64,000 bases of DNA from Halobacteriovoraceae bacterium (GCA_002711995.1 PASN01000001.1:145018-209017), one strand, 5' to 3'. Shown: positions 1-64,000, numbered from the stretch's first letter. A program made the numbers and translations. Notes: generated by a model not told the origin, from the sequence alone.

Positions 1-542
1 GCTAGGGAACTTTTAGTCCCCTTAACATGGCACACACCTTTCCCTACGCTTAGAAAAAGGCCATTTGATAGTTTTTTGTCACGACCTACCATGGCACCAC
101 ATGAAGTCGCTCCCACACTCTCAATAATCCCCAATGTCTCTTTAAGAAGATCCTCATCTAATGATTTAAAGTATTCACTGCAAAGGTTAAAGAACACCTT
201 CTCTGGAATGATTTGATCGCAGAAGTCCAAAAAACTCTTAGCTGATATGGAGTCATCTTCATCATATATTGATATTGGGGCCTTTAGATTAATCACGACT
301 TTGTCGGATTCATGAAACATCCATTCATATTTTGGTGATAGCTTTATTCTTTCACTTCCCAGACCGCAAAAATCCCCTAAAAATAGGATTTTGAGCTTTT
401 CAACGGGTGATTCTGTCAATCGAAAGCCTTCAAAGTCCAAATACTCCTTAGGAATAGACATGTCTTCAATCTGAGATTCAGATGGGAGTCCAGCAAATGC
501 CTTGCTAAACATTTTCAATAGATCTTGTTTTGTGTTCATCAT
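1..542 (-). CDS. CapA-like (metallophosphatase-fold) protein, 3' end cut by the window
   Basis: The frame is open from an ATG at 542 to the window edge, giving about 180 residues with no stop. It contains LFLGDFCG (a GD motif as in metallophosphatases), then KVVINLKAPIS, which resembles the NLE-P motif of CapA-type proteins, then FFNLCSEYF and a TLGIIESVGAT segment like the 'NNH..D.G...T...L...G' region of that family. Several metal ligands seem replaced, so it may be a divergent or inactive member. No signal peptide is seen and no strong ribosome binding site precedes the ATG pair at 542/539. CapA is linked to polymer or capsule synthesis; the role here is unknown. The family call is by motif memory only. 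Confidence 0.5.
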   Translation of the reverse strand, partial: MMNTKQDLLKMFSKAFAGLPSESQIEDMSIPKEYLDFEGFRLTESPVEKLKILFLGDFCGLGSERIKLSPKYEWMFHESDKVVINLKAPISIYDEDDSISAKSFLDFCDQIIPEKVFFNLCSEYFKSLDEDLLKETLGIIESVGATSCGAMVGRDKKLSNGLFLSVGKGVCHVKGTKSSL

Positions 543-678
543 GTTGTTTTTATACACAAGATCGACGCACTGCACACTGTGTTTTGTAAAATTTATTCCT
601 AAATTTATGTTTAGAGTGGTTGCGGGGGAAGAAAGTTTTAATTATTTAATAAGTCGAAAAAGGTAATATAATAAACAT

Positions 679-1473
679 ATGAAATTATTGACAATTTTTC
701 TATTTTTCAGCTGTTTAGCATCCGGCTACCTCCCTGAGCAGGTGTCCATTACGGACTATGAATTTAGAAGATATGTGAAGCCTCAGTTGAAAAGTATTTC
801 AAATGACTTCCAGACTCTTTTCTTTTCACTTAATTCAGCGCTTGCCCCACTTAAAAGTTCATACTCTGAATTTCGTAAAATTAACAAGTTAAACCAACAG
901 ATTCGAACCGACTGCCAAAGCAATGAACTTGAAGGGACATGCCTTGAACAGGTTCGCGCGCTGGAAAAATCTCTTTTAAGCGTATCCAAAACGATGAGCT
1001 CCATTAAGGAGATTGACTCCAAGTCAGTGGATGCAAAACTTGTATTTTCAAACTCCAAAGAAATGCTTGAACAATCCCTTGCCAGGAACATCATAAGAAT
1101 TCAAAACTTGAGTTTTAAATCAGAGCTTACAAGTTCAAAAAAGTTTGATGCAGGGAACTTTTGTGACCAGATAAACTACCTCTACGATAGGTTTAACACT
1201 TTTCTGTTTAAGAGCTCCGACGAAAGGTTTAAAAACGAAATCAACAGTTATTGGGCCAACTTTATAAGGCCAGTTGAAACTTACGCTATTTACAGAAGCA
1301 ATAAAGAATTCTTTAAAAAAAACATTAATGAGTTGAACATGAGATGGAACATGCTCCATGTCCGATTAACTAAAAGGGGCTATAAGCCTAACAAGCAGAC
1401 CTCCACTCTTCTCAATATCATGCAAAGACGCTGGGTCAACATTTTAAAGGTAAGCTTAAAGCCAAGAGGTTAG
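679..1473 (+). CDS. secreted hypothetical protein, 264 aa
   Basis: The N-terminus MKLLTIFLFFSCLASGYLP is a typical Sec signal peptide, with cleavage expected after about residue 16-18. The mature part is mostly helical, lysine- and serine-rich, with cysteines near residues 78, 87 and 162. I recognise no domain. It is transcribed away from the CapA-like gene and ends 26 bp before a convergent neighbour. Such unclassified periplasmic proteins are common in predatory deltaproteobacteria-like genomes, which is the only functional hint. Confidence 0.7.
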   Translation: MKLLTIFLFFSCLASGYLPEQVSITDYEFRRYVKPQLKSISNDFQTLFFSLNSALAPLKSSYSEFRKINKLNQQIRTDCQSNELEGTCLEQVRALEKSLLSVSKTMSSIKEIDSKSVDAKLVFSNSKEMLEQSLARNIIRIQNLSFKSELTSSKKFDAGNFCDQINYLYDRFNTFLFKSSDERFKNEINSYWANFIRPVETYAIYRSNKEFFKKNINELNMRWNMLHVRLTKRGYKPNKQTSTLLNIMQRRWVNILKVSLKPRG

Positions 1474-1499
1474 GCCTTCACTTTTTACGAACTAATATG

Positions 1500-1964
1500 C
1501 TAGGGCACTCGAAAGGTTTTGTTTTCATAAAGAAATTGATCTTGGCTTTGCAGACCTAAACTGGAATAGGGAAATTTAACATTGGTGCCACCGGGGAGAA
1601 ATCTCTCGCAACTATCCATTTTCACTCTATAAATTGTCAAAGTCTTTGATAAAGATTTCTCATCTCGGTCTATCAAAATTAGGAAGTCTTTACTTTCTGT
1701 GCAGCCTCCGCTCGGTGTAGCAAACTCTAGATAGTCTTGTTTAACCTTAAGCTTGGGAGTTAATTTTTGAAAGTTAGATAGTTTTTTAAACTTCTTAAGA
1801 CAAATCCATTTTTTATCCATACTGCCCTTCTCAAGACAGCCGTCTACCCGTGCTTCCAGGTCCTCAATACATTGAGACCACTCTTCAGAGAGTGTTGCGT
1901 GGTTCTTGCAATTGGCAAAACTAACACTTATTAAAAAAATAGAAGTAAGAAGGAATTTTTTCAA
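1500..1964 (-). CDS. secreted cysteine-containing hypothetical protein, 154 aa
   Basis: MKKFLLTSIFLISVSFANC is a clear signal peptide. The mature protein has several cysteines (around positions 19, 33, 43, 55, 89 and 118), suggesting disulfides in the periplasm. No family is recognised. It lies downstream of rpsU on the same strand but beyond that gene's terminator, so it is probably transcribed separately from the short gap at 1965-2002. Confidence 0.65.
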   Translation of the reverse strand: MKKFLLTSIFLISVSFANCKNHATLSEEWSQCIEDLEARVDGCLEKGSMDKKWICLKKFKKLSNFQKLTPKLKVKQDYLEFATPSGGCTESKDFLILIDRDEKSLSKTLTIYRVKMDSCERFLPGGTNVKFPYSSLGLQSQDQFLYENKTFRVP

Positions 1965-2002
1965 AACGACACTCCCGCCCCCTAATTATGCTTCGGAGTT
2001 TG

Positions 2003-2034
2003 AAAAAAGTAAACGGGACCCAATATAGGTCCCG
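2003..2034 (-). terminator. rho-independent terminator of rpsU
   Basis: CGGGACC (2014-2020) and GGTCCCG (2028-2034) form a perfect 7-bp stem with a 7-nt loop. On the minus strand the stem is followed by a T-rich tail (TTTACTTTTTTC). It sits just after the rpsU stop codon. Confidence 0.8.
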
Positions 2035-2040
2035 CTTTGA

Positions 2041-2259
2041 TTAGATTTTTGTTCTAGATCTGTAGTTTTTAGTGCTGGATTTTCTTCTTCTCTTCTCAGC
2101 AGCTTCAGCCTTTTCCAACTTTTGGATAGAAGGCTTTTTGTACTCTTTGCGTGAGCGGTATTCTTTTACAACACCGAAGTTGTCGCACATTCTTTTGAAT
2201 TTTTTGATGGTTTTATCAACACCAAAACGCTCATCAACTTTTAAATAGATATTTTGCAA
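2041..2259 (-). CDS. rpsU: 30S ribosomal protein S21
   Basis: The 72-residue protein has the S21 layout: an N-terminal strand with VDERFGVDKTIKKFKR, then FGVVKEYRSRKEYKKPS and a strongly basic tail rich in K and R. S21 binds the 16S rRNA 3' region in the small subunit and helps initiation. The length is normal for the family. The start is a TTG at 2259, supported by a purine-rich AAGGGGGTG eight bases upstream; no ATG or GTG fits. The gene is monocistronic, ending in the hairpin at 2003-2034. Confidence 0.93.
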   Translation of the reverse strand: MQNIYLKVDERFGVDKTIKKFKRMCDNFGVVKEYRSRKEYKKPSIQKLEKAEAAEKRRRKSSTKNYRSRTKI

Positions 2260-2378
2260 TTTAAATTCACCCCCTTCAAAGTGGCAGTAAAAGCAGTGTA
2301 AAACACTGGAAAAAGTAAAAACTTGGATAAATTAATTCAAAAGCTGTATATATGTCAACCATAGTAGAAGGAGCAAAT

Positions 2379-3623
2379 ATGAGAGAGCAAAGAGGCCTTT
2401 TTCAGGAAAACGAAACCACCCAAACGCCTCTGGCCTTTGAGATTAGGCCATCTTCTTTGGATGAATACTTTGGGCAGGAGTCTATCAAACGACGTATTGA
2501 GCGCCTGGACTTCAAGAGGCTCCCTCACATCATATTCTGGGGACCTCCAGGAACTGGAAAAACAACAGTTGCCGGCATTTTAGCAGAAAAGGCTGGCCTG
2601 GAGCTTTTCAACTTCAACGCTGTCATGGGCGGAGTCAATGATCTAAGAAAGCTCATTGCATCAGCTCAGGAGCTGAACAAACTCGAGGGCAAACGTTCCA
2701 TAATTTTTATTGATGAGATCCATAGATTCAATAAGGCACAACAAGACGCCATTCTTCCCTATCTTGAGAAAGGCGACTTTGTGCTCTTTGGCGCCACCAC
2801 TGAATATCCTCAAACTGCTCTTAATCGGGCCTTGCTCTCAAGAGTTCAGCTTTGGAGCTTGGAAATGCTTAAAAAGGAAGATCTCATAAAGATCATCCAA
2901 AGGGCCGTTGAGTTGAGAGGGCTTGAACTTACTGATGAGGTTGTAAACTTTATTGCAGACAACAATAACGGGGATGCAAGAGCGGCCTTAAATCAAGTAG
3001 AGATACTTGAGCAGAATAAAGACGTTATTGGGGAATTGAGTTTTGAGCAAATTAAAAAGCAGTTTCTCTTTTCTCAGAGACGCTATGATAAAAACTCTGA
3101 AAGACACTATGACGTTATAAGCGCATTTATAAAGAGCATAAGAGGAAGCGACGCTGATGCAGCTCTTTTGTGGCTTGCAGTGATGCTTGATGGTGGTGAA
3201 GATCCTGCATTCATTGGAAGAAGGCTAATTATTGCGGCCAGCGAAGATGTGGGCAATGCGGATCCAAGAGCTTTGCAAATAGCATGTGACGCTCACTACG
3301 CAACCAAACAAATTGGAATGCCAGAAGCAAGAATTCCACTCGCCCAGGCGACTGTGTATTTAGCACGGGCCCCTAAAAGCAACTCTAGCTACTTGGCGAT
3401 AGATGCGGCCTTAAATCATGTTAGAAATGCAAAGACTATTGAGGTTCCCACACACCTTAGAAATCATCACCCTGACAAGAAGAACTATAAATATCCCCAC
3501 TCTTTTGAAAATCATTGGGTTGAACAGAAGTATCACAATGAAGGTTCATCATTTTTCCAACCAGGAGAGCTGGGATATGAGAGGATGCAGTCGGACAATC
3601 TCTCTAAAATGAAAAAGGGCTAA
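2379..3623 (+). CDS. rarA: replication-associated recombination protein A (AAA+ ATPase)
   Basis: Walker A GPPGTGKT lies at about residues 55-62 and Walker B IIFIDEIHRF at about 107-116, followed by a sensor region (GATTEYPQTALNRALLSR) and the C-terminal MgsA tetramerisation domain (GGEDPAFIGRRLI, RAPKSN, LRNHH). RarA acts at stalled forks with SSB and polymerases. The length (about 414 aa) is normal. I chose the ATG at 2379 because AGAAGGAG precedes it by six bases; an in-frame ATG at 2352 has no such site. The next gene follows after about 36 bp on the same strand. Confidence 0.95.
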   Translation: MREQRGLFQENETTQTPLAFEIRPSSLDEYFGQESIKRRIERLDFKRLPHIIFWGPPGTGKTTVAGILAEKAGLELFNFNAVMGGVNDLRKLIASAQELNKLEGKRSIIFIDEIHRFNKAQQDAILPYLEKGDFVLFGATTEYPQTALNRALLSRVQLWSLEMLKKEDLIKIIQRAVELRGLELTDEVVNFIADNNNGDARAALNQVEILEQNKDVIGELSFEQIKKQFLFSQRRYDKNSERHYDVISAFIKSIRGSDADAALLWLAVMLDGGEDPAFIGRRLIIAASEDVGNADPRALQIACDAHYATKQIGMPEARIPLAQATVYLARAPKSNSSYLAIDAALNHVRNAKTIEVPTHLRNHHPDKKNYKYPHSFENHWVEQKYHNEGSSFFQPGELGYERMQSDNLSKMKKG

Positions 3624-3659
3624 TTGCCATTCAGGCCGGTTCCTGTCACTATTGTACTT

Positions 3660-4292
3660 ATGATTGAATACGTTATTGCCCATGACCCAGATGATAGAGT
3701 TATTGAAAGAGCGGTTAAGCTTTTAAAAGATGGCCAGCTAATCTGTCTACCAACAGACACCAACTGGATTGCTCTGGCCGACCCTTTTAACAAGAATGCT
3801 GTTGAGCAACTGTACAAGCTAAAGCAGGAAAATGTTCAAAAACATTTTTCTCTTCTCGTTAATGACATCTCAAAAGCAAGTGATGTGGCAATCATTGAAG
3901 ACTACGCTTTTAAACTTCTAAAAAGATCCATTCCAGGTCATTACACCTTTATATTTGAAGCGACTAAAAAAATAGCAAAGACACTCAAAGCATCCAAACA
4001 GGACAAAGAGATTGGCCTTAGATTTGTTCCAAGTGTTCTCGTTTCTAGAATTATTGAAGTCTTTGGAGCTCCTTTAATGGGCACAAACATCCCAAGAAAG
4101 ATCCTAGAAAGCTATGAAGGCAGTGATCAAATATACAGCTATATGGTGGAAGACAAGTTTGCTCACATACTAGGTATGATAATAGACCCGGGCGAGTTTG
4201 AATTTGCGGGAGAGAGTACAATAATTGACTTCTCTAATGGAGATGTTGAACTAGTTCGTGAGGGCGCGGGAGACGCATCTCTTTTCACATAA
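3660..4292 (+). CDS. Sua5/YciO/YrdC-family threonylcarbamoyl-AMP synthase-like protein
   Basis: The family fold is recognised by LICLPTDTNWIAL near residues 25-37, a K-L-K-x-E-N-x-x-K-H-F-S-LLV segment near 50-64, PGHYTFIF and GTNIPRK. YrdC proteins make threonylcarbamoyl-AMP for tRNA t6A; this 210-residue form is nearer YciO, which lacks the Sua5 extension. The expected PTDT-Y residue is tryptophan here. The ATG at 3660 is used, but no clear Shine-Dalgarno precedes it. It likely follows rarA in one transcript. Confidence 0.8.
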   Translation: MIEYVIAHDPDDRVIERAVKLLKDGQLICLPTDTNWIALADPFNKNAVEQLYKLKQENVQKHFSLLVNDISKASDVAIIEDYAFKLLKRSIPGHYTFIFEATKKIAKTLKASKQDKEIGLRFVPSVLVSRIIEVFGAPLMGTNIPRKILESYEGSDQIYSYMVEDKFAHILGMIIDPGEFEFAGESTIIDFSNGDVELVREGAGDASLFT

Positions 4293-4296
4293 AAAA

Positions 4297-5166
4297 CTAA
4301 ATCGTTTTATCTGCTTTTCTCTGCACCCCATTTTTTTTGTGCTGAAGATCTATAACCACAGTCATATCAAGCTCTTTAACAACTCCATTTGGAGATCTGT
4401 TTGCTTTTGTCTTGATATCAAGTCCTATTGAAGAAAACCTCTTCCCCAAGTCTCTCACTAATGGACTAAGCTCTTTAACAAGATCGTTGTATTGAGTGGT
4501 GATGTTTGAAAAGAATATTCTAGCGCCTAAATATGACTGGTTCTTATTCACCTTATATCTGTATTTCAAACCTTCAAATTCATTAGACTCTATTTTTTTT
4601 ATAATCTCTTGAGCACATGTATAAAGGGTGCTTGCTTCTTTTAGGTCTTTGCCGGCCACTCTTGCAATTGCACCACTTAGGGATTTGTCTGCTTTCTTGG
4701 GTGAGCTCATTAAGTAAGTATTGGTATCTTTAAGACGTCTCTTAATTGAATTTGAACGAGTTATGAGCGCAATCTCGCTAGAATGGGTGAGTTTTATATA
4801 TTTTTCAAAAGCTTTCTTTTTGGCGGTAAGCTTTTCAAGTTCTCTCTCAAGCTTAACAACATCTCTCGCCTTATTATTGAATTGCTCGCGCAATGTTAAG
4901 TATTTTTGTTCAAGATCTTTTGCTTCAACCTCTATGGCCTCCACTCTTTGACTGAATTGTTTCTCTTTCAAGAACTCTTCCTCAAGCATTTGGGAAAGCT
5001 CAACATTCACAGCTCTAAGCTTCATGACTTGGCCTTCAAGGACCTTTAGCTTGCCCTCCACCTGTTCATTATGCTTTGCCACCTTTTTATGTTGGGTGCT
5101 TAGCTGCTCTTTGCGTTGATTGAGTCTTTTTAACTCATTCTGTTTTTTTAAGACCTTGGAATCCAT
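4297..5166 (-). CDS. coiled-coil hypothetical protein, 289 aa
   Basis: Residues about 1-140 are almost continuous heptads (repeated KKQNELKRL, LEREL and similar), so a long coiled coil is predicted. The C-terminal third (YRYKVNKNQSYLGARIFFSN onward) looks globular, with no recognised family. There is no signal peptide, so it is probably cytoplasmic. The ATG at 5166 is preceded by GTGGAGG at eight bases; an upstream start at 5190 lacks this. It converges with the YrdC gene, four bases away. Confidence 0.65.
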   Translation of the reverse strand: MDSKVLKKQNELKRLNQRKEQLSTQHKKVAKHNEQVEGKLKVLEGQVMKLRAVNVELSQMLEEEFLKEKQFSQRVEAIEVEAKDLEQKYLTLREQFNNKARDVVKLERELEKLTAKKKAFEKYIKLTHSSEIALITRSNSIKRRLKDTNTYLMSSPKKADKSLSGAIARVAGKDLKEASTLYTCAQEIIKKIESNEFEGLKYRYKVNKNQSYLGARIFFSNITTQYNDLVKELSPLVRDLGKRFSSIGLDIKTKANRSPNGVVKELDMTVVIDLQHKKNGVQRKADKTI

Positions 5167-5233
5167 GGTAAAAACCTCCACTTCTATCATCTCGCATGCT
5201 GCAGGCGAACTCTAGAGGGAAGTCTTTGCTTAC

Positions 5234-7507
5234 TTATGGGCGTGTTAAAACACTGATTTTACTAGCATACGTGTTTGTCTCTAAGACTTTAGGATTGTGT
5301 GAAGGAGTGGCACTTCCCTCTTTAACCTGTCCACTTGAGCCCATATAGAGGTAATAAAGGTAATCCATTTCATTTTGATCGGTGATGCCAGAGTGATTAT
5401 CTTTAATATTCAGGAAACTTTTATACTTAGAGGCCAATGTGAACATTGTTGCGATCGCTGCGTTTCTAGGCTCATCCAATGTATCAACGGTGATCTCCGA
5501 GTATCTCTTACTGCCATCACCTGCTGGTGCCCTTTGATTAAAAAAGCTTCTCACATTTTTAATTTGAGTAAGACCTCTGGAGTTTTTATTTTTAAATTTG
5601 GCCTGAGTAATCGCCCCAACAGTTCCAGCGAGTTGTGGATTAGCAACCATAAGCGCGGCAGTTGTTGGACCGCTTTTAACTAAACTAATCACAGACTGTC
5701 CTATTTTAGATTCTTTAAACTTATAGAGATTCATACCCATTGTGGAGTCGCCTTTTCCAAAGCTTGACTCCGTCCCCATAATTCCAAACGCTAGTTTAGC
5801 AAGCTCATTATATTGTTCATTATTGAGTCCGGTGTCTTCCATTATAAAACGCTTTTCATCTTCCAACGTCTGCAGAAATTCTTGGACCTCTTTAGAGTCA
5901 AATCTTTCATCAGTGAGAGCAAGACGTATCGGCTTATACGTGGCAGGTGTTGGCCTTGAGAACTCAAAATCGTTTACGCTTTTCTTTCCCGCCACTCTTT
6001 TCAAACTGAAGTCATCGAACCTAGTTGGCATAAGTTTCAAATCACCCTCAACAACTTTTAATTCAACATCTTGGGTTTCCGGCAACACGACAAGGGAGCA
6101 ACCAGGCTCCATCATGCTTTTTATATTTTCTAAATCTTCTTTACTTACCTGAACTTGCCCATTGGTGGTTCTCGGTTTTGAAAGCATATTTTCAATATTT
6201 GATTTGGATTGTCCGATGGAGAAGTTTGACTCCCTTGTTGGATCTCTAGGGTTTACAAGCTTAACTCCATCGTCAGCGATAGCTTTTAAAGAGAAGACTC
6301 CTGCACCGGTCTTACCATTATACTTTGAGTCTTTATATAAAACATTTCTTTCATCACCAACCTTTGATCCCAACTGTATAGGCGCAGAATAAACAACTAG
6401 GGCCTTGTCATCGCTCTTCTTAACAACTTCAAGTCGAGCGCTAACTTTATCGACCACTGCCATGTGAGAACAGGTCTCATACTCATTGTTCAAAAAATGC
6501 TTAACGACTCTTTGCTTTTGAGGCATTGCCTGAATTTTTTTATTCTCTTCAACTAACTTTTGATGAGGCACCCACCCATTTGCCTCTTCAATTGGATTTC
6601 CATAATTTAGGATGCCAGCGACCTTTCTATTAATGATCTCTTTCGGAGCTTGCAGGTCTCTTTTTTGAAAGCTGGGAGTGACGCCACGTCTATGTTCCAC
6701 TAATACCTGAGAGGCCTCACTGCTTGTAAGGCTTCGACCTGAATACATATCGAAGACTTGGCCATTTTGGACCTTGGCCCTTTTTCTATCCGCCAAAAGT
6801 TTTAAAGTGAGCACAGGATAATCTTTACTAAGTTTTTTAAGCTTCTCTTTTGAGGGAAATTCCATGGGACTCTCATCTACAGCGTTGGTAATCATGGCCT
6901 TTTTTCTTGCTCTTTCAGATTCCAATTCTAAATCTACTGGAGCTCCAGAAATGTGAAAAACTTTTCCTTCCTTTACATAAGAATGGTTGCCCTCTTTAAT
7001 TTCTTTAGCAATCTCACTAAGAGGAAGGTCTTTTTCCTCATTAGCCACACTCACACTTTTCGACTTGTACTTTTTTAAAAAGTTCCGCACACCCTTTTTG
7101 ATAGGTTTGCCAGTCTTGATGTCATACAATTTATCTTTAAATTCAAATGCGAAAGCGTGCTCATGATCTTTTAGCTGGTCATTTAAAGTTGTGAGAAAGC
7201 TGTCTCTTTCATCTTCAGGTATATGGGAAACATCAACATCTTTATCAAATCTAAAGAAGCGGTTCCATCTTTTTGAAATCGCTTTGCCTGCGCGACCACC
7301 TAGGCCTTTTGGCAGCGAATACTCGCTATTCCACATTTCAGGAAGAAAATACTCAACTCCTTGATAGGTGAATGTTCTCTCCTTCCCTTTTTTAGTCAAA
7401 ACTCCTTGATCAATAGCATTGGCCAAGGACTTGGTGAATTTAAAATTCTCTTCAAGCTCTGACCTTGAAAATAGATATGGGGTATTGTCGAGAACGCGTT
7501 GAACCAA
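5234..7507 (-). CDS. lytic-transglycosylase-like C-terminal part of an interrupted large secreted protein
   Basis: Near residues 570-590 is FGIMGTESSFG and later SRGLTQIK, followed by a helical stretch with DEPRNAAIATMF and YYLYMGSSG. This is the order expected of an SLT (GH23-like) peptidoglycan lyase: catalytic Glu in ESSFG, then the G-L-x-Q motif. The large N-terminal part is not recognised. No signal peptide is present and the only starts near the front are TTG codons without a good ribosome site. The frame is identical to the upstream secreted gene (7556-8467) and the 48 bases between are open, so this looks like the second half of one gene split by a TAA. Confidence 0.6.
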   Translation of the reverse strand: MVQRVLDNTPYLFSRSELEENFKFTKSLANAIDQGVLTKKGKERTFTYQGVEYFLPEMWNSEYSLPKGLGGRAGKAISKRWNRFFRFDKDVDVSHIPEDERDSFLTTLNDQLKDHEHAFAFEFKDKLYDIKTGKPIKKGVRNFLKKYKSKSVSVANEEKDLPLSEIAKEIKEGNHSYVKEGKVFHISGAPVDLELESERARKKAMITNAVDESPMEFPSKEKLKKLSKDYPVLTLKLLADRKRAKVQNGQVFDMYSGRSLTSSEASQVLVEHRRGVTPSFQKRDLQAPKEIINRKVAGILNYGNPIEEANGWVPHQKLVEENKKIQAMPQKQRVVKHFLNNEYETCSHMAVVDKVSARLEVVKKSDDKALVVYSAPIQLGSKVGDERNVLYKDSKYNGKTGAGVFSLKAIADDGVKLVNPRDPTRESNFSIGQSKSNIENMLSKPRTTNGQVQVSKEDLENIKSMMEPGCSLVVLPETQDVELKVVEGDLKLMPTRFDDFSLKRVAGKKSVNDFEFSRPTPATYKPIRLALTDERFDSKEVQEFLQTLEDEKRFIMEDTGLNNEQYNELAKLAFGIMGTESSFGKGDSTMGMNLYKFKESKIGQSVISLVKSGPTTAALMVANPQLAGTVGAITQAKFKNKNSRGLTQIKNVRSFFNQRAPAGDGSKRYSEITVDTLDEPRNAAIATMFTLASKYKSFLNIKDNHSGITDQNEMDYLYYLYMGSSGQVKEGSATPSHNPKVLETNTYASKISVLTRP

Positions 7508-7555
7508 ATAATTTCTAACGACTTCTTCATCGCTTTGTTCGGTAAATTCAAAGAT

Positions 7556-8467
7556 TTACGGTGCGGGTAGCGGTTTTTCCTCTTTCTTGATCTCAATTTC
7601 TTCAATCTCTTCAGCTCCGGTGATCGTTCCAGGTACTTTGCTGTTTACGTGAAGCCAAACATCGTTGTAGCGCAATTGATCATGCAAATTGATCGTATTT
7701 GAATCCTTTATGACTTTGCCTATTAAGTTTAGAAAACTGTCGTCTATCGCCAGTTGATTTCCATCCCTAACCACACATGCCTGCAGGAGTGAAATACACT
7801 CTTCTGGAAGTCCCATATTCTTAAGAAGTTCCAATGCTTTTCTGTAAAGCTCATCTAGTCTTCTTTCCATAGTGTTAAGAATGTGTTCTTTGTCGTTTGT
7901 TTGCGCGTTTCTCACAGAAGAGTTAATGATCTTTGTAAAGTTAAGAATGCTTTGGTCGTAGGCACTATCCATAAATTGGGCATGGATGTACTGTCCCTCT
8001 TCTTCCGCTTCCTTCTCAGCAAGAATGGCAAGCATGCGCACGTCAGAAAGCCCTATATTAAAATATTTTCTCTTAAATGAGCTTTGCTCGGAAGATTGTT
8101 CATTAATGATATCTTTTATGTGAGGCAAGACTTTAGCAAGCGCTGTTCTAGAGAGCTTGTTTTCAGAATGATTAAAAAGTTCAGAAACCTCTAAAAAAGC
8201 GGGATCATTCTTCTTTTCCGACTCTACCTTTTTGACCATATCCAAAATAGTCTCTTCAACTCTAAACTGCTCTTCTGATCTTGAATGGCGCAAAGAGGCA
8301 TATGCAAGTCTGTGAAGAGTAATTCCGGCCTGAAGGTTTAGAAATTTTTGAAGTTTCTGTCCCTCAACATCGCCGTTTTTGATCATGTTCGTAAGGGAGT
8401 TCTCACAATCATTGGCCGATGCGAGAAAGCTCATAAGGACAAAAATAATTGCTAGTAAGCTTTTCAT
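7556..8467 (-). CDS. secreted helical protein, N-terminal part of the interrupted lytic-transglycosylase-like gene
   Basis: MKSLLAIIFVLMSFLASAND is a signal peptide. The mature part is helical and ends in an acidic, Pro-rich linker (EEIEEIEIKKEEKPLPAP) directly before a TAA at 7556-7558. After the stop the same frame continues with FEFTEQSDEEVVRNYL into the next feature. A proline-rich end like this is typical of an interdomain linker, not a C-terminus. Either the two halves are separate proteins or one roughly 1,080-codon gene carries a nonsense codon. Confidence 0.6.
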   Translation of the reverse strand: MKSLLAIIFVLMSFLASANDCENSLTNMIKNGDVEGQKLQKFLNLQAGITLHRLAYASLRHSRSEEQFRVEETILDMVKKVESEKKNDPAFLEVSELFNHSENKLSRTALAKVLPHIKDIINEQSSEQSSFKRKYFNIGLSDVRMLAILAEKEAEEEGQYIHAQFMDSAYDQSILNFTKIINSSVRNAQTNDKEHILNTMERRLDELYRKALELLKNMGLPEECISLLQACVVRDGNQLAIDDSFLNLIGKVIKDSNTINLHDQLRYNDVWLHVNSKVPGTITGAEEIEEIEIKKEEKPLPAP

Positions 8468-8660
8468 ATCTTCTTATCGTTTGTTTCAGGAGAGATCTTG
8501 ACTAATAATCTAGTGTTAGCTTTTCCTAATTCGCCAAATGTGACATAAATTTGTGGCAGATATAGGAAAAGAGTTCACAATGGATGTTCCAAACTGCCTG
8601 ATAGTCTTATGGGAATGATTTTGTATAGACTTCAACAAGGTTTAAGCATAAAATTCTTCT

Positions 8661-8816
8661 ATGGATAAAAGTGATTTGAAATTAATTAAGACTTTCTCGA
8701 ATGACTTTGGTGAAGTTTATGAAGTTGATCTCTCTTCAGCACTCGGCCAAGATTTTGACTATGATGAAGACTTAATGGCCTATGCCACTCACCCCTGCGA
8801 CCCTAGTTTAACGTGA
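8661..8816 (+). CDS. small acidic peptide, 51 aa (possible precursor peptide)
   Basis: An ATG at 8661 opens a 51-codon frame ending TGA at 8814-8816. The product is acidic in its middle (GQDFDYDEDLMAY) and ends ATHPCDPSLT with a single Cys. It overlaps the 3' end of the convergent gene by nine bases. It has no clear ribosome site; a CATAAAAT box lies just upstream. Its leader-plus-Cys-core look, 0.7 kb from a PqqD-like gene, makes a RiPP precursor possible, but a chance ORF cannot be excluded. Confidence 0.35.
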   Translation: MDKSDLKLIKTFSNDFGEVYEVDLSSALGQDFDYDEDLMAYATHPCDPSLT

Positions 8817-9446
8817 CCCCTTTAGTTTCTTCTCTTTCATAAAACAATCTTTAACGCTTTCACACTTATTTTTTACAGCATCCAGATTTTCAAGACGCTT
8901 CTTTAAAGACTTTTCTTCCACCGCCTCCACCTTCTTAAGCTTCTCAACGGATTTCACTTCTTTTGTTTTTCTCTCTATTGTGGTGAGAAGAAGGGGTATG
9001 CTATTCATAGGCATAGGAACCTCTAGACCTACCATATAGCGGTAATAATCTTTAAAATAGTCAGTTAGGGAAAACTTCCCACCAATATAGCTCTCAGTCT
9101 TCTCATCCAATTTCAAAATACAAAAGCCTGCTAAATACTTTGTTTCACTCGTTTCCAAGACTTCTGTGCACCCATAATTTTTGTTTTCTCCTTTAACAAT
9201 GAGCTTTGAAAGTTTCTTTTGAGGTATTATTTCTGCGATAAAATTTTCTTTATAAAAGTAGTACTTCTTAAGAGACTTTGAAAAGAGGATGTCAAAGGAG
9301 CCCACTTTTATTTCGAAGCCTTCAGGAGAAAAGACCATCACCTTCTCCAAGTCCTTCTTTTTTTCATAATAAGTAAGCTTAATCACTTGGGAGAAGCATG
9401 GAGAGGATAGAAGAATCAGAAGAAAAACCTTAATTATTGGCGCCAT
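8808..9446 (-). CDS. secreted hypothetical protein with charged C-terminal helix, 212 aa
   Basis: MAPIIKVFLLILLSSPCFSQ is a signal peptide. The mature N-terminal two thirds looks beta-rich (alternating KLTYYEKKK, EIKVGSFDILF), the last 60 residues a charged helix. Cysteines occur near 110, 125, 194 and 200. No family is recognised. The start codon is ATG at 9446; the upstream region is shared divergently with the PqqD-like gene. Confidence 0.6.
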   Translation of the reverse strand: MAPIIKVFLLILLSSPCFSQVIKLTYYEKKKDLEKVMVFSPEGFEIKVGSFDILFSKSLKKYYFYKENFIAEIIPQKKLSKLIVKGENKNYGCTEVLETSETKYLAGFCILKLDEKTESYIGGKFSLTDYFKDYYRYMVGLEVPMPMNSIPLLLTTIERKTKEVKSVEKLKKVEAVEEKSLKKRLENLDAVKNKCESVKDCFMKEKKLKGSR

Positions 9447-9525
9447 TAGAACCTACTTTTAATTTTTCCTAACCTCTTAAAAGGAACCCATAATAAGTAG
9501 AGTGAATTCATGATATCATTAGTTC

Positions 9526-9813
9526 ATGACGAACAAAAAGTTTTTATTAAATGACAACATAGTGCTCTCCTCTTTTGAAGATGGAACCCACGTTTGCGAT
9601 GTTAACCCTGAAGGTAAAGTCTTACAATTAAGTGGAGATGTATCCTTGCTTGTTAAACTTTTAAAAGATGAGCAAACGATTGAAGAACTTGTTTTAAAAC
9701 TAAGCGAGCAATCTGAATCGTTTAAACAAAACAATTCAAAGAAGGCTACTGTAAGCGAGGCCTTGAACTTTTTACTCGACCGTCATATTATAAGAGTCAC
9801 TACTGCTGAATGA
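9526..9813 (+). CDS. PqqD-like / RiPP recognition element (RRE) small protein
   Basis: The 95 residues follow the PqqD plan: three beta strands (NIVLSSFEDGTHVCDVNPEGKV in outline), an 'L-x-LSGDVSLLVKLL' helix, a DEQTIEELVLKL winged-helix segment and a C-terminal V-SEALNFLLDRHII helix. RREs bind leader peptides and deliver them to tailoring enzymes; related proteins also occur in non-RiPP loci. The gene overlaps the glycosyltransferase by four bases (ATGA), so the two are co-translated. Its promoter region contains the palindrome ATGATATCAT, partly overlapping a possible operator. The family call is from pattern only. Confidence 0.6.
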   Translation: MTNKKFLLNDNIVLSSFEDGTHVCDVNPEGKVLQLSGDVSLLVKLLKDEQTIEELVLKLSEQSESFKQNNSKKATVSEALNFLLDRHIIRVTTAE

Positions 9814-10940
9814 AACGAGCTTTTTCCAACACTGTCTCAATTGTAATTCCCGCAAGGAACGCCTCCTTATCTATTTCCCAATGCCTTCACTCGATCGAAA
9901 AACAACCCCATTCTTTCGACAAAGTAATTGTTGTGGACAATGTCTCAAGAGATGAAACTTTATCAATTGCCCAAAAGTTTGATTTTGTTAAAACTGTGAA
10001 ATGCTCTGAAGTGGGAAGATCACACGCAAGAAACTGTGGTCTAAAGCACTGCAATTCAGAGTATGTTTTGTTTCTTGACGCGGACATTGTTCTGGATGAC
10101 AAATTCACATCTCATTTAGAGGAGTGGATCAAAGAAGACGTGGATTGTCTCTCAGGCGCCATAAGACCTTTGAGTTCAAACCAGTTCATAGACAAGTATC
10201 GCTATAAATACAAGGCTTGGGCAAGTAGAGAAGGTTTTTTGAGTTTACAAAAAGGTGAATCAATCGCTCCTGTTGTCAACAGCGCATGCTGCTTATATAA
10301 AACCCGCCTCATAGAACAAATAGGAGGTTTTGATACAAGACTGAACAGAAGTGAAGACAGGGATCTTTCACGAAGACTTTTTTACCACGGGGGAATACTT
10401 AGTTTTGATACAAACCTCAAGGCCTATGGCCTATCAACATATACAATAGCCTCCTACCTTATCAGGTCTTTTAACTATGGCAGACAAAACAAAATATATA
10501 ATCACTTGTGGGGTGACACAGAGGGGTTTCCAAGTTTATCAAGCTACCTAGAGTTTTACTCTTACACCAAAAGTGTCCTCTACCCCATCTATCTTTTACT
10601 CAACCAAATCTTTAAGTTAACCGGCATATTTTTTTCTAGCAATGATTTAAAGGAACTGGAAGAAAAAGAAAAGCTTAAAAACCTCTATTCAAATTCACAC
10701 ATTATAAAATTTGGTTTTTTCAGGGACTCCAAACTCATCCATCTTTCAGGGAAGTGGAGAATGTACTTTATAAACAAATGTGTTCTCTTTGTAAGCCTAA
10801 ATCAAGAGAAGTTAAAACTTGGTCATAATGAAAGCAACCTCTTCATGCAACTTTTATCTTCGAAAAAAGTCACCTCTCAAAATAAAGAGATCGTGAACAA
10901 ACTAATCCAGAATGGTGTATATAATGAAAGAGCTGATTAA
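9810..10940 (+). CDS. glycosyltransferase family 2
   Basis: The N-terminal GT-A domain is clear: VSIVIPARNASLS (start), VIVVDNVSRDETL, the nucleotide-sugar metal motif FLDADIVLDD near residues 90-99 and a later NRSEDRDLSRRLF (ED acceptor motif). It is cytoplasmic or membrane-associated, with no signal peptide. The C-terminal 120 residues are not assigned. GT2 enzymes in peptide clusters (SunS type) glycosylate Cys or Ser; here the acceptor is unknown. It sits between an RRE-like gene and a cupin gene with overlaps on both sides. Confidence 0.85.
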   Translation: MKRAFSNTVSIVIPARNASLSISQCLHSIEKQPHSFDKVIVVDNVSRDETLSIAQKFDFVKTVKCSEVGRSHARNCGLKHCNSEYVLFLDADIVLDDKFTSHLEEWIKEDVDCLSGAIRPLSSNQFIDKYRYKYKAWASREGFLSLQKGESIAPVVNSACCLYKTRLIEQIGGFDTRLNRSEDRDLSRRLFYHGGILSFDTNLKAYGLSTYTIASYLIRSFNYGRQNKIYNHLWGDTEGFPSLSSYLEFYSYTKSVLYPIYLLLNQIFKLTGIFFSSNDLKELEEKEKLKNLYSNSHIIKFGFFRDSKLIHLSGKWRMYFINKCVLFVSLNQEKLKLGHNESNLFMQLLSSKKVTSQNKEIVNKLIQNGVYNERAD

Positions 10941-11877
10941 CTCCTTATTTGATGTTTATGAGAGCCACCGGCCAATTCTTTTAAAAGGCATGAACTCCTT
11001 CGGACTGTTTAAACTTTCAAGCATTAAGGAGAGCTATGGACAAAAAAGCGTTCTTCTAAAAAAAGAATACTTCGAATTTTTGACACAAATTCTTCCTCAT
11101 TTAAAATCAACACAGGATTACAAACAGAAACGCAGAGAAGTTTTTGAAGAGTATGCTCAAAGAGAGACATATGCAAAAGTTTATGATGTCTTGGAAAATA
11201 ATATTAGCTCTACTTTTGGTCACAGTGACTACATCAACACAAATTTTTCCAACATAGTGGACAATGACCTCTTAAAAACACTGTTAAAGGCAAACTATTT
11301 AAAGGTACAGAACAATATTTTTGACTCTAGAATCTTCATCGCTCCAAAGAGCTTTCACGCAAACCTTCACTTTGATTGGCGATCAAGAGTAAACATATTC
11401 TTTCAAATCGAGGGAGAAAAAGAATTTAGGCTTTACTCTCCAGATCATTCTGTCAAGCTAGGCGCGTTTTTAAACCTTGGCAAGCGTGACCACACAGTCA
11501 CGCCGGAGATAAGCGCAACACTTTCACCTGGAGATGTCTTGATATTTCCTCAGTTTTACTGGCACGAAGCAATCTGTCACACACCATGCGTCTCTGCTTC
11601 TATCCGTCTTCTTTCAAATAAACGATTTGATGATTGGCTTCACAATAATGTTCCGGACTGGCGTGTGGCCGATCTATGGTCTAGGGGGTCTCTTCCCGAA
11701 TCCTCGACCTCAAAGACCCCTCTCTCAAGAAGTGCCCTACACGAATCCGAGGGGGAAATAAAAAACTTGTTAGAGAGAAATCCAAGTGGATTTAAGTACA
11801 CAAGTGAGGAACAACTTTTAAGACTGGCATACATGCATGGAATAAATCTAGGAGAAAAATTTCCTTTCAGATATTAA
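10912..11877 (+). CDS. JmjC/cupin-8-like Fe(II) dioxygenase candidate
   Basis: The core has the JmjC/cupin arrangement: FHANLHFDW near residue 150 (HxD metal ligands), NIFFQIEGEKEFRLYSP, a LSPGDVLIFPQFYWHEA stretch near 205-217 (second His) and VSASIRLL. These enzymes hydroxylate protein or peptide residues using 2-oxoglutarate. The gene overlaps the glycosyltransferase 3' end; start may be ATG 10912 or ATG 10924. It converges with the PLP gene, overlapping it by 11 bp. Substrate is not evident. Confidence 0.7.
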   Translation: MVYIMKELINSLFDVYESHRPILLKGMNSFGLFKLSSIKESYGQKSVLLKKEYFEFLTQILPHLKSTQDYKQKRREVFEEYAQRETYAKVYDVLENNISSTFGHSDYINTNFSNIVDNDLLKTLLKANYLKVQNNIFDSRIFIAPKSFHANLHFDWRSRVNIFFQIEGEKEFRLYSPDHSVKLGAFLNLGKRDHTVTPEISATLSPGDVLIFPQFYWHEAICHTPCVSASIRLLSNKRFDDWLHNNVPDWRVADLWSRGSLPESSTSKTPLSRSALHESEGEIKNLLERNPSGFKYTSEEQLLRLAYMHGINLGEKFPFRY

Positions 11878-12895
11878 CTAGCTCTTTTTCCTTACTTAAA
11901 AACAGTTTCAGCACAAAAATAAACTTTTCAACCTCTTCAATGTCCGTTGTTGACGATGGGCAGATTCTTGCCACGTGCTGATTTGTCACACGATTAAAAA
12001 AGAACTCCGCATTCCAAAAGTTAAAACCAAAGCTTCTCAAAGATCGAATATTAAGTTTGTAGCTTCTTCCAAGGTTCAGAAACAGCTTTTGTCTTTCTAT
12101 GTTCTCTTCTTTGCCTCCTTCAGCGAAAGGCAGAAAGAAATACTTAGAGTGAAGAGGGAGAGAAATGCTACCCACTTCCTGAGCAATCTGATTAGCATTG
12201 CGAACAATGTTTCCGACTCGGTTCAGGTTGTCTTGATATTTGCTCTCATTAAAAAGCTCTGGAGTTATATCGCATAAGCTAGGAGCTGCGGAGAATAGTC
12301 GATAGTACTCCCTAAAAAGCTCTATCAACTGCTCATCCCCTTTTATTAAAAGAGAGCCTAAAGAGCCGTACTCCTCCCCTCCCATATCAAGCTTTGAAAT
12401 TGATCTTATCTGAAAAAGGATATCGCAAGATATTTCATCAACCAGTTTTTTAAAAACAGGCTCGTTTAGGGCCCAACAGGTGGAGTCAATAACTACACAG
12501 CGCCACTTCTCACTCAATATCGCCTTCAGGTTCTCCTTAGAGAATGACCCACTACAGATCCACAAATCTTGTCCTTGGGCCGCCATTTTTATGCCATAGA
12601 GATTCATAGCTTCTACGGAACCAACATAGGCTGGAGTGTGTGAAACAATTTCGCTAACTTGAAGCTTGTTTTTGAGGTAATGCAAGCAAAGGGTGATTCC
12701 TATTTGCCCAGAGTTGAGTAGGAGGCCATATGAGGGCAAAGTTGATCCGGCGGTGAAGAATTTTAAATTTTCTTTGTCGATCGTGATATCGAGGTCTTCT
12801 CGTTTATAGCTAAACTTTACCTTTAACTGCCCAAAGGAAACTTCTTCATTTGGCCTATAGTGGGTAAGCCGCCGCCCAACTTCCATTTTGCGCAT
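11867..12895 (-). CDS. PLP-dependent fold-type I aminotransferase-like enzyme
   Basis: The protein has a glycine-rich cofactor segment (TAGSTLPSYGLLLNSGQIGIT), an aromatic HTPAYVGSVEAM, VVIDSTCWAL (Asp for the pyridine nitrogen) and SISKLDMGGEEYG, where the lysine likely binds PLP. About 340 residues is slightly short for aminotransferases. ATG 12895 or ATG 12886 is the likely start; neither has a strong ribosome site. The idh terminator lies only 11 bases upstream, so promoter placement is unusual. It is convergent with, and overlaps, the JmjC gene. Confidence 0.6.
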   Translation of the reverse strand: MRKMEVGRRLTHYRPNEEVSFGQLKVKFSYKREDLDITIDKENLKFFTAGSTLPSYGLLLNSGQIGITLCLHYLKNKLQVSEIVSHTPAYVGSVEAMNLYGIKMAAQGQDLWICSGSFSKENLKAILSEKWRCVVIDSTCWALNEPVFKKLVDEISCDILFQIRSISKLDMGGEEYGSLGSLLIKGDEQLIELFREYYRLFSAAPSLCDITPELFNESKYQDNLNRVGNIVRNANQIAQEVGSISLPLHSKYFFLPFAEGGKEENIERQKLFLNLGRSYKLNIRSLRSFGFNFWNAEFFFNRVTNQHVARICPSSTTDIEEVEKFIFVLKLFLSKEKELVNI

Positions 12896-12905
12896 TAGGA
12901 CATCC

Positions 12906-12936
12906 AAAAAGTGGCCGCCAACATAGTGTTGGCGGC
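12906..12936 (-). terminator. rho-independent terminator of icd
   Basis: GCCGCCAACA (12914-12923) pairs with TGTTGGCGGC (12927-12936) around a 3-nt loop; on the minus strand the stem is followed by CACTTTTTGG. It lies 8 bases after the icd stop and directly before the PLP gene. Confidence 0.9.
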
Positions 12937-12944
12937 ATGTATTA

Positions 12945-15173
12945 TTACATTAAAGAATCAATAATATTGTTGAACGTCGAACTTGGTCTCATTGCCTTTG
13001 AAACTAGTTCTTCATTTGGATGATAGTAGCCACCCATATCAACCTTCACGCCTTGAGCGTCGTTTAGCTCTTTAACGATGGACTCTTCGTTTTTAGAAAG
13101 GTCCTCGTAAACTTTGGTGAACTTTTCTTTAAGTTCTTTGTCATCATCTTGCTCGCTAAGAGCTTTTGCCCAGTAAAGAGATAGATAGAAATGGCTTCCT
13201 CTATTATCAAGTTCATTTACTTTTCTTGATGGGGATTTGTCATTTTTTAAGAAGTCACTGTTTGCCTTGTCCAATGCTTTGGCAATAGTAACTGCTTTTG
13301 CGTTTCCTTCTTTTTCCCCAAGCTCTTCAATAGATACTTGAAGGGCCAAGAACTCTCCTAAAGAGTCCCAACGAAGGTGGTTTTCCTCAGCAAACTGCTG
13401 AACGTGTTTTGGAGCAGATCCACCAGCACCTGTTTCATACAATCCTCCACCAGCAAGAAGTGGCACAATGGAAAGCATTTTAGCACTTGTTCCAAGCTCA
13501 AGAATTGGGAAAAGGTCAGTAAGATAATCTCTAAGAACATTTCCAGTCACAGAAATAGTGTCTTTGCCGGCCTTAACTCTGTCGAGAGTGTATTTGGTAG
13601 CTTCAACTGGAGCTAGTATCTTAATCTCAAGCCCGTCAGTATCGTGGTCCTTAAGGTAAGTGTTAACTTTTTTAATAAGGCTTGCGTCGTGAGCTCTATT
13701 CTCATCAAGCCAGAAAACTGCAGGCTGTCCAGTTGCTCTTGCTCTTGAAACGCCAAGCTTTACCCAGTCACGAATGGCAACGTCTTTAGTTTGGCACATT
13801 CTCCAAATATCACCAGGCTCCACGTTGTGCTCAAAGATTACCGCGCCGTCTTGGTCTTTTACTCTTACAACACCATCTTCTTGCATTTGGAAAGTTTTGT
13901 CGTGAGAGCCATACTCTTCAGCTTTCTTTGCCATTAGACCTACGTTTGAAACGTTGCCCATAGTTGTAACATCAAAAGCGCCATTCTCTTTGCAGAAGTT
14001 TATTGTGGCGTCATAAACACCAGCGTATGAGCGATCAGGAATTACCGCTTTAGCGTCATAGGCCTTTCCATCAGCGGCCCACATTTTTCCAGATGTTTTA
14101 ATCATTGCAGGCATAGAAGCATCAATGATTACATCACTTGGCACGTGTAGGTTTGTAATCCCCTTGTCAGAGTCAACCATCGCAAGTCTTGGGCCTTTTT
14201 CGTAGGCCTCATTGATGTCTTTAAGAACTTCTTCTTTTTTCGCCGGTTCAGCATCATCAAGCTTTGCTAAAAGAGATCCAAGTCCGTTGTTTGGATTTAC
14301 TCCAAGCTCTTTAAATAGCTCACCGTGCTTTGCAAATACGTCTTTGAAGTAAGCTTTAACAGCATATCCAAACATTATTGGATCACTTACCTTCATCATC
14401 GTGGCCTTTAGGTGAATAGAGAATAAATTGTTCTCTTCTTTTGCTTTTTTCACTTCTTCTTCCAAAAAGGAAAGAAGCTTAGTAGAGCTCATTCTAGATG
14501 CATCGATAACTTCAGATTCAAGAACTTTAAGTCCACTCTTTAAAACTTTTTTGTCGCCACTTTTTGATTCAAACTCAATTGTAAGTTCAGACTCTTTTTC
14601 CATAGTGTGAGACTTTTCGTTTCCGTAAAAATCATCACCGCTCATGTGAGCAACATGTGAAGTTGAGTCTTTTGACCACTCGCCAAGTCTGTGAGGGTTG
14701 TCTTTAGCATATTGCTTAACAGGCGCGGCAACACGTCTGTCGGAGTTGCCTTCTCTTAGAACAGGGTTAACAGCAGAGCCAAGAACTTTGGCATATCTTG
14801 CTACGATATCTTTTTCTTCGTCTGTTTGAGGATTTTCAGGGTATGCCGGAACTTTAAATCCCTGATCTTGAAGCTCCTTAATAGCGGAGTTCAACTGAGG
14901 GATTGAAGCTGAAATATTTGGAAGCTTAACAATGTTAGCTTCAGGTTTTTTTGCAAGTTCACCTAAAAGAGAAAGAGCGTCTTCCACTCTTTGATCTTCA
15001 GGTAGATAGTCATTAAGGTTGGCCAAGATTCTACCAGCTAATGAAATATCCTTTAGCTCCATCTCTATTCCCGCTTGGGAAGTGAACGCCTTTACGATTG
15101 GCAAAAAGCTTTGAGTCGCCAAAGCTGGAGCTTCATCAGTTTTGGTGTAAATAATTTTTGATTTGGAAGTCAT
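12945..15173 (-). CDS. icd: isocitrate dehydrogenase [NADP], monomeric type
   Basis: At 742 residues it has the length and signature blocks of the monomeric NADP-IDH (Icd2/IDH-II): [17 protein letters not shown] at the N-terminus, [31 protein letters not shown], and [13 protein letters not shown] with [13 protein letters not shown] toward the C-terminus. It converts isocitrate to 2-oxoglutarate in the TCA cycle and supplies NADPH. The start is supported by AAGGAT before the ATG. A strong hairpin terminator follows. Confidence 0.95.
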
Positions 15174-15432
15174 TTACGATCCTTAAGTTATGGGGGTGAA
15201 TTGTTAAATTAATACCGGCCTATGATATAGCATAATTGAGGGATTTTAAAGCTTTAGAAGCGCAGAGGACCAATGCATAATTAAAATTTAAAAGCATTGC
15301 GCTGCATAGGCCTAGGCCATTTAGTCAAACAGAGAACCACACTAAAACTTTTCGGTATATATTATACACCTTATTGATAATACAGCTTTCCAAGTGCTAC
15401 CCCTTAACATGGGAAATACTAGAGGGAATAAT

Positions 15433-16353
15433 ATGGGGAAGATTTTTATCGTATTGGCGCTATTTGCCAAAACTGTCTTTGGTGGCCAAGTCGGCAGCCA
15501 GTTTCAAAAAATAGATTACAAGCGCATCTACAAACAACATTCGCAACAACTGGACTCGCTTATAGAGAACACAGTGCTTATCAATGTAAACACGCTTAAT
15601 TCCAAAGTGACAAGAGGAACTGGTTTCTACATCGGTAAACATAAAGGCAATCACATCTTTATCACAAACCATCATGTAATGAGCAAATCCCAATGTGATA
15701 AGGCCATAATCAGCTTCATTAACAAAAGTGGAACCACAACCAAAGCGGACTGCGACCAAATCTTGCTTGCACACTCAAGTGCTGAACACTCCGACATCAC
15801 TATTTTCACGATCCCAGAAAAACAATTGGCGGGATTTGTAGGAAAAGGGCTTACAATAGATTGGAACTTTAAGCTTGAGTCCAAAGTAAAACTTGCAATA
15901 GCAGGCTTTGGAGCAAAGCTATCAAGAGTCGGAAGAGTCGATAATCAAAGAATCCTAAGAAGCTTTAGAATGAGACTCAACTACGACTCAGACTGCGTCA
16001 CTTTGAATGCAAAAATTTACTACATGACGCCATTTAATGTCGGCGATACTTTTATCATAGGCTGCGACGCTATTGGTGGAGATTCAGGCTCGGCAGTAAT
16101 CGAGCGCTCCACCGGAAAAGTTGTGGGGCTTTTATGGGGTGCGAGCGACAAAGGCACAGTTTCATCAAAAGTTTTGTGGAAGGAATTAATTGGGACATCC
16201 GACCCAAGGCTTTTCAGCAACTCCTCTAGAGCAATCCTTCTAAAAAGACTTAAACCAGAGCTTGAGTCAATAGGTGTTCAGGGAATTCAAAGCAAAGAGG
16301 CCTCTTTCGAGGCCCCTTTAATAGAAAATAAAATAAATCTTCTCTTAGAATAG
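15433..16353 (+). CDS. secreted trypsin-like serine protease (S1/V8 fold)
   Basis: After a signal peptide (MGKIFIVLALFAKTVFG), the catalytic triad can be read in order: ITNHHVM (His), SAEHSDITIFTIP (Asp) and GGDSGSAVIE (Ser). TGFYIGKHKG gives the first barrel strand. The ATG at 15433 is chosen because AGAGGG lies six bases upstream; upstream in-frame starts would bury the signal peptide. About 306 residues. It converges with the E2 gene (9-bp overlap); a hairpin inside its 3' end serves as terminator. Confidence 0.85.
   Translation: MGKIFIVLALFAKTVFGGQVGSQFQKIDYKRIYKQHSQQLDSLIENTVLINVNTLNSKVTRGTGFYIGKHKGNHIFITNHHVMSKSQCDKAIISFINKSGTTTKADCDQILLAHSSAEHSDITIFTIPEKQLAGFVGKGLTIDWNFKLESKVKLAIAGFGAKLSRVGRVDNQRILRSFRMRLNYDSDCVTLNAKIYYMTPFNVGDTFIIGCDAIGGDSGSAVIERSTGKVVGLLWGASDKGTVSSKVLWKELIGTSDPRLFSNSSRAILLKRLKPELESIGVQGIQSKEASFEAPLIENKINLLLE
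16294..16319 (-). terminator. bidirectional terminator inside the protease 3' end
   Basis: GGCCTC (16299-16304), loop TTTC, GAGGCC (16309-16314), extended on both sides to about 11 pairs with one G-T. On the minus strand the loop reads GAAA and the stem is followed by TCTTTGCTTT, so it best serves the E2 gene. Confidence 0.6.
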
Positions 16354-17637
16354 TGCTTCTGGGTCCATAGTTTGAAGCGTGTTTGTAACATGCTTCAAGA
16401 ACTTGGATCCAAGCTCACCGTCGATCAGTCTGTGATCAAAAGTGTGAGTTGCGTACATAATGTCGCGAATTGCGATCGCAAGATCATCAGTCACAACAGG
16501 CGTTTTCTTGATTGTACCTACACAGAAGATCCCAACCTGTGGTTGAAGGATCACTGGAGTTGCGGCAACCACGCCAAATGAACCGTTATTAGTGAAAGTG
16601 TAAGTTCCCCCACTCATGTCGTCCATAGTAAGCTTCTTGTTTCTTGCTTTGATAACTAGGTCATTCAATGCTCTGGCGATTCCAGTAATATTAAGATTGT
16701 CAGCGCCTTTAATAACTGGAACAACTAGACCGCTTCCTGGAACTGCAACAGCACAACCAAGATTGATGTCCTTCTTAAGAACAATATTCTCACCGTCAAT
16801 TGAAGCGTTCACGTAAGGGAACTCTTTCAATGCTTGAACTAGAGCGTAAAGGATAAAGTGAGTGTAAGTTAGAGAGAAGCCTTCTTGTTTTTTGAAGTCA
16901 TGCTTAAACCCTTCTCTGAACTTCACAAGGTTTGTCATGTCAACTTGATCAATTGAGTTAACATGTGGAGAAGTAAGTTTAGAGTTTTGCATGTTTTTAG
17001 CAATAGCTTTTCTCATATTGTCCATTGGAACAATTTCAACTCTCTCGCCTTCAGTGTAAGCAGGCACAGAAGGTCTTGGCGCGCTTGGAGTGCTTGAAGC
17101 TGCAGAAGCTTTAGCTCCACCGCCAGACTTTCTATTTTCAAGAAAGTTCATGAAGTCATCTTTGTTTACTCTTCCACCAGCTCCAGAGCCATCAATGTTT
17201 TCAAGCTCGCTAAGATCCACATTGTTCTCTTCAGCAAGTTTTCTAACAAGCGGAGTGTAGAATCTTCTTCCACCTTCGCTTTTAGATTCTTTAGCGTGAA
17301 CAGTTTCATAAGATTGAGCGCCTTTAGATTCAGAGGCCTCTTCTTTCTTCTCTTCTTTTTTATCTGATCCGCCACCAGAGCTTGGTGTCGCGTTTGGATC
17401 ATCATCGATGTAAGCGATTGGCTTGCCAACATCTACAGTGTCGCCTTCTTCAAAAAGAAGCTCAACAACAACACCTTCCATAGGAGAAGGTATTTCAGAT
17501 TCAACTTTGTCTGTTGAGATCTCCAAAAGAATCTCATCAATTTCAATTTTATCACCCGGCTGCTTATTCCACTTTGTAATAGTTCCGGTGGTGATTGACT
17601 CACCCATTTGTGGCATAACAACTTCAGTACGTGCCAT
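16345..17637 (-). CDS. 2-oxo-acid dehydrogenase E2 component (lipoyl acyltransferase)
   Basis: The lipoyl domain occupies residues 1-80 with the lipoylated lysine in STDKVESEIP. An acidic, Ser-rich linker follows, then a peripheral subunit-binding domain (TPLVRKLAEENNVDL ... GAGGRVNKDDF, about 127-165) and the catalytic domain ending with the FDHRLIDGELG motif near 405. E2 transfers the acyl group to CoA in pyruvate, 2-oxoglutarate or branched-chain complexes; the substrate cannot be decided because no E1 genes are in view. It is preceded by CAGGAG and lies 61 bp downstream of lpd. Confidence 0.9.
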   Translation of the reverse strand: MARTEVVMPQMGESITTGTITKWNKQPGDKIEIDEILLEISTDKVESEIPSPMEGVVVELLFEEGDTVDVGKPIAYIDDDPNATPSSGGGSDKKEEKKEEASESKGAQSYETVHAKESKSEGGRRFYTPLVRKLAEENNVDLSELENIDGSGAGGRVNKDDFMNFLENRKSGGGAKASAASSTPSAPRPSVPAYTEGERVEIVPMDNMRKAIAKNMQNSKLTSPHVNSIDQVDMTNLVKFREGFKHDFKKQEGFSLTYTHFILYALVQALKEFPYVNASIDGENIVLKKDINLGCAVAVPGSGLVVPVIKGADNLNITGIARALNDLVIKARNKKLTMDDMSGGTYTFTNNGSFGVVAATPVILQPQVGIFCVGTIKKTPVVTDDLAIAIRDIMYATHTFDHRLIDGELGSKFLKHVTNTLQTMDPEALF

Positions 17638-17698
17638 AATATTTTCTCCTGTTTATTTTCCTATCATTTTACCTGTTTATTAAAAAAACAAAACAAGG

Positions 17699-19084
17699 TT
17701 AAAAGTTCAACGCTCTGCCTTTTGCGGCCATAACCGACTCAGCCAACCACTCGCCCAATGTTGGGTGTGGGTGTACTGTGGCAAAAATTTCCTCATCAAT
17801 ACCTTCCATTGTTCTAAATAGAGCGTACTCATGAATCAACTCAGTTGCCTGGGCACCAACAATGTGAGCTCCAAGCATTTCACCGTGCTCTCCGATAAGT
17901 GTCTTAACAAAGCCACTTGTTTCGTTGCTCGCAATGGCCTTGCCGTTTGCGGAGAAAGGAAGGTTTCCTACAGTGTACTTGATCCCCTTCTCTTTTAACG
18001 CTCTTTCAGTGTAGCCTACACTTGCAACCTGAGGCTGACAGTAAGTACATCCAGGGATGTTCATTTTATCAAGTGCATGTGGTTTCTTGCCTGAAATATG
18101 TTCAGCGGCAATCACACCTTCATGACTTGCAGCGTGAGCTAAAAGCGGTGGTCCTGCAACATCTCCGATGGCATAAATGCCTTTAACATTGGTCTGGTAC
18201 ATTTCATCCACGGCGATAAAGCCACGATCTGTCTTCACACCAATTTTTTCCAATCCAAAGCCTTCCAAGTTTCCAACCATACCTACTGCGATCAAGGCCT
18301 TGTCGAATTTAAACTTCTCTTCTTTGCCTTTGATCCTAGCAGTGATTGTTACGTCATCGCCGTTGTTTTTAGCGCTAACACTTTCAACGCCAAGGCTCAT
18401 CTTAACACCATATTTCTTGTAGGCCTTCTCAACTTCCTTAGACGAAGCTTCATCTTCAATAGGAAGCAAGTTTTTTTGAAGCTCAAAGATGTGAACGTCA
18501 ACGCCAAAGGCATTCCAGAAGTATGCAAACTCAACACCGATAGCTCCAGCTCCGATGATCCCGATGCTCTTTGGAAGCTCTTCCATCTTAATAGCTTCCC
18601 AAGCTCCTATTAGTCTTTTCCCATCGTGTTCAAGTCCAGGAAAGGTTCTATACTTTGCTCCAGTTGCGATGATACAATTTGTGAATTCTAGCTTTTCACT
18701 TTTTTTGCCTTTAACTTCGATAGTGTTTTTAGAAGTAAAAACACCTTCTCCATCAAAAACTTCAATTTTGTTTTTCTTCATTAGATAGCCAACACCGCTG
18801 GATATCTTTTTAGAGATCTTGGTTGCTCTTTTAACTGCCTGAGAGCCGTCTAAACCTTTAAGTTCAACATCGATTCCCAAGTCCTTAAAATCTGCAAGCT
18901 CATGTGCCGAATGAGCGGATTTTAGTACTGCCTTTGTAGGAATACATCCCTTGTTAAGACAAACGCCTCCCAAGTGCTCTTTTTCAACAATTGCTACTTT
19001 CTTACCTAACTGACTCGCGCGTATAGCTGCTACATATCCACCAGGTCCCGCGCCTAGAACGACAACATCAAACTTTTTGGCCAT
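17699..19084 (-). CDS. lpdA: dihydrolipoyl dehydrogenase (E3)
   Basis: FAD-binding VVLGAGPGGYVAAIRA starts at residue 6; the redox disulfide is in GGVCLNKGCIPTK near 40-50; a second GAGAIGVEFAYFW NAD motif lies near 180; the C-terminal dimer motif HPHPTLGEW provides the catalytic His-Glu pair. At 461 residues it is of usual length. E3 reoxidises the lipoyl group of E2; the E2 gene follows immediately, so both probably form one operon. Confidence 0.96.
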   Translation of the reverse strand: MAKKFDVVVLGAGPGGYVAAIRASQLGKKVAIVEKEHLGGVCLNKGCIPTKAVLKSAHSAHELADFKDLGIDVELKGLDGSQAVKRATKISKKISSGVGYLMKKNKIEVFDGEGVFTSKNTIEVKGKKSEKLEFTNCIIATGAKYRTFPGLEHDGKRLIGAWEAIKMEELPKSIGIIGAGAIGVEFAYFWNAFGVDVHIFELQKNLLPIEDEASSKEVEKAYKKYGVKMSLGVESVSAKNNGDDVTITARIKGKEEKFKFDKALIAVGMVGNLEGFGLEKIGVKTDRGFIAVDEMYQTNVKGIYAIGDVAGPPLLAHAASHEGVIAAEHISGKKPHALDKMNIPGCTYCQPQVASVGYTERALKEKGIKYTVGNLPFSANGKAIASNETSGFVKTLIGEHGEMLGAHIVGAQATELIHEYALFRTMEGIDEEIFATVHPHPTLGEWLAESVMAAKGRALNF

Positions 19085-19182
19085 AATTTTAACCTTTTGC
19101 GTTATTAATTTAAGAATTGTATAGAAGATTTAGAATTTTCCCTTGCTTATGTCAACTTTCAGCCTTTAAGTCCTGAAAATTT

Positions 19183-20136
19183 ATGCTAAGAACAGGGCAA
19201 TTAATTTTTAATTTGATGGTGCAGATGAGCTCAAATAGACCAAATTCTTCAATAAAAATAACAAATTTAGATAAAGAAAGGCTTTTAAGCGCATTTCCAA
19301 AGGGAGTTGTTGCCTTTGACCTTGAAATGACTGGCCTTTCAGCAGTGGTGGACAAGGTAATCGAGATAGCTGCAATAAAGATTGACGCAGATCAAAGTGT
19401 GAGCACATTCCATGAGCTAATCAACCCGCTCATTGAAATCCCGGAGCAAAGCATTCAGTACCACAATATAACAAACGACATGGTACGGATGAAGCCCACT
19501 CTTAAAAAGCCGCTTCAAGACTTTCATGACTTTTTTGGAAACCTTCCTCTAATTGCCCACAACGCCCTTTTTGATGCAAGTTTTATCATTAAGGGTCTTC
19601 ACGAGCACAACCTCAGCTTCTCAAGAAGTGATATTTTTGACTCATGCAAAATGTCTAGGGCAGTTTATAAGAAGAGAAAGAAAGAGGAGTCTCCAGAAAA
19701 CTTTAGACTCTCCACTTTGGCGAAGTTCTATAATCTCGACTTCACCCACCATCAAGCGCTAGACGACGCCATTATCGGCCTGAAGGTTATGGCAAACTGC
19801 ATAGGAGAGCTACCAAGCGAGAAAAGACCTTCAAAAGTCAAAGAGCTTGGCTTTCTATTCAAGCTAAATAGCTTTCAAAAAAGAGAAGAGTACATCCTTC
19901 CGAGAAAGTACCGTCCCATTGCGGAGTATGCATCAAAGAAAACTCTCATTGATATTGCCTACCAAGGTGGAAGCTTAAAGGGACAGTTTAGGCCAGTAAG
20001 GCCAGTGGCCGTTCTTCCAATGCCTCAGGGACTGGCCCTATACGCAGAGTGTTTAAACTCCAAAACTTACAAGTACTTCAAGCTTAAAAAGATCAAAGAC
20101 TTTAAAATTACTGACAATAAAGAAGCGAAATGCTAA
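19183..20136 (+). CDS. DnaQ-family 3'-5' exonuclease
   Basis: The DEDD-type exonuclease motifs are visible: VAFDLEMTG (ExoI, D and E), LIAHNALFDASFI (ExoII) and THHQALDDAIIG (ExoIII, H and D). The C-terminal 110 residues, with RKYRPIAEYASKKTL and GGSLKGQFRPVRP, form an unassigned domain. It may proofread or degrade DNA or RNA. Start choice is unsure: ATG codons at 19183, 19216 and 19225 are all in frame and none has a strong ribosome site. Confidence 0.85.
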   Translation: MLRTGQLIFNLMVQMSSNRPNSSIKITNLDKERLLSAFPKGVVAFDLEMTGLSAVVDKVIEIAAIKIDADQSVSTFHELINPLIEIPEQSIQYHNITNDMVRMKPTLKKPLQDFHDFFGNLPLIAHNALFDASFIIKGLHEHNLSFSRSDIFDSCKMSRAVYKKRKKEESPENFRLSTLAKFYNLDFTHHQALDDAIIGLKVMANCIGELPSEKRPSKVKELGFLFKLNSFQKREEYILPRKYRPIAEYASKKTLIDIAYQGGSLKGQFRPVRPVAVLPMPQGLALYAECLNSKTYKYFKLKKIKDFKITDNKEAKC

Positions 20137-20162
20137 TTCTATAAGCTCACAAGGAGTTTTAA

Positions 20163-20345
20163 TTGGATATACTTAAGAAATCTGCGGTCATTGGAGCATA
20201 TATCGGTCTTTTGTCTTGGATTCTAATTATAGCTTTCAAAACCACATCCTTAAACAATGAGAGCGTTTTGCTGAACTACGCAATCATTGCTGTTTTCGCA
20301 TTAATTCTATTCAAGTTAAATAAAGAGCACTCTGGCAATGCTTGA
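20163..20345 (+). CDS. small two-helix membrane protein, 60 aa
   Basis: The start is a TTG at 20163 with AAGGAG placed seven bases upstream. The product has two hydrophobic helices (SAVIGAYIGLLSWILIIAF in outline and LLNYAIIAVFALILF). It overlaps the KamA-like gene start by eight bases, suggesting translational coupling. No family recognised. Confidence 0.6.
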   Translation: MDILKKSAVIGAYIGLLSWILIIAFKTTSLNNESVLLNYAIIAVFALILFKLNKEHSGNA

Positions 20346-21378
20346 AGCTAATTGGCGTGACTCCTTTAGAGACGCCTTTAAAAGCTCCAGAGAGCTGTTT
20401 CACTTCCTTGATCTTCAAGAGAAGTTTAATGATTCTTCCTACCCTGTGTTTGTGCCTAAGAGATTGGCCGTGAACATTAAAACTCAAGGCAAAGACTCGC
20501 CACTGTGGAGACAGTTCGTCCCATCTAATGAAGAGTTCTCAGAATCAGAAGTCAGTGGGCTTTACGATCCTATAGGTGATGAAATTCATTCGAAAGACAA
20601 CGGAATCATCCACAGGTATAAAAACAGACTTCTCTTCTCCCCCACAACTGTTTGTCCCGTTAACTGTAGATACTGTTTTAGAAAAAACGAACTTGCCCAA
20701 AGCGACGAGGTTTTAAAAGGCAAACTCTCTGCCCTTGTAACCTACCTTGATTCACACCCAGAAGTGCAGGAGGTAATCCTCACAGGTGGTGATCCTTTAA
20801 TAGCTTCAAATAAAAAGCTTAAAGAGATTTTCCAGGCCCTGGAAGGTAGGGTTCCCTTTGTGAGAATACACACCCGCACGCCAATGGTGCTTCCAGAAAG
20901 AATAGACGAAGGACTTCTTGAGTTATTTAGGTGGACTTCACAGAGCTTCACAATATTTAGCATTGCCATCCATGCAAACCATAAGGACGAATTTGATAAA
21001 TTTGTAACCGACAAAATTAAAATGCTAAAGCAAACAGGCGCTCAGCTTCTCTCCCAAAGTGTTCTACTCAAAGGCGTTAATGACTCAGTAAAGGATCTCA
21101 CAGATTTGTATCTTCGATTTGCCAGCTTGGATATTAGGCCCTACTACTTGCACCACCCAGACAGAGTGAAAGGAGCAATGAACTTTTATATTCCCCTAGA
21201 GGTTGGTAGAGCTATATACATGAAGCTTAGAGATGAACTTCCAGGCTGGGCCATACCTCACTATATAATTGATCCGGAAAATGGTCAGGGCAAAACTTTG
21301 GCCTATAATCCAGAGTCAATAAAATTTGGCGGTCAACTATTAGACAGATTTGGCCAAACAAGTGAAATCTTTAGGTAA
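20338..21378 (+). CDS. KamA/EpmB-family radical SAM protein
   Basis: TTVCPVNCRYCFRK near residue 103 is the CxxxCxxC cluster motif in the form used by lysine 2,3-aminomutases, followed by VQEVILTGGDPL, RIHTRTPMVLP and a C-terminal IRPYYLHHPDRVKGA and YNPE. At 346 residues it matches EpmB (beta-lysine formation for EF-P modification) better than clostridial KamA. No epmA or efp lies in view, so the exact role is open. Confidence 0.88.
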   Translation: MLEANWRDSFRDAFKSSRELFHFLDLQEKFNDSSYPVFVPKRLAVNIKTQGKDSPLWRQFVPSNEEFSESEVSGLYDPIGDEIHSKDNGIIHRYKNRLLFSPTTVCPVNCRYCFRKNELAQSDEVLKGKLSALVTYLDSHPEVQEVILTGGDPLIASNKKLKEIFQALEGRVPFVRIHTRTPMVLPERIDEGLLELFRWTSQSFTIFSIAIHANHKDEFDKFVTDKIKMLKQTGAQLLSQSVLLKGVNDSVKDLTDLYLRFASLDIRPYYLHHPDRVKGAMNFYIPLEVGRAIYMKLRDELPGWAIPHYIIDPENGQGKTLAYNPESIKFGGQLLDRFGQTSEIFR

Positions 21379-21446
21379 TTCTTATATTTTATATATTTAA
21401 TTTTACGACTCATGATAAAATAATCTTAATAAAAAGGTAAAAATAA

Positions 21447-22775
21447 ATGAGTCAAACCATATTAATCGAGCCAAATGAAAACCTAAGGAAGTTATTTTCC
21501 ATCAACCTAAACACCTATGCGGCCACTGATGTTGTGCCTAGAGAAAATGCAACGGATGCAATTGCCCTTCTTTCGATACTTCCAAGCATTAATCTTATTG
21601 TGGCCAAGTCCCAAGTCGGCAGTGAACAGACGGCCATAAGAATATATAATTTTTTAAAAGAGAAAAACCTCCAGATTCCTATGATTATTCTTGGTGAATG
21701 CAGGGAACTCGCGCCTGACGTGCTTACTCTTAAAGAGCCTATTTCATGGGATGTTTTGGTAAAGCACGCGGCCGACATTCTTTGTGTAAAAGAGGAAGAA
21801 GTTAAAAAGAAGTCACAACCTATGTTTGTGGCCCTGGAGTCGAACTTTTTTTACGATATCGACCACACCCCCTGTGACGTCTATATCCAAATCAAAAAAG
21901 CGGACAACTCTTACCAATTTGTTAAGAGACTGAGAGCTCAAGACTCTTTCACCAAAGAAGATATTGAAAAGTATGAGGCCCAAGGCCTTAAGTATTTTCA
22001 TATTCCTAAAGATTTTGAGCACTACTTTGTAACATTTGTGACTAACAACCTTATTCAAAAACTGGAAGAAGATGAGGTGGACTTTAGCATTAGACTTTCC
22101 CTAAATGCCAACGCCTATGAAGTGGTAAGAGATCAAATAGCCAAGGTTGGACTCGACGAAAGCATGCACACTCTTGCCGACACCTGTATACGGTCCATGG
22201 TGTTCACCATAAAAGAGGCTCCAACGCTTGCAAACTTGTTAAAGCAGCTTTTTAAGAACAAAATCAGCTATGCCTACCAACATGCCCACTTGGTTTGTGT
22301 TATCGGACATTTCATACTTCTTAGACAGCAATGGTACGAACCAAAGCATTTGGACATTTTTACCCTTGTTTCTTTCTTTAGCGATATAACTTTAAAAAAC
22401 CCTGAGCAGATTCAAGTCAACACAATGACCGAGCTCAAGGCAAGCAAGCTTAGCAATGAGCAGCGACAAGTTGTATTAAACCATGCCAATGACGCAGCTG
22501 AGTTAATCAAGGACTACCCAAACTATAACAAGAATATTGAAGACATTATAAGGCATCATCATGGATCTTTGGACGGCTTTGGCTTTCCTGAAGAGCCTAA
22601 TGAGACAGTCCATCCCCTCGCAAAGATCTTCATCATCGCCGACGCCTTTGTAAAGATCATGCTTGCGCCCCACACTCCTAAAAACAAAAAAGAGATACTT
22701 GCGATACTTTACGCACAGTACCCAGGGCAGTCGTTTCAAGACATCATTGGAGTTTTAGAGGAAAAAATAGCTTAA
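21447..22775 (+). CDS. HD-GYP-like signalling protein
   Basis: Residues 1-120 resemble a degenerate receiver domain (ILIEPNENLRKLF, SINLIVAKSQ, LKEPISWDVL). A middle segment follows (VYIQIKKADNSYQFVKRLRAQD), then an HD domain: YAYQHAHLVCVIGHFIL and IIRHHHGSLDGFGFPE, where the HHxGxxDGxGxP pattern is typical of HD-GYP phosphodiesterases. Family members hydrolyse c-di-GMP; some ligand positions look altered, so activity is uncertain. It is the last gene before the tRNA. Confidence 0.75.
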   Translation: MSQTILIEPNENLRKLFSINLNTYAATDVVPRENATDAIALLSILPSINLIVAKSQVGSEQTAIRIYNFLKEKNLQIPMIILGECRELAPDVLTLKEPISWDVLVKHAADILCVKEEEVKKKSQPMFVALESNFFYDIDHTPCDVYIQIKKADNSYQFVKRLRAQDSFTKEDIEKYEAQGLKYFHIPKDFEHYFVTFVTNNLIQKLEEDEVDFSIRLSLNANAYEVVRDQIAKVGLDESMHTLADTCIRSMVFTIKEAPTLANLLKQLFKNKISYAYQHAHLVCVIGHFILLRQQWYEPKHLDIFTLVSFFSDITLKNPEQIQVNTMTELKASKLSNEQRQVVLNHANDAAELIKDYPNYNKNIEDIIRHHHGSLDGFGFPEEPNETVHPLAKIFIIADAFVKIMLAPHTPKNKKEILAILYAQYPGQSFQDIIGVLEEKIA

Positions 22776-22826
22776 ATTTATAATTGACATCCAGATTCGA
22801 GGAAACTAATATAACTCCACTCTTAA

Positions 22827-22902
22827 GCGGATGTAGCTCAATTGGTAGAGCACCACCTTGCCATGGTGGGGGTTGAGAGTTCGAGTCTCTTCATCCGCTC
22901 CA
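22827..22902 (+). tRNA. tRNA-Gly (GCC anticodon)
   Basis: A full cloverleaf of 76 nt is readable: acceptor GCGGATG/CATCCGC, a D arm with AGCTCAATTGGTAGAGC, anticodon stem CCACC-TTGCCAT-GGTGG giving anticodon GCC, T arm GAGAG-TTCGAGT-CTCTT, discriminator T and encoded CCA. Its 3' end overlaps the putative island attachment site. Confidence 0.97.
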
Positions 22903-22905
22903 TTT
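22895..22905 (+). repeat. putative attL at the tRNA-Gly 3' end
   Basis: CCGCTCCATTT covers the last eight tRNA bases plus three beyond. The same 11 bases occur at 57392-57402, 73 bp after the recombinase gene. Confidence 0.55.
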
Positions 22906-23198
22906 GATTTTCCAAGTTTTGACCAAAACCCAAAATTCCTAGTATTTCTAACTAATTGTAATAATTAGGACTGTTTATAAACTGATTTTTTATATTTCTA
23001 CAAATTTCCCCATCTTTCATTAACCACTTGCCAAAAGCTTGCCACCAAAATCAATTGGTAGCGCCGACAAGCGTGTGCTTGTATTTCGAGGCACAGATTT
23101 CCACAAATGATTTAAATCCTTAGCTTTTTTCAGCAAGGCAACACTTGCTCCAAAAGGCTACCTCTTAACCTTTTTTAAATTCACAAGGAGAAACACTT

Positions 23199-23840
23199 AT
23201 GCAAAATGCAGAGATAGAAAATTCAAGTCCTGAGTATATTTCAGACAATGCCATCATCTTAAAAAAGATGAGGCTTCTCAGAAGATTAACCAGGCAGCAA
23301 GCGGCCATTTTATTCGAGTTCTCGTTTAAATATATCGAGAAGCTTGAAAATGGCCGTGGCCCTATCACTTCTGAAAAGTTCAAAGAGTTCCAAAAAAAAT
23401 ACGGCTTCTCCAATCGAGAAGTTGAAGAGCTTCGTTCGGGGAAGTTGAAGGCTCCGACGGACGCAAACTCAATAAGGAAGAAAATTACCACGGAGAAGCG
23501 TAAAAACCGCCGTTTTTGTCATCGCAGAGTTACCCGAGAGTGCAAAGTTTTAAAAGAGCTTAGGCTTCAAAAAGGGATTGACCAATACTGCGCAAGTCGC
23601 CTTTGTGGTTATGGGAAAAACGCCATTGGCTTCATTGAAAATGGCCGTGTCACACTCACAGACAAGAAGCTTCGGCACATTGTAGGAACATATGGCTTCA
23701 CAATGGAGCTGTTCTACCAACTCCTAAAAGTCTCCCCTCTTCGCCATGAAATGATCGAGCAGTGTCAATCAATTTTAGCCGAGATGGACGAAAACAAACT
23801 TAGGGCCATCATGCCGATGTTGCAGAGCATGTCATCTTAA
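23199..23840 (+). CDS. tandem XRE-like helix-turn-helix regulator, 213 aa
   Basis: Two HTH_3-like units are visible: LKKMRLLRRLTRQQAAILFEF with YIEKLENGRGPI (about 25-60), and LKELRLQKGIDQYCASRLCG with AIGFIENGRVTL (about 115-155). The linker is basic. AAGGAG lies eight bases before the ATG. It is the first gene of the island and probably regulates island or element functions. A copy of its last codons is found at 24492-24536. Confidence 0.7.
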   Translation: MQNAEIENSSPEYISDNAIILKKMRLLRRLTRQQAAILFEFSFKYIEKLENGRGPITSEKFKEFQKKYGFSNREVEELRSGKLKAPTDANSIRKKITTEKRKNRRFCHRRVTRECKVLKELRLQKGIDQYCASRLCGYGKNAIGFIENGRVTLTDKKLRHIVGTYGFTMELFYQLLKVSPLRHEMIEQCQSILAEMDENKLRAIMPMLQSMSS

Positions 23841-23945
23841 GATGTAAGATTCAATTCCAATTGGAGTTTGTGGCTTTCTCTACGCAAACTCCTCTGACTT
23901 TAATTTTTATTATGTCCACTTACAATTTCATTTCGCTCCCTTGAA

Positions 23946-24000
23946 TTTCAAGAACAATCACGGTCTCCCAGAGGGAATCCCTCCGAGATTCTTCTTGAAA
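23946..24000. repeat. 55-bp nested imperfect inverted repeat
   Basis: Three nested stems share one centre: TTTCAAGAA (23946-23954) with TTCTTGAAA (23992-24000); GGTCTC (23962-23967) with GAGATT (23985-23990, two G-T); GAGGG (23971-23975) with CCCTC (23979-23983). It lies 60 bp before the next gene and may be an RNA structure or protein-binding site. Confidence 0.6.
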
Positions 24001-24060
24001 TCCGCTCGACTTCATTTCTTTTTGTTCCCATCAAAAAAAAATTACGACAAGGAGTTAAAA

Positions 24061-24495
24061 ATGAACGTAGAAGAAATAAAAAATAAACTCACAGAACTTG
24101 CTTTTGAACGAACCACGCCATTTTGTTATATGTGCTATCAACTTTGCCCAAATGGCCGTTGCGAAGACTGTGGAAGCGACGATCTTATGCGCCATCTTGA
24201 TGGCGTAGGAGTTGAGTATGGTACAGAGTGGATTGTTGAAAGCATCCTCGAAGAAGAACTAGAAGCGATTGACCTAGATGATTCTTTTGAGCAGATGATT
24301 GAGGATTGTTACGGGACAGAAGTTCAAATAGGCTTTATCAAGTCTGACGTTTCCACGGCTATCAAAAACCTTGATCCTATTGCTTGGGATGTGGCCAAAG
24401 GAGAATACCTAGACTCCCTCATTGAGGATGTATCCATTGTTGAAGCTGGGAATGGTTATTATTGGAAGCATGAGCTTGAAGCCTTTTTAAGCTAA
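24061..24495 (+). CDS. acidic zinc-ribbon-like hypothetical protein, 144 aa
   Basis: The ATG at 24061 is preceded by CAAGGAG at seven bases. Residues about 21-37 have C-x2-C-x4-C-x4-C-x2-C spacing (CYMCYQLCPNGRCEDCG), suggesting a metal-binding knuckle; the remainder is acidic with no signal peptide. Such proteins occur in plasmids and islands, but I cannot name the family. It follows the HTH gene on the same strand. Confidence 0.6.
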   Translation: MNVEEIKNKLTELAFERTTPFCYMCYQLCPNGRCEDCGSDDLMRHLDGVGVEYGTEWIVESILEEELEAIDLDDSFEQMIEDCYGTEVQIGFIKSDVSTAIKNLDPIAWDVAKGEYLDSLIEDVSIVEAGNGYYWKHELEAFLS

Positions 24496-24536
24496 GAGCC
24501 ATCATGCCAATGCTTCAAAACATTACCAGAGGCTAG
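24492..24536 (+). pseudogene. 3' remnant of a second XRE-type regulator gene
   Basis: The frame reads LRAIMPMLQNITRG then TAG. This matches the C-terminus of the 23199-23840 protein (LRAIMPMLQSMSS, stop) at nine identical leading residues, with similar DNA. Only the tail is present, so it looks like the scar of a deleted duplicate. Confidence 0.6.
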
Positions 24537-24547
24537 TATGACACCAG

Positions 24548-25747
24548 TCAACTGTCATAATCCGAGGGAAGCTTCAAAGAAATAAGAGCCGCCACCGCCA
24601 AAAAAGCTGCTGACCACCAAAGACAAGCGGTAAAACCATACGCTTGATACACCCATCCTGAAAGAAGAGTGCCAACAAGCCTCCCCCAAGCGTTAGCCAT
24701 GTAATAAAAGCCGACATCGGTTGAAACATGCTCGCTCTTGCTAAGAGCAAGAACCATGTATGAATGGATGATGGAGTTTACCGCGAAAAAAATGCCAAAC
24801 AGTAAAAGCCCTGCGGAAACTATGATCTTGTCATCGAATCCTCGATTTAAAAGGAGAGCGATTCCAACTGGAAACAAGATGAGAGCGCCCGTCCAAAATG
24901 AGACTGACTTCCCTCCCATGACCCCCGCCAATTGCTCCTCTTTGATAAACCTTGGAACCAAGGTTTGAGCGATTCCATATCCAATCACCCAGAAGGCCAA
25001 AAGCCCTCCGACAAAACTATGACTCCAGCCTAGGCTCATTTGAAGGTAAACCGGAAGCCCAATGACAAACCAGATGTCTCTTGATCCAAACAAGAAGAAT
25101 CTGGCCATTGAAAGGATGTTGAGATTTCTGGATTTTGAAAAGAGACTTTTAAAGGTGGTTTTCTTTTTAACTTTGCCAAGATTCTTGGGAACGCTAAAAA
25201 AAGTGAACAGGGTCAGTAGAAACAGAGTCGCCGCCATCAAGGCCATAGAGTCTTGAAACCCCAAATAGGTCAACATGATTCCGCCTAGTAAAAAACCCAC
25301 GCCTTTAAGCGCGTTTTTGGAGCCAGTCAAAACGGAAACCCATTTGAACAATTGAGTCTCTTCCCCTTTTAAATTGATTACCTTTAAACTGCTTTTAGAA
25401 CTCATTTTAACCAAGTCTTTGGCGACACCTGAAAAGCCCTGAATGATCATGATATAGGGAACCGTCAAATACTCGTTACCAACGGTTAGCAACCCCAAGG
25501 AAAAAACCTGCAACAGCATCCCTCCCACCAGGGTCAAATTCAGCCCCAACAAGGAGGCTATCCATCCGCCGATAAAATTGGTGAATATCCCTGCTATTTC
25601 ATACAAAAGAAAAAGGGCCGCGATTTGAAACGGAGAAAAGCCAAGATTGTGAAAATAAAGAACCGTAAGGATTCGCAAAGCTCCGTCAGTAACGGAAAAA
25701 CCCAAATAAGAAAAGGTTATCCCAAGAAAAGTTTTGCCGCTTCCCAT
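24548..25747 (-). CDS. arsJ: organoarsenical efflux MFS transporter ArsJ
   Basis: A 399-residue membrane protein with about 12 hydrophobic segments; the N-terminus (TFLGITFSYLGFSVTDGALR) and the FQIAALFLLYEIAGIF segment are those of ArsJ. ArsJ exports 1-arseno-3-phosphoglycerate, formed by the neighbouring GAPDH from arsenate, so arsenate leaves without reduction. The gene sits 10 bp after the GAPDH gene, the arrangement known for this pathway. It ends 12 bp from the island's XRE remnant. Confidence 0.88.
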   Translation of the reverse strand: MGSGKTFLGITFSYLGFSVTDGALRILTVLYFHNLGFSPFQIAALFLLYEIAGIFTNFIGGWIASLLGLNLTLVGGMLLQVFSLGLLTVGNEYLTVPYIMIIQGFSGVAKDLVKMSSKSSLKVINLKGEETQLFKWVSVLTGSKNALKGVGFLLGGIMLTYLGFQDSMALMAATLFLLTLFTFFSVPKNLGKVKKKTTFKSLFSKSRNLNILSMARFFLFGSRDIWFVIGLPVYLQMSLGWSHSFVGGLLAFWVIGYGIAQTLVPRFIKEEQLAGVMGGKSVSFWTGALILFPVGIALLLNRGFDDKIIVSAGLLLFGIFFAVNSIIHSYMVLALSKSEHVSTDVGFYYMANAWGRLVGTLLSGWVYQAYGFTACLWWSAAFLAVAALISLKLPSDYDS

Positions 25748-25757
25748 TGAGGGCTCT

Positions 25758-26774
25758 CTACTTCAAGCTTGAGGCGACTTTGCCCACAAGTTCCATCATT
25801 CGAGAGACATAGCCCCACTCATTGTCGTACCAAGCGATTATTTTCACCTGAGTGTCGTTCACCACCGAAGTCAGCAGGCTATCAACCACGGAGGATCTCG
25901 CGTCCCCTTGGTAATCAGCGGATACAAGAGGCGTTGTTTCATAGCCAAAGATTTTTTGAAGCTCTCCTTGCGCCGCCGTCTTCAATATCTCGTTAACTTC
26001 CTCTTTGCTGGTTTTTCGATTCACCTCGAAAACGCAATCAATGATAGAGCTGTTTTGCATTGGTACTCTGATCGCCATGCTTTCAAGTCTGCCCTTAAGC
26101 TCGGGAAAAATCTTCACAATCGCCTTGGAAGAGCCGCTGGTCGTGGGAATCAAAGACGTGGAGCTTGAGCGAGCCCTTCTCAGGTCTTTGTGAAATTTGT
26201 CTATAATGGTTTGCGTGTTGGTCACATCGTGAATGGTGGTGACAGTTCCGTGCTTTATCCCCAAGCTCTCATTTATAGTTTTGACAACGGGAGCGAGAGC
26301 GTTGGTGGTGCATGAAGCCGCAGTGACCAGATGGTTTGCGCCTGGATCGTAAAGGTGATCGTTGATGCCCATAACGATGTCAAAAGCTCTTTCATCCTTT
26401 ACGGGGGTGGAAGTGACGACTTTCTTTATGCCCACTTCGAAATAAGTCTCAAGTTGTTTTTTTGTTTTGAATTTGCCGCTGCAATCCAAGACTAAATCCG
26501 CTCTAGTGTCCTTCCAAGGCAGCTCCTCTATCTTTGAGAGAGAACTCCAGCCGATTTTCTTTCCGTTCACTTCAAAACTGTCGGAAGCGGAGCATGAAAC
26601 ATCTTTGTCCCACCTACCATGAACGGAATCGAACTTTGCCAAATGAGCCGCCGCCGCTGAATCTCCGGCAGGATCGTTAATGTGAACAATCTCATAGTCG
26701 GGATGATCAAAGCCGGCCCTTAGAGCAAGTTTTCCCATTCTTCCAAAACCATTAATGACGATACGAACGCTCAT
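25758..26774 (-). CDS. ArsJ-associated glyceraldehyde-3-phosphate dehydrogenase
   Basis: NAD-binding [14 protein letters not shown] starts at residue 6; the catalytic Cys is in [10 protein letters not shown] near 150; [11 protein letters not shown] and [12 protein letters not shown] are family hallmarks. The [23 protein letters not shown] stretch, seen here in parts, is like the arsenate-linked GAPDH class. It would use arsenate in place of phosphate to make 1-arseno-3-phosphoglycerate for ArsJ. It starts 24 bp downstream of the merR frame's end and is probably co-transcribed with it. Confidence 0.88.
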
Positions 26775-26798
26775 TCTCCCTCCCTACATAGTGCTAAA

Positions 26799-27197
26799 TT
26801 AAAAACATTCTAATATAGGACATTCACTCAAAGGAATTTCCCTATTTTCGCAACAATCAGCCAATTTTTTCAAAGACTTCTTCATGTTCTTCAAATCTCA
26901 AATCTTTGCGTCTATTTCTTGAATTTTTGCTTCTGTTTTGACCAAAACATCCTCACACTTAGCTTGGCTTCTCACTCTTAACTCAAGCAACTCTTGGGAT
27001 TCCTTCAAGGTGAACCCGAGCTCCTGAGAACGCTTGATGAACTTAATACGAGTGATGAATTCAGGAGGATAATAGCGAAAGCCTCGTCTTTTAGCTGGTT
27101 GTTTTATCAGCCCTTTGCGCTCATAAAAACGAATGGTTTCCACTCCGACTTCGGCTAGTTGGGCTAGTTTTCCAATGGTGATATTTTCTGCTTCCAT
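26799..27197 (-). pseudogene. MerR-family metal regulator (ZntR/CadR/PbrR-like) interrupted by an in-frame TGA
   Basis: Residues 1-99 encode an intact MerR HTH (TIGKLAQLAEVGVETIRFYERKGLI, read in parts) and the start of the dimer helix with Cys in RSQAKCEDV. TGA at 26898-26900 ends the frame, but the same frame then continues with DLKNMKKSLKKLADCC, a stretch to SECPILECF and TAA at 26799. The metal-binding loop (C-C ... C-P-I-L) of ZntR/PbrR-type proteins lies after the stop. The full frame is 132 residues, near family length. As written, the product lacks part of its metal site. It precedes gapdh-arsJ and has its own MerR-type promoter. Confidence 0.8.
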
Positions 27198-27203
27198 AGA
27201 AGG

Positions 27204-27235
27204 AGTATAAACCCCGTACCATGGTACAGTGTCAA
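27204..27235 (-). promoter_or_regulatory. MerR-type promoter with 20-bp spacer and palindromic operator
   Basis: On the minus strand TTGACA (27230-27235) and TATACT (27204-27209) are separated by exactly 20 bp. The spacer holds the perfect palindrome GTACCATGGTAC (27216-27227). Overlong spacers with a central dyad are the mark of MerR-controlled promoters. The merR ATG begins 7 bases after the -10 box, so the transcript would be nearly leaderless. Confidence 0.85.
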
Positions 27236-27266
27236 TTTTTGTTTTATTATTGGTAGAAAAGACTTT

Positions 27267-28064
27267 TTAAGCCTTGGATAACTTAATAATATTAATTCCA
27301 CCTCTGATAATGATAATAGAAATCATGGCGCCAATAATTAGATCAGGAAGATTAGAATTGGTAAAATAAACGAGTACCCCAGCTATCAAGACACCGATAT
27401 TGGCAAGTACATCGTTTGCGGAGAAGATCCAGCTTGCTTGCATATGAACCTCCCCCTTTCTATGTTTGTGAATTAAGGCCAAGCATGTAATATTGGCAGC
27501 TAAAGCGACAACTGAAACAATTATCATAAAATCTGAAAGTGGTTCACTGCCAGTTATAAAGCGCCTAACCGTTTCAAAAAGGATAAAAAGCGCCAGTAAG
27601 ACTTGTGCAGTTCCGCTAAAAAACGCCGCTTTGTTTTTAAGGCTCAAACTCTTGCCAACAGCGAACAAGCTCACCCCATAAACTAGGGAATCTGCGAACA
27701 TATCCAGACCATCGGCCAATAACCCAGTTGATTCTGCAATTATCCCTAGGGTAATCTCAACCACAAACATTCCGAAGTTGATGCCAAGCAAAATCTTCAA
27801 AGTTTTTGCTTCAACTTGCGATTCTTCCACGACAATCTCAGAGTCGGAAACCTCCTCCGATTCTTTCAATTCCCCTTTAAGTCCAATGGAACTTAGCTTT
27901 TCCAAAACAAAAGAGCACTTAACTTCATGGTAAAAGGTTGCCTCTCGTTTTCCGAAGTCGAAGTTAATTTGTTTAACGCCCTCCTCCCTTTCAAAAAGAG
28001 ATTCAATCATCTTGCTTTCAGAGGGGCAGTCCATTTTCTTAATGTGAACAATGCTGCGTTTCAT
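27267..28064 (-). CDS. CDF-like cation transporter with N-terminal HMA-like domain
   Basis: Residues 1-65 look like a heavy-metal-associated domain (IKKMDCPSESKMIESL with one Cys instead of CxxC). From about 85 there are six hydrophobic helices with a CDF pattern: STGLLADGLDMFADSLVYG (read in parts) and SWIFSANDVLANIGVLIAG, where Asp/Asn positions replace the usual HxxxD. It lacks the cytoplasmic C-terminal domain of CzcD. It probably exports a divalent metal. It overlaps the FTR1 gene by four bases (ATGA). Confidence 0.75.
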   Translation of the reverse strand: MKRSIVHIKKMDCPSESKMIESLFEREEGVKQINFDFGKREATFYHEVKCSFVLEKLSSIGLKGELKESEEVSDSEIVVEESQVEAKTLKILLGINFGMFVVEITLGIIAESTGLLADGLDMFADSLVYGVSLFAVGKSLSLKNKAAFFSGTAQVLLALFILFETVRRFITGSEPLSDFMIIVSVVALAANITCLALIHKHRKGEVHMQASWIFSANDVLANIGVLIAGVLVYFTNSNLPDLIIGAMISIIIIRGGINIIKLSKA

Positions 28065-29965
28065 TGATCATTCCCGCTTGGCGCCTTAACCAAAGCTTCG
28101 GTTCTTCTAAGGTAAAAAACAACTCCTAAAATCGATAGGACTAAAAACAACTGCCCGACTAATACTTCCAAAGTAGAGTTATAGCCAAGTAAAGATAAAG
28201 CAATTCCTTTTATTTGTGTTTGATCAAGAATACCTACTTTCTGGAAAGCCTCCAATGCTTTTCCCAGAAAAACAACAGAAAGAGTTAAGATGAGAAAAGT
28301 TGATCCTTTAAACAAAGGTCGCAAATTTATTTTCATTGAGAACCGAGAAATTAAAACGATTAATACGCCCGCGATTGCAATGGCGCCCATAGCCCCAGCC
28401 CCAATTGCCACTTTTCCATGTCCATCGAACACTAAAATTTTCATAAACAACAGAGTTTCAAATATTTCTCTAAACACCGAGAAAAAGGCGATTAACAATA
28501 AAGTTGTTTTCTTGTTATCTACCAAAGAGCTTTTAACGCTACTTTTAATGTTTTCCTTCATCTGTTCGATATTCGAGTTTCGATGAAACCAAAAGCCCAC
28601 ATAGAAAAGCATGAGAGATGCAAATAAGGCAACCCATGCCTCTATGGATTCCACGGCATAGCCTCCTAATCCAACAATCATGTCCATTAAAAAGTAAAGT
28701 CCGACACCCATTACTATGGCGCCGATCCAGCCGCCATGAACCCATTTTAAGGTGGAAGAAGAGCCGAACTTTTTGACCATTCCCAAAAGAAGCAAGAGAA
28801 TCAGCCCTGCCTCCAAGGCCTCCCTCGCGACAATTCCAAAGGAAAGCAACGCGGAGGCCACAAATGAAGTATCAGAAGAAATAACCCTTTCGGCTTTATC
28901 AAATAACGTCAGAACTTCGCGATATTGTTTTTCAACTACACCCGCTTTAGAGGATTTATTAAGCAAGCTTCTATAATTTGCCATACTTTGTTCCAGCGAA
29001 AAGACAAGGGAGTTCCCGCTTACTTTCAAATATCCCTCAATTGGCTCAATACCTTTTAAATACGACTCTAACGATTTGTCCTTAGCATCTTGAAACATGC
29101 CCTTTTTAAACAAGTCATAGCTTTCGTTTAATTTGTTTTTTGCAATTTCTAAATATTCGTTGCCACTTCTTTTGGTTGGCCCTTCAGGAGGAAAATTGTC
29201 AGCAATATTTCTTACACTGGCCAAGAATAAAGTTTTTTCATCTTCCGTAATATTATATTTCTGAAGCAGCTCAATATCCGTCAAAGAGGCCAAGTCCTCT
29301 AGAGGAACATCATAATTTTCTTGAACCTTTTTTCCTTGATACCTAAAGGTTGAAACATAAAAAGCAAGAGACCATCTTTCCTCGTCCGAAAGAAAAGAGT
29401 AGCCTGCCATACCAGTTCCATCCACGCCTAAAGTAATAGTATTATAAGCCTGAAAGGGAGAAATATTTTGCATTCTATTCAGGCCTTGAAAGTTTGTTGG
29501 ACTTGGTTCCAACCCCTTTCCCAAAGGTCCATCGCCAGCCCCCGTCGAGCCATGACATCCCACACAGCTCTGAGCGTATATTTTTTTCGCTTTCGCCAGA
29601 TCTAGCCCCCCTCTAGGAAAGGTGGCAATATTAAAAGCCTTTATAATATTGAATTTGATTTCATTTGCTTGATTTGAAACTTCTTTCACAGAAGCTTTGG
29701 CTTCAATCATTTCTTTAAGGCTCTGAATTTGAGAAGATAATTCTTGCTTATAACTCCCATTCTTTGAGATTCTAGAAACTTCATTTATAAACTCAATTTG
29801 CTCGTCATATTCTCCTTGGCTGATTATCTCACCCTCGGAAACTGCCTCTCCATAATCTTGTGACAGATAACTCAGCAAGTGGACAGCAAGCTCATTTCTA
29901 CTATCACTCCCGATAGCAGGTAGTAGAGAAAGGAATAAAAAAGCTATAATATGTAAGCGTTTCAT
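28061..29965 (-). CDS. cytochrome c-FTR1 family metal permease fusion
   Basis: A signal peptide is followed by a c-type heme motif CVGCH at 134-138 (with AGDGPLG and a later Met region), a helical linker, then a seven-helix FTR1 domain carrying VAREALEAGL near 380 and FREIFETLLF near 490, both REXXE iron-site motifs. FTR1 proteins import iron after oxidation; close relatives in metal islands (PbrT type) import lead. The 634-residue fusion is a known architecture. It is the first gene of the CDF-merR-gapdh-arsJ series. Confidence 0.85.
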   Translation of the reverse strand: MKRLHIIAFLFLSLLPAIGSDSRNELAVHLLSYLSQDYGEAVSEGEIISQGEYDEQIEFINEVSRISKNGSYKQELSSQIQSLKEMIEAKASVKEVSNQANEIKFNIIKAFNIATFPRGGLDLAKAKKIYAQSCVGCHGSTGAGDGPLGKGLEPSPTNFQGLNRMQNISPFQAYNTITLGVDGTGMAGYSFLSDEERWSLAFYVSTFRYQGKKVQENYDVPLEDLASLTDIELLQKYNITEDEKTLFLASVRNIADNFPPEGPTKRSGNEYLEIAKNKLNESYDLFKKGMFQDAKDKSLESYLKGIEPIEGYLKVSGNSLVFSLEQSMANYRSLLNKSSKAGVVEKQYREVLTLFDKAERVISSDTSFVASALLSFGIVAREALEAGLILLLLLGMVKKFGSSSTLKWVHGGWIGAIVMGVGLYFLMDMIVGLGGYAVESIEAWVALFASLMLFYVGFWFHRNSNIEQMKENIKSSVKSSLVDNKKTTLLLIAFFSVFREIFETLLFMKILVFDGHGKVAIGAGAMGAIAIAGVLIVLISRFSMKINLRPLFKGSTFLILTLSVVFLGKALEAFQKVGILDQTQIKGIALSLLGYNSTLEVLVGQLFLVLSILGVVFYLRRTEALVKAPSGNDQ

Positions 29966-29996
29966 AGCAAGGGCTCCGAGAAGTTTGAATCGCCAA

Positions 29997-30025
29997 ACAA
30001 TAGAACGTACAAGCTAACAAGTCAA
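29997..30025 (-). promoter_or_regulatory. sigma70-like promoter upstream of the FTR1 gene
   Basis: TTGACT (minus strand, 30020-30025) and TATTGT (29997-30002) are 17 bp apart, 30 bp before the FTR1 start. The facing gene at 30065 has CTAGAGGGTGTTAAA at 30040-30054, which resembles, from memory, half of a PbrR-type operator. Confidence 0.5.
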
Positions 30026-30064
30026 GAATGACAAGCCTACTAGAGGGTGTTAAAAACTCTTTCC

Positions 30065-31018
30065 ATGGGACTCTTTGATAAACTGCAAATTCTTTTCATT
30101 TTATTCTCCGCCGGTCTGGGGCTAGCACTAGGCCAAATAAAATGGTTTTCACAAAATGGGGACAAGTTTATCGTTCCTTTTTTGATGTTAATGCTAACGG
30201 TTGTTTTTCTACATGTTCCCTTTAAGGATATGCGAAAGGCCTTTTCAAATTTTCGTTTTTCAGGACTAAGTTTAGGAATAAATTTTCTCTGGACTCCCTT
30301 GTTTGCCTGGATTCTTGGCGATATCTTTCTGGGCGGGCATCCTGATCTAAGAGTTGGTTTCCTGATGCTGCTCATCACTCCGTGTACGGACTGGTACCTT
30401 GTCTTTACCCAATTAGCGGGAGGAAAGACGTCCCAAGCGGCGGCCCTGCTGCCATGGCACCTTCTCCTGCAACTGCTTCTACTGCCTGTTTACCTTCTGA
30501 TTTTTGCGGGGAAACTCATTTCTATAGAACTAGGAATATTGGTTAAAAGCATAACCTTGGTTTTAATAATTCCCTTTGCTCTATCACTTTTAATTAGAAA
30601 ACTGGCTTATATATTCAAAAGTGAGGACTGGTTCGAAAATAAATTTTTACCCTTTATCTTGCCGGGACAATCTATCTTTTTGTGTTTCGCCATTATCGCG
30701 ATGTTTTCTTCTCAAGGAGAAGCGATATTGGCGAATCCCAAGTCGCCTCTTTTGCTAGTCCCGCCGCTTTTAACATTTTATCTTTTTAATTTGATCTTTA
30801 GCTTAAATGTTTGTCGGATAGCCAAGATTGAAAAATCTGCTTCCGTAGGCTTTTCATTTGCAACATTGGCCCGCAACTCCCCGCTTGCCTTGGCAATCGC
30901 CGTGACCGCTTTCCCTGACAAACCCTTAATAGCGCTAGCTTTGGTAATCGGGCCGCTAATAGAGTTACCCACAATGGGAATTATTGCACACTTTTTTAAG
31001 GTCAGATTTAGCAGCTAA
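30065..31018 (+). CDS. Acr3-like arsenite/BASS-family permease
   Basis: About ten hydrophobic helices over 317 residues. The segment LLITPCTDWYLVFTQLA has the conserved Cys of Acr3-type pumps (family form PCT), and the second half has SFATLARNSPLALAIA like the BASS fold. Acr3 proteins export arsenite. I chose ATG 30065 over GTG 30047 because TTAAAA at 30050-30055 looks like a -10 box, which would fall inside the longer frame. It is transcribed opposite to the FTR1 series. Confidence 0.78.
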   Translation: MGLFDKLQILFILFSAGLGLALGQIKWFSQNGDKFIVPFLMLMLTVVFLHVPFKDMRKAFSNFRFSGLSLGINFLWTPLFAWILGDIFLGGHPDLRVGFLMLLITPCTDWYLVFTQLAGGKTSQAAALLPWHLLLQLLLLPVYLLIFAGKLISIELGILVKSITLVLIIPFALSLLIRKLAYIFKSEDWFENKFLPFILPGQSIFLCFAIIAMFSSQGEAILANPKSPLLLVPPLLTFYLFNLIFSLNVCRIAKIEKSASVGFSFATLARNSPLALAIAVTAFPDKPLIALALVIGPLIELPTMGIIAHFFKVRFSS

Positions 31019-31039
31019 ATCTTTCCTCCTTTGAGTTGA

Positions 31040-31387
31040 TCACTTGAGCAGTTTTTTGAAATCTTCAGGCAACTCCATTCGCTTAAACGGATTGACGTTG
31101 CTTCCTCCTGTGTTCCCATAAGGTAAAACACCTATCGCTGATCCAATAACACCCGTAACAATTCTAAAGAGCTGACCAACAATTTCCTTAAAGTCTTTCC
31201 TATGAAGGCCGACCCTAAACATCCTAATATGAGTGACGGTATGGGGAATGATAAAACGTTGACCTAATATATGGGCACGCTCAAGATGGAAAAAACATTT
31301 TTCCCAAGCCATCACTTGATACGCTGCCTTGGCTTCTTCTAGCTCCTGATTATAGTATTTCAACACTCGTTCTTTATTTGAATTCAT
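31040..31387 (-). CDS. DUF3703 protein
   Basis: The 115-residue protein matches DUF3703 in pattern: WEKCFFHLERAHILGQ near 28-43, HTVTHIRMFRVGLHRKD, IVGQLFRIVTGVIGSAIGVLPYGNTGGSNV and a final ELPEDFKKLL. Function is unknown, but members sit in metal-resistance clusters. It is the last gene of the CDF-DsbB-DsbA operon and is preceded by AGGATAAA. Confidence 0.85.
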   Translation of the reverse strand: MNSNKERVLKYYNQELEEAKAAYQVMAWEKCFFHLERAHILGQRFIIPHTVTHIRMFRVGLHRKDFKEIVGQLFRIVTGVIGSAIGVLPYGNTGGSNVNPFKRMELPEDFKKLLK

Positions 31388-31418
31388 TTTATCCTATTAG
31401 AGAAAAACCTTGTGAGCC

Positions 31419-32024
31419 TTAACTATCTTCTATTGCCGATTGGATGGCCGCTTTTAACTGGCTTCTGCCAAAGTTCTCAAGAGGCGCTCCGTTTATATAA
31501 AAACTTGGCGTTCCTCTCACCCCTAATTTTTGACCATCCGCTATATCCTGCTCAATTCTTTTAACTATTGCGGGATCTTGCATATCTTCTCGAATTTTTG
31601 CAACATCAACTCCAGCTTCTGGCAGGTAATACCAAATAAGTTCTGGTTGAGGATTGTGATGATTTCCCCAGTTGGGCTGGTACCGGAACAAAACATCCAA
31701 AACCTCCCAATATTTCCCTTGGTTTCGAGCTGCTTCTAGAATCTTGACGGCAAATTTTGAGTTTTTATGAAAAGGCGCATATCGAACAATAAGCTGGACC
31801 TTGTCTTGGTATTCCTTTATAAGCTCCTTTACATATGGAGCAAAGGCTCTACAGCTCTCACATTCGGGGTCTAAAAATTCCACCAAGTAAACATCAGGCT
31901 CTTTCGCTCCCATTCTTGGTGCATAATCTCGTACAAATACCTCGGAATTTTCTTGAGCGAGGAAGCCAAGCCTTTCATTCTCTAGGTAATTATAGGAGAC
32001 AGCTCCTCCTATGAACAAGGCCAC
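31419..32024 (-). CDS. DsbA-like thiol-disulfide oxidoreductase with frame-broken signal peptide
   Basis: A thioredoxin fold with active site PECESCRAF near residue 53 and cis-proline loop RGTPSFYING near 180. The frame opens only from a GTG at 32024, mid-way through a hydrophobic segment. An ATG at 32067-32069, overlapping the dsbB stop, starts MKNKKK but hits TAG after an A9 run (32052-32060). One more A would join the frames and give MKNKKKIVLFAAFAVV, a proper signal peptide. So the gene is frameshifted, slippage-controlled or mis-sequenced at this run. Confidence 0.8.
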   Translation of the reverse strand: MALFIGGAVSYNYLENERLGFLAQENSEVFVRDYAPRMGAKEPDVYLVEFLDPECESCRAFAPYVKELIKEYQDKVQLIVRYAPFHKNSKFAVKILEAARNQGKYWEVLDVLFRYQPNWGNHHNPQPELIWYYLPEAGVDVAKIREDMQDPAIVKRIEQDIADGQKLGVRGTPSFYINGAPLENFGRSQLKAAIQSAIEDS

Positions 32025-32057
32025 AACAGCAAACGCCGCGAACAGAACTATTTTTTT

Positions 32058-32498
32058 TTATTTTTCATTTTTTATCCTTTTTAAAAACAAAGTCAGTAAA
32101 ATCAAAATTATGGAAAAGCTGAATAAAGAAAGGATTGGAATGGTAATAAATCCTGCCCAATTAATATACACTGTTGAACATGGCACTCCTTGAACACAAG
32201 GAGAAGCGCTTTCGGGAACAATCCCATAATGTAAAAGATTATGATAAAGGGCAATTAACCATCCGAACAATGCCAAAGGCAAGGAATAACGCCAAACCCT
32301 TTTGTCTAATGGAAACATTCCAGCCAGAAACAACAAGACCAACGGATACATGCAAATCCTTTGATACCAACAAAGAACACATGGTGGAAACTTCATAATC
32401 TCGCTGAAAAACAGGCTTCCAAAAGTGGCGATTAGCGTAACAAACCAAGCGCCAAAAATTAGGTTCCAACCAGCCTCGGAAGAATTAAATCTGCTCAT
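32058..32498 (-). CDS. DsbB/BdbC-like disulfide oxidoreductase
   Basis: Four hydrophobic helices; the first loop holds FPPCVLCWYQRICMYP near 37-52 (CxxC) and the second loop ASPCVQGVPCS near 117-126. DsbB passes electrons from DsbA to quinones. The 146-residue length fits the BdbC group. Its last codons overlap the dsbA ATG (ATGAAAAATAA), indicating translational coupling. Confidence 0.88.
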   Translation of the reverse strand: MSRFNSSEAGWNLIFGAWFVTLIATFGSLFFSEIMKFPPCVLCWYQRICMYPLVLLFLAGMFPLDKRVWRYSLPLALFGWLIALYHNLLHYGIVPESASPCVQGVPCSTVYINWAGFITIPILSLFSFSIILILLTLFLKRIKNEK

Positions 32499-32500
32499 AT

Positions 32501-33127
32501 TTAAACCTCTTCTGCTTTTTCCAGCTGACTGAAAGAATCCTTAAAAATTCCCATCGCGGACTTGAGAAAAAGAAGAGTAATTCCGAACCCAACAAGCAAA
32601 TCTGGCCAAGGAGACTTTACATAATAGACCGCCAATCCCGCTAAAATAACGGAAGTGTTGGCTATAATATCGTTTCTGGAACAAATCCATAAGGATTGAA
32701 AATTTATATCATCATCTTTGTGAGCCGTGAGAAGCATTAGGCAAATGACGTTTGCTATCAAAGCAACCATTCCAACAATTCCCATAAATTCATAATCAGG
32801 TGTAGACAGGAAAAAAGTTTTATAAATGGCCTGTCCTAAAATTAACAATCCAAGCGCCACCATAATAGACGCTTTAAACAATGAGGCTTTGGCTTTGGCC
32901 TGAATACTGGAACCAATGACATAAATACTGCTTCCGTAAGCCAGAGCGTCCCCCAACATGTCTAGCGAATCTCCCATTAGCGCTGTGGAACCGGCAATAA
33001 AACCTGAAATGGATTCAGCGAAAAACATTACCAGATTGATAGCCAACACTGTCCAGAGAACTTTCGCTTGTTTTTTTGCCAGATCCTTTAAATCATCCGA
33101 CTTTTTCTGGCAACAATGATCAGCCAT
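32501..33127 (-). CDS. CDF-like cation transporter, short form
   Basis: Six hydrophobic helices with GSTALMGDSLDMLGDALAYGS (read in parts) and SLWICSRNDIIANTSVILAG, the same altered CDF motifs as the 27267-28064 protein. An N-terminal HCCQKK may bind metal. No C-terminal domain. ATG 33127 is preceded by GGGGG at six bases, so this is the start; an upstream TTG at 33139 is less likely. It precedes dsbB by two bases. Confidence 0.8.
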   Translation of the reverse strand: MADHCCQKKSDDLKDLAKKQAKVLWTVLAINLVMFFAESISGFIAGSTALMGDSLDMLGDALAYGSSIYVIGSSIQAKAKASLFKASIMVALGLLILGQAIYKTFFLSTPDYEFMGIVGMVALIANVICLMLLTAHKDDDINFQSLWICSRNDIIANTSVILAGLAVYYVKSPWPDLLVGFGITLLFLKSAMGIFKDSFSQLEKAEEV

Positions 33128-33173
33128 TTTAACCCCCAAAAATATAAATTGATGCTTCTAAAAAATAATGAGT

Positions 33174-33518
33174 TTAGCTAGCAAGAATCGGAGGTCTGTA
33201 AATATCTTTATAGAAGTTGCCGAAGGAAAATTCAGCATAAGGTTGGAAACTGGATTTCAGGTCTTTTTGCGCGATCGGAGGAAGATCTTTTAAAGGGATT
33301 GTAAAAATAAAAGAAATCCCACCGATGCAAGGGCAATTTGTCTCATTGCAATTTTCTGTTTTATCCGTATTCTTTTCTTTTTGATCTAGTTCAGACTTTT
33401 TACAAATATCTAGAATTTCTTCACACTCTAAGTGAAAACGCTCCCTTTCATACCCAAAGCTTTGGGCGGTTTGCAAAGAGAAAAAAACAGTAAGAAGCAG
33501 AAAAAATAACCGAAGCAT
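33174..33518 (-). CDS. small secreted Cys-containing protein ending in RPPI motif
   Basis: A signal peptide (MLRLFFLLLTVFFSLQTAQS) is followed by a segment with ECEEILDICKK and NCNETNCPCIGG, and it ends IYRPPILAS. The 42049-42375 protein also ends with a RPPI motif, and small periplasmic proteins of CzcI type often occupy this place in efflux operons. It lies first in the CDF operon. Function inferred as periplasmic metal binding or sensing only. Confidence 0.6.
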   Translation of the reverse strand: MLRLFFLLLTVFFSLQTAQSFGYERERFHLECEEILDICKKSELDQKEKNTDKTENCNETNCPCIGGISFIFTIPLKDLPPIAQKDLKSSFQPYAEFSFGNFYKDIYRPPILAS

Positions 33519-33614
33519 ACACTATTTATACTCTTTTCGGCTCTTAAGGACAAGAAAGTTTGGAAAGGGAAACATATGGAAGGAGATATTTCTCCTCCTT
33601 CTATAAATGCACTC

Positions 33615-34010
33615 CTATCTAAAAGATCCTCCCATATGATCAAGGTAAGGATTTAGATCAAAGACATCAGGCTCTTCTGCTGAGATGTTTAAGCCACTAT
33701 TTTTTATTTCAAAACTTTTCTGTCTTAACTCACAGCATTCATTTTTATCACTGTTTTTCCAACAATTTTTGTGACCTTCTTTAACACTGGCTATTGCCGT
33801 TTTGGCGCTTTCTACTAAAAGGCAAATAAGAAAACAACCTTTAACATTCTCATAATAACATCCTCCCCCGTTGTTATTATTTGATTTTTTCTCTCGATCA
33901 TTGTTTTTGATTCTGTCGGGTATTTCAAGTAAAGGCGTTAAAGAAAACTTTGTCCAAAAACGTTCCAAATAAATAAATGCTTCACAACCTGTCGGGTGAA
34001 CTGATTTCAA
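33615..34010 (-). CDS. cysteine-rich hypothetical protein, possibly 5'-damaged
   Basis: The frame encodes several cysteines (GGGCYYENVKGCFLICLL, NCWKNSDKNECCEL). It opens with TTG at 34010 but remains open upstream to a TAA at 34173-34175, which is preceded in frame by ATG AGG AAA GGA GCC. The upstream open part encodes FLCFKKEKQCQCT, more cysteines. No start codon other than TTG lies in the open part, so the gene may be damaged at its 5' end. No family recognised. Confidence 0.35.
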   Translation of the reverse strand: MKSVHPTGCEAFIYLERFWTKFSLTPLLEIPDRIKNNDREKKSNNNNGGGCYYENVKGCFLICLLVESAKTAIASVKEGHKNCWKNSDKNECCELRQKSFEIKNSGLNISAEEPDVFDLNPYLDHMGGSFR

Positions 34011-34207
34011 AAAGGTTTTACATGGGGAGTTTCTTCGTTCCTGTGAAAAGTGAGTTTCGCCGCCAATAATACTTTGACGTTGGCGTCTAGCTTCAATTGT
34101 GCATTGGCACTGTTTTTCCTTTTTAAAGCATAAAAATGCAAGGATGATCCCTTGAGGAAGCGGATGCCTTTTTTAGGCTCCTTTCCTCATATTCTGCCTT
34201 AACCCGG

Positions 34208-34235
34208 CCACTTCAAGGCAGTCACCTTGAAGTGG
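34208..34235. repeat. perfect 11-bp inverted repeat, 6-nt loop
   Basis: CCACTTCAAGG (34208-34218) and CCTTGAAGTGG (34225-34235). No T-run follows on either strand. It lies in the 268-bp gap between the RND operon end and the next gene; it could stabilise the mRNA 3' end or bind a protein. Confidence 0.6.
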
Positions 34236-34242
34236 GATCTAT

Positions 34243-34263
34243 AAAAAGAACGCCGAAGGTTCC
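34243..34263 (-). terminator. probable terminator of the RND efflux operon
   Basis: The minus strand reads GAACC-TTCG-GCGTTC followed by TTTTTAT: a short stem with a UUCG loop and one bulge, then a U-run. It lies 16 bases after the stop of the YHS-like lipoprotein gene. Confidence 0.55.
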
Positions 34264-34278
34264 AGCTTAAAGCAAATA

Positions 34279-34614
34279 CTAAAGTGTATTTCCTCTATAG
34301 TTGCTCCAATTTTTATTTGCCTTACTGATGTTTTCTTCAAGATTCTCTTGGAACTTATTCAAGTTTTCTTCGCTGGAAAAGAAATAAACCTTCCCACCAT
34401 GCTTCAATCTAAATTCATCTTTTCCATGAACATGCGGATCTCCCTCCGAGACACTTAAGGCGCAATGTTTATCAAACTGGGCCTCTTGCTTGCGCATTTT
34501 GCAGTTCTCACCACATTTTTCTTTTTTGTGATGGTGGTGAGCTGTTTTTTTGTGATGATTGGCACAGCCAGTTAAACCAATTGCTAAAATCATTACAGAA
34601 ATAAACTTATTCAT
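34279..34614 (-). CDS. His-rich YHS-like lipoprotein
   Basis: Lipobox LTGC at residues 14-17, then a His/Lys-rich stretch (HHKKTAHHHHKKEKCG) and a YHS/TRASH-like segment: DKHCALSVSEGDPHVHG, KVYFFSSEENLNKFQEN. YHS domains are small metal-associated modules. It overlaps czcA by eight bases and closes the efflux operon, so it may act as a periplasmic metal chaperone or sink. Confidence 0.7.
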   Translation of the reverse strand: MNKFISVMILAIGLTGCANHHKKTAHHHHKKEKCGENCKMRKQEAQFDKHCALSVSEGDPHVHGKDEFRLKHGGKVYFFSSEENLNKFQENLEENISKANKNWSNYRGNTL

Positions 34615-37600
34615 TCACAGCCTCCTTAAAGCTTGGTTGCATAAATCTAATAAAAAGACGATAGAGCGAGGGAATTACAATCAAAGTTAGAAGAGTGGCG
34701 GAAATAATTCCCCCTACCACAACTGTTGCCAATGGCTTTTGCACCTCCGCTCCAAGGCCTGTTGAAAACATCATAGGTAAAAAGCCGAAAATATCCGTCA
34801 AGGCGGTCATGAGCACCGGCCTAAGCCTTGTCATCGCACCTTCCTTGACAACCTCATCAGGAGTTTTTCCCTCCTCGAAAAGGCGATTAAAATAAGTCAC
34901 AAGCACAACGCCGTTCAAAATACTAATACCTGACAAGGCTATGAAGCCAACTCCCGCGGAAATGCTAAAGGGCATGTCCATAAGTATTAAAGCAAGGACT
35001 CCTCCAATTAGCGCCATGGGAGCGCAAGCAAAAATCAAAACCACTTGCGCAAACGACTTAAAAGCCGCATAGAGCATGGCCAGAATGATTAACATTGCCA
35101 TAGGAACCAAGATGCTTAGACGCTCCTTGGCGCTTTGCAAGTTTTTAAAGCTTCCTCCCCATTCGACATAGTAGCCTTCAGGCAAGTCGATTTCCGCTTC
35201 AACTCTGGCCTTCGCCTTCTCGACGAAGCTTTCAACATCCCGTGTTTCGGGGTTGATCAAAACTGCCCCCCGTCTTTGGGAGTTTTCACGACTGACATTG
35301 CTAAAGGTTTCGACATAATCAATCTTCGCAACTTGATTGATTGGCACTGTAAAACCTTCAGAAATGCCAACGGGCAAATTTCTTACTGTATGGATATCCT
35401 TGCGCTCCCTTTCGCTGAGCCTTGCCACAATCGGAAATTTTCTAACACCTTCATAAACATGTCCTATTTCACGTCCCCCGATGGCGGCGCTAATGGAATC
35501 CAATACCGGCCTGGCCGTTACTCCCAGCTGCGCAAGCTCCTCCATCTTGGGAGTGTATTGCAGCATGGGAGACTTCCCCTTTGACTCAGATTCCGCTTCA
35601 CCCGAGCCGGGGATTTCGGATACAATTTGCGCAATTTGTTTTGAATAACCTATAAGCTGGTCCAAGTCCTCGCCAAAGACCTTTGCCGAAACATCTGCTC
35701 TAGTTCCCTCCAGAAGTTCATTAAATCTTAATTGCACGGGCTGGGAAATAAGCAGAACTTGGCCAGGAACCTTAAGCTCGAGTTTCCTTTTCACCGCTGC
35801 CATCAGTTCGTCTTTGGTTTCAATTTCTGATTCAGGCCATTTATCTCTTGGCTTTAGCATGACATAAGAGTCGGAAATATTAACTCCCATTGGATCTGTC
35901 GCCACTTCCGCGGCGCCAGTTCTTGCAAACACCAGTTTAACCTGAGGAAACTCTTCAATAACATCTTCAGAAAGCTGTTGAAGCTTTACAGAATTTTCAA
36001 TGCTTATATTGGCAGGTCTTATAAACTGCACAGCGAAGTCTCCCTCATTAAGCTGAGGGATAAATTCCGCGCCCATTTGCGAAAATAGAAAAACGCCAGC
36101 GGCGATAGCTGCCACTCCGATGCCTAAAACCACTTTCTTAAAGCGCAAAGCGGCGTTTAGAGTAGGCCCAAAAGCCTTTTCGGCCAATCGCATAAGAATT
36201 GGTTTGTTATCCCTAGTTTTCCCTGAAAGAAATGTGGCCGCCAAGGCCGGAACTAAAGTGAAGGATAAGATCAAAGCGCTGCCAAGCGCCATTATGAATG
36301 TGGTCGCCATTGGACCAAACATTTTGCCTTCAACTCCAGTCAAAGCGAAAAGAGGGATAAAGACGACGATGACAATTAACTCGCCAAAACCTGCGGCGGA
36401 TCTAATTTCTATTGCCGCGTCTTTTACAACCTGGCTTACCTCCGCCCTGGTAAGAGTTCGACCCAAGTCCTGTCCTCTTTTTTGCAGACGATGCACGCAG
36501 TTTTCAATAACAATAACCGCTCCGTCCACGATAATTCCGAAGTCCAAAGCGCCTAAGCTCATCAAGTTTCCGGACACGTTTTGCCACCTCATCAGTATAA
36601 ACGTGGCCAGCAAGGCGATAGGAATCATCAACGCCGTTATAATGGCTGCCCGAAGATTGCCTACTAGCATCAAAAGGAACAAACTTACCAGGGCGGCGCC
36701 CATAAGAAGGTTATGCTCCACAGTGCCAAGGGTGGCGTTCACCATGTCCGAACGATTGTACAGTGTTCGTAACTCAACCCAATCGGGGAGATCGCCTCGA
36801 ATATCTTCTAATTTTTCGGCAACATCGATTGAAACAGAACGACTATTTTCCCCCAAAAGCATAAAAACCGTGCCAATGATGGACTCTTCTCCGCTTACAG
36901 TTCCCGCGCCGGTACGAATTTGCTTGTCAAATTTTACTTCTGCAATGTCTTTAATTTTTATGACTTGATAGTCAGACAGCCGTTTAACGACGACATTGCC
37001 TATATCCTCGAAAGTCCTGAGAAGTCCTACACCTCTCACCAATAGTTGTTGGCCGGTCTGTTGGATGTAGCCGCCTCCAACGTTCGCGTTAGTTTCTTCT
37101 ATAGCTTTTTCAATATCATCAAAGTGAAGGCCATAGCGGGACATTTTTTCAATATCAGGCTGGACAAAAAATTGTTTGTCAAAACCGCCGATAGTATTGA
37201 CCTCGGTCACACCCTTGACAGTCAAAAGCCGTGGCTTGATAAACCAATCCTGAATGGATCTAAGCTCCATCAACTGAACAAGACGTTTCTCAGGGTCTTG
37301 GGCCGGTTTTTTGGCCTCTATCGAATAATGAAAGATCTCTCCCAAACCTGTACTGATAGGACCCATCTCGGGAACAATGCCTTCGGGAAGCTCAATATTT
37401 TGCAGCTTTTCCCCCACCAGCTGGCGGGCCCGGTATATATCGGTTTCTTCCTCAAAAATGACGGTGACTTGGCTAATGCCATATTTGGAGACAGACCTGA
37501 TTGTTTGAACTCCCGGTATCCTATTCATGGCGTATTCAATTGGAAAAGTAATCATTCTTTCTATTTCGTCCGGAACGTAGCCTTTGACTTGGGTATTGAT

Positions 37601-37744
37601 TTGAACTTGGGTATTTGTGATATCCGGAACGGCGTCGATCGATAACTCTTGGAAAGATTTCACCCCGTAAGCAATTAAAAGGAGGCTTGCCAAAAAAATA
37701 AAGAGGCGATTATTTACCGAAAATTCGATTATTTTATTTATCAT
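34607..37744 (-). CDS. czcA: HME-family RND heavy-metal efflux pump (CzcA-like)
   Basis: 1,045 residues with 12 expected transmembrane helices and two large periplasmic loops. In TM4 the segment GALDFGIIVDGAVIVIEN matches the HME1-type (Co/Zn/Cd) form, not the Cu/Ag (CusA) form. The N-terminal VNNRLFIFLASLLLIAYG and the TM10-12 region (SISAGVGFIALSGISILNG in part) are also typical. It expels divalent metal from periplasm or cytoplasm with an adaptor and outer membrane channel. It lies 13 bp after the mini-adaptor gene. Confidence 0.92.
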   Translation of the reverse strand: MINKIIEFSVNNRLFIFLASLLLIAYGVKSFQELSIDAVPDITNTQVQINTQVKGYVPDEIERMITFPIEYAMNRIPGVQTIRSVSKYGISQVTVIFEEETDIYRARQLVGEKLQNIELPEGIVPEMGPISTGLGEIFHYSIEAKKPAQDPEKRLVQLMELRSIQDWFIKPRLLTVKGVTEVNTIGGFDKQFFVQPDIEKMSRYGLHFDDIEKAIEETNANVGGGYIQQTGQQLLVRGVGLLRTFEDIGNVVVKRLSDYQVIKIKDIAEVKFDKQIRTGAGTVSGEESIIGTVFMLLGENSRSVSIDVAEKLEDIRGDLPDWVELRTLYNRSDMVNATLGTVEHNLLMGAALVSLFLLMLVGNLRAAIITALMIPIALLATFILMRWQNVSGNLMSLGALDFGIIVDGAVIVIENCVHRLQKRGQDLGRTLTRAEVSQVVKDAAIEIRSAAGFGELIVIVVFIPLFALTGVEGKMFGPMATTFIMALGSALILSFTLVPALAATFLSGKTRDNKPILMRLAEKAFGPTLNAALRFKKVVLGIGVAAIAAGVFLFSQMGAEFIPQLNEGDFAVQFIRPANISIENSVKLQQLSEDVIEEFPQVKLVFARTGAAEVATDPMGVNISDSYVMLKPRDKWPESEIETKDELMAAVKRKLELKVPGQVLLISQPVQLRFNELLEGTRADVSAKVFGEDLDQLIGYSKQIAQIVSEIPGSGEAESESKGKSPMLQYTPKMEELAQLGVTARPVLDSISAAIGGREIGHVYEGVRKFPIVARLSERERKDIHTVRNLPVGISEGFTVPINQVAKIDYVETFSNVSRENSQRRGAVLINPETRDVESFVEKAKARVEAEIDLPEGYYVEWGGSFKNLQSAKERLSILVPMAMLIILAMLYAAFKSFAQVVLIFACAPMALIGGVLALILMDMPFSISAGVGFIALSGISILNGVVLVTYFNRLFEEGKTPDEVVKEGAMTRLRPVLMTALTDIFGFLPMMFSTGLGAEVQKPLATVVVGGIISATLLTLIVIPSLYRLFIRFMQPSFKEAVNE

Positions 37745-37757
37745 TTATAATTCCAAT

Positions 37758-38423
37758 TTAGTGTGAATGTCCATATTCTGCCGTGTCCGTTGAGTAGATA
37801 TCCGTCACTCTTAATAGTCCGACTCCGCCAACAGCGATTTTATCCCCACCTTTAAGTCCGTTAACCGCCACGGTAAAAGTTTTTTTATCCTCGCCTTCAA
37901 TCTTTACTGGCAACATTTTGAAAAAGCCGTTCCGATATCTATAGATTCCTCTTTTATCCAAAGACACAACCAAGGCGTCTTTTGGAATTACCAGTGGGCT
38001 TTCGGAAGGTTCCCTAAGCTTCACTCCTATTGTTTCTTTGGCCTCCTCGGACATTCTAAAACCTTTCGTCTCGTCCACCTCTTCAATGGCCTTGCCCTTT
38101 CCTATCGCTTTGCTACTGCCATGACCTTCATGTCCACCATGTCCAGCATGGCCACCCTCACCTTCTTCATGCTCATCATGGCCGCCATGACCTTCATCGT
38201 CGTGGCCTTTTTCTTCATGCTCATCATGCGATTCTTTTTCATGACCATGTCCTCGATGCGACTCTTCTTCATCTTTATGTTCATGACGACCTTTGTGAGA
38301 CTCTTCCTCTTCTTCATGTCCATGGCCTTTGTGAGACTCTTCCTCATGAGCATGGCCATGATCTTGCCCGTAACAAACGCTTCCCAACAGAAGCGTCAAA
38401 AAAATAATTTTAAACATTTTCAT
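37758..38423 (-). CDS. miniature RND adaptor with His/Glu-rich N-terminal region
   Basis: A signal peptide is followed by about 90 residues of repeated HGH, EEES and HEE units, then a 110-residue domain (SPLVIPKDALVV ... GIYRYRNG ... VNGLKGGDKIAVGGV) resembling the C-terminal membrane-proximal part of CzcB-type fusion proteins. The hairpin and lipoyl domains are missing; normal adaptors are near 350-400 residues. The His-rich part probably binds metal in the periplasm. No other adaptor gene is in the operon. Confidence 0.75.
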   Translation of the reverse strand: MKMFKIIFLTLLLGSVCYGQDHGHAHEEESHKGHGHEEEEESHKGRHEHKDEEESHRGHGHEKESHDEHEEKGHDDEGHGGHDEHEEGEGGHAGHGGHEGHGSSKAIGKGKAIEEVDETKGFRMSEEAKETIGVKLREPSESPLVIPKDALVVSLDKRGIYRYRNGFFKMLPVKIEGEDKKTFTVAVNGLKGGDKIAVGGVGLLRVTDIYSTDTAEYGHSH

Positions 38424-38889
38424 TAAACACCCCTAGCTTGAGCAGCCTCTCTTTGCATTCAGGTTCTTTTTTTAAAGAATCAACTTCCAAATCCGTAAGG
38501 GTTGGACGAACAAGTTGCAAAATATCTTGGTAATGTTTTGCTTCCTCGGCGCAAAGATAAAGTCCACTTACCTCACAAGAATCCAAGACTTTTTTCCAAG
38601 CTTTAGACCCTAGAACAAATCGAGAACACAAGTCCTCGGAAAAGTAGCTAAAAAACCTTCGGTGGAAGTTTCTAGAAAAACGGTTGTCAGTATTAAAGCG
38701 ATGGGCCAATTCTTTAACATTGGAAAAATACCTGTTTATCGCTTCCTGTTTTTCTTTATCAAGGCCGGAATTAGAGTTTTGCTCCAAATATATCCGATCT
38801 AATTCAAGTGAATTGAGCGTTTCCAATTCACTTTGATACCTACATCCACTGGCGATCAACGCCAAGAAGATTAAGACTGAAATTTTCAT
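38410..38889 (-). CDS. lipoprotein of unknown function, 159 aa
   Basis: Signal peptide with lipobox ASGC at residues 13-16. The rest is helical, with several cysteines (FSEDLCSRF, VLDSCEVSGLYLCAE, PECKERL). It overlaps the genes on both sides (14 bp with the mini-adaptor, 4 bp with the TolC-like gene), so it belongs to the efflux operon. No family recognised. Confidence 0.7.
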   Translation of the reverse strand: MKISVLIFLALIASGCRYQSELETLNSLELDRIYLEQNSNSGLDKEKQEAINRYFSNVKELAHRFNTDNRFSRNFHRRFFSYFSEDLCSRFVLGSKAWKKVLDSCEVSGLYLCAEEAKHYQDILQLVRPTLTDLEVDSLKKEPECKERLLKLGVFNENV

Positions 38890-40127
38890 TGTAGACCTCC
38901 GGTCAATAAACTATCGAGTTTACTTTCTTTTTTGTTGTAATCTCCGTTAAAGATCATCCTCTTTAACCGCTCCATTGTGGTGACGACTTCATATTTGTAA
39001 TTCACAAGAGAGATTGAGGCGTCAAACTCGTTTTCAACGCTTTTAAGCATTTCAAGAGGATCAATATCCATCCCCAGGGCCAAGTGACTTCTAAGAGTCT
39101 GATAGTTCTCTCCGGCCAACCTTCTTCTGGAAGTTTGATTTTCAATATTGTTTAGATAAGAATTGAAATTATTGACCAAGTTATACAAAGACTTTTTTAA
39201 CACCTCCTCGGTAGATTCTTTATTTATGTCCAAGATATGAGACTCTGAGTTGCTAATGCGAATAGAACTGGCCGCTCCAAACCCTAGCCCGTCTTGAACG
39301 GGAATATTGTTAAACATGCCTTGAGAGTTTGAAGACGCGCCAAGAAAAGAGAATGTTACTTCTCTACTAGTATACTTCAGCGCTTCTTTTAAGTATTTGT
39401 ACTGGGTCAGCTCAGGGGCTGAATCCAAAGCTCTAAAAACAAAGGTGTCAAACTGAAGAGGCTCAAGTTTTTCCACCTCGGGGAGACTTATCCTTTCAAG
39501 AGAGAGATCTTGTTCTTGATCGACACCCAATAAATACGCAAGGGCCTTTTTTTCCTCAAAAACAAGATTTTCAAGAGCCCGAATGTCTTCTTGGATCTCA
39601 AGTTTTTTAATTTTCAAAAACCTGGTGGTTCTAGGCTCAACACTGCCAAAAACCTGTCGTGTTTCCGAGATTCCAACCAATTCATCTAATTTCAAAGACT
39701 GTTCTTTAAGAGCGTTTAAAAAATCAATATCGCGCAAAGTGTTTATATAAAGAAGCTTGGCCGTCATGACCTGATTTGCCCACAAGGCCCGGTACTGCTC
39801 TTGGTATGCGTAATAGAACTCTCTTGATTGACCAACCTTGAACCAGTTGCTTGGAACCAGAAAGGGGGCGATATCTTGGACGACATCCAAAGCTCCCTTC
39901 CATGAGAAAGGCGTTTTAAGAATATTCCAAAGATTAAGCCTCGGCAGCAGGTTTCTTTTATTTAAGTTTACTGTTTCCTTCGCCTGATATACCCTCTGAG
40001 CGTTTTCAAGCACGGTAAAATTGGATTGCTTAACCTCTTCTGCTACCTGATCTAAACTGATCGAGGTTTGAGCGCTTAGATTGAAGCTAATAGTCAGAGC
40101 AACAAATGATATAATGAACCTTTTCAT
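38886..40127 (-). CDS. TolC-like outer membrane factor (second of two)
   Basis: A signal peptide is followed by two repeats of long helices of TolC type: ISLDQVAEEVKQSNFTVLENAQRV at the start and LYNLVNNFNSYLNNIENQ later. Strand regions (VTFSFLGASSNS, GLGFGAASSIRI) match the barrel. 413 residues is normal. It is diverged from the other TolC-like protein (40777-41991); two outer membrane factors in one RND operon is unusual. Confidence 0.75.
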   Translation of the reverse strand: MKRFIISFVALTISFNLSAQTSISLDQVAEEVKQSNFTVLENAQRVYQAKETVNLNKRNLLPRLNLWNILKTPFSWKGALDVVQDIAPFLVPSNWFKVGQSREFYYAYQEQYRALWANQVMTAKLLYINTLRDIDFLNALKEQSLKLDELVGISETRQVFGSVEPRTTRFLKIKKLEIQEDIRALENLVFEEKKALAYLLGVDQEQDLSLERISLPEVEKLEPLQFDTFVFRALDSAPELTQYKYLKEALKYTSREVTFSFLGASSNSQGMFNNIPVQDGLGFGAASSIRISNSESHILDINKESTEEVLKKSLYNLVNNFNSYLNNIENQTSRRRLAGENYQTLRSHLALGMDIDPLEMLKSVENEFDASISLVNYKYEVVTTMERLKRMIFNGDYNKKESKLDSLLTGGLQ

Positions 40128-40129
40128 GC

Positions 40130-40768
40130 TTATCTCCTTAACTGGAATTTGTATTTCTGACTGCTCGTGCTGGATTCAAAGACGCCCTGAATATTGTCTA
40201 CGCGACTAATAGAGCCAGAGGTAACTTGAGCGGCCAAGGATCTTGAATCCGCCAATCGTTGCCCATCAGATACGTTCTTTAAAGAATCAGAGATTGAGAG
40301 GTGAAAAGAGTTTTTACACGATTCGGTAATTAAGTTTACTACTCCTTTACTCACGTCCGGTCTATAGCCTTCGACGACGCAGGTCACGGCACTATTAGAA
40401 ACTCGGGGATTTTCCAGTTTGACGAAAAGGTTAAGGTTTAAATTTTGCAGCTCAAAATTGATTTCGTCCAAGGTTCTTACTCTTGATGGAAATTCAATAG
40501 GAATGCTGCTTACGAATCTGGCGCTTATGTCAAAAGAGATGTCTTGAACATCCACCTGTCCGAGGTACTCGCCTTCGATCGCCTGGATGAATCTTTTTCT
40601 TTTATTAAGATCATCTTCCATCTTTTCCGCCCACATCTTCTGATTCTCGTTTTGGGCCTGATACTGTTCGCGGGCTTGGATGTCGGCCTGCTCGGCAAGC
40701 CTATCGTCGCCGCCTTTGCTACAACCGAACAAGAAAAGACACGGTAGAATAAAAAATAACTTTTTCAT
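40130..40768 (-). CDS. lipoprotein of unknown function, 212 aa
   Basis: Lipobox LFGC near residues 13-16, a charged helix (DIQAREQYQAQNENQKMWAEK in part), then a beta-rich domain (YLGQVDVQDISFDISARFV) with cysteines in AVTCVVEG and TESCKNSF. It lies between the two TolC-like genes with gaps of 2 and 8 bp. No known family; likely an outer membrane or periplasmic partner of the pump. Confidence 0.65.
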   Translation of the reverse strand: MKKLFFILPCLFLFGCSKGGDDRLAEQADIQAREQYQAQNENQKMWAEKMEDDLNKRKRFIQAIEGEYLGQVDVQDISFDISARFVSSIPIEFPSRVRTLDEINFELQNLNLNLFVKLENPRVSNSAVTCVVEGYRPDVSKGVVNLITESCKNSFHLSISDSLKNVSDGQRLADSRSLAAQVTSGSISRVDNIQGVFESSTSSQKYKFQLRR

Positions 40769-40776
40769 AAAAACTC

Positions 40777-41991
40777 CTAGTTAAATAATTCGTCTATTAG
40801 GCTTTCCTTGCCGGTAATAAGGTATATTTCCTTTATAGCTTTTAAAATATCGTTTTCAGTTTCAAATCGGGAATCCATGTAATCAACATATTGCCGATGG
40901 GATTCAATTGTCATAGGAATGCTTACAACCCCTCGTCTAAAAAGGCTTTCCGCTTCTGTATGAAACGTTGTAATTTGGGAAAGCGAAGGCATTTCCTGAT
41001 ATGTTTTTAGCGATTGATGATAAATCTTTAACAGCTTGCGCAATTTGATTTTTAAAAGAGATATGTTGTTTCTCGCAACTTTTCGTTGCGCCATGAGATT
41101 TCTCGAAGCCTCAAGTTTTCCGCCTTCGTTTGTGTTTAGAAAAGGAGCGTTAAATGTGACGCCAATTCCGGCGCTGACAAATTGATCCGCTCCCCTCGAT
41201 TCATATCCGACGATGGGTCCAACCAATAGGTCTGAGTATGCCAACGACTTTTCGCGATTCAGCTCTTTTTTAGCGACTTCCACTTTTTCCTTTTCTATGG
41301 CCGCCATGCCTTGAGCTTCACTAAGCTCAAAGGCGCCTATCTTTGGATAATTCGTTGAAATATAGCGAAAGTTTGGTTTTTCGCACTCACTCATGAAGGC
41401 GACTTCCCCAGCTAAGAGATCTTTCTCATTTTTTAAGTCATTCAGTCTGGCCTTATAATCATTTAAAGCCAGCTTCAAAGTGCTCAAGGAGACTTTTTCT
41501 TCAGGATTCAATCTTTTTCTGGAAGCAAGCTTTTTAACAATGGATCTAAAGGCGTCAACAGCTTCTTCCATCGCCTCGATCAATACTTTAAGCTGGGCCA
41601 CTCTCTGATAATTCACAAGGTTTTCTAATGCTTTTCGGGCGCCGAACAATCCATATTGTTTGCTTTCCAAATCCGCCCTTGCCAGAGAACTTTCAATTCT
41701 GGCTTCCCTTTTATCTCCAAGCTCAATAACGTGGAGAAGTTTTAGGTCGTAATTTTGAACATCCAATCCAAAATCATCGCCTTTTGTATACTCAAACTCC
41801 ACAGCGGGGTTAGGCCTTTGCTTGGCCCTCTCAATAAAGGAGTTTGTCAGCTCCTTTTGAAGCTTAACCTGTTCTAAAACCGGATTAGAGGATAATAGTT
41901 TCTTTTTATACTCGCGAATATTTTTATAATTGCACGAGTCTTGTGCCTGGCTGACAAAAGCCGCTGCCAGAATTAAAAGGACCAATTTCAT
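40777..41991 (-). CDS. TolC-like outer membrane factor (CzcC-like)
   Basis: Signal peptide, then PNPAVEFEYTKGDDFGL, VIELGDKREARIESSLARADLE and a second half with GVTFNAPFLNTNEGGKLEASRNL, a series close to CzcC/CusC proteins, where GG and RNL in the second repeat are common. 404 residues. CzcC forms the outer membrane duct of the RND pump. It is the first long gene of the operon. Confidence 0.85.
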   Translation of the reverse strand: MKLVLLILAAAFVSQAQDSCNYKNIREYKKKLLSSNPVLEQVKLQKELTNSFIERAKQRPNPAVEFEYTKGDDFGLDVQNYDLKLLHVIELGDKREARIESSLARADLESKQYGLFGARKALENLVNYQRVAQLKVLIEAMEEAVDAFRSIVKKLASRKRLNPEEKVSLSTLKLALNDYKARLNDLKNEKDLLAGEVAFMSECEKPNFRYISTNYPKIGAFELSEAQGMAAIEKEKVEVAKKELNREKSLAYSDLLVGPIVGYESRGADQFVSAGIGVTFNAPFLNTNEGGKLEASRNLMAQRKVARNNISLLKIKLRKLLKIYHQSLKTYQEMPSLSQITTFHTEAESLFRRGVVSIPMTIESHRQYVDYMDSRFETENDILKAIKEIYLITGKESLIDELFN

Positions 41992-42048
41992 CTTTTACCT
42001 TTAAGTAAAAAGTTGTTTTAAATTAAAAATCAATAGAGCGACGAGAAC

Positions 42049-42375
42049 TTAAGAAATGGGAGGTCGGTTGACTTCTACGAGAATATTTTTGGGAGATTTT
42101 GATTCAAACCAAAGAAAGGAATAATTAAAGGTGAGAAGCTTAACTTCTAAAGAGCTTCTAACTTCCTCTAAAGTGACCAGATGTGTGTGACCATGGTGGC
42201 AGTGGCCGTCTCCATGGTTTTGTTTTTGTCCTTCCCCATGGCTATCTGATTGTTCCTGAGAAGAATTGACTTCTATTGACTGGCACTCCTCCAACGAAAC
42301 ATCAAAGCTGGTCTCATCTGTGTGAGTGAAATCGTTCACTATAAACATAAGTAAAAACAAACAGATAAAACGCAT
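42049..42375 (-). CDS. small secreted His-rich protein ending in RPPI motif (CzcI-like position)
   Basis: A signal peptide-like start (MRFICLFLLMFIVND) leads to an acidic part and GDGHCHHGHTH, a likely metal site, then a C-terminus ...EVNRPPIS. It lies first in the RND operon, 57 bp before the CzcC-like gene. CzcI-type proteins in this position are thought to modulate czc expression; the resemblance here is by size, place and motif only. Confidence 0.6.
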   Translation of the reverse strand: MRFICLFLLMFIVNDFTHTDETSFDVSLEECQSIEVNSSQEQSDSHGEGQKQNHGDGHCHHGHTHLVTLEEVRSSLEVKLLTFNYSFLWFESKSPKNILVEVNRPPIS

Positions 42376-42413
42376 AAACCAATCTTATATTAATTACTTA
42401 TTAAAAACAAGAT

Positions 42414-42428
42414 GATTGAAAAGTTTTC
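42414..42428. promoter_or_regulatory. palindrome upstream of the RND efflux operon
   Basis: TTGAAAA-G-TTTTCAA is symmetric except for its centre base. It lies 39 bp before the first gene of the operon, in a suitable place for an operator near the -35 region. No regulator gene is adjacent. Confidence 0.4.
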
Positions 42429-42562
42429 AACAACCCCTTTTTACCATCTTTTCTTACGGTAATGATTCGAAGAAGTCAATAGATTTAATCAGCTATTGGG
42501 TTAAGTTACTGGCTTGAATAATAAGGAATTATGAAGAACATCCTGTAATATCAGAGGCTGCC

Positions 42563-43133
42563 TTAGCATTCATTTGTAAAAAAAGCCCAGCCTTTATAAG
42601 CAACTTCAGTTCCCACACCCAAAGAGGGCCTTACTTCGTAGTCAAATTTTTCGCTTAATATAAAACTAGGAAAAAGACCAACACCAACAGACCAATTGGT
42701 TGTCCTATACCGGATATGAGGCCACCTACAGTAACAGCTGTCGAATTCTCCCAAAATGCAACTCCAATCATTCCTGTGAGTCCTGGGCTTTGGTTTACAA
42801 CTTTTGCTTCCTTCGCCGCGGCAGCAGCAAACCAAGGCAAAGTCAAAAGTGCTAAGCAGAGCGACGATATGAACATAATAAACATGGTTTTCAAGGCTGG
42901 ACCAACGGCTTGCCTCCCCAGCGCTTCTTTCAACCACATCCTGCCCCCCTGCTCACTCCCGGCAACAATCGCAGTATCATAAAAGTGACAGAGACTCCTC
43001 CCCCAATAGACAGCAAGAGCTTTCTCGGTATTCCGTCCAAGAACCTCAGATAGTTCGAAAATATGAGAACAAGAGATAATCCAAGAGCCGCGGCCAACGA
43101 AAAATGCCACGACCCTGCCTCAGCCTCCATCAT
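42563..43133 (-). pseudogene. decayed membrane / outer-membrane protein segment
   Basis: Three minus frames carry protein-like pieces in sequence. Frame one (from 43133) has WHFSLAAALGLSLVLIFSNYL and LLLSIGGGVSV, a membrane protein start. Frame two (to 42655) has ALKTMFIMFISSLCLALL, then GLTGMIGVAFWENSTAVTV. Frame three (to 42563) continues WSVGVGLFPSFILSEKF and PSLGVGTEVAYKGW, which look like beta-barrel strands. At least two frameshifts and probably a deletion join are needed. It sits between the RND operon and the GH15 gene. Confidence 0.5.
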
Positions 43134-43371
43134 GCCAATTTCCCTTTGATTCTATGAGGAGCATGGCTAAATGACCAAGTCTAGCCCTAACGAAAACTCT
43201 CCCCTAACCCAACTAAAGAAAAATCAATACCTATTAGATTAGACTTCATCTCGACATCTGGAATATCCTCAAAAGGAAATCTACCTGGCCCGCTACCTCC
43301 CCATGCGCTTTTGAATTAAAATAGACAAGCGAGGAAACACGTCTTTTTCTATTTAAGAGTGAGAGAGTTCA

Positions 43372-43728
43372 ATGAGTGAGTTTTTAAACGTTATTTTTTA
43401 CGCTTCCATTCCTTTCATAGGAAACTTTATCGGAGCGATGCTCGCTGTAGTTTTGAAAGTTACGAAAAGGCTTTTAAGTTACTCCCTTCACTTGGCGGCT
43501 TTTTTAATATTTTGGTAGGAAGAGGTATTTCAATGATTGGAGAAAAGTCCAATGCGGATGAGGAGAGGTCCATGGCCTATATACATTGCCGGGTGGATCG
43601 ACTTGTTTAGCGCTGGCCTGATGGTAGGAGAAGCTCATGAAGAGGTTGGAGACGATTCAATTGCCGCTTTTTCATTTACCGCGGGATTCGCTTTGTTTAC
43701 AACCGTATCAGTATTATTTGAGGCATAG
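43372..43728 (+). pseudogene. degenerate ZIP-like metal permease fragments
   Basis: From ATG 43372 the frame reads a membrane start (FYASIPFIGNFIGAMLAVVL, SYSLHLAAFLIFW), then TAG at 43516 and TGA at 43534. The same frame then continues with PWPIYIAGWIDLFSAGLMVGEA, HEEVGDDSIAAFSFTAGFAL and ends TAG at 43728. The SLHLAA and DLFSAGLMVG segments resemble ZIP-type permeases. The gene seems broken by stops and an internal deletion. The family call is tentative. Confidence 0.45.
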
Positions 43729-43758
43729 GTGAAAGCCCAAAAGGAAAAAGGAGTTGGC

Positions 43759-45624
43759 ATGTCAGGGGGATCATATAGACCCATTGAAGACTATGCCATC
43801 ATAGGAGATTGCCACAGCGCCGCTCTCATTGGAACCAATGGCTCTATTGATTGGACCTGCTTTCCAAGATTCGATTCTCACTCTGTTTTTGCCCGCATTT
43901 TAGATTTCAAAAACGGAGGGTTCTTTCAAGTGGGCCCGGCCTACTCAACCAACGTGTCTCGTAGCTATTTACCTAAGACGAATATTTTGCTAACGCGGTT
44001 TAAAACCTCTCAAGGAGAAGCTTTATTGACCGATTTCATGCCTCTTTTTGAAGAGGAAGAAGAAGAAGAAGAAGAAGGAAAAGGCGGTTTTTCCCGCATC
44101 GTTCGAGTAGTCGAGGGCGTTTCAGGTGAAGTGGATTTTAAACTAACCTTGGCGCCCAAATTTCTTTATGGAAAGCAAGGAGTCTCCCCTCAATTATTGT
44201 CAGGGGGTTATCAGGTTTTGTTTCAACATGAAAAGCAAGGGCTTCGTTTACTTTCAGATGCGGCCATAAAAACGAAAGGAATAGAAGCGGAATGTTTTTT
44301 TACAATTAAAAAAAATGAAAAACAGACCTTCTTATTGGAATACTTTCAGGAGAAATCTAGCATTGACAATTTAGAAACGACAGACTGCGACCACATGTTG
44401 GAAAAAACACAGACCTATTTTGAACAATGGTCAAAGAAGTGTCCCCAACAAGGAAAGTACAGGCCTCATATCATAAGAAGCTCATTAGCGTTGAAACTTT
44501 TGACTTACCGTCCAAGCGGAGCCTTTGTAGCCGCTCCAACAACTTCCTTGCCCGAAAAAATTGGAGGTTCCCGCAACTGGGACTATCGTTACACTTGGCT
44601 GCGAGACGCTTCATTGACGATGGAAGCTCTTTTTCGAAGCGGCCATGATAAGGAGGCGAAAGAATTTTTGGAATGGGTATGCGAAAAGGCCAAAGTCGGT
44701 CACCAAGATTTGAGAATAGTTTACGGTCTTAACGGAGAAAGGGATTTGAAGGAAAAAACTTTAACACATTTGGAAGGCTATGAAAAAAGCGCTCCAGTGA
44801 GAATTGGCAACGGGGCCTACCTTCAAAAACAATTGGACACTTATGGGGAGATTTTGGACTCTGTGGACATCGCTCGGAAGATGGGAATAGACAAAGAAAG
44901 TCATTTATGGCGAGACTTTCACGCTCTTGTTGACTGGGTATGTGATAACTGGACCTTGCCTGATAAGGGGATATGGGAAGTAAGGGGCGAACCAAGACAA
45001 TTTGTTCACTCAAAGGTCATGGCGTGGGTCGCCTTGGACCGCGGAATCTGCGCCGTCGAAGAGCTTGATTTGCCGGCGGCGAATCTCGAAAAATGGAAAG
45101 AAGAGCGTGATAAGATTTACCAAGAAGTGAATGAAAAAGGCTGGAACGAAGAAGTCGGCGCTTTTACTCAATCCTATGGCTCCTCCAACCTTGACGCCGC
45201 CGCTTTAAGGATGGCGCTTGTGAGGTTTATGCCCCCCACCCATCCACGGATAGTTTCCACAGTGGAAAGAATAACGGAAGAGCTCTGTCAAGACGGTTTA
45301 GTTTATCGTTATAAGCCGGAAGAAACTGATGATGGATTTAAGGAACCAGAAGCGGCTTTCGCGATTTGCTCCTTCTGGCTAATCGAAAACTTGGCGCTCC
45401 AAGGACGCCAGGAAGAGGCTCAACAACTAATGGATAAAAATTTAAATTTTTTAAACGATGTGGGACTTCTATCTGAAGAAATTGAAGTGGGCACGGGGAA
45501 AATGCTTGGCAACTTTCCCCAGGCCTTCAGCCATATAGGAGTCATTAGGGCCGCCATTGCTTTGGTAAACGCTTCTATGAAAGGTTCAAGAAATCCTTTT
45601 AACAACAGCGATTTTATAACTTGA
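43759..45624 (+). CDS. glycoside hydrolase family 15 protein (glucoamylase/trehalase-like)
   Basis: The start IEDYAIIGDCHSAALIGTNGSIDWTCFPRFDS (read in parts) and GGSRNWDYRYTWLRDASLTMEAL are hallmarks of GH15; the catalytic Glu pair is expected near IWEVRGEPRQFVHSK and EPEAAFAICSFW. There is no signal peptide, so it acts in the cytoplasm on trehalose or alpha-glucans. ATG 43759 is supported by AAAAGGAG at six bases. 621 residues, usual length. Its presence in a metal island is odd; it may relate to stress sugars. Confidence 0.9.
   Translation: MSGGSYRPIEDYAIIGDCHSAALIGTNGSIDWTCFPRFDSHSVFARILDFKNGGFFQVGPAYSTNVSRSYLPKTNILLTRFKTSQGEALLTDFMPLFEEEEEEEEEGKGGFSRIVRVVEGVSGEVDFKLTLAPKFLYGKQGVSPQLLSGGYQVLFQHEKQGLRLLSDAAIKTKGIEAECFFTIKKNEKQTFLLEYFQEKSSIDNLETTDCDHMLEKTQTYFEQWSKKCPQQGKYRPHIIRSSLALKLLTYRPSGAFVAAPTTSLPEKIGGSRNWDYRYTWLRDASLTMEALFRSGHDKEAKEFLEWVCEKAKVGHQDLRIVYGLNGERDLKEKTLTHLEGYEKSAPVRIGNGAYLQKQLDTYGEILDSVDIARKMGIDKESHLWRDFHALVDWVCDNWTLPDKGIWEVRGEPRQFVHSKVMAWVALDRGICAVEELDLPAANLEKWKEERDKIYQEVNEKGWNEEVGAFTQSYGSSNLDAAALRMALVRFMPPTHPRIVSTVERITEELCQDGLVYRYKPEETDDGFKEPEAAFAICSFWLIENLALQGRQEEAQQLMDKNLNFLNDVGLLSEEIEVGTGKMLGNFPQAFSHIGVIRAAIALVNASMKGSRNPFNNSDFIT
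44050..44076 (+). repeat. GAA triplet run inside the GH15 gene
   Basis: Nine consecutive Glu codons, eight of them GAA, encode a poly-Glu stretch. Copy changes would keep the frame. A surface loop at this point would tolerate length variation. Confidence 0.8.
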
Positions 45625-45637
45625 AGAGGAGAAAAAA

Positions 45638-45988
45638 ATGTATCAAGTAATTTCAGACCAACATGATTATTTGGCGGTGAAGTTTACCGGCAAAGTCGAT
45701 AAAGAAGAGTATCAAGAGATTCTTGCAAATCTAACGTCTAAAACCGAGACTGGCAATCAAGTGGACCTGTTAGTCGACCTTACGGAGTTGGAAAGGTTTA
45801 CAATGGGAGCGTTATGGGAAGATATAAAGTTTGATGTAAAAAATTTTAAAGTTATTCGCCGCCTTGCAATAATTGGAGATAGGAATACAATAAAGATTTT
45901 AGATCCGATTTCCAAACCCTTTGTTACTGATGAGGCTAAGTTTTTCGAAAAGTCCGATTATAAAGAGGCGCAGAAGTGGGTTCACTGA
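45638..45988 (+). CDS. SpoIIAA-like/STAS-like protein
   Basis: A 116-residue alpha/beta protein: YLAVKFTGKVDKEEYQEIL, VDLLVDLTELERFTMGALWED and RRLAIIGDRNTIKIL follow the SpoIIAA-like (UPF/PF11964) family. Function is unknown; the fold is found in anti-sigma antagonists and lipid-binding proteins. It is 13 bp after GH15 with a GAGGAG site. It converges with the EamA gene. Confidence 0.8.
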   Translation: MYQVISDQHDYLAVKFTGKVDKEEYQEILANLTSKTETGNQVDLLVDLTELERFTMGALWEDIKFDVKNFKVIRRLAIIGDRNTIKILDPISKPFVTDEAKFFEKSDYKEAQKWVH

Positions 45989-46905
45989 ACCCCAAGGCGA
46001 ACTTCATTATCTTCTTTTCCCGCTCCCCCAGAAACGATGCCAGTTTCAGAGTCATCAACTATCTTCGGAAGAGGATTGTTAGGGTTGGCCCTGCGAGTTA
46101 CCAGAAGCAACCCCACAACCGCAAAAAGATATCCAATCGAATCAGTAATACCAGGAATTCTACCAAACAGAAGAAGCTCCGCGCCTCCTACCCAAAGCAG
46201 GAGTGTTCTTCCAAATGCATTTGCTAGTTGAGGATCAAGTTGTTTATAGCTTACCGTCATGAAGACCTGCCCTAAGACAGAGCACCCCCCCATAAGCCCA
46301 AGCCACAAAAGTAAAGTGTCATCGGGCCACGCCATACTAACTCCTGGAAGCCCTATAATCAGAAAAAGAACGCTAAAATTGAAAACGATCAATTGTGGGG
46401 AAAATTGAGCGGTCGCCTGCTTGAGGAACAGCATGGCGAGAGCGCTCAAAAAAGCCCCTAAAGTGCCCAAAATCCAAACTTTACTGGAAGATTCCGCGCT
46501 TGGACTTCCTGCCACCACTAGTGTGCCGAAAACGACCAGAAGCAGGCCGCATAGCTGAATCTTATTAAGGGTGTTTCCGTTGAAAATGAAGATCATAATC
46601 ATGAGAAACAGAGGAGCAAGACTGGCCAAAAATGAAGCATGAAGAGAACTTGTATTCTGAAGCGTCCAAAATGTGCAAAGAACGGCCAAAGCCCCTGAAA
46701 CGGACCTCAAATGCACAGGTATTGCGGGCCGGGTAAACAGCAAATGAACGTCCTTCATAATGAAAGGACCAAGAAATACCACAGCTACCGCCCCTCGAAA
46801 GAATAAAAGAATTAAAGGATCAATTGATCCAAGCTTATAAGTGATCAGAATATTCATGATGGCGAAGAAAAGGGCGGAACTTATGGAAATACTGATTGGA
46901 ATCAT
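45982..46905 (-). CDS. EamA/DMT-family exporter
   Basis: Ten hydrophobic helices in two EamA repeats; repeat one has RGAVAVVFLGPFIM and SLLASLAPLFLMIM-like segments, repeat two VFGTLVVAGSP and a GQVFMTVSYKQLDPQLANAFGRT stretch (in part). The ATG at 46905 overlaps the SbnA-like stop by four bases (ATGA), so they are coupled. An upstream ATG at 46935 is less likely. It could export the product of that synthase. Confidence 0.85.
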   Translation of the reverse strand: MIPISISISSALFFAIMNILITYKLGSIDPLILLFFRGAVAVVFLGPFIMKDVHLLFTRPAIPVHLRSVSGALAVLCTFWTLQNTSSLHASFLASLAPLFLMIMIFIFNGNTLNKIQLCGLLLVVFGTLVVAGSPSAESSSKVWILGTLGAFLSALAMLFLKQATAQFSPQLIVFNFSVLFLIIGLPGVSMAWPDDTLLLWLGLMGGCSVLGQVFMTVSYKQLDPQLANAFGRTLLLWVGGAELLLFGRIPGITDSIGYLFAVVGLLLVTRRANPNNPLPKIVDDSETGIVSGGAGKEDNEVRLGVQ

Positions 46906-47864
46906 TTCAGGGTTAGCCCCTTTGAAAGAACCCATTCGTCATTATAAACAGTGTCTAAGTAAGCAGTTCCTCTGTCCGGGCAGAGAAACATCACATTAGC
47001 GCCGGTCGCTTCGTGAAAATTGTGAAAGTACGATTCAATGGCGGAAAAAACCGCCCCCGAAGATCCGCCTGCTAAAACTCCATGCTGATTTCGTAGAGTC
47101 CGGCACCCTTTAACGGCATCAGATTCTGAAATATGAACGACTTCATCAATGTTGCATCCTTCCAAAAGTCTTGGCCGCATGCTCGACCCCATGCCAGGAA
47201 TAAACCTCGGCTTTGGAACGGACTGAAAAATCATAGATCCTTCTATATCCACCGCCACAATCTTTGTCTTCGGGCTTTTTTCTTTTACTCCCCTCGAAAT
47301 GCCATTTAAGGTTCCACCAGAGCTGACACCAATAAAAAGGTAATCAAGTTCATATCCACAATCTAAAATTTCCGAAGCGGTATTTACATAATGAGCTTCG
47401 GCGCACCAGGGGTTTTCATACTGGTTTATCCAATAACAATTGGGAGAACTATCGACAATTTGACGCACTCTCCTTATTCGGTTGCAGAGAAATCCACCTG
47501 AGGTATCACGCTCATTCACCATAATAACTTCCGCGCAGAAGCTTTTGAGAAAGCTTAGATTTAAACGCGAAATGTTGGGATCCACGACTGGAATGAATTT
47601 GATGCCGAGGTAATGGCAAATTTGAGCTAGAGAGGAGGCGAAGTTGCCAGAAGATGACTCCACAATCACAGTATCTCGTGAAACTTCACCATTTTCAATC
47701 GCCCTACGAAGCGCGTAAAAGGCAGGACGGTCCTTAATGCTGCCCGTGAGATTGTGAAATTCAAGCTTGGTGAGGAGCTTGATACGAGAATGCGCCAAAT
47801 CGATTACAGGAGTGTGACCTATAAGGGGGAGAAGATTGTCAATTTTTTGAACCAGATTTCTCAC
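46902..47864 (-). CDS. SbnA-like PLP-dependent synthase (cysteine synthase superfamily)
   Basis: LIGHTPVIDL and NLTGSIKDRPA (PLP lysine) open the fold-type II core; ESSSGNFASSLAQICHYLGI, PVVDPNISRLN, NQYENPWC, GVSSGGTLNG and AGGSSGAV follow SbnA closely, as does VYNDEWV at the end. SbnA joins O-phosphoserine and glutamate to a precursor of diaminopropionate used in siderophores. The start is GTG 47864 with AAAGGAG at eight bases. No partner SbnB gene is near, so the product is unclear. Confidence 0.78.
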   Translation of the reverse strand: MRNLVQKIDNLLPLIGHTPVIDLAHSRIKLLTKLEFHNLTGSIKDRPAFYALRRAIENGEVSRDTVIVESSSGNFASSLAQICHYLGIKFIPVVDPNISRLNLSFLKSFCAEVIMVNERDTSGGFLCNRIRRVRQIVDSSPNCYWINQYENPWCAEAHYVNTASEILDCGYELDYLFIGVSSGGTLNGISRGVKEKSPKTKIVAVDIEGSMIFQSVPKPRFIPGMGSSMRPRLLEGCNIDEVVHISESDAVKGCRTLRNQHGVLAGGSSGAVFSAIESYFHNFHEATGANVMFLCPDRGTAYLDTVYNDEWVLSKGLTLK

Positions 47865-48022
47865 AGCAGCAGCTCCTTTAGATCGGACGGTACGTCTTTA
47901 TCTAGCAAAATAATAGAGGATTTTTTCGCAAGATTCGACCGACTTGAAAAATCTTCAAAGTTTCGCCCTAGGAGCGGGTATGACTCAAGTTAGCGTTTTT
48001 TTTCAGCTGCGAGTTTTAAAGA

Positions 48023-48053
48023 GCAGTCTTCCGCAATTATTGCAAAAGACTGC
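48023..48053 (-). terminator. terminator of the protein-glutaminase-like gene
   Basis: GCAGTCTT (48023-48030 on the plus strand, paired with AAGACTGC at 48046-48053) forms a long stem that continues inward through G-T pairs and GCAAT/ATTGC. On the minus strand it is followed by TCTTTAAAAC. It lies 17 bases beyond the stop codon. Confidence 0.65.
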
Positions 48054-48069
48054 CATTGAAGATTTGCGT

Positions 48070-48966
48070 CTAGAGAGCGTCCCGATAGGCATGATTGATA
48101 TCTTTTTGCCTAAAATAAGTTCGTCTAGTTCCATACTTTTCCAAATATTCCACATGCCATGGTTGCCAATAATACATGCTGGCTGGAATGAGATAACAAT
48201 ACTTTTCATATTCATGTTCCGAATAGGACGAATAACGATTGACCACCGCGCATTGGGCGTTATTTTTCATAAAGGCGTCGGTCCAGCTATGCATCACGCG
48301 AGGATTTGCCATGTACTGCCTGTCAAGGACAACATGTTGTGATTCACCATTTACGCCGACAAATGGAGCCGCATGAAACCACCATTTATAATTGTATTCT
48401 CGAATATATTTTCTTGTAAAAAACAAGAACATTTTTCCAGAATAGACTCCTTGTTCTTTATACATCTCCCAATTCCAAACATGGGCCCTGTTATAACATT
48501 CGGAGCCTCCCCTCAAGTCGTTTCGCATTGACCGAAACAAAGAATTGACTCCGCTTTGAGACATTGTTGTTAAATCATAGCCGTACATCGGTCCCACGTA
48601 GTTGACTATATCGGGTGTTTGATCAGAGGGATCAAATCCCCCAAAGGGAACTTCGAACCTTTCTGATGAATCAACCATTCTCATGCTTTTGATAGTTGCT
48701 CTTTCATCATTTTTAACCGCAAGACTCGTTTGGCTTTCAAGCTCAATCTCTATAGGCGAGAAAGCGACAAGAGCTTCATTTGCCATGTTTATCAACTCTA
48801 TTTGCTGTGAAGGTATACCATACACGTGTCCATTCATGGCTAGGACCAAATAATCTTCGGCACCTCCGCTTGGTTCATAAATTTTATAAATTTTTGTTTT
48901 TATTTTTACATCACCATAGGATGCAAAACTTAAAAGAAAAGTAATAAAAATAATAAGTCTTTTCAT
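48070..48966 (-). CDS. secreted protein-glutaminase-like deamidase
   Basis: MKRLIIFITFLLSFASYG is a signal peptide. The core reads GGSECYNRAHVWNWEM near 150 (catalytic Cys), then YKWWFHAAPFVGV (catalytic His) and HVVLDRQYM (Asp), the Cys-His-Asp order and spacing of protein-glutaminase-fold deamidases. Such enzymes deamidate protein glutamines. ATG 48966 has AAAAAAGGAG seven bases upstream; the frame extends to 49023 but without a site. It is flanked by a metal/oxidase gene set; the target is unknown. Confidence 0.72.
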   Translation of the reverse strand: MKRLIIFITFLLSFASYGDVKIKTKIYKIYEPSGGAEDYLVLAMNGHVYGIPSQQIELINMANEALVAFSPIEIELESQTSLAVKNDERATIKSMRMVDSSERFEVPFGGFDPSDQTPDIVNYVGPMYGYDLTTMSQSGVNSLFRSMRNDLRGGSECYNRAHVWNWEMYKEQGVYSGKMFLFFTRKYIREYNYKWWFHAAPFVGVNGESQHVVLDRQYMANPRVMHSWTDAFMKNNAQCAVVNRYSSYSEHEYEKYCYLIPASMYYWQPWHVEYLEKYGTRRTYFRQKDINHAYRDAL

Positions 48967-49113
48967 TTTAAACTCCTTTTTTAAATCTGTTCTGACTTTT
49001 TTGATAAACATTTTGTTGGCCAATAGATCTGCAATATCTATTCCTTTAAATAAGAAAACTTTTCAGACTAAAAAGGGAGATAAAAAGACACAAGAATAAG
49101 TTCCAACTGGTCA

Positions 49114-50238
49114 TTAAGGATCGCTTTTTTCCAACGTAAGGGATTCGTAATAAAGAGCGACATCTCTCATTTGTTGAGGAGTCATTTCAAATAATGCTTT
49201 ATGCATTACATTGGCATATTTGGTTCCGCCCCTTTTATTCTTTAGAAACAACTTCAGTTGAAGGGCAATGTAATCTGCAAATTGGCCCGATAAATTTGGA
49301 AAATGGGGGTTCATCCTCCTGTCATCCAAGTGGGGACCGTGACATGCGACACAGGAAGCGACACGCTGTTGAGGGATTCCTTTATGAGCGATGTCAGCTC
49401 CTCTCTTAATGGCCTCGGAAAGAGCGCCTTCTAAAACAAGATGATGACTGGGTGAGGGAGAAATCCGCTTTTGCTTGCTGAAGTAAAGAGAAAGCTTGCG
49501 GACCTCTTCCTTTTTAAGAGAGGCTGCCATTAATTCCATTGGACCGCTGTGTCTTTCATCCTTTGCATAGGCCTTTAATGAATGTTCCAAGTATTTTAAA
49601 TTTTGCCCGGCAAGCTTCGGAAACGCCGAGGTTTCCCTACCGTTTCCAGTCATGCCATGACAGTTTGCGCAACTCTGCAAAACGGGCAATTTTCCAGCGT
49701 TTTCTTGATAATCAGGATTGGTAAAACCTGAACGCAGGATAGTGGCCATTTTTTCATATTCCGGGCCCGAAAGATTAGGCATGGAACGCAAAAAAGACAC
49801 CATCGCCCACACCTCGTCATTTCGCTGGAGGGCTGCCCAGGCGGGCATGCCCGTAAACTTTACCCCATGCTTTACAATTCTAAACAACTCGTCAGGTTCC
49901 CATTTATGAATTTGACTAGGAAGCCAAGGAGCATTGGGGGTCAGCTCGTTTCCAAAAAGGCTATCCTTGTCTCCAGGAGCTCCATGGCATTGACGGCAGC
50001 CAATCTCGTAATGGCCAGCTCCTTTTTGAATCATCCAAGGCCTGCCAAGCTCAGGAACGCTTTTCCCGATAGTGTACGTCTCCACGGAGCGCTTCATTCC
50101 GATACTTAAAAACCATTTCGTTATATCCCAATGACCGGAGCTCGCTGTGAGGGGTATGATGCCTGAGAGCCAAATAAAAATCCCCGAGAAAAAGGATATT
50201 CCCAAAAAAAACAGGATATGTTTTTTCCAAGGCTTCAT
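49114..50238 (-). CDS. membrane-anchored triheme cytochrome c
   Basis: An N-terminal anchor (HILFFLGISFFSGIFIWLSGI in part) precedes three c-type heme motifs: CRQCH at 81-85, CANCH near 196 and CVACH near 298, each with a downstream Met region (GMPAW, PMELM). It likely passes electrons to the adjacent caa3 oxidase on the periplasmic side. It overlaps ctaG by four bases (ATGA). Confidence 0.88.
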   Translation of the reverse strand: MKPWKKHILFFLGISFFSGIFIWLSGIIPLTASSGHWDITKWFLSIGMKRSVETYTIGKSVPELGRPWMIQKGAGHYEIGCRQCHGAPGDKDSLFGNELTPNAPWLPSQIHKWEPDELFRIVKHGVKFTGMPAWAALQRNDEVWAMVSFLRSMPNLSGPEYEKMATILRSGFTNPDYQENAGKLPVLQSCANCHGMTGNGRETSAFPKLAGQNLKYLEHSLKAYAKDERHSGPMELMAASLKKEEVRKLSLYFSKQKRISPSPSHHLVLEGALSEAIKRGADIAHKGIPQQRVASCVACHGPHLDDRRMNPHFPNLSGQFADYIALQLKLFLKNKRGGTKYANVMHKALFEMTPQQMRDVALYYESLTLEKSDP

Positions 50239-50891
50239 GTCGCCTCCAACAACTTAGCAGTCTTTTTGGGTTTCATCATTTTTCGAGCGAGGTAAAGACC
50301 ACCGGCTAAATAAGCAATGGCGCCAACAATCAACATGATTGCGCCTCCTAAATGCTGATCCTCCAAAGGACCAAGACTGGCATAACCACTATGGTGAGGG
50401 TAAAGGGGACGTGGCGCGAGCCCAAGCAAGGCCCCAAGAAAAGTCATATGCATTGCCGTGAGCAACAAACCTATTATTCCCGCTCCTTGTCTTCTTTGTT
50501 TCCTCAAGTGCACTCCGGGCTTCTCGCTTCCTTCTCCTCCAAAAGCGGAAAGCCAAAGCCAAACACCACAAATAAAGAATGAACCCTGCTCGGCTATAAA
50601 CCCTATTGTTTGTTCTCGAGCGAAGTGATGAGGCAGGGGGGCGTGCCATCCCCAAACCACAATCAATTCCACCACGGCGGCGGGAATTGGCGCGAAAAGC
50701 AGAGGATATTTAGCTGTGAGATCAAACTTTCCGCCCGCTAAGGCCAATGAAAATAATGGAGCGGCAATGGCGACATTGAGCATGTGCATGATCATATGAC
50801 CGAAAAAAGCTTTCTCTGAAAGCTCAGGCAAGGGCCCGGTCCATGCAATGAGAAGTGTGACAATTGATAGAAAAAACCAAACCCAACGCAT
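50235..50891 (-). CDS. ctaG: caa3-type cytochrome c oxidase assembly factor CtaG
   Basis: Membrane protein with about six helices; AFFGHMIMHMLNVAIAAPLFSLA near 30-52 (His-Met-rich) and GAIMLIVGAIAYLAGGLYLARK at the end match the CtaG_caa3 family, needed for Cu loading of caa3 oxidases. ATG 50891 shares its A with the upstream TGA (TGATG) and has CAGGAG upstream, so it is preferred to the longer frame from 50960. 218 residues. Confidence 0.85.
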   Translation of the reverse strand: MRWVWFFLSIVTLLIAWTGPLPELSEKAFFGHMIMHMLNVAIAAPLFSLALAGGKFDLTAKYPLLFAPIPAAVVELIVVWGWHAPLPHHFAREQTIGFIAEQGSFFICGVWLWLSAFGGEGSEKPGVHLRKQRRQGAGIIGLLLTAMHMTFLGALLGLAPRPLYPHHSGYASLGPLEDQHLGGAIMLIVGAIAYLAGGLYLARKMMKPKKTAKLLEAT

Positions 50892-51295
50892 CAATTGCAA
50901 CTCCTGAAAATGATTCCGGTAAATCCAACAAATAAAGTGGCCACAGCGCTCAAAAAGCATATTAGGATGATAACGAAAGCTAAAAAGCGATTTCTGTCCT
51001 CTATCGTGTCGTCGCTATGAGGCAGCTGCCTTAAACCCTGCTGTTTAAACAAGCGGCGCCCTTTAGTAGCTTGTAGAAAAATAAAGGTCAAAGCAAGGGC
51101 GGTGTATATGGCAATGGCAACCCTCACAATCATAAAATCAGATGCGTTTTCCGCCACTTTAGCGCACCAAACTGAGGCTGTTATATAGCAGGCTAAAAAG
51201 TGCAAGGACCAGATAATTGGAGGGATGGCGAAGGACCATAATTTAGGTTTTTCCTCCCGCTTTTTTCCCGCTAAATGATTGTTCGAACTTTTCAT
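50891..51295 (-). CDS. small membrane protein of the caa3 oxidase operon
   Basis: About three hydrophobic helices (FAIPPIIWSLHFLACYITASVW, MIVRVAIAIYTALALTFIFLQ, RFLAFVIILICFLSAVATLFVG, read in part), 134 residues. It lies between oxidase subunit I-III and ctaG, as small subunit-IV-like proteins often do. The ATG at 51295 starts 11 bp after the oxidase stop. Role inferred from position. Confidence 0.7.
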   Translation of the reverse strand: MKSSNNHLAGKKREEKPKLWSFAIPPIIWSLHFLACYITASVWCAKVAENASDFMIVRVAIAIYTALALTFIFLQATKGRRLFKQQGLRQLPHSDDTIEDRNRFLAFVIILICFLSAVATLFVGFTGIIFRSCN

Positions 51296-51305
51296 TGAGC
51301 TTACC

Positions 51306-53807
51306 TTAAACCAGCAAGGGAAAACCTGAAATAACCATGACCGTGACAATTATTGTCAAGGCCATAAAGTGCCAGTAGAGAGTGACGTTAGTAATGTCAG
51401 CATTGTAGTGGGAGCTCATTTTCCCTCCAATCCTTCTGGCCGCGCAATAAAGCTGCATGATCACCCCGACACCCAGATGCAGGGCGCTCCAGATGGTTAA
51501 AACCCAAACAATAGCGGGATAGACATGCTGCTTGGGGTCCAAACCGGTAACCCAGGGACCAGCGAGCAGAGACAAACTCGCCCCCGCCGCCATTAAGGCG
51601 GCCGTGCCAATTGAAAAATAGAACAATCTAGCATTGTCTAGTCTGTTCCACCTTCTGGAAAGGCAAGTCAAGGCCCAGGCTCCAACACCTAGACCTGCCG
51701 CCAAAGTCGGGAAAAAAATACCAGGTCCTGGGTTCGGTTCAGGAGGGAAGTCCTCATGAACAGTCCAATAGAAAAAATAGCCAAAAACCAAAGAAATAAA
51801 GGCGGTAAGGTCAGCGAGCATAGTGATGAACATAGCCCACCAGCCAACGGCCTTTGGTCCCGATGCATAAAGGGGAAGGCTTTTGCCCATCCCCACATCC
51901 TTTCTCTCTTTTTCAGGAATCCAAGCAGTGCCTGTCCAAAGCCAATACAGGATAAAACCAAGTGCCAAAATTCCGCTTGCGGTGGCTAGCCAATACCACT
52001 TGTAAGTGGAAAAAATAAAAAACCCGCCGGTGAAGATCGCGGCAAAAATTGTGACAAAAGTCGGACCTGGCACTCTTAAACAGTGTATTGGTCTTGCATC
52101 TACAGTCGTCGTCACAAGGGTTTCTCGCATTTCTTCTTGAGCGTCAGGCAAATAAAAGTTCCCTTCGTCGACATTACTAGTGAAGTTTGATTGCTGCCAT
52201 AGAGGATAGCGGCTTTCAACTACCGGGATTGAGCGAACTCCCCACTGCCCAGGGGGCATATTCACCAACCATTCAAGGGTTCCCGCTTTCCAAGGGTCGC
52301 GCTTCGAGCTCCTCTTATTAGGTCTAAGAACGTCTATCACTATTATAAGAATTCCCGTCGCCAAAATTACGGCTCCAATGGTGGAAACGATGTTATACCC
52401 TCCTACTCCCAAACTCTCTGAATAAGTGAAAACCCTTCGCGGCATTCCAAGCAGGCCGCTAAAATGCATGGGAAAAAAAGTTACGTTAAGTCCAATCAGA
52501 ATAAGCCAAAAAGCTTTACGCCCAAGTTTTTCAGACAACTGTTTGCCTCGCACTAGTGGGAAAAAGTAGTAAATCCCGCCAAGAATCGGAAACACGCTTC
52601 CCCCGATTAGAACATAGTGCAAATGGGCGACGATGAAGAAGCTGTCATGGGCCTGAAAGTCGAAGGGAGCGATCGCCAACATGGCCCCTGTGAGGCCACC
52701 AATGACAAAACTTGCCATCCCTCCACAAGCAAAAAGCATGGGGACGGTTTTAACAAATTTTCCGGCCAACAGGGTCGCCAAGAAACAGAAAAGTTGAATT
52801 CCTGTGGGAATCGCCACCATCTGAGATGCGGCTGAAAAGATGCCCAGAGAAATTCCTGGGAGGCCAGTTGTGAACATGTGGTGCACCCAAAGGCCGAAAC
52901 TAATAAAGCCAGTCCCAATGGCCGAAAGCACTACCCAGCTATATCCAACCAAAGGTCTGCGGGCAAATGTGGGAAGAATGGTCGCCACCAAAGCGACTGA
53001 AGGCAAAAATATAATGTACACTTCCGGGTGGGCAAAAATCCAAAACAAGTGCTGCCACAGCAATGGGTCCCCTCCTCTAGCGGGATCAAAAAACGGCCAG
53101 TCAAAGGCGCGATTCATTTCCAGCAATATGTCTCCTGCTATCAAAGGAGGAAAAGCGAAAAGGATCATGATGGCCACGACCAGGATATACCAAGCGTAAA
53201 TCGGCATAAGGTGGATCCTCATGCCTGGAGGACGACATTTGAGAATTCCCACGATTAGTTCAATAGACGCCGCTATTGAAGCAATTTCGATAAAAGTTAG
53301 ACCCAAAAGCCAAATATCAGCCCCCACTCCTGGTTGATACTTAGTGGTTAAAGGAGGATACATAAACCACCCTCCCTCCGGAGCCACTCCAAAAAACAAG
53401 GAGGCGCAAACAAAAATCCCTCCGATTAAAAAACACCAAAACCCGTAAGCAGAAAGACGCGGAAAAGGCAAATCTCGCGCGCCTAACAACTGAGGCAAAA
53501 TTAAAATAGAAATAGCCTCAAAAATCGGGATGGCAAATAAAAACATCATCACCGTGCCATGCATGGTGAAGATTTGATTGTATATCTTCGCTGAAAGAAA
53601 AGAATTTTCTGGAATGGCAAGTTGGAATCTCATCAGAAGGGCCAGCGTGCCAGCGAAAAGAAAAAAGCAAAAAGAAGCTCCCGCGTACCACAAGCCGACT
53701 TCAGAGTTATTGACCTCCGACCAATAACGCCACCCCTCGGGAACCTTCCACGCCTTTTTCAAATTCTTTTCTTGGGTCTCTTTAAGTCTTTTGGAAGCGT
53801 CTGTCAC
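51306..53807 (-). CDS. ctaD: cytochrome c oxidase fused subunits I and III (caa3-type)
   Basis: Residues to about 560 form subunit I: MHGTVMMF (heme His), WIFAHPEVYIIFLP (CuB His with the Tyr of the HPEVY crosslink), LWVHHMFTTG (two CuB His) and AHLHYVLIG (heme ligands). From about 640, TAFISLVFGYFFYWTV, WALTCLSRR and ALHLGVGVIMQLY form a short subunit III. Fusions of this kind are known in caa3 oxidases. It reduces O2 to water and pumps protons. It overlaps subunit II by four bases. Confidence 0.93.
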   Translation of the reverse strand: MTDASKRLKETQEKNLKKAWKVPEGWRYWSEVNNSEVGLWYAGASFCFFLFAGTLALLMRFQLAIPENSFLSAKIYNQIFTMHGTVMMFLFAIPIFEAISILILPQLLGARDLPFPRLSAYGFWCFLIGGIFVCASLFFGVAPEGGWFMYPPLTTKYQPGVGADIWLLGLTFIEIASIAASIELIVGILKCRPPGMRIHLMPIYAWYILVVAIMILFAFPPLIAGDILLEMNRAFDWPFFDPARGGDPLLWQHLFWIFAHPEVYIIFLPSVALVATILPTFARRPLVGYSWVVLSAIGTGFISFGLWVHHMFTTGLPGISLGIFSAASQMVAIPTGIQLFCFLATLLAGKFVKTVPMLFACGGMASFVIGGLTGAMLAIAPFDFQAHDSFFIVAHLHYVLIGGSVFPILGGIYYFFPLVRGKQLSEKLGRKAFWLILIGLNVTFFPMHFSGLLGMPRRVFTYSESLGVGGYNIVSTIGAVILATGILIIVIDVLRPNKRSSKRDPWKAGTLEWLVNMPPGQWGVRSIPVVESRYPLWQQSNFTSNVDEGNFYLPDAQEEMRETLVTTTVDARPIHCLRVPGPTFVTIFAAIFTGGFFIFSTYKWYWLATASGILALGFILYWLWTGTAWIPEKERKDVGMGKSLPLYASGPKAVGWWAMFITMLADLTAFISLVFGYFFYWTVHEDFPPEPNPGPGIFFPTLAAGLGVGAWALTCLSRRWNRLDNARLFYFSIGTAALMAAGASLSLLAGPWVTGLDPKQHVYPAIVWVLTIWSALHLGVGVIMQLYCAARRIGGKMSSHYNADITNVTLYWHFMALTIIVTVMVISGFPLLV

Positions 53808-54787
53808 TTTAGTCCCTCCAGCCAGACTGATATCGCTTTTATATCCTCATTCGAAATCATGTTAAAGGAGGGCATTTTCACTCCTGGCTTTATTTCCTCC
53901 ACTCTTGATATCCATTGATGGTAGGAAGGGATGGAATTGATCATCACTCCTGCCCCCAACCTTAGCCTGGAACCGACGTGAGTTAAATCGGGGCCTATCA
54001 CTCCTCTAGATTCAACGCCTCTAACAGTATGGCATGCTACGCAGCCATTTTGCTTGAATGAAACCTTTCCTTTTACGGCCATCGCTGTCTTTGCCTCCAG
54101 CGCAGGCCTCTTCTGCCAATCCAGCCATTCCTGGAAAGCCTCCTTTTTCATTACAACAACGTCTAACTGCATTAAAGCGTGTGAAGCTCCACAGTATTCG
54201 GCGCAAGCCCCCTTAAACAGTCCTACTTTTTCAGGAGTGAATGAAAGCTTAGTGACATTGCCTGGTATCATGTCCATTTTTCCCGCCAAAGAAGGAACCC
54301 AAAAAGAATGAATCACATCTTCACTTGTAAGTTTTATCTCGACCGGCTCTCCAACTGGAAGCCGTATTTCATTTGCCAATTCGACAAAGTTTCCATTTTC
54401 CAAAGGGTAACGAACACGCCACCACCACTGAGCTCCACTGACTTCAAGACGCAAGCTTCCGGAGGGGGCGGGTTCTAGTAATTTTGGTAGTGGAGTGAGA
54501 CTAAAATAAAGTAAGAAGCTTAAAATTACGGTGGGGAAGACCACTCCTCCCCCGATAACAAACAAGGACTTTCTCCGACTTTCGTCCGCCTCTGATTTAT
54601 GTTTAATTGCATAGAAGCCTAGAGAAATAAAAATTATCCAAATTAAGGCGGCTCCTATCAGCATCCACCAAAACATGTCGGAAATAATCTTGGCCGAACT
54701 CCCTGTGGCGTTTAGAGCGGATTGATTGCCTTCACATCCATACGCGGAAAAAATGAACAAAAGTGAAAGATTTCGAAACTTCTCCAT
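53804..54787 (-). CDS. ctaC: cytochrome c oxidase subunit II with C-terminal cytochrome c (caa3)
   Basis: Lipoprotein-like N-terminus (FIFSAYGCEG), two transmembrane helices, then the CuA domain: VIHSFWVPSLAGKMD and CAEYCGASHALM ligands. The final 90 residues hold CVACHTVRG and a VKMPSFNM Met ligand, a fused cytochrome c typical of caa3. ATG 54787 is preferred (GGAG upstream) to ATG 54808. It starts the operon with subunit I-III, a small subunit, ctaG and triheme cytochrome. Heme A synthesis genes are not here. Confidence 0.9.
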   Translation of the reverse strand: MEKFRNLSLLFIFSAYGCEGNQSALNATGSSAKIISDMFWWMLIGAALIWIIFISLGFYAIKHKSEADESRRKSLFVIGGGVVFPTVILSFLLYFSLTPLPKLLEPAPSGSLRLEVSGAQWWWRVRYPLENGNFVELANEIRLPVGEPVEIKLTSEDVIHSFWVPSLAGKMDMIPGNVTKLSFTPEKVGLFKGACAEYCGASHALMQLDVVVMKKEAFQEWLDWQKRPALEAKTAMAVKGKVSFKQNGCVACHTVRGVESRGVIGPDLTHVGSRLRLGAGVMINSIPSYHQWISRVEEIKPGVKMPSFNMISNEDIKAISVWLEGLK

Positions 54788-54869
54788 CGCCAACAACTCC
54801 GAGTCCATTCATCTAGCACGGAACGGCATCGCCGGTCGAAGATCGTCTAACGCTTTTCTAAGGCAATCT

Positions 54870-55745
54870 TTAGCTCATGCTGCAGGTTTTGGAATCGAAC
54901 TCGGTCTCAACGGTGGAGTGTTTAAATTTGTAGCCAGAAAGCAATTTTTTGACTTCTTTTTTTACTTCAAGAAATTCATTAAAATTGTGGATATTTGAAA
55001 GCACCAAATGTGTTGTTAAAACATGATGCTCCCCATCTAGAGACCATATGTGGGTATGGTGAACCTCCTCAATATTTTGAATTCCAATAAGCTTCTGCTC
55101 CATCCCTTCTATTGAAAAATCCTCGGGGACTCCTTGAAGGAAAATAGAAAGGGTCTCTTTTAGCCTCTTTACAACGTTCCACAAAATATAGGCGGTGATA
55201 AAAAGGGCCAACGCCGGGTCTAAATAGTGTATATCCTTAAATTTCAAGATGATCGCTACAATTAAAATGGCCGTCCAACCTAAAACGTCCTCTAATAAAT
55301 GCCAGCTGACAACTCTCTCATTCAATGACTTTCCTTTGCTTACCTTCCAAGAAGCATAACCATTAACGGCAACACCGAGGATAGCAAACAGAATCATTCC
55401 TCCTGCGTCTGAATGTTCAGGCTCAAGAATCCGCCCAATCGCCTCCGAAATGACGTAAATTGAACCTCCAATCAATACAAGACTGTTAACCAAGGCTCCT
55501 AAAAGAGAGAAACGAGTGTAGCCGAACGAGAAAGTTTCACTGGCTTCTTTTTTTGATTTTTTGCCCAAATACCAGGCGACGCCCAAAGAAAAACTGTCTC
55601 CTAGGTCATGAAGAGCGTCGGAAATTATCGCGACGCTATTAACGAAGTAGCCGCCAATGAACTCCAAAATGGTAAAGCCTACGTTTAAGAAAAAGGCAAT
55701 CTTAATGTTTTTTTCCGCCGTATCGTGGGAATGATTGTGCCCCAT
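54870..55745 (-). CDS. CzcD-like CDF cation efflux protein
   Basis: Six helices with SVAIISDALHDLGDSFSLG (HxxxD site) and SWHLLEDVLGWTAILI (second HxxxD), plus a cytoplasmic C-terminal domain ending in VEEVHHTHIWSLDGEH-like sequence. N-terminal GHNHSHD may bind metal. CzcD/ZitB-type proteins export Zn, Cd or Co from the cytoplasm. ATG 55745 has TAGGAGG upstream. It is last of the cargo genes before the recombinase module. Confidence 0.92.
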   Translation of the reverse strand: MGHNHSHDTAEKNIKIAFFLNVGFTILEFIGGYFVNSVAIISDALHDLGDSFSLGVAWYLGKKSKKEASETFSFGYTRFSLLGALVNSLVLIGGSIYVISEAIGRILEPEHSDAGGMILFAILGVAVNGYASWKVSKGKSLNERVVSWHLLEDVLGWTAILIVAIILKFKDIHYLDPALALFITAYILWNVVKRLKETLSIFLQGVPEDFSIEGMEQKLIGIQNIEEVHHTHIWSLDGEHHVLTTHLVLSNIHNFNEFLEVKKEVKKLLSGYKFKHSTVETEFDSKTCSMS

Positions 55746-55830
55746 TTAAATCCTCCTATACTAGCTAATTTAGCAAAAATTTTCTTTAGTAGATAACTTA
55801 ACCAGCTTAAGAAAAGTTAGTTTCTTAACC

Positions 55831-56001
55831 CTAGCTTTTTGAAAGCAACGCAACAGGTATTAGATAAGCCACAAAACCAAAAATGAAAAAGGCTTGCTGC
55901 CAAACACTTTCTCCTCCCTTGCTGTGGCCCTTCTTTATCATATCTTCCACTGCGGCTCGCAAATATAATCCAACAGTAAAGGCTAAAAATGAATATTTTA
56001 C
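55831..56001 (-). pseudogene. 3' fragment of a membrane protein gene, truncated at the recombinase module
   Basis: The minus frame reads YSFLAFTVGLYLRAAVED, then HSKGGESVWQQAFFIFG and ends VAYLIPVALLSKS with TAG at 55831-55833. This is a clear membrane protein tail of about 55 residues with two helices. Its upstream part is missing: the excisionase-like gene begins inside it. It suggests the recombinase module was joined here by a deletion or insertion. Family not recognised. Confidence 0.5.
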
Positions 56002-56222
56002 TGTTTGGGAGGCTCTTTGACAATGGAATAAATAAACAAAACAAAGACGAGAATGATAAGTGGCTCAATACTGATGAGGCGGCCTATTATTTAAATATCT
56101 CTTCTAATGCTTTAAGGATTTTAGTTCATAGAGCAAAGGTTCGAGCATATAAATTAGGCAGTCGATTACGATTTAAAAAATCAGATTTATGTTCAGTCCT
56201 TCAACTAAAGGAGGATTGTTAA
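55989..56222 (+). CDS. excisionase-like helix-turn-helix protein
   Basis: A 77-residue protein with WLNTDEAAYYLNISSNALRILVHRAKVRAYKLGSRLRF in parts, the HTH_17 (excisionase/MerR-like) fold, ending RFKKSDL. Such proteins direct recombinases. It overlaps the integrase start (TAATG), so both are coupled. AAAGG lies upstream of the ATG. Confidence 0.8.
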   Translation: MNILLFGRLFDNGINKQNKDENDKWLNTDEAAYYLNISSNALRILVHRAKVRAYKLGSRLRFKKSDLCSVLQLKEDC

Positions 56223-57319
56223 TGCCAATATATCAAGAAAAGAAAAACGGAAAAAGCACCTACACAGTGGTTGCGACCGCGAAGATCAGCGGAAAACAAG
56301 TCAATAGAAAAAGACGTAGTATCTCCTCTTTGGCCAAGGCCAAGCGAGTTGAAATTGATCTCCGTCTGGAACTTAGACAGCTTAAAGAAAGCCCAAATCG
56401 ACACACTTTAAAAGATTGGAGCAATATCTGTATCGAGAGGATGAGACTTCAATTTAAGAAAAGCACGATCATGGGCTATCAAGGCAATTTTAATAAGTGG
56501 GTTATCCCATGCCTTGGTGATTTCTTTTTAGATCAAATTACGGGAGCTATGGTTCATGAGCTTATTTTTGAAAAAATTCAAAATATAATCCTAGATGGTA
56601 GACGAAGTATTTTGAAACAAATCAAAAGGATTTTAACCATGGCTGTTGATGAAGGTCTTATTTCTCGAAATCCGGCAAAGGGAATTACTGTCACGGTTCC
56701 AGAGGCTAAACAAGCTATTTTAAACCGAGCAGAAATTGACGCTCTTCTCTTTGAAGCAAAAAAGCATGAGCACCCTTTTTATAACCACTGGGCCTTGGCT
56801 CTTTTAACCGGGATGAGAAATGGTGAACTTCACGCTTTAAGTTGGACTGATGTTGATTTTGAAAACAAGGTCATTTCTGTTACTAAAAGTTGGAGCATCA
56901 AGGATGGCCTCGGGCCTACAAAAAGCACTAAAAACCGCTACATTCCCATCTCCAATGAACTTGAAATGTTTCTGACTAACCTAAAATCTAAAAAATTAAA
57001 TGACGATGGAAAGGTGTTGGAACAACTCGATCATTGGATTAGCGGGGAACAAGCAAAAATTCTTAGAGAATTCTGTGGAGAAATTGGAATCACCTCAATC
57101 AAATTCCATGATCTTCGGGCGACTTTTATAACACAAATGTTAATTAGAGGTGTCTCTTTAGCAAAAGTGATGAAGATTATGGGACACTCCACGATTAAAA
57201 CTACAATGCGTTATTTAAGGCTCGTTGCTCAGGACACACAAGGAGCAACAGAATCTTTAGGAATCGCACTACCGAGAGATTTCGAGCAAGAAAACGTTGT
57301 AAATCTCTTCCAACACTAG
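56222..57319 (+). CDS. tyrosine recombinase / phage-type integrase
   Basis: An N-terminal arm-binding and SAM-like region (residues 1-160) precedes the catalytic core: TGMRNGELHAL (first Arg), FHDLRATFI (HxxR), IMGHSTIKTTMRYLRL (His and Tyr nucleophile). 365 residues, typical for island integrases. ATG 56222 is supported by AAGGAGG. It probably integrates the island into tRNA-Gly; an 11-bp repeat of the tRNA tail follows at 57392. Confidence 0.9.
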   Translation: MPIYQEKKNGKSTYTVVATAKISGKQVNRKRRSISSLAKAKRVEIDLRLELRQLKESPNRHTLKDWSNICIERMRLQFKKSTIMGYQGNFNKWVIPCLGDFFLDQITGAMVHELIFEKIQNIILDGRRSILKQIKRILTMAVDEGLISRNPAKGITVTVPEAKQAILNRAEIDALLFEAKKHEHPFYNHWALALLTGMRNGELHALSWTDVDFENKVISVTKSWSIKDGLGPTKSTKNRYIPISNELEMFLTNLKSKKLNDDGKVLEQLDHWISGEQAKILREFCGEIGITSIKFHDLRATFITQMLIRGVSLAKVMKIMGHSTIKTTMRYLRLVAQDTQGATESLGIALPRDFEQENVVNLFQH

Positions 57320-57369
57320 GCAAGGTCTTGCCAAAACTTACCACTCAATATAAAATCAAATAATAACTG

Positions 57370-57406
57370 CGGGTTACAAATTTTTTGTTACCCGCTCCAT
57401 TTTTTA
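57370..57406 (+). terminator. hairpin after the integrase gene, overlapping the putative attR
   Basis: GCGGGT (57370-57375) pairs with ACCCGC (57390-57395), with two more inner pairs, and is followed by TCCATTTTTT, so it may terminate the integrase transcript. The repeat copy CCGCTCCATTT (57392-57402) lies in its right arm. Confidence 0.5.
57392..57402 (+). repeat. putative attR, copy of the tRNA-Gly 3' tail
   Basis: CCGCTCCATTT is identical to 22895-22905. It is the only direct repeat of the tRNA end noticed beyond the integrase. Eleven bases is short for such a site. Confidence 0.5.
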
Positions 57407-57718
57407 TCCAAAAAAATTTTATGACCTTCAAGAAGCCATAACGCCTCTTAGATTCTAAGTTCCCACTGAAAACCTCTACTTATGCTTCTCGATATCTATA
57501 TAGTGCAATTATTTCTCTGGTAAGTTTTTTGGCAGCTTACCTCTAATCATTCCTTTTAAGTTCTTAACAAACAAAACTTCATCATATCGTGTAGAAGTCA
57601 ACATTTCACTACTTAGAATAAAGCGATGTGAAAGTTTGAAATTTACGTTTTTACACTTTTGCGTGCATGAGGAAAGGTAGTTTAGTCCGACTGTTAAACT
57701 ATATTTTGGAGATATGTT
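57403..57718. other. intergenic stretch right of the putative island end
   Basis: AT-rich and without a convincing gene. A 94-codon minus-strand frame (57509-57793) crosses it but overlaps the next small frame, and neither shows a known family. No tRNA or repeat was recognised. Confidence 0.4.
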
Positions 57719-57943
57719 ATGAAAAAACTTTTCAAAAACCCAAATTTGCGTGGTACACAAATCCCCCCTTCGTACATCTTTAAAAATAAACAAAAGCTCA
57801 ATTTAAAACGTTTTTCTGCCAATAATATAATTAAACCAACCTATAATTCAAAAGCATCTAAATCGCATAGCCTTGTTACTAAATTTTTTGAATCAGTAAT
57901 TTCCTACCTTCTACTCCTGCGAACCTATCTAAAGCCAATATAA
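57719..57943 (+). CDS. small basic hypothetical protein, 74 aa
   Basis: ATG 57719 is preceded by TTTGGAG at eight bases. The product is basic (MKKLFKNPNLRG start) with a hydrophobic end (FFESVISYLLLLRTYL). No family. A larger frame lies antisense, so only one of the two can be real. Confidence 0.25.
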   Translation: MKKLFKNPNLRGTQIPPSYIFKNKQKLNLKRFSANNIIKPTYNSKASKSHSLVTKFFESVISYLLLLRTYLKPI

Positions 57944-58113
57944 CTAAGCAACCAAATTAATGATGATCTTTGGTGATCAGAAAGCTCTTAATAGTTAATT
58001 CTTTTAGGCATGTTGCTCGATCACCTCAGAAGTCAACCCTTTGGTAGCCCCCCTATAACATTTAACTGGAGCTCAAAAGCTTCTAAAAATACTTTTCTTG
58101 AAAGGAGAAAGAG

Positions 58114-59094
58114 ATGAAACTAATTAAAACTTTATGTTTTACGGTATCGGTATCCATGCTTATTGCCTGCAATCAACAAGTCGAAGACAGTGTAAAAACA
58201 GTGTACAAAAACCAACCCCACAATCCTCGGTCCAAGAATACATTTCTTGTAACGGAAAAATACGGTGCTTTAACGGTGAAGGAGGGAGTGTTTTCTGGAG
58301 AATCAAAGATAAGACCATGGTCTGCTTGGTGGTATCCAATAAACGAAACAACTCTTTTTCGCAATTCCGATTCCCAATCAACTTTGGAAAAACTTGATTA
58401 TTACTCCAAAATGCTGTTTGAACAATATACACAGGCTGCACGATTCGAGGAACAGAAGCTTTACAGACCAAACGAGGTTGGCTGGGCCGGTCTTTGTCAT
58501 GCTTGGGCAATTGCTTCTGTATTACATCCAGAACCAACAGTGGAAAAGTTATTGGGTGGAGTAAGATTGTCTACAGGAGACCAAAAGGCACTTTTGTTAA
58601 AATCTTATGAAAAGGCAACTGGAATTGCGAACATTATGTATGGGGAACGGTACACAGGTTCCAGGGGTGATGATTACGATGATATTTATCCAGACCAATT
58701 CCACAGATTGGTTCAACATCATGTGATTGAGAATAAAAAACCCTTTTTGATGGATTACGATCCAAGACACCCGGTATGGACAGTACCTGCATACAAAGTG
58801 AAATTTATTATAGAAAAAAACGATGAAACCTCAGCCTTAGTTTCCGCCTGGATCACCTTTGCCAGCCCACACGTAGACGTTCAATTCGTTGGTACCAAAA
58901 GGATTGTAAAAGGTTACAAATACCTCCTTAAAGGAAATTGGAGCAATGGAGTTCTTACGGTTAAATCAGGAGAATGGATTGAAGAAAGCAAAAACGATCA
59001 CCCAGACTATTTAATCTCTTTCCCAGATTCAATTGAAAGAGGTTCAAGAAATCCAGAGATTAAAACGGAAATAGTTGATTCAATTGTAAAATAG
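58114..59094 (+). CDS. lipoprotein resembling transglutaminase elicitors (Cys-His-Asp hydrolase fold)
   Basis: Lipobox LIAC at residues 17-20. The putative catalytic segment is GWAGLCHAWAIASVLHPEP near 125-143, and a later PFLMDYDPRHPVWTVPAY near 213-230 resembles the Asp/His region of the oomycete TGase-elicitor family (DxxxxxVWNxP). Members crosslink or deamidate glutamines. Predicted to be surface-exposed or periplasmic. ATG 58114 has GAAAGGAG upstream. A paralogue follows. Confidence 0.6.
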   Translation: MKLIKTLCFTVSVSMLIACNQQVEDSVKTVYKNQPHNPRSKNTFLVTEKYGALTVKEGVFSGESKIRPWSAWWYPINETTLFRNSDSQSTLEKLDYYSKMLFEQYTQAARFEEQKLYRPNEVGWAGLCHAWAIASVLHPEPTVEKLLGGVRLSTGDQKALLLKSYEKATGIANIMYGERYTGSRGDDYDDIYPDQFHRLVQHHVIENKKPFLMDYDPRHPVWTVPAYKVKFIIEKNDETSALVSAWITFASPHVDVQFVGTKRIVKGYKYLLKGNWSNGVLTVKSGEWIEESKNDHPDYLISFPDSIERGSRNPEIKTEIVDSIVK

Positions 59095-59103
59095 GATAAA
59101 CGT

Positions 59104-59343
59104 ATGAAAAAGGTAATTGGAATAACGATATCAGTAGCCACAACATTTACATTGTATGTTGCCATAACGGCGAGTGCGAAAAGTGTCGCCACGCCCCCTA
59201 CTCAAGTACCCTTCGAAAATAGTTTGAACTTCATGCACCATTCGCCGGGGTCCAATACTAATTTGCATAGAAGAGCTCGAATTGCAGATAAATCGGCCAT
59301 CGAAAAACCATCAGACGACTTTAAAATGTTAAAGAAAGCTTAA
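59104..59343 (+). CDS. signal-peptide part of an interrupted second TGase-elicitor-like gene
   Basis: MKKVIGITISVATTFTLYV begins a signal peptide; 79 residues later TAA at 59341-59343 stops the frame. The same frame is open onward for 117 bases into the next feature, so these are most likely two parts of one gene. It lies nine bases after the first paralogue. Confidence 0.6.
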   Translation: MKKVIGITISVATTFTLYVAITASAKSVATPPTQVPFENSLNFMHHSPGSNTNLHRRARIADKSAIEKPSDDFKMLKKA

Positions 59344-59466
59344 GGAAACCTAGGCCCTCTTTATACCAATATTTTCTACTTTGATAAGGTTAGCTTACTT
59401 CAGGGTAAGGCTAATGAAAAGTTTTGGTCTTATGCCAACTCCCCCACCTATAAAGGGGGATTGGCT

Positions 59467-60498
59467 ATGCGTCCGTCAGAAAACGATAAAAACTATGAAT
59501 GGCCAGATTATAAGAGGGATTTTGAGGCCTTGCCCCCAGAAAAGCTATTTTCCAACAACCGCAGTGTGGAAATGTCGGCAGCATCAAAGTACGACTACTT
59601 ATTCGGCGATCAAAACACAATCTTCAACAAGGAAATAGACTTCGCGGATTCAGTATATAACCGACATAATAGAATCTCACATTGGTTTGGAATTTGTCAT
59701 GGCACCGCTATAGCAAGTTTTTCATATCCTGAACCAGTTAAAGGTGTCACCGTTAAAGCTTTCAACAACAGTGACTTACACTTCACATCAATAGATATTA
59801 AACGTCTTGCAGCCTATGTGTGGGCGGAGAACCAAAAACAGTCCTTCCAAGTGGGAGGAAGGTGCTACTCCAATGAACTGGGTTCGAGAGAAGCATTTTG
59901 TTTGGATACTAATCCTGCCACATTTCACTTAAGCTTATTAAACTACATAGGAGTTTATGGCAAAACTTTTATTATTGATAACGCCTACGATTCAATGGTT
60001 TGGAACAGACCGGTTTTGTCATTTAGATATAAATATAAAAACCCTTTAACCAAACTACCTTCAAACAAATTAAAGTACTCTTTGCTAAAATTGGAGAATT
60101 ACGTTAACGACCCTAAGGCTAAGTTTCGAGCAAAAGATGCGTTCTATATTGTCGAAGTTGAAATGACTGTTGAACTTCTCTACGGTGACAAAGATCCTAA
60201 ACCAAATCGCCTAGATTCGGCGTATAAGATTAATTATTCTTATGATTTAGAAATTGACAGGAATGGAAACATTATCGGAGGTGAGTGGATTACGAAATAT
60301 CACCCCGACTTTACTTGGATGATTAAAGAGGGCACGTCCCCCTCAACTACTGAAGATATTTTCTTAAAAGATTTTTTGTGGGACGGCAAAACCCCTCTTG
60401 ACTATTACGTAAGAAGCTTAGGAAAGCAAGCTGCTAAAAAAGGTAAGGTTCTGGAGTATATTGTTAGAAGTTTGATAGAACTTACAAAGGAAAAGTAA
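59467..60498 (+). CDS. TGase-elicitor-like domain part of the interrupted second gene
   Basis: The domain has WFGICHGTAIASFSYPEP, matching the CH-x-A-x-AS pattern of the first paralogue, and IIDNAYDSMVWNRPVLSF with the VWNxP motif. It has no signal peptide of its own; ATG 59467 has AAAGGGGGA six bases upstream, so internal initiation is possible, but the frame continues upstream without a stop to the TAA at 59341. Without that TAA the gene would be 59104-60498. Confidence 0.6.
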   Translation: MRPSENDKNYEWPDYKRDFEALPPEKLFSNNRSVEMSAASKYDYLFGDQNTIFNKEIDFADSVYNRHNRISHWFGICHGTAIASFSYPEPVKGVTVKAFNNSDLHFTSIDIKRLAAYVWAENQKQSFQVGGRCYSNELGSREAFCLDTNPATFHLSLLNYIGVYGKTFIIDNAYDSMVWNRPVLSFRYKYKNPLTKLPSNKLKYSLLKLENYVNDPKAKFRAKDAFYIVEVEMTVELLYGDKDPKPNRLDSAYKINYSYDLEIDRNGNIIGGEWITKYHPDFTWMIKEGTSPSTTEDIFLKDFLWDGKTPLDYYVRSLGKQAAKKGKVLEYIVRSLIELTKEK

Positions 60499-60549
60499 TA
60501 GAAAATGGGAAGATGCAAATTGACTGCAAAATCAAAGGTGTAAGGTAAG

Positions 60550-60576
60550 GACAGGGGAAAACACCTTTCCCCTGTC
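60550..60576. terminator. perfect 11-bp hairpin between convergent genes
   Basis: GACAGGGGAAA (60550-60560), loop ACACC, TTTCCCCTGTC (60566-60576). No long U-run follows, but position between convergent genes suggests a two-way terminator. Confidence 0.6.
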
Positions 60577-60623
60577 TCATAAGGAAAAGACTATACTATT
60601 GCTTAACAAAATCTACTCCTTTG

Positions 60624-61023
60624 TTAAGCTGACAATACAATATTCACTCTTTCCTTTTGAACCCTAAATTGATTATTAATCAATATCCCCTTTGTTTTCA
60701 ATAAAGCGTGATTGTGTTTCTCGTTCTTAACTCCATATACCAACGTGACATTTTTATTCTCGGCTATTTTGGATAAAGAAAGAACTAGCTCCTTTGAGAA
60801 CTCTCTACTTTTAAGTTCTTGAACAAATCTTTATTTAAACTTTTCCCATTTATTATTATCATGATTAAAAAATTTGGGTAATTCTGAACTGGGAGCTTGT
60901 TCTTTGTGCCATTCATCTAAATCCAATTGTTCTTTCTTCACCCCATGGCCACATCCGGTCCACTAAAACTCTGTACCCATCTTGTTTATTTGACCGGTAA
61001 TAAGCCCATTTAAGTTTAATCAT
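60624..61023 (-). pseudogene. DUF488-family gene broken by a frameshift and a stop
   Basis: ATG 61023 (GGGGAGG upstream) opens KLKWAYYRSNKQDGYRVLVDRMWPWG, the DUF488 start. The frame then ends soon at TAG. In the next frame the protein continues VKKEQLDLDEWHKEQAPSSELPKFF, then TAA at 60831-60833, then RFVQELKSREFSKELVLS, VTLVYGVKNEKHNHALLK and TAA at 60624. The two pieces cover a whole DUF488 protein (about 120 aa). It is broken by one frameshift near WPWG and one nonsense codon. Confidence 0.85.
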
Positions 61024-61175
61024 CTCTTTCCTCCCCTTAATAAAGATAAGCAAAGAAAGGCCACAGAAAAATATTTGAACCTTCTGACACTTCAGAAAGA
61101 GTAAAAGCAATAACCACCATAAGCAGGTAAGGCTAAGGCTTGAACGATCCTTTTAGTAAAAAAACCTTGGTAATA

Positions 61176-61577
61176 TTAAAGGTGCCAATCTTCGCTTTCT
61201 TCTGGCTGATACAACATCCGAGTGATTTTTAAAGTTTTAGTTTGGCCATCGGGAAACATCCAATTTATAGACTGACCAACTCGCAGCCCCAAAAGTGCAG
61301 AGCCTAATGGCGCTAAAACTGAAATTTTTCCTTCAGCAAAGTTGGAATCCGAAGGGTAGACAAGTGATATAGTCATCTCTTTGTCGTCCTGTAGGTTTAA
61401 GAACTGAAACTTTGAATTCATAGTTACCAGGTCTGCTGGAACGCAATCATTCTCTAGAACCTTCGCTCTATCCAGTTCCAACTCCAAGCTCTCAAATTCA
61501 TCCGATCCTTGAAAACTTAACACATGTGAAATTCGCAATAAATCTTTCTTTGTAACCAAGATAATGTGATCATCCAT
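61176..61577 (-). CDS. rnk: Rnk-like (GreA/GreB C-terminal domain) protein
   Basis: The 133 residues show a short N-terminal helix pair (ELELDRAKVLENDCVPADLVTMNSKF in part) and the FKBP-like GreA-C domain (ISLVYPSDSNFAEGKISVLAPLGSALLGLRVGQ in part). Rnk binds RNA polymerase without the coiled coil of GreA. It starts within the Crp/Fnr gene's last bases (8-bp overlap) with CAAGGAAG upstream. Confidence 0.85.
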   Translation of the reverse strand: MDDHIILVTKKDLLRISHVLSFQGSDEFESLELELDRAKVLENDCVPADLVTMNSKFQFLNLQDDKEMTISLVYPSDSNFAEGKISVLAPLGSALLGLRVGQSINWMFPDGQTKTLKITRMLYQPEESEDWHL

Positions 61578-62250
61578 TCTTTCTTCCTTGTGAAAAATAG
61601 TTTAATTCGTAATTTTGTGAAAAGGTCAGAAGCTTTTGAACATCCTTAATTTTTATTTCTCTTCCATATCTCTTTATAAAGCCTTCAACTTCAAGTTTAC
61701 TCAATATTCTTGTAACTGTCTCAGTCCTAGCCCCACAAAATCCCCCTATTTCTTTCCTAGTCCATAGGTGCTCTGGGGCTACCTGCTTTAGATAAATTAA
61801 GCTTTCCACCACTCGCGAAAGTGCTCTTTTACCAGTGAAATTCCTCAATCTTTCCTCTGCTGTTCGTAGGTCGAAAGCTAGAGTTTTGGATAGATACACA
61901 AACAACTCCGGGAAATGTGAAAACACTTCGTGTTTTTTATTTAATGGAAACTGAATAGCCTCAACTTCAGATAGTGCTAAGGCTGTGGCATGATATCTGT
62001 CATCACCTAAGAGCGATCGATAGCCCATAAATCTTTTTCTTCCGACAACCCTAAGAAGGGTATCCTCACCATTTACCCCCAAACCAACAAGTCCTACAAC
62101 CCCACTAAGTATGAAGTACAATCCATCTACAGCATCATCCTTTTCAAAAAGAGTAAGCCCTCTATTAAAGATACGCACTTGACCTTGTTTTAATATACTG
62201 GGTGGCAAGTCTTGATATAAATCAAAGCCCTCTTGTGTTGTAGAAAGCAT
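61570..62250 (-). CDS. Crp/Fnr-family transcriptional regulator
   Basis: A cNMP-binding fold is seen (FNRGLTLFEKDDAVDGLYFILSGVVGLV in part, to about residue 110), a dimer helix and an HTH: WTRKEIGGFCGARTETVTRILSKLEVEGFI. It lacks Fnr's cysteine cluster. ATG 62250 has AAGGAG six or seven bases upstream. It is co-transcribed with rnk. Effector unknown; possibly redox or stress. Confidence 0.88.
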   Translation of the reverse strand: MLSTTQEGFDLYQDLPPSILKQGQVRIFNRGLTLFEKDDAVDGLYFILSGVVGLVGLGVNGEDTLLRVVGRKRFMGYRSLLGDDRYHATALALSEVEAIQFPLNKKHEVFSHFPELFVYLSKTLAFDLRTAEERLRNFTGKRALSRVVESLIYLKQVAPEHLWTRKEIGGFCGARTETVTRILSKLEVEGFIKRYGREIKIKDVQKLLTFSQNYELNYFSQGRKNG

Positions 62251-62597
62251 CCTAAGGCTCCTTGAGTCTAGGTTCAAATACTTTTTAGTGAACTAACTAA
62301 AAGTATAGTTTAATCGGTATGTGAAAAAATTAAATAGGAGTGGCTAACCTAAATAGAACAGCTGGTTAGCCGTTAATACAGTGCTACAGTTTTACGAGAG
62401 GATATAGGTAATAAATAAGAACTTAAATTGCACATGACTAGATATTACCAAGGGAAGGGTGAAAGTCAACATGGATTAGTAAAAAGTAACCTCCTCCACT
62501 ATTGGTCTTTGGTGAAAAGGTTCAAACAATCCTTTAATGATCTTCATTAAATCACTTTAAAAGTTATCTCAACATTTTCAAAAACCTTGATAACTAA
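62251..62597. other. intergenic region between Crp/Fnr and UDG-like genes
   Basis: It contains TATACT on the minus strand (62302-62307), a possible -10 box of the Crp/Fnr gene, and an inverted repeat GGCTAACC (62342-62349) / GGTTAGCC (62364-62371) just upstream, which may be an operator. No gene was seen in the rest. Confidence 0.4.
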
Positions 62598-63179
62598 TTA
62601 ATTAATTAGATGCATTAATCTTTTTCTAATTTTGGGAAGAGTGTCTTTTTCAAACCATTGATTCTTAGCAAGCCAAATATTATTTCTTGGAGAAGGATGA
62701 GGGAGAAAAATTTGGTTACTGTCTTTTAGTGACTGGTCTTTAACCAACGACGTTAACTTCACATTTTTACCAAAATAATAATCGCACGCGTATTTACCAA
62801 CATAAATCTCGCATTGAACTTGATTAAGTAGGTTTTTAATTGGATCCAGCCACCTGGGAGCACACTCCTTTCGTGGAGGCAAATCTCCCGACCTCCCCCT
62901 ACCTGGATAGCATAATCCCATGGGTACAATTGCAAACCTTTTAGAATCGTAAAACTCTTGTTCTGAAACCTGCAGCCACAGCCTTAACCTTTCACCACTT
63001 TTGTCATCCCATGGGATACCCGATGTGTGGGCTTTTATACCTGGGGCCTGCCCTATAAGTAAAACCCTGGAATCTGGGGAAAATTGAAAAACTGGCCTTG
63101 GAGCACAAGGCAAGGCATTCTCACATACACCACAACTCTTAATATCTCTGATTAATTTGTAAAACTTATTTTCTTCCAT
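62598..63179 (-). CDS. uracil-DNA glycosylase family protein
   Basis: A CGVCENALP cysteine pair, then LLIGQAPGIKAHTSGIPWDDKSGERLR (motif A, read in parts), IVPMGLCYPGRGRSGDLPPRKECA and FLPHPSPRNN (motif B). This is the family of small UDG-like enzymes that remove uracil or related bases. ATG 63179 is chosen as the start; the frame extends upstream with a Cys-rich piece that appears unlikely. 193 residues. Confidence 0.82.
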   Translation of the reverse strand: MEENKFYKLIRDIKSCGVCENALPCAPRPVFQFSPDSRVLLIGQAPGIKAHTSGIPWDDKSGERLRLWLQVSEQEFYDSKRFAIVPMGLCYPGRGRSGDLPPRKECAPRWLDPIKNLLNQVQCEIYVGKYACDYYFGKNVKLTSLVKDQSLKDSNQIFLPHPSPRNNIWLAKNQWFEKDTLPKIRKRLMHLIN

Positions 63180-63301
63180 TGCTTTGAATACTACCACCAA
63201 ACACGACACATCGCACAACCTCTTTTTTTTACAGGTTGCACACCTGATTCCAATCATTATGTCTCTTCGAAAGCTTAGGTATACTAGCTTAGGAGGAAGT
63301 T

Positions 63302-63943
63302 ATGATTGATTATGACAAAGAGCTTGAGAAAACATTATCTACTCCCAGAATGAATTATGGAATCTTGGCTAAGATTCTATTTTCGACAATGGACATCCTC
63401 TATGGAAAGAAAGCTACTATATTGAAGTTTAAAGTTCTTGAGATTATTGCGAGAGTTCCATATCAGGCATGGGAACAAGTTGCATATGTCGCCATTACTC
63501 ACAAATATGAATCACCTGCCTTTGCTAAACGAATTTTTGAGTTTGTCAGAGAGGCCCGAGAACAACAAGACAATGAACAGTGGCACTTGTTAATAATCGA
63601 AGAGCTTGTGCTCAAGATGAACTTAAAGAAGAGCTTTTTAAAGCATAGGCTATTACCGCAATTAATTGCCTTTTTCTACTATCACGTCAGTTGGCTGTTG
63701 TATGTTATCAACCCTAAGTTGAGCTATCAATTAAACGCACACTTTGAAGATCATGCTGAACACGAGTACATGAACTTTGTAAAAGACAATGAAGAACTTA
63801 TGCAAACTCCACACTCGAGTTCTTTTGAAGAAGATTATGGAAAGTTCAATAACTTGAAAGAGTTGTTTATTCAAATTGCCATGGATGAAAGACACCACAA
63901 AGAAGAAAGCTTAAGCAAAATCTCCAACCCAAGATTCTCCTAA
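63302..63943 (+). CDS. alternative-oxidase-like diiron protein
   Basis: The four diiron blocks can be lined up with AOX: WEQVAYVAITHKYE, QDNEQWHLLIIEEL (NERMH-like), NAHFEDHAEHEYMNF (LEEEA-like) and AMDERHHKEES (RADEAHH-like). Hydrophobic LLPQLIAFFYYHVSWLLYV may be the membrane face. AOX oxidises quinol with O2 without pumping protons. First block uses W-E-Q in place of LET. ATG 63302 has TAGGAGG upstream. 213 residues, short but in range. Confidence 0.72.
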   Translation: MIDYDKELEKTLSTPRMNYGILAKILFSTMDILYGKKATILKFKVLEIIARVPYQAWEQVAYVAITHKYESPAFAKRIFEFVREAREQQDNEQWHLLIIEELVLKMNLKKSFLKHRLLPQLIAFFYYHVSWLLYVINPKLSYQLNAHFEDHAEHEYMNFVKDNEELMQTPHSSSFEEDYGKFNNLKELFIQIAMDERHHKEESLSKISNPRFS

Positions 63944-64000
63944 CCTTTCAACCCTGTTGAAATCCGGTCCTAAGGATTCCTCACACGGAGTCGCTCAAGC

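Follow-up and report, generated by a model that had tools for sequence, protein, structure and literature searches.

The described systems closest to the locus reported here are those of lasso peptides, PQQ, lanthipeptides, mycofactocin and daptides. Daptides are aminotransferase-containing RiPPs, with a PLP enzyme plus an RRE in the cluster, and mycofactocin combines an RRE-like protein (MftB) with a family 2 glycosyltransferase (GT2; MftF). A large survey has noted fusions of RREs to GT2, carbamoyltransferase and JmjC proteins in aggregate (PMC12710340), and associations of this kind are therefore known; in the part of that survey open to view, the same enzyme families are tied to RREs, and the gene set, PLP family and leader treated below are not described. 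The literature search, outside which subscription papers and preprints largely lay, found no description of this gene combination, PLP family or leader.

The locus lies in a 64,000-nt stretch of DNA, here called the window, taken from one strand of the 3.7-Mb genome of a Halobacteriovoraceae bacterium (GCA_002711995.1 PASN01000001.1:145018-209017). We place it, presumably correctly, in the Bdellovibrionota because of the family shared in the genome search. A sequence-only reading had proposed an undescribed peptide-modification pathway, with an RRE-like protein serving a glycosyltransferase, a 2-oxoglutarate hydroxylase and an aminotransferase-like enzyme. The ORF coordinates, tandem overlaps and convergent PLP gene that it gave were all confirmed by our ORF check. 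The features are as follows.

8661-8816, + strand: precursor peptide gene, 51 aa, MDKSDLKLIKTFSNDFGEVYEVDLSSALGQDFDYDEDLMAYATHPCDPSLT; top of 633 short ORFs with a profile from other clusters
8706-8732, + strand: leader motif FGEVYEVDL, candidate RRE recognition sequence (putative binding); aligns with FGx[IV]xxx[DE]L of other precursors
8769-8786, + strand: DLMAYA, end of the leader and candidate cleavage signal; DLxAYA has matches in the genome
8787-8813, + strand: candidate core THPCDPSLT (putative boundary), the variable C-terminal tail past the common motif
9526-9813, + strand: discrete RRE (PqqD-like), 95 aa; profile and fold matches
9810-10940, + strand: family 2 glycosyltransferase, 376 aa; PF00535, E = 6e-27; relatives lie beside RREs
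10077-10085 and 10350-10367, + strand: GT2 motifs DxD (as DAD) and SEDRDL
10912-11877, + strand: JmjC/cupin 2-oxoglutarate oxygenase, up to 321 aa; Cupin_8 8e-11, JmjC_2 2e-9
11368-11376 and 11560-11571, + strand: JmjC motifs, HFD and the distal His in WHEA
11867-12907, - strand: PLP enzyme of fold-type I, its family not named in Pfam; predicted fold and motif RSISKLD (12386-12406)
12914-12936, - strand: terminator-like hairpin between icd and the PLP gene; 10-pair stem, then a T run on the - strand

The RRE and GT2 genes overlap by ATGA, the JmjC frame starts within the end of the GT2 gene (at 10912, or at the in-frame ATG at 10924), and the PLP gene converges on the JmjC gene with an overlap of 11 bases; this gene probably starts not at the TTG but at an ATG 12-21 bases further in. 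The acidic 51-aa ORF (12 D/E, 3 K/R, one Cys) does lie 0.7 kb upstream as had been claimed, with an unrelated gene on the opposite strand (8808-9446), left unmentioned in that claim, sitting between it and the RRE gene. Downstream of the PLP gene, past the hairpin, is the gene for a monomeric isocitrate dehydrogenase (icd); the remaining scanned neighbours are housekeeping or unassigned genes, and no exporter or protease adjoins the gene set. Nor does any radical SAM or cyclodehydratase gene, in line with the earlier reading; a radical SAM protein lies 8 kb downstream of the set (20338-21378). Consensus promoters are rarer in the window than in shuffles and were not used as evidence.

The 95-aa protein is an RRE, and would bind the leader of its precursor. 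Taken alone it scores 13.1 bits against Pfam PqqD, under the cut-off of 23.4; a PDB sequence search with it gave nothing useful and a single-sequence search gave no relative in 58 other genomes, so that the profile alone worked. A profile built from the RREs of 14 other clusters ranks it first among the window ORFs (33.9 bits, E = 6e-10), and, with E allowed up to 1, Pfam PqqD is matched by seven of the 15 RRE members, the best at 5e-10. Against PDB chains the 15-protein profile gives E = 3e-7 for TbiB1, a lasso RRE, 0.006 for a lasso PqqD-family chaperone and 0.02 for TfuB1. A match of the profile to Tako8 was dismissed, as no single stretch of it passes. The AlphaFold model (pLDDT 87.5) shows strands then helices in RRE order, that is, a winged fold of three strands followed by three helices which matches solved RREs; among PDB folds, TbiB1 and TfuB1 match it best, and PqqD (5sxy) is in the top ten. 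The RRE-like identity proposed earlier is thus borne out by profile and by fold, and in size, strand and helix order, profile and fold the protein resembles the lasso B1 proteins (TbiB1, TfuB1) and PqqD.

The genes around it do not follow any of these pathways, and the earlier view that this is not a standard RiPP type stands for lasso peptides, lanthipeptides and mycofactocin alike. The genes adjoining the set include neither the asparagine-synthetase-like cyclase and B2 protease of lasso peptides nor the LanB/LanC, LanM or LanKC proteins of lanthipeptides, and the set is without PqqA and PqqE. It has in common with mycofactocin the pairing of an RRE-type protein with a GT2, but the window GT2 scores 81 bits against MftF, under the cut-off of 280, and the radical SAM protein MftC and MftA are absent, with JmjC and PLP proteins present instead. 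Compared with daptides, the PLP enzyme matches no Pfam aminotransferase family and no decarboxylase or methyltransferase was seen.

Both plus-strand enzymes belong to the families to which they had been assigned. The glycosyltransferase has its PF00535 match and intact catalytic motifs. The oxygenase scores over the cut-off of the Cupin_8 and JmjC_2 profiles and retains the HxD...H triad, from which hydroxylation is predicted; the PDB sequences nearest to it are NO66/MINA.

The PLP protein has no match in Pfam, NCBIfam or PDB sequences, and none of 12 members of its family matches a Pfam PLP family, known aminotransferase families included. With the sequence families silent, we assign it because of its predicted fold and its motif. 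The AlphaFold model (pLDDT 84.7) most resembles CalE6 and the cystathionine gamma-lyases, with TM values of about 0.5-0.6, the best fold match being in the Cys/Met-metabolism PLP group. The earlier description as an aminotransferase-like PLP enzyme is thus to be corrected in one point: in fold the model comes nearest to the cystathionine/methionine gamma-lyase group and not specifically to an aminotransferase. Its homologues (20-36% identity) have in common a Tyr, an Arg, SGQ, an Asp, the Lys motif RS-x-x-KLD and a C-terminal Arg, which would correspond to the phosphate, pyridine-N, Schiff-base and carboxylate contacts typical of fold-type I. Of the 369 genomes of the phylum, 17 have a member according to the family profile, two only marginally, and 16 of the 17 belong to the family of the window; a scan of genome contigs with a three-row PLP alignment returned only two genomes, both already known.

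Nearly every RRE cluster contains one or two short ORFs that consist of a leader, an acidic stretch and a short variable tail, and the leader consensus resembles D[FY]Gxx[FV]Gx[IV]xx[VI][DE][LI]. A profile was trained on the peptides of other clusters, with the window left out, and used to rank the 633 short ORFs of the window. The 51-aa ORF comes first with 8.2 bits, the next scoring 4.5; with three added training peptides the values are 10.7 and 2.1 bits. The true precursor is ranked first by the leave-one-out profile in 12 of 14 clusters, and two further loci in the same genome, outside the training set, score 16.6-16.9 bits. Such short peptides yield low leave-one-out scores (8-11 bits), and the peptide of G001, the same-genus genome described below, was not recovered by the profile; the argument is based on the rank and on the independent rediscoveries, not on the bit scores. 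The DNA pattern for DLxAYA has five matches in the 3.7-Mb genome. Two fall in long genes that are unrelated; the other three are in short ORFs, each of them a precursor beside an RRE, one belonging to a peptide-GT2-JmjC-RRE operon and one to a LanB/LanC cluster. In 60 Markov-shuffled windows, with 51,536 short ORFs in all, a combined leader-plus-AYA expression had 2 matches, a count that is descriptive only since the expression was composed after the peptides were known. None of 19 peptides matched an NCBIfam precursor family. Given a leader family that occurs beside RREs in 14 clusters and at independent loci outside the training set, we accept the suggestion that the 51-aa ORF is the precursor; the conserved short ORF expected near homologues is present, with a related leader plan, and shows the conserved leader and variable core of a RiPP precursor.

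The profile finds RREs at five places in the same genome, and Pfam PqqD adds one more; five of the genome's RRE loci have precursor-like peptides with related leaders and at least four enzyme sets. A sister operon of peptide, GT2, JmjC and RRE lies 20 kb past the end of the window (contig C8, about 229405-231702; L104 8406-10703); its peptide, MNKIYKAGDKILGEIEVLNLDDVAEECEGYSQDLYAYAALLDGAGPYGDGTDTSVNL, is directly upstream of GT2-JmjC-RRE, and the PLP gene is absent. On contig C19 (L103 7153-12604) is a class I lanthipeptide cluster with LanB (PF04738), LanC (PF05147), a JmjC protein and a discrete RRE, whose precursor MAKSKKTESAGKTFEFGSLGRILIENLEEVESSNFEYLNPKTVEDLTDLNAYAIQSGCSACSASGLAFCC (peptide ..FEFGSLGRILIENL..DLNAYAIQSGCSACSASGLAFCC) follows the leader plan of the window peptide. 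This cluster shares with the window the JmjC, the RRE and a precursor with FGxxGRIxxxxL and DLNAYA, but it has LanB, LanC and a Cys-rich core where the window has GT2 and PLP enzymes. Contig C10 (L046 5136-9688) encodes an RRE, a GT2, a DUF4135 (LanM dehydratase-like) protein and a peptide that is Ser/Thr/Cys-rich after DELSAYA; additional membrane-like ORFs lie downstream. On contig C4 (L105 7036-8439) an RRE is fused to a precursor-like tail (..SPELAAYGFTTLTATNSSSYCDST) in a 137-aa ORF beside a YcaO protein.

Relatives were also found in other genomes, including metagenome-assembled ones (a Bdellovibrionales MAG, C1_MAG_00045). A 4.8-kb contig of G001 carries, on one strand, an RRE (90 aa), a GT2 (314 aa), a 59-aa ORF containing PAYAICVSSTAC, a PLP protein (367 aa) and two last proteins that by eye resemble 2-oxoglutarate (2OG) oxygenases, with no clear Pfam match; JmjC is absent from this short contig. 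Another genome, G260, has a peptide (57 aa), RRE, GT2 and 2OG oxygenase in a row, followed by a JmjC protein, 30% identical to that of the window, and another 2OG oxygenase. Its PLP gene is split across the ends of contigs C103 and C112, which are probably adjacent since each carries one half of the PLP homologue. The GT2 relatives are 36-37% identical to the window GT2 over about 190 aa. The gene set thus recurs in relatives, namely in G001 and G260, although some relatives lack either JmjC or PLP. Tailoring enzymes are encoded with a precursor and conserved together in G001, G260 and the sister operon.

More widely, the PLP family occurs with RREs at L032-L039 and L068-L070, mostly also with a carbamoyltransferase (PF02543/PF16861), a GT4 and a second PLP-like protein which by eye resembles fold-III PLP decarboxylases. 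Many precursors at these loci end in an Ala-Arg-rich tail (e.g. AAAAART, SAAARS, ASARRRRRD). Some other RRE loci showed further features. L113 (7758-8273) and L115 (7423-7944) show a fusion of the leader motif with a domain that by eye appears to be of Hint/intein type (AAACFHPSTEIVMSDGT..), adjoining RRE, carbamoyltransferase and JmjC genes. RREs at L088, L090, L092-L095 and L100 lie beside 144-169 aa proteins with a near-N-terminal Y.FGGI.EF.L..IE..(I/L)L; these proteins may be long precursors, or else protein substrates for the same group of RREs. At L114 (8196-13282) the genes for an RRE and for a GT2 of the same subfamily (E = 2e-55) are divergent; the locus also encodes two radical-SAM-like proteins and a 66-aa peptide containing YFGGLTIVSLNDI.

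We consider it very probable that the locus makes a RiPP of an undescribed type, the predicted product being a short peptide that is both glycosylated and hydroxylated, and that it is part of a radiation, across the whole family, of RRE clusters whose leaders are related. The separate 95-aa RRE would recognise the 51-aa precursor by its leader, in the region of FGEVYEVDL, and present the C-terminal core, a short segment that follows DLMAYA (approximately THPCDPSLT), to the JmjC/cupin oxygenase and the GT2. The oxygenase may hydroxylate a core residue and the GT2 attach a sugar to a core side chain, perhaps at the new hydroxyl; the PLP enzyme would make a further change to the core or supply a modified building block, and the leader would be cut near AYA. 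Since the genes overlap and their catalytic motifs are intact, RRE-delivered hydroxylation and glycosylation is the most economical reading. The pathway put forward earlier is supported in outline, its individual reactions being predictions; of the outcomes fixed beforehand as counting against it, namely no RRE match, no conservation of gene order and no short ORF near homologues, none occurred. Two finer assignments were considered. A link of the PLP enzyme to the core Cys (both are found in the window, G001 and G260 and both are missing in the sister operon) was not adopted because many PLP-containing carbamoyltransferase clusters have Cys-free cores, and a link of JmjC to a core His was rejected, the G260 core being without His.

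JmjC_2 enzymes such as NO66/MINA hydroxylate ribosomal proteins, and the match of the window oxygenase to these, with the 51-aa ORF 0.7 kb off and behind an opposite-strand gene, would suit a set in which RRE, GT2 and JmjC modify a larger cellular protein (surface or ribosomal), the RRE being a docking adaptor and the ORF unrelated. We think this improbable, as the ORF tops the window's short ORFs with an independently trained profile and a peptide immediately precedes GT2-JmjC-RRE in the sister operon and RRE-GT2 in G260. It is unlikely, though somewhat less so, that the RiPP set comprises precursor, RRE, GT2 and JmjC only and that the PLP gene serves unrelated metabolism, for example with icd. 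The gene is on the other strand beside icd and is missing from the sister operon; against this, the terminator-like hairpin divides it from icd, its relatives in G001 and G260 are in RRE-GT2 clusters, and the wider family is found in RRE-carbamoyltransferase clusters.

There is very little chance, in our view, that the locus is what is left of a lasso or lanthipeptide cluster, decayed or captured, and no longer makes a product. Such an origin would account for an RRE and leader like those of lasso and lanthipeptide clusters and for the absent cyclase and dehydratase genes, but all the reading frames are open and overlapping with their catalytic motifs kept, and a similar set in G001 and G260, at 30-37% identity, argues for long-term selection.

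The gene set of the window, read as a pathway to a modified peptide, is possibly a RiPP class of its own. On a broader reading we are evenly balanced: that in this Bdellovibrionota-type lineage a single leader plan of modular build (FGx[IV]xxx[DE]L ... DLxAYA) and a family of discrete RREs would be a common chassis for diverse chemistries, namely GT2 and JmjC (with or without PLP), LanB/LanC with JmjC, LanM-like with GT2, YcaO, and carbamoyltransferase with PLP, and that the window locus would be the first example of a new class of RiPPs, peptides that are hydroxylated and glycosylated and whose synthesis involves a PLP enzyme from a new family. These clusters tie a PLP family that lacks a Pfam name, GT2s and JmjC oxygenases to defined short peptides, so that their chemistry is directly testable by co-expression. 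The result points to an unexplored, RiPP-rich lineage, and a common leader would help to bring enzymes from different RiPP classes together on a single peptide.
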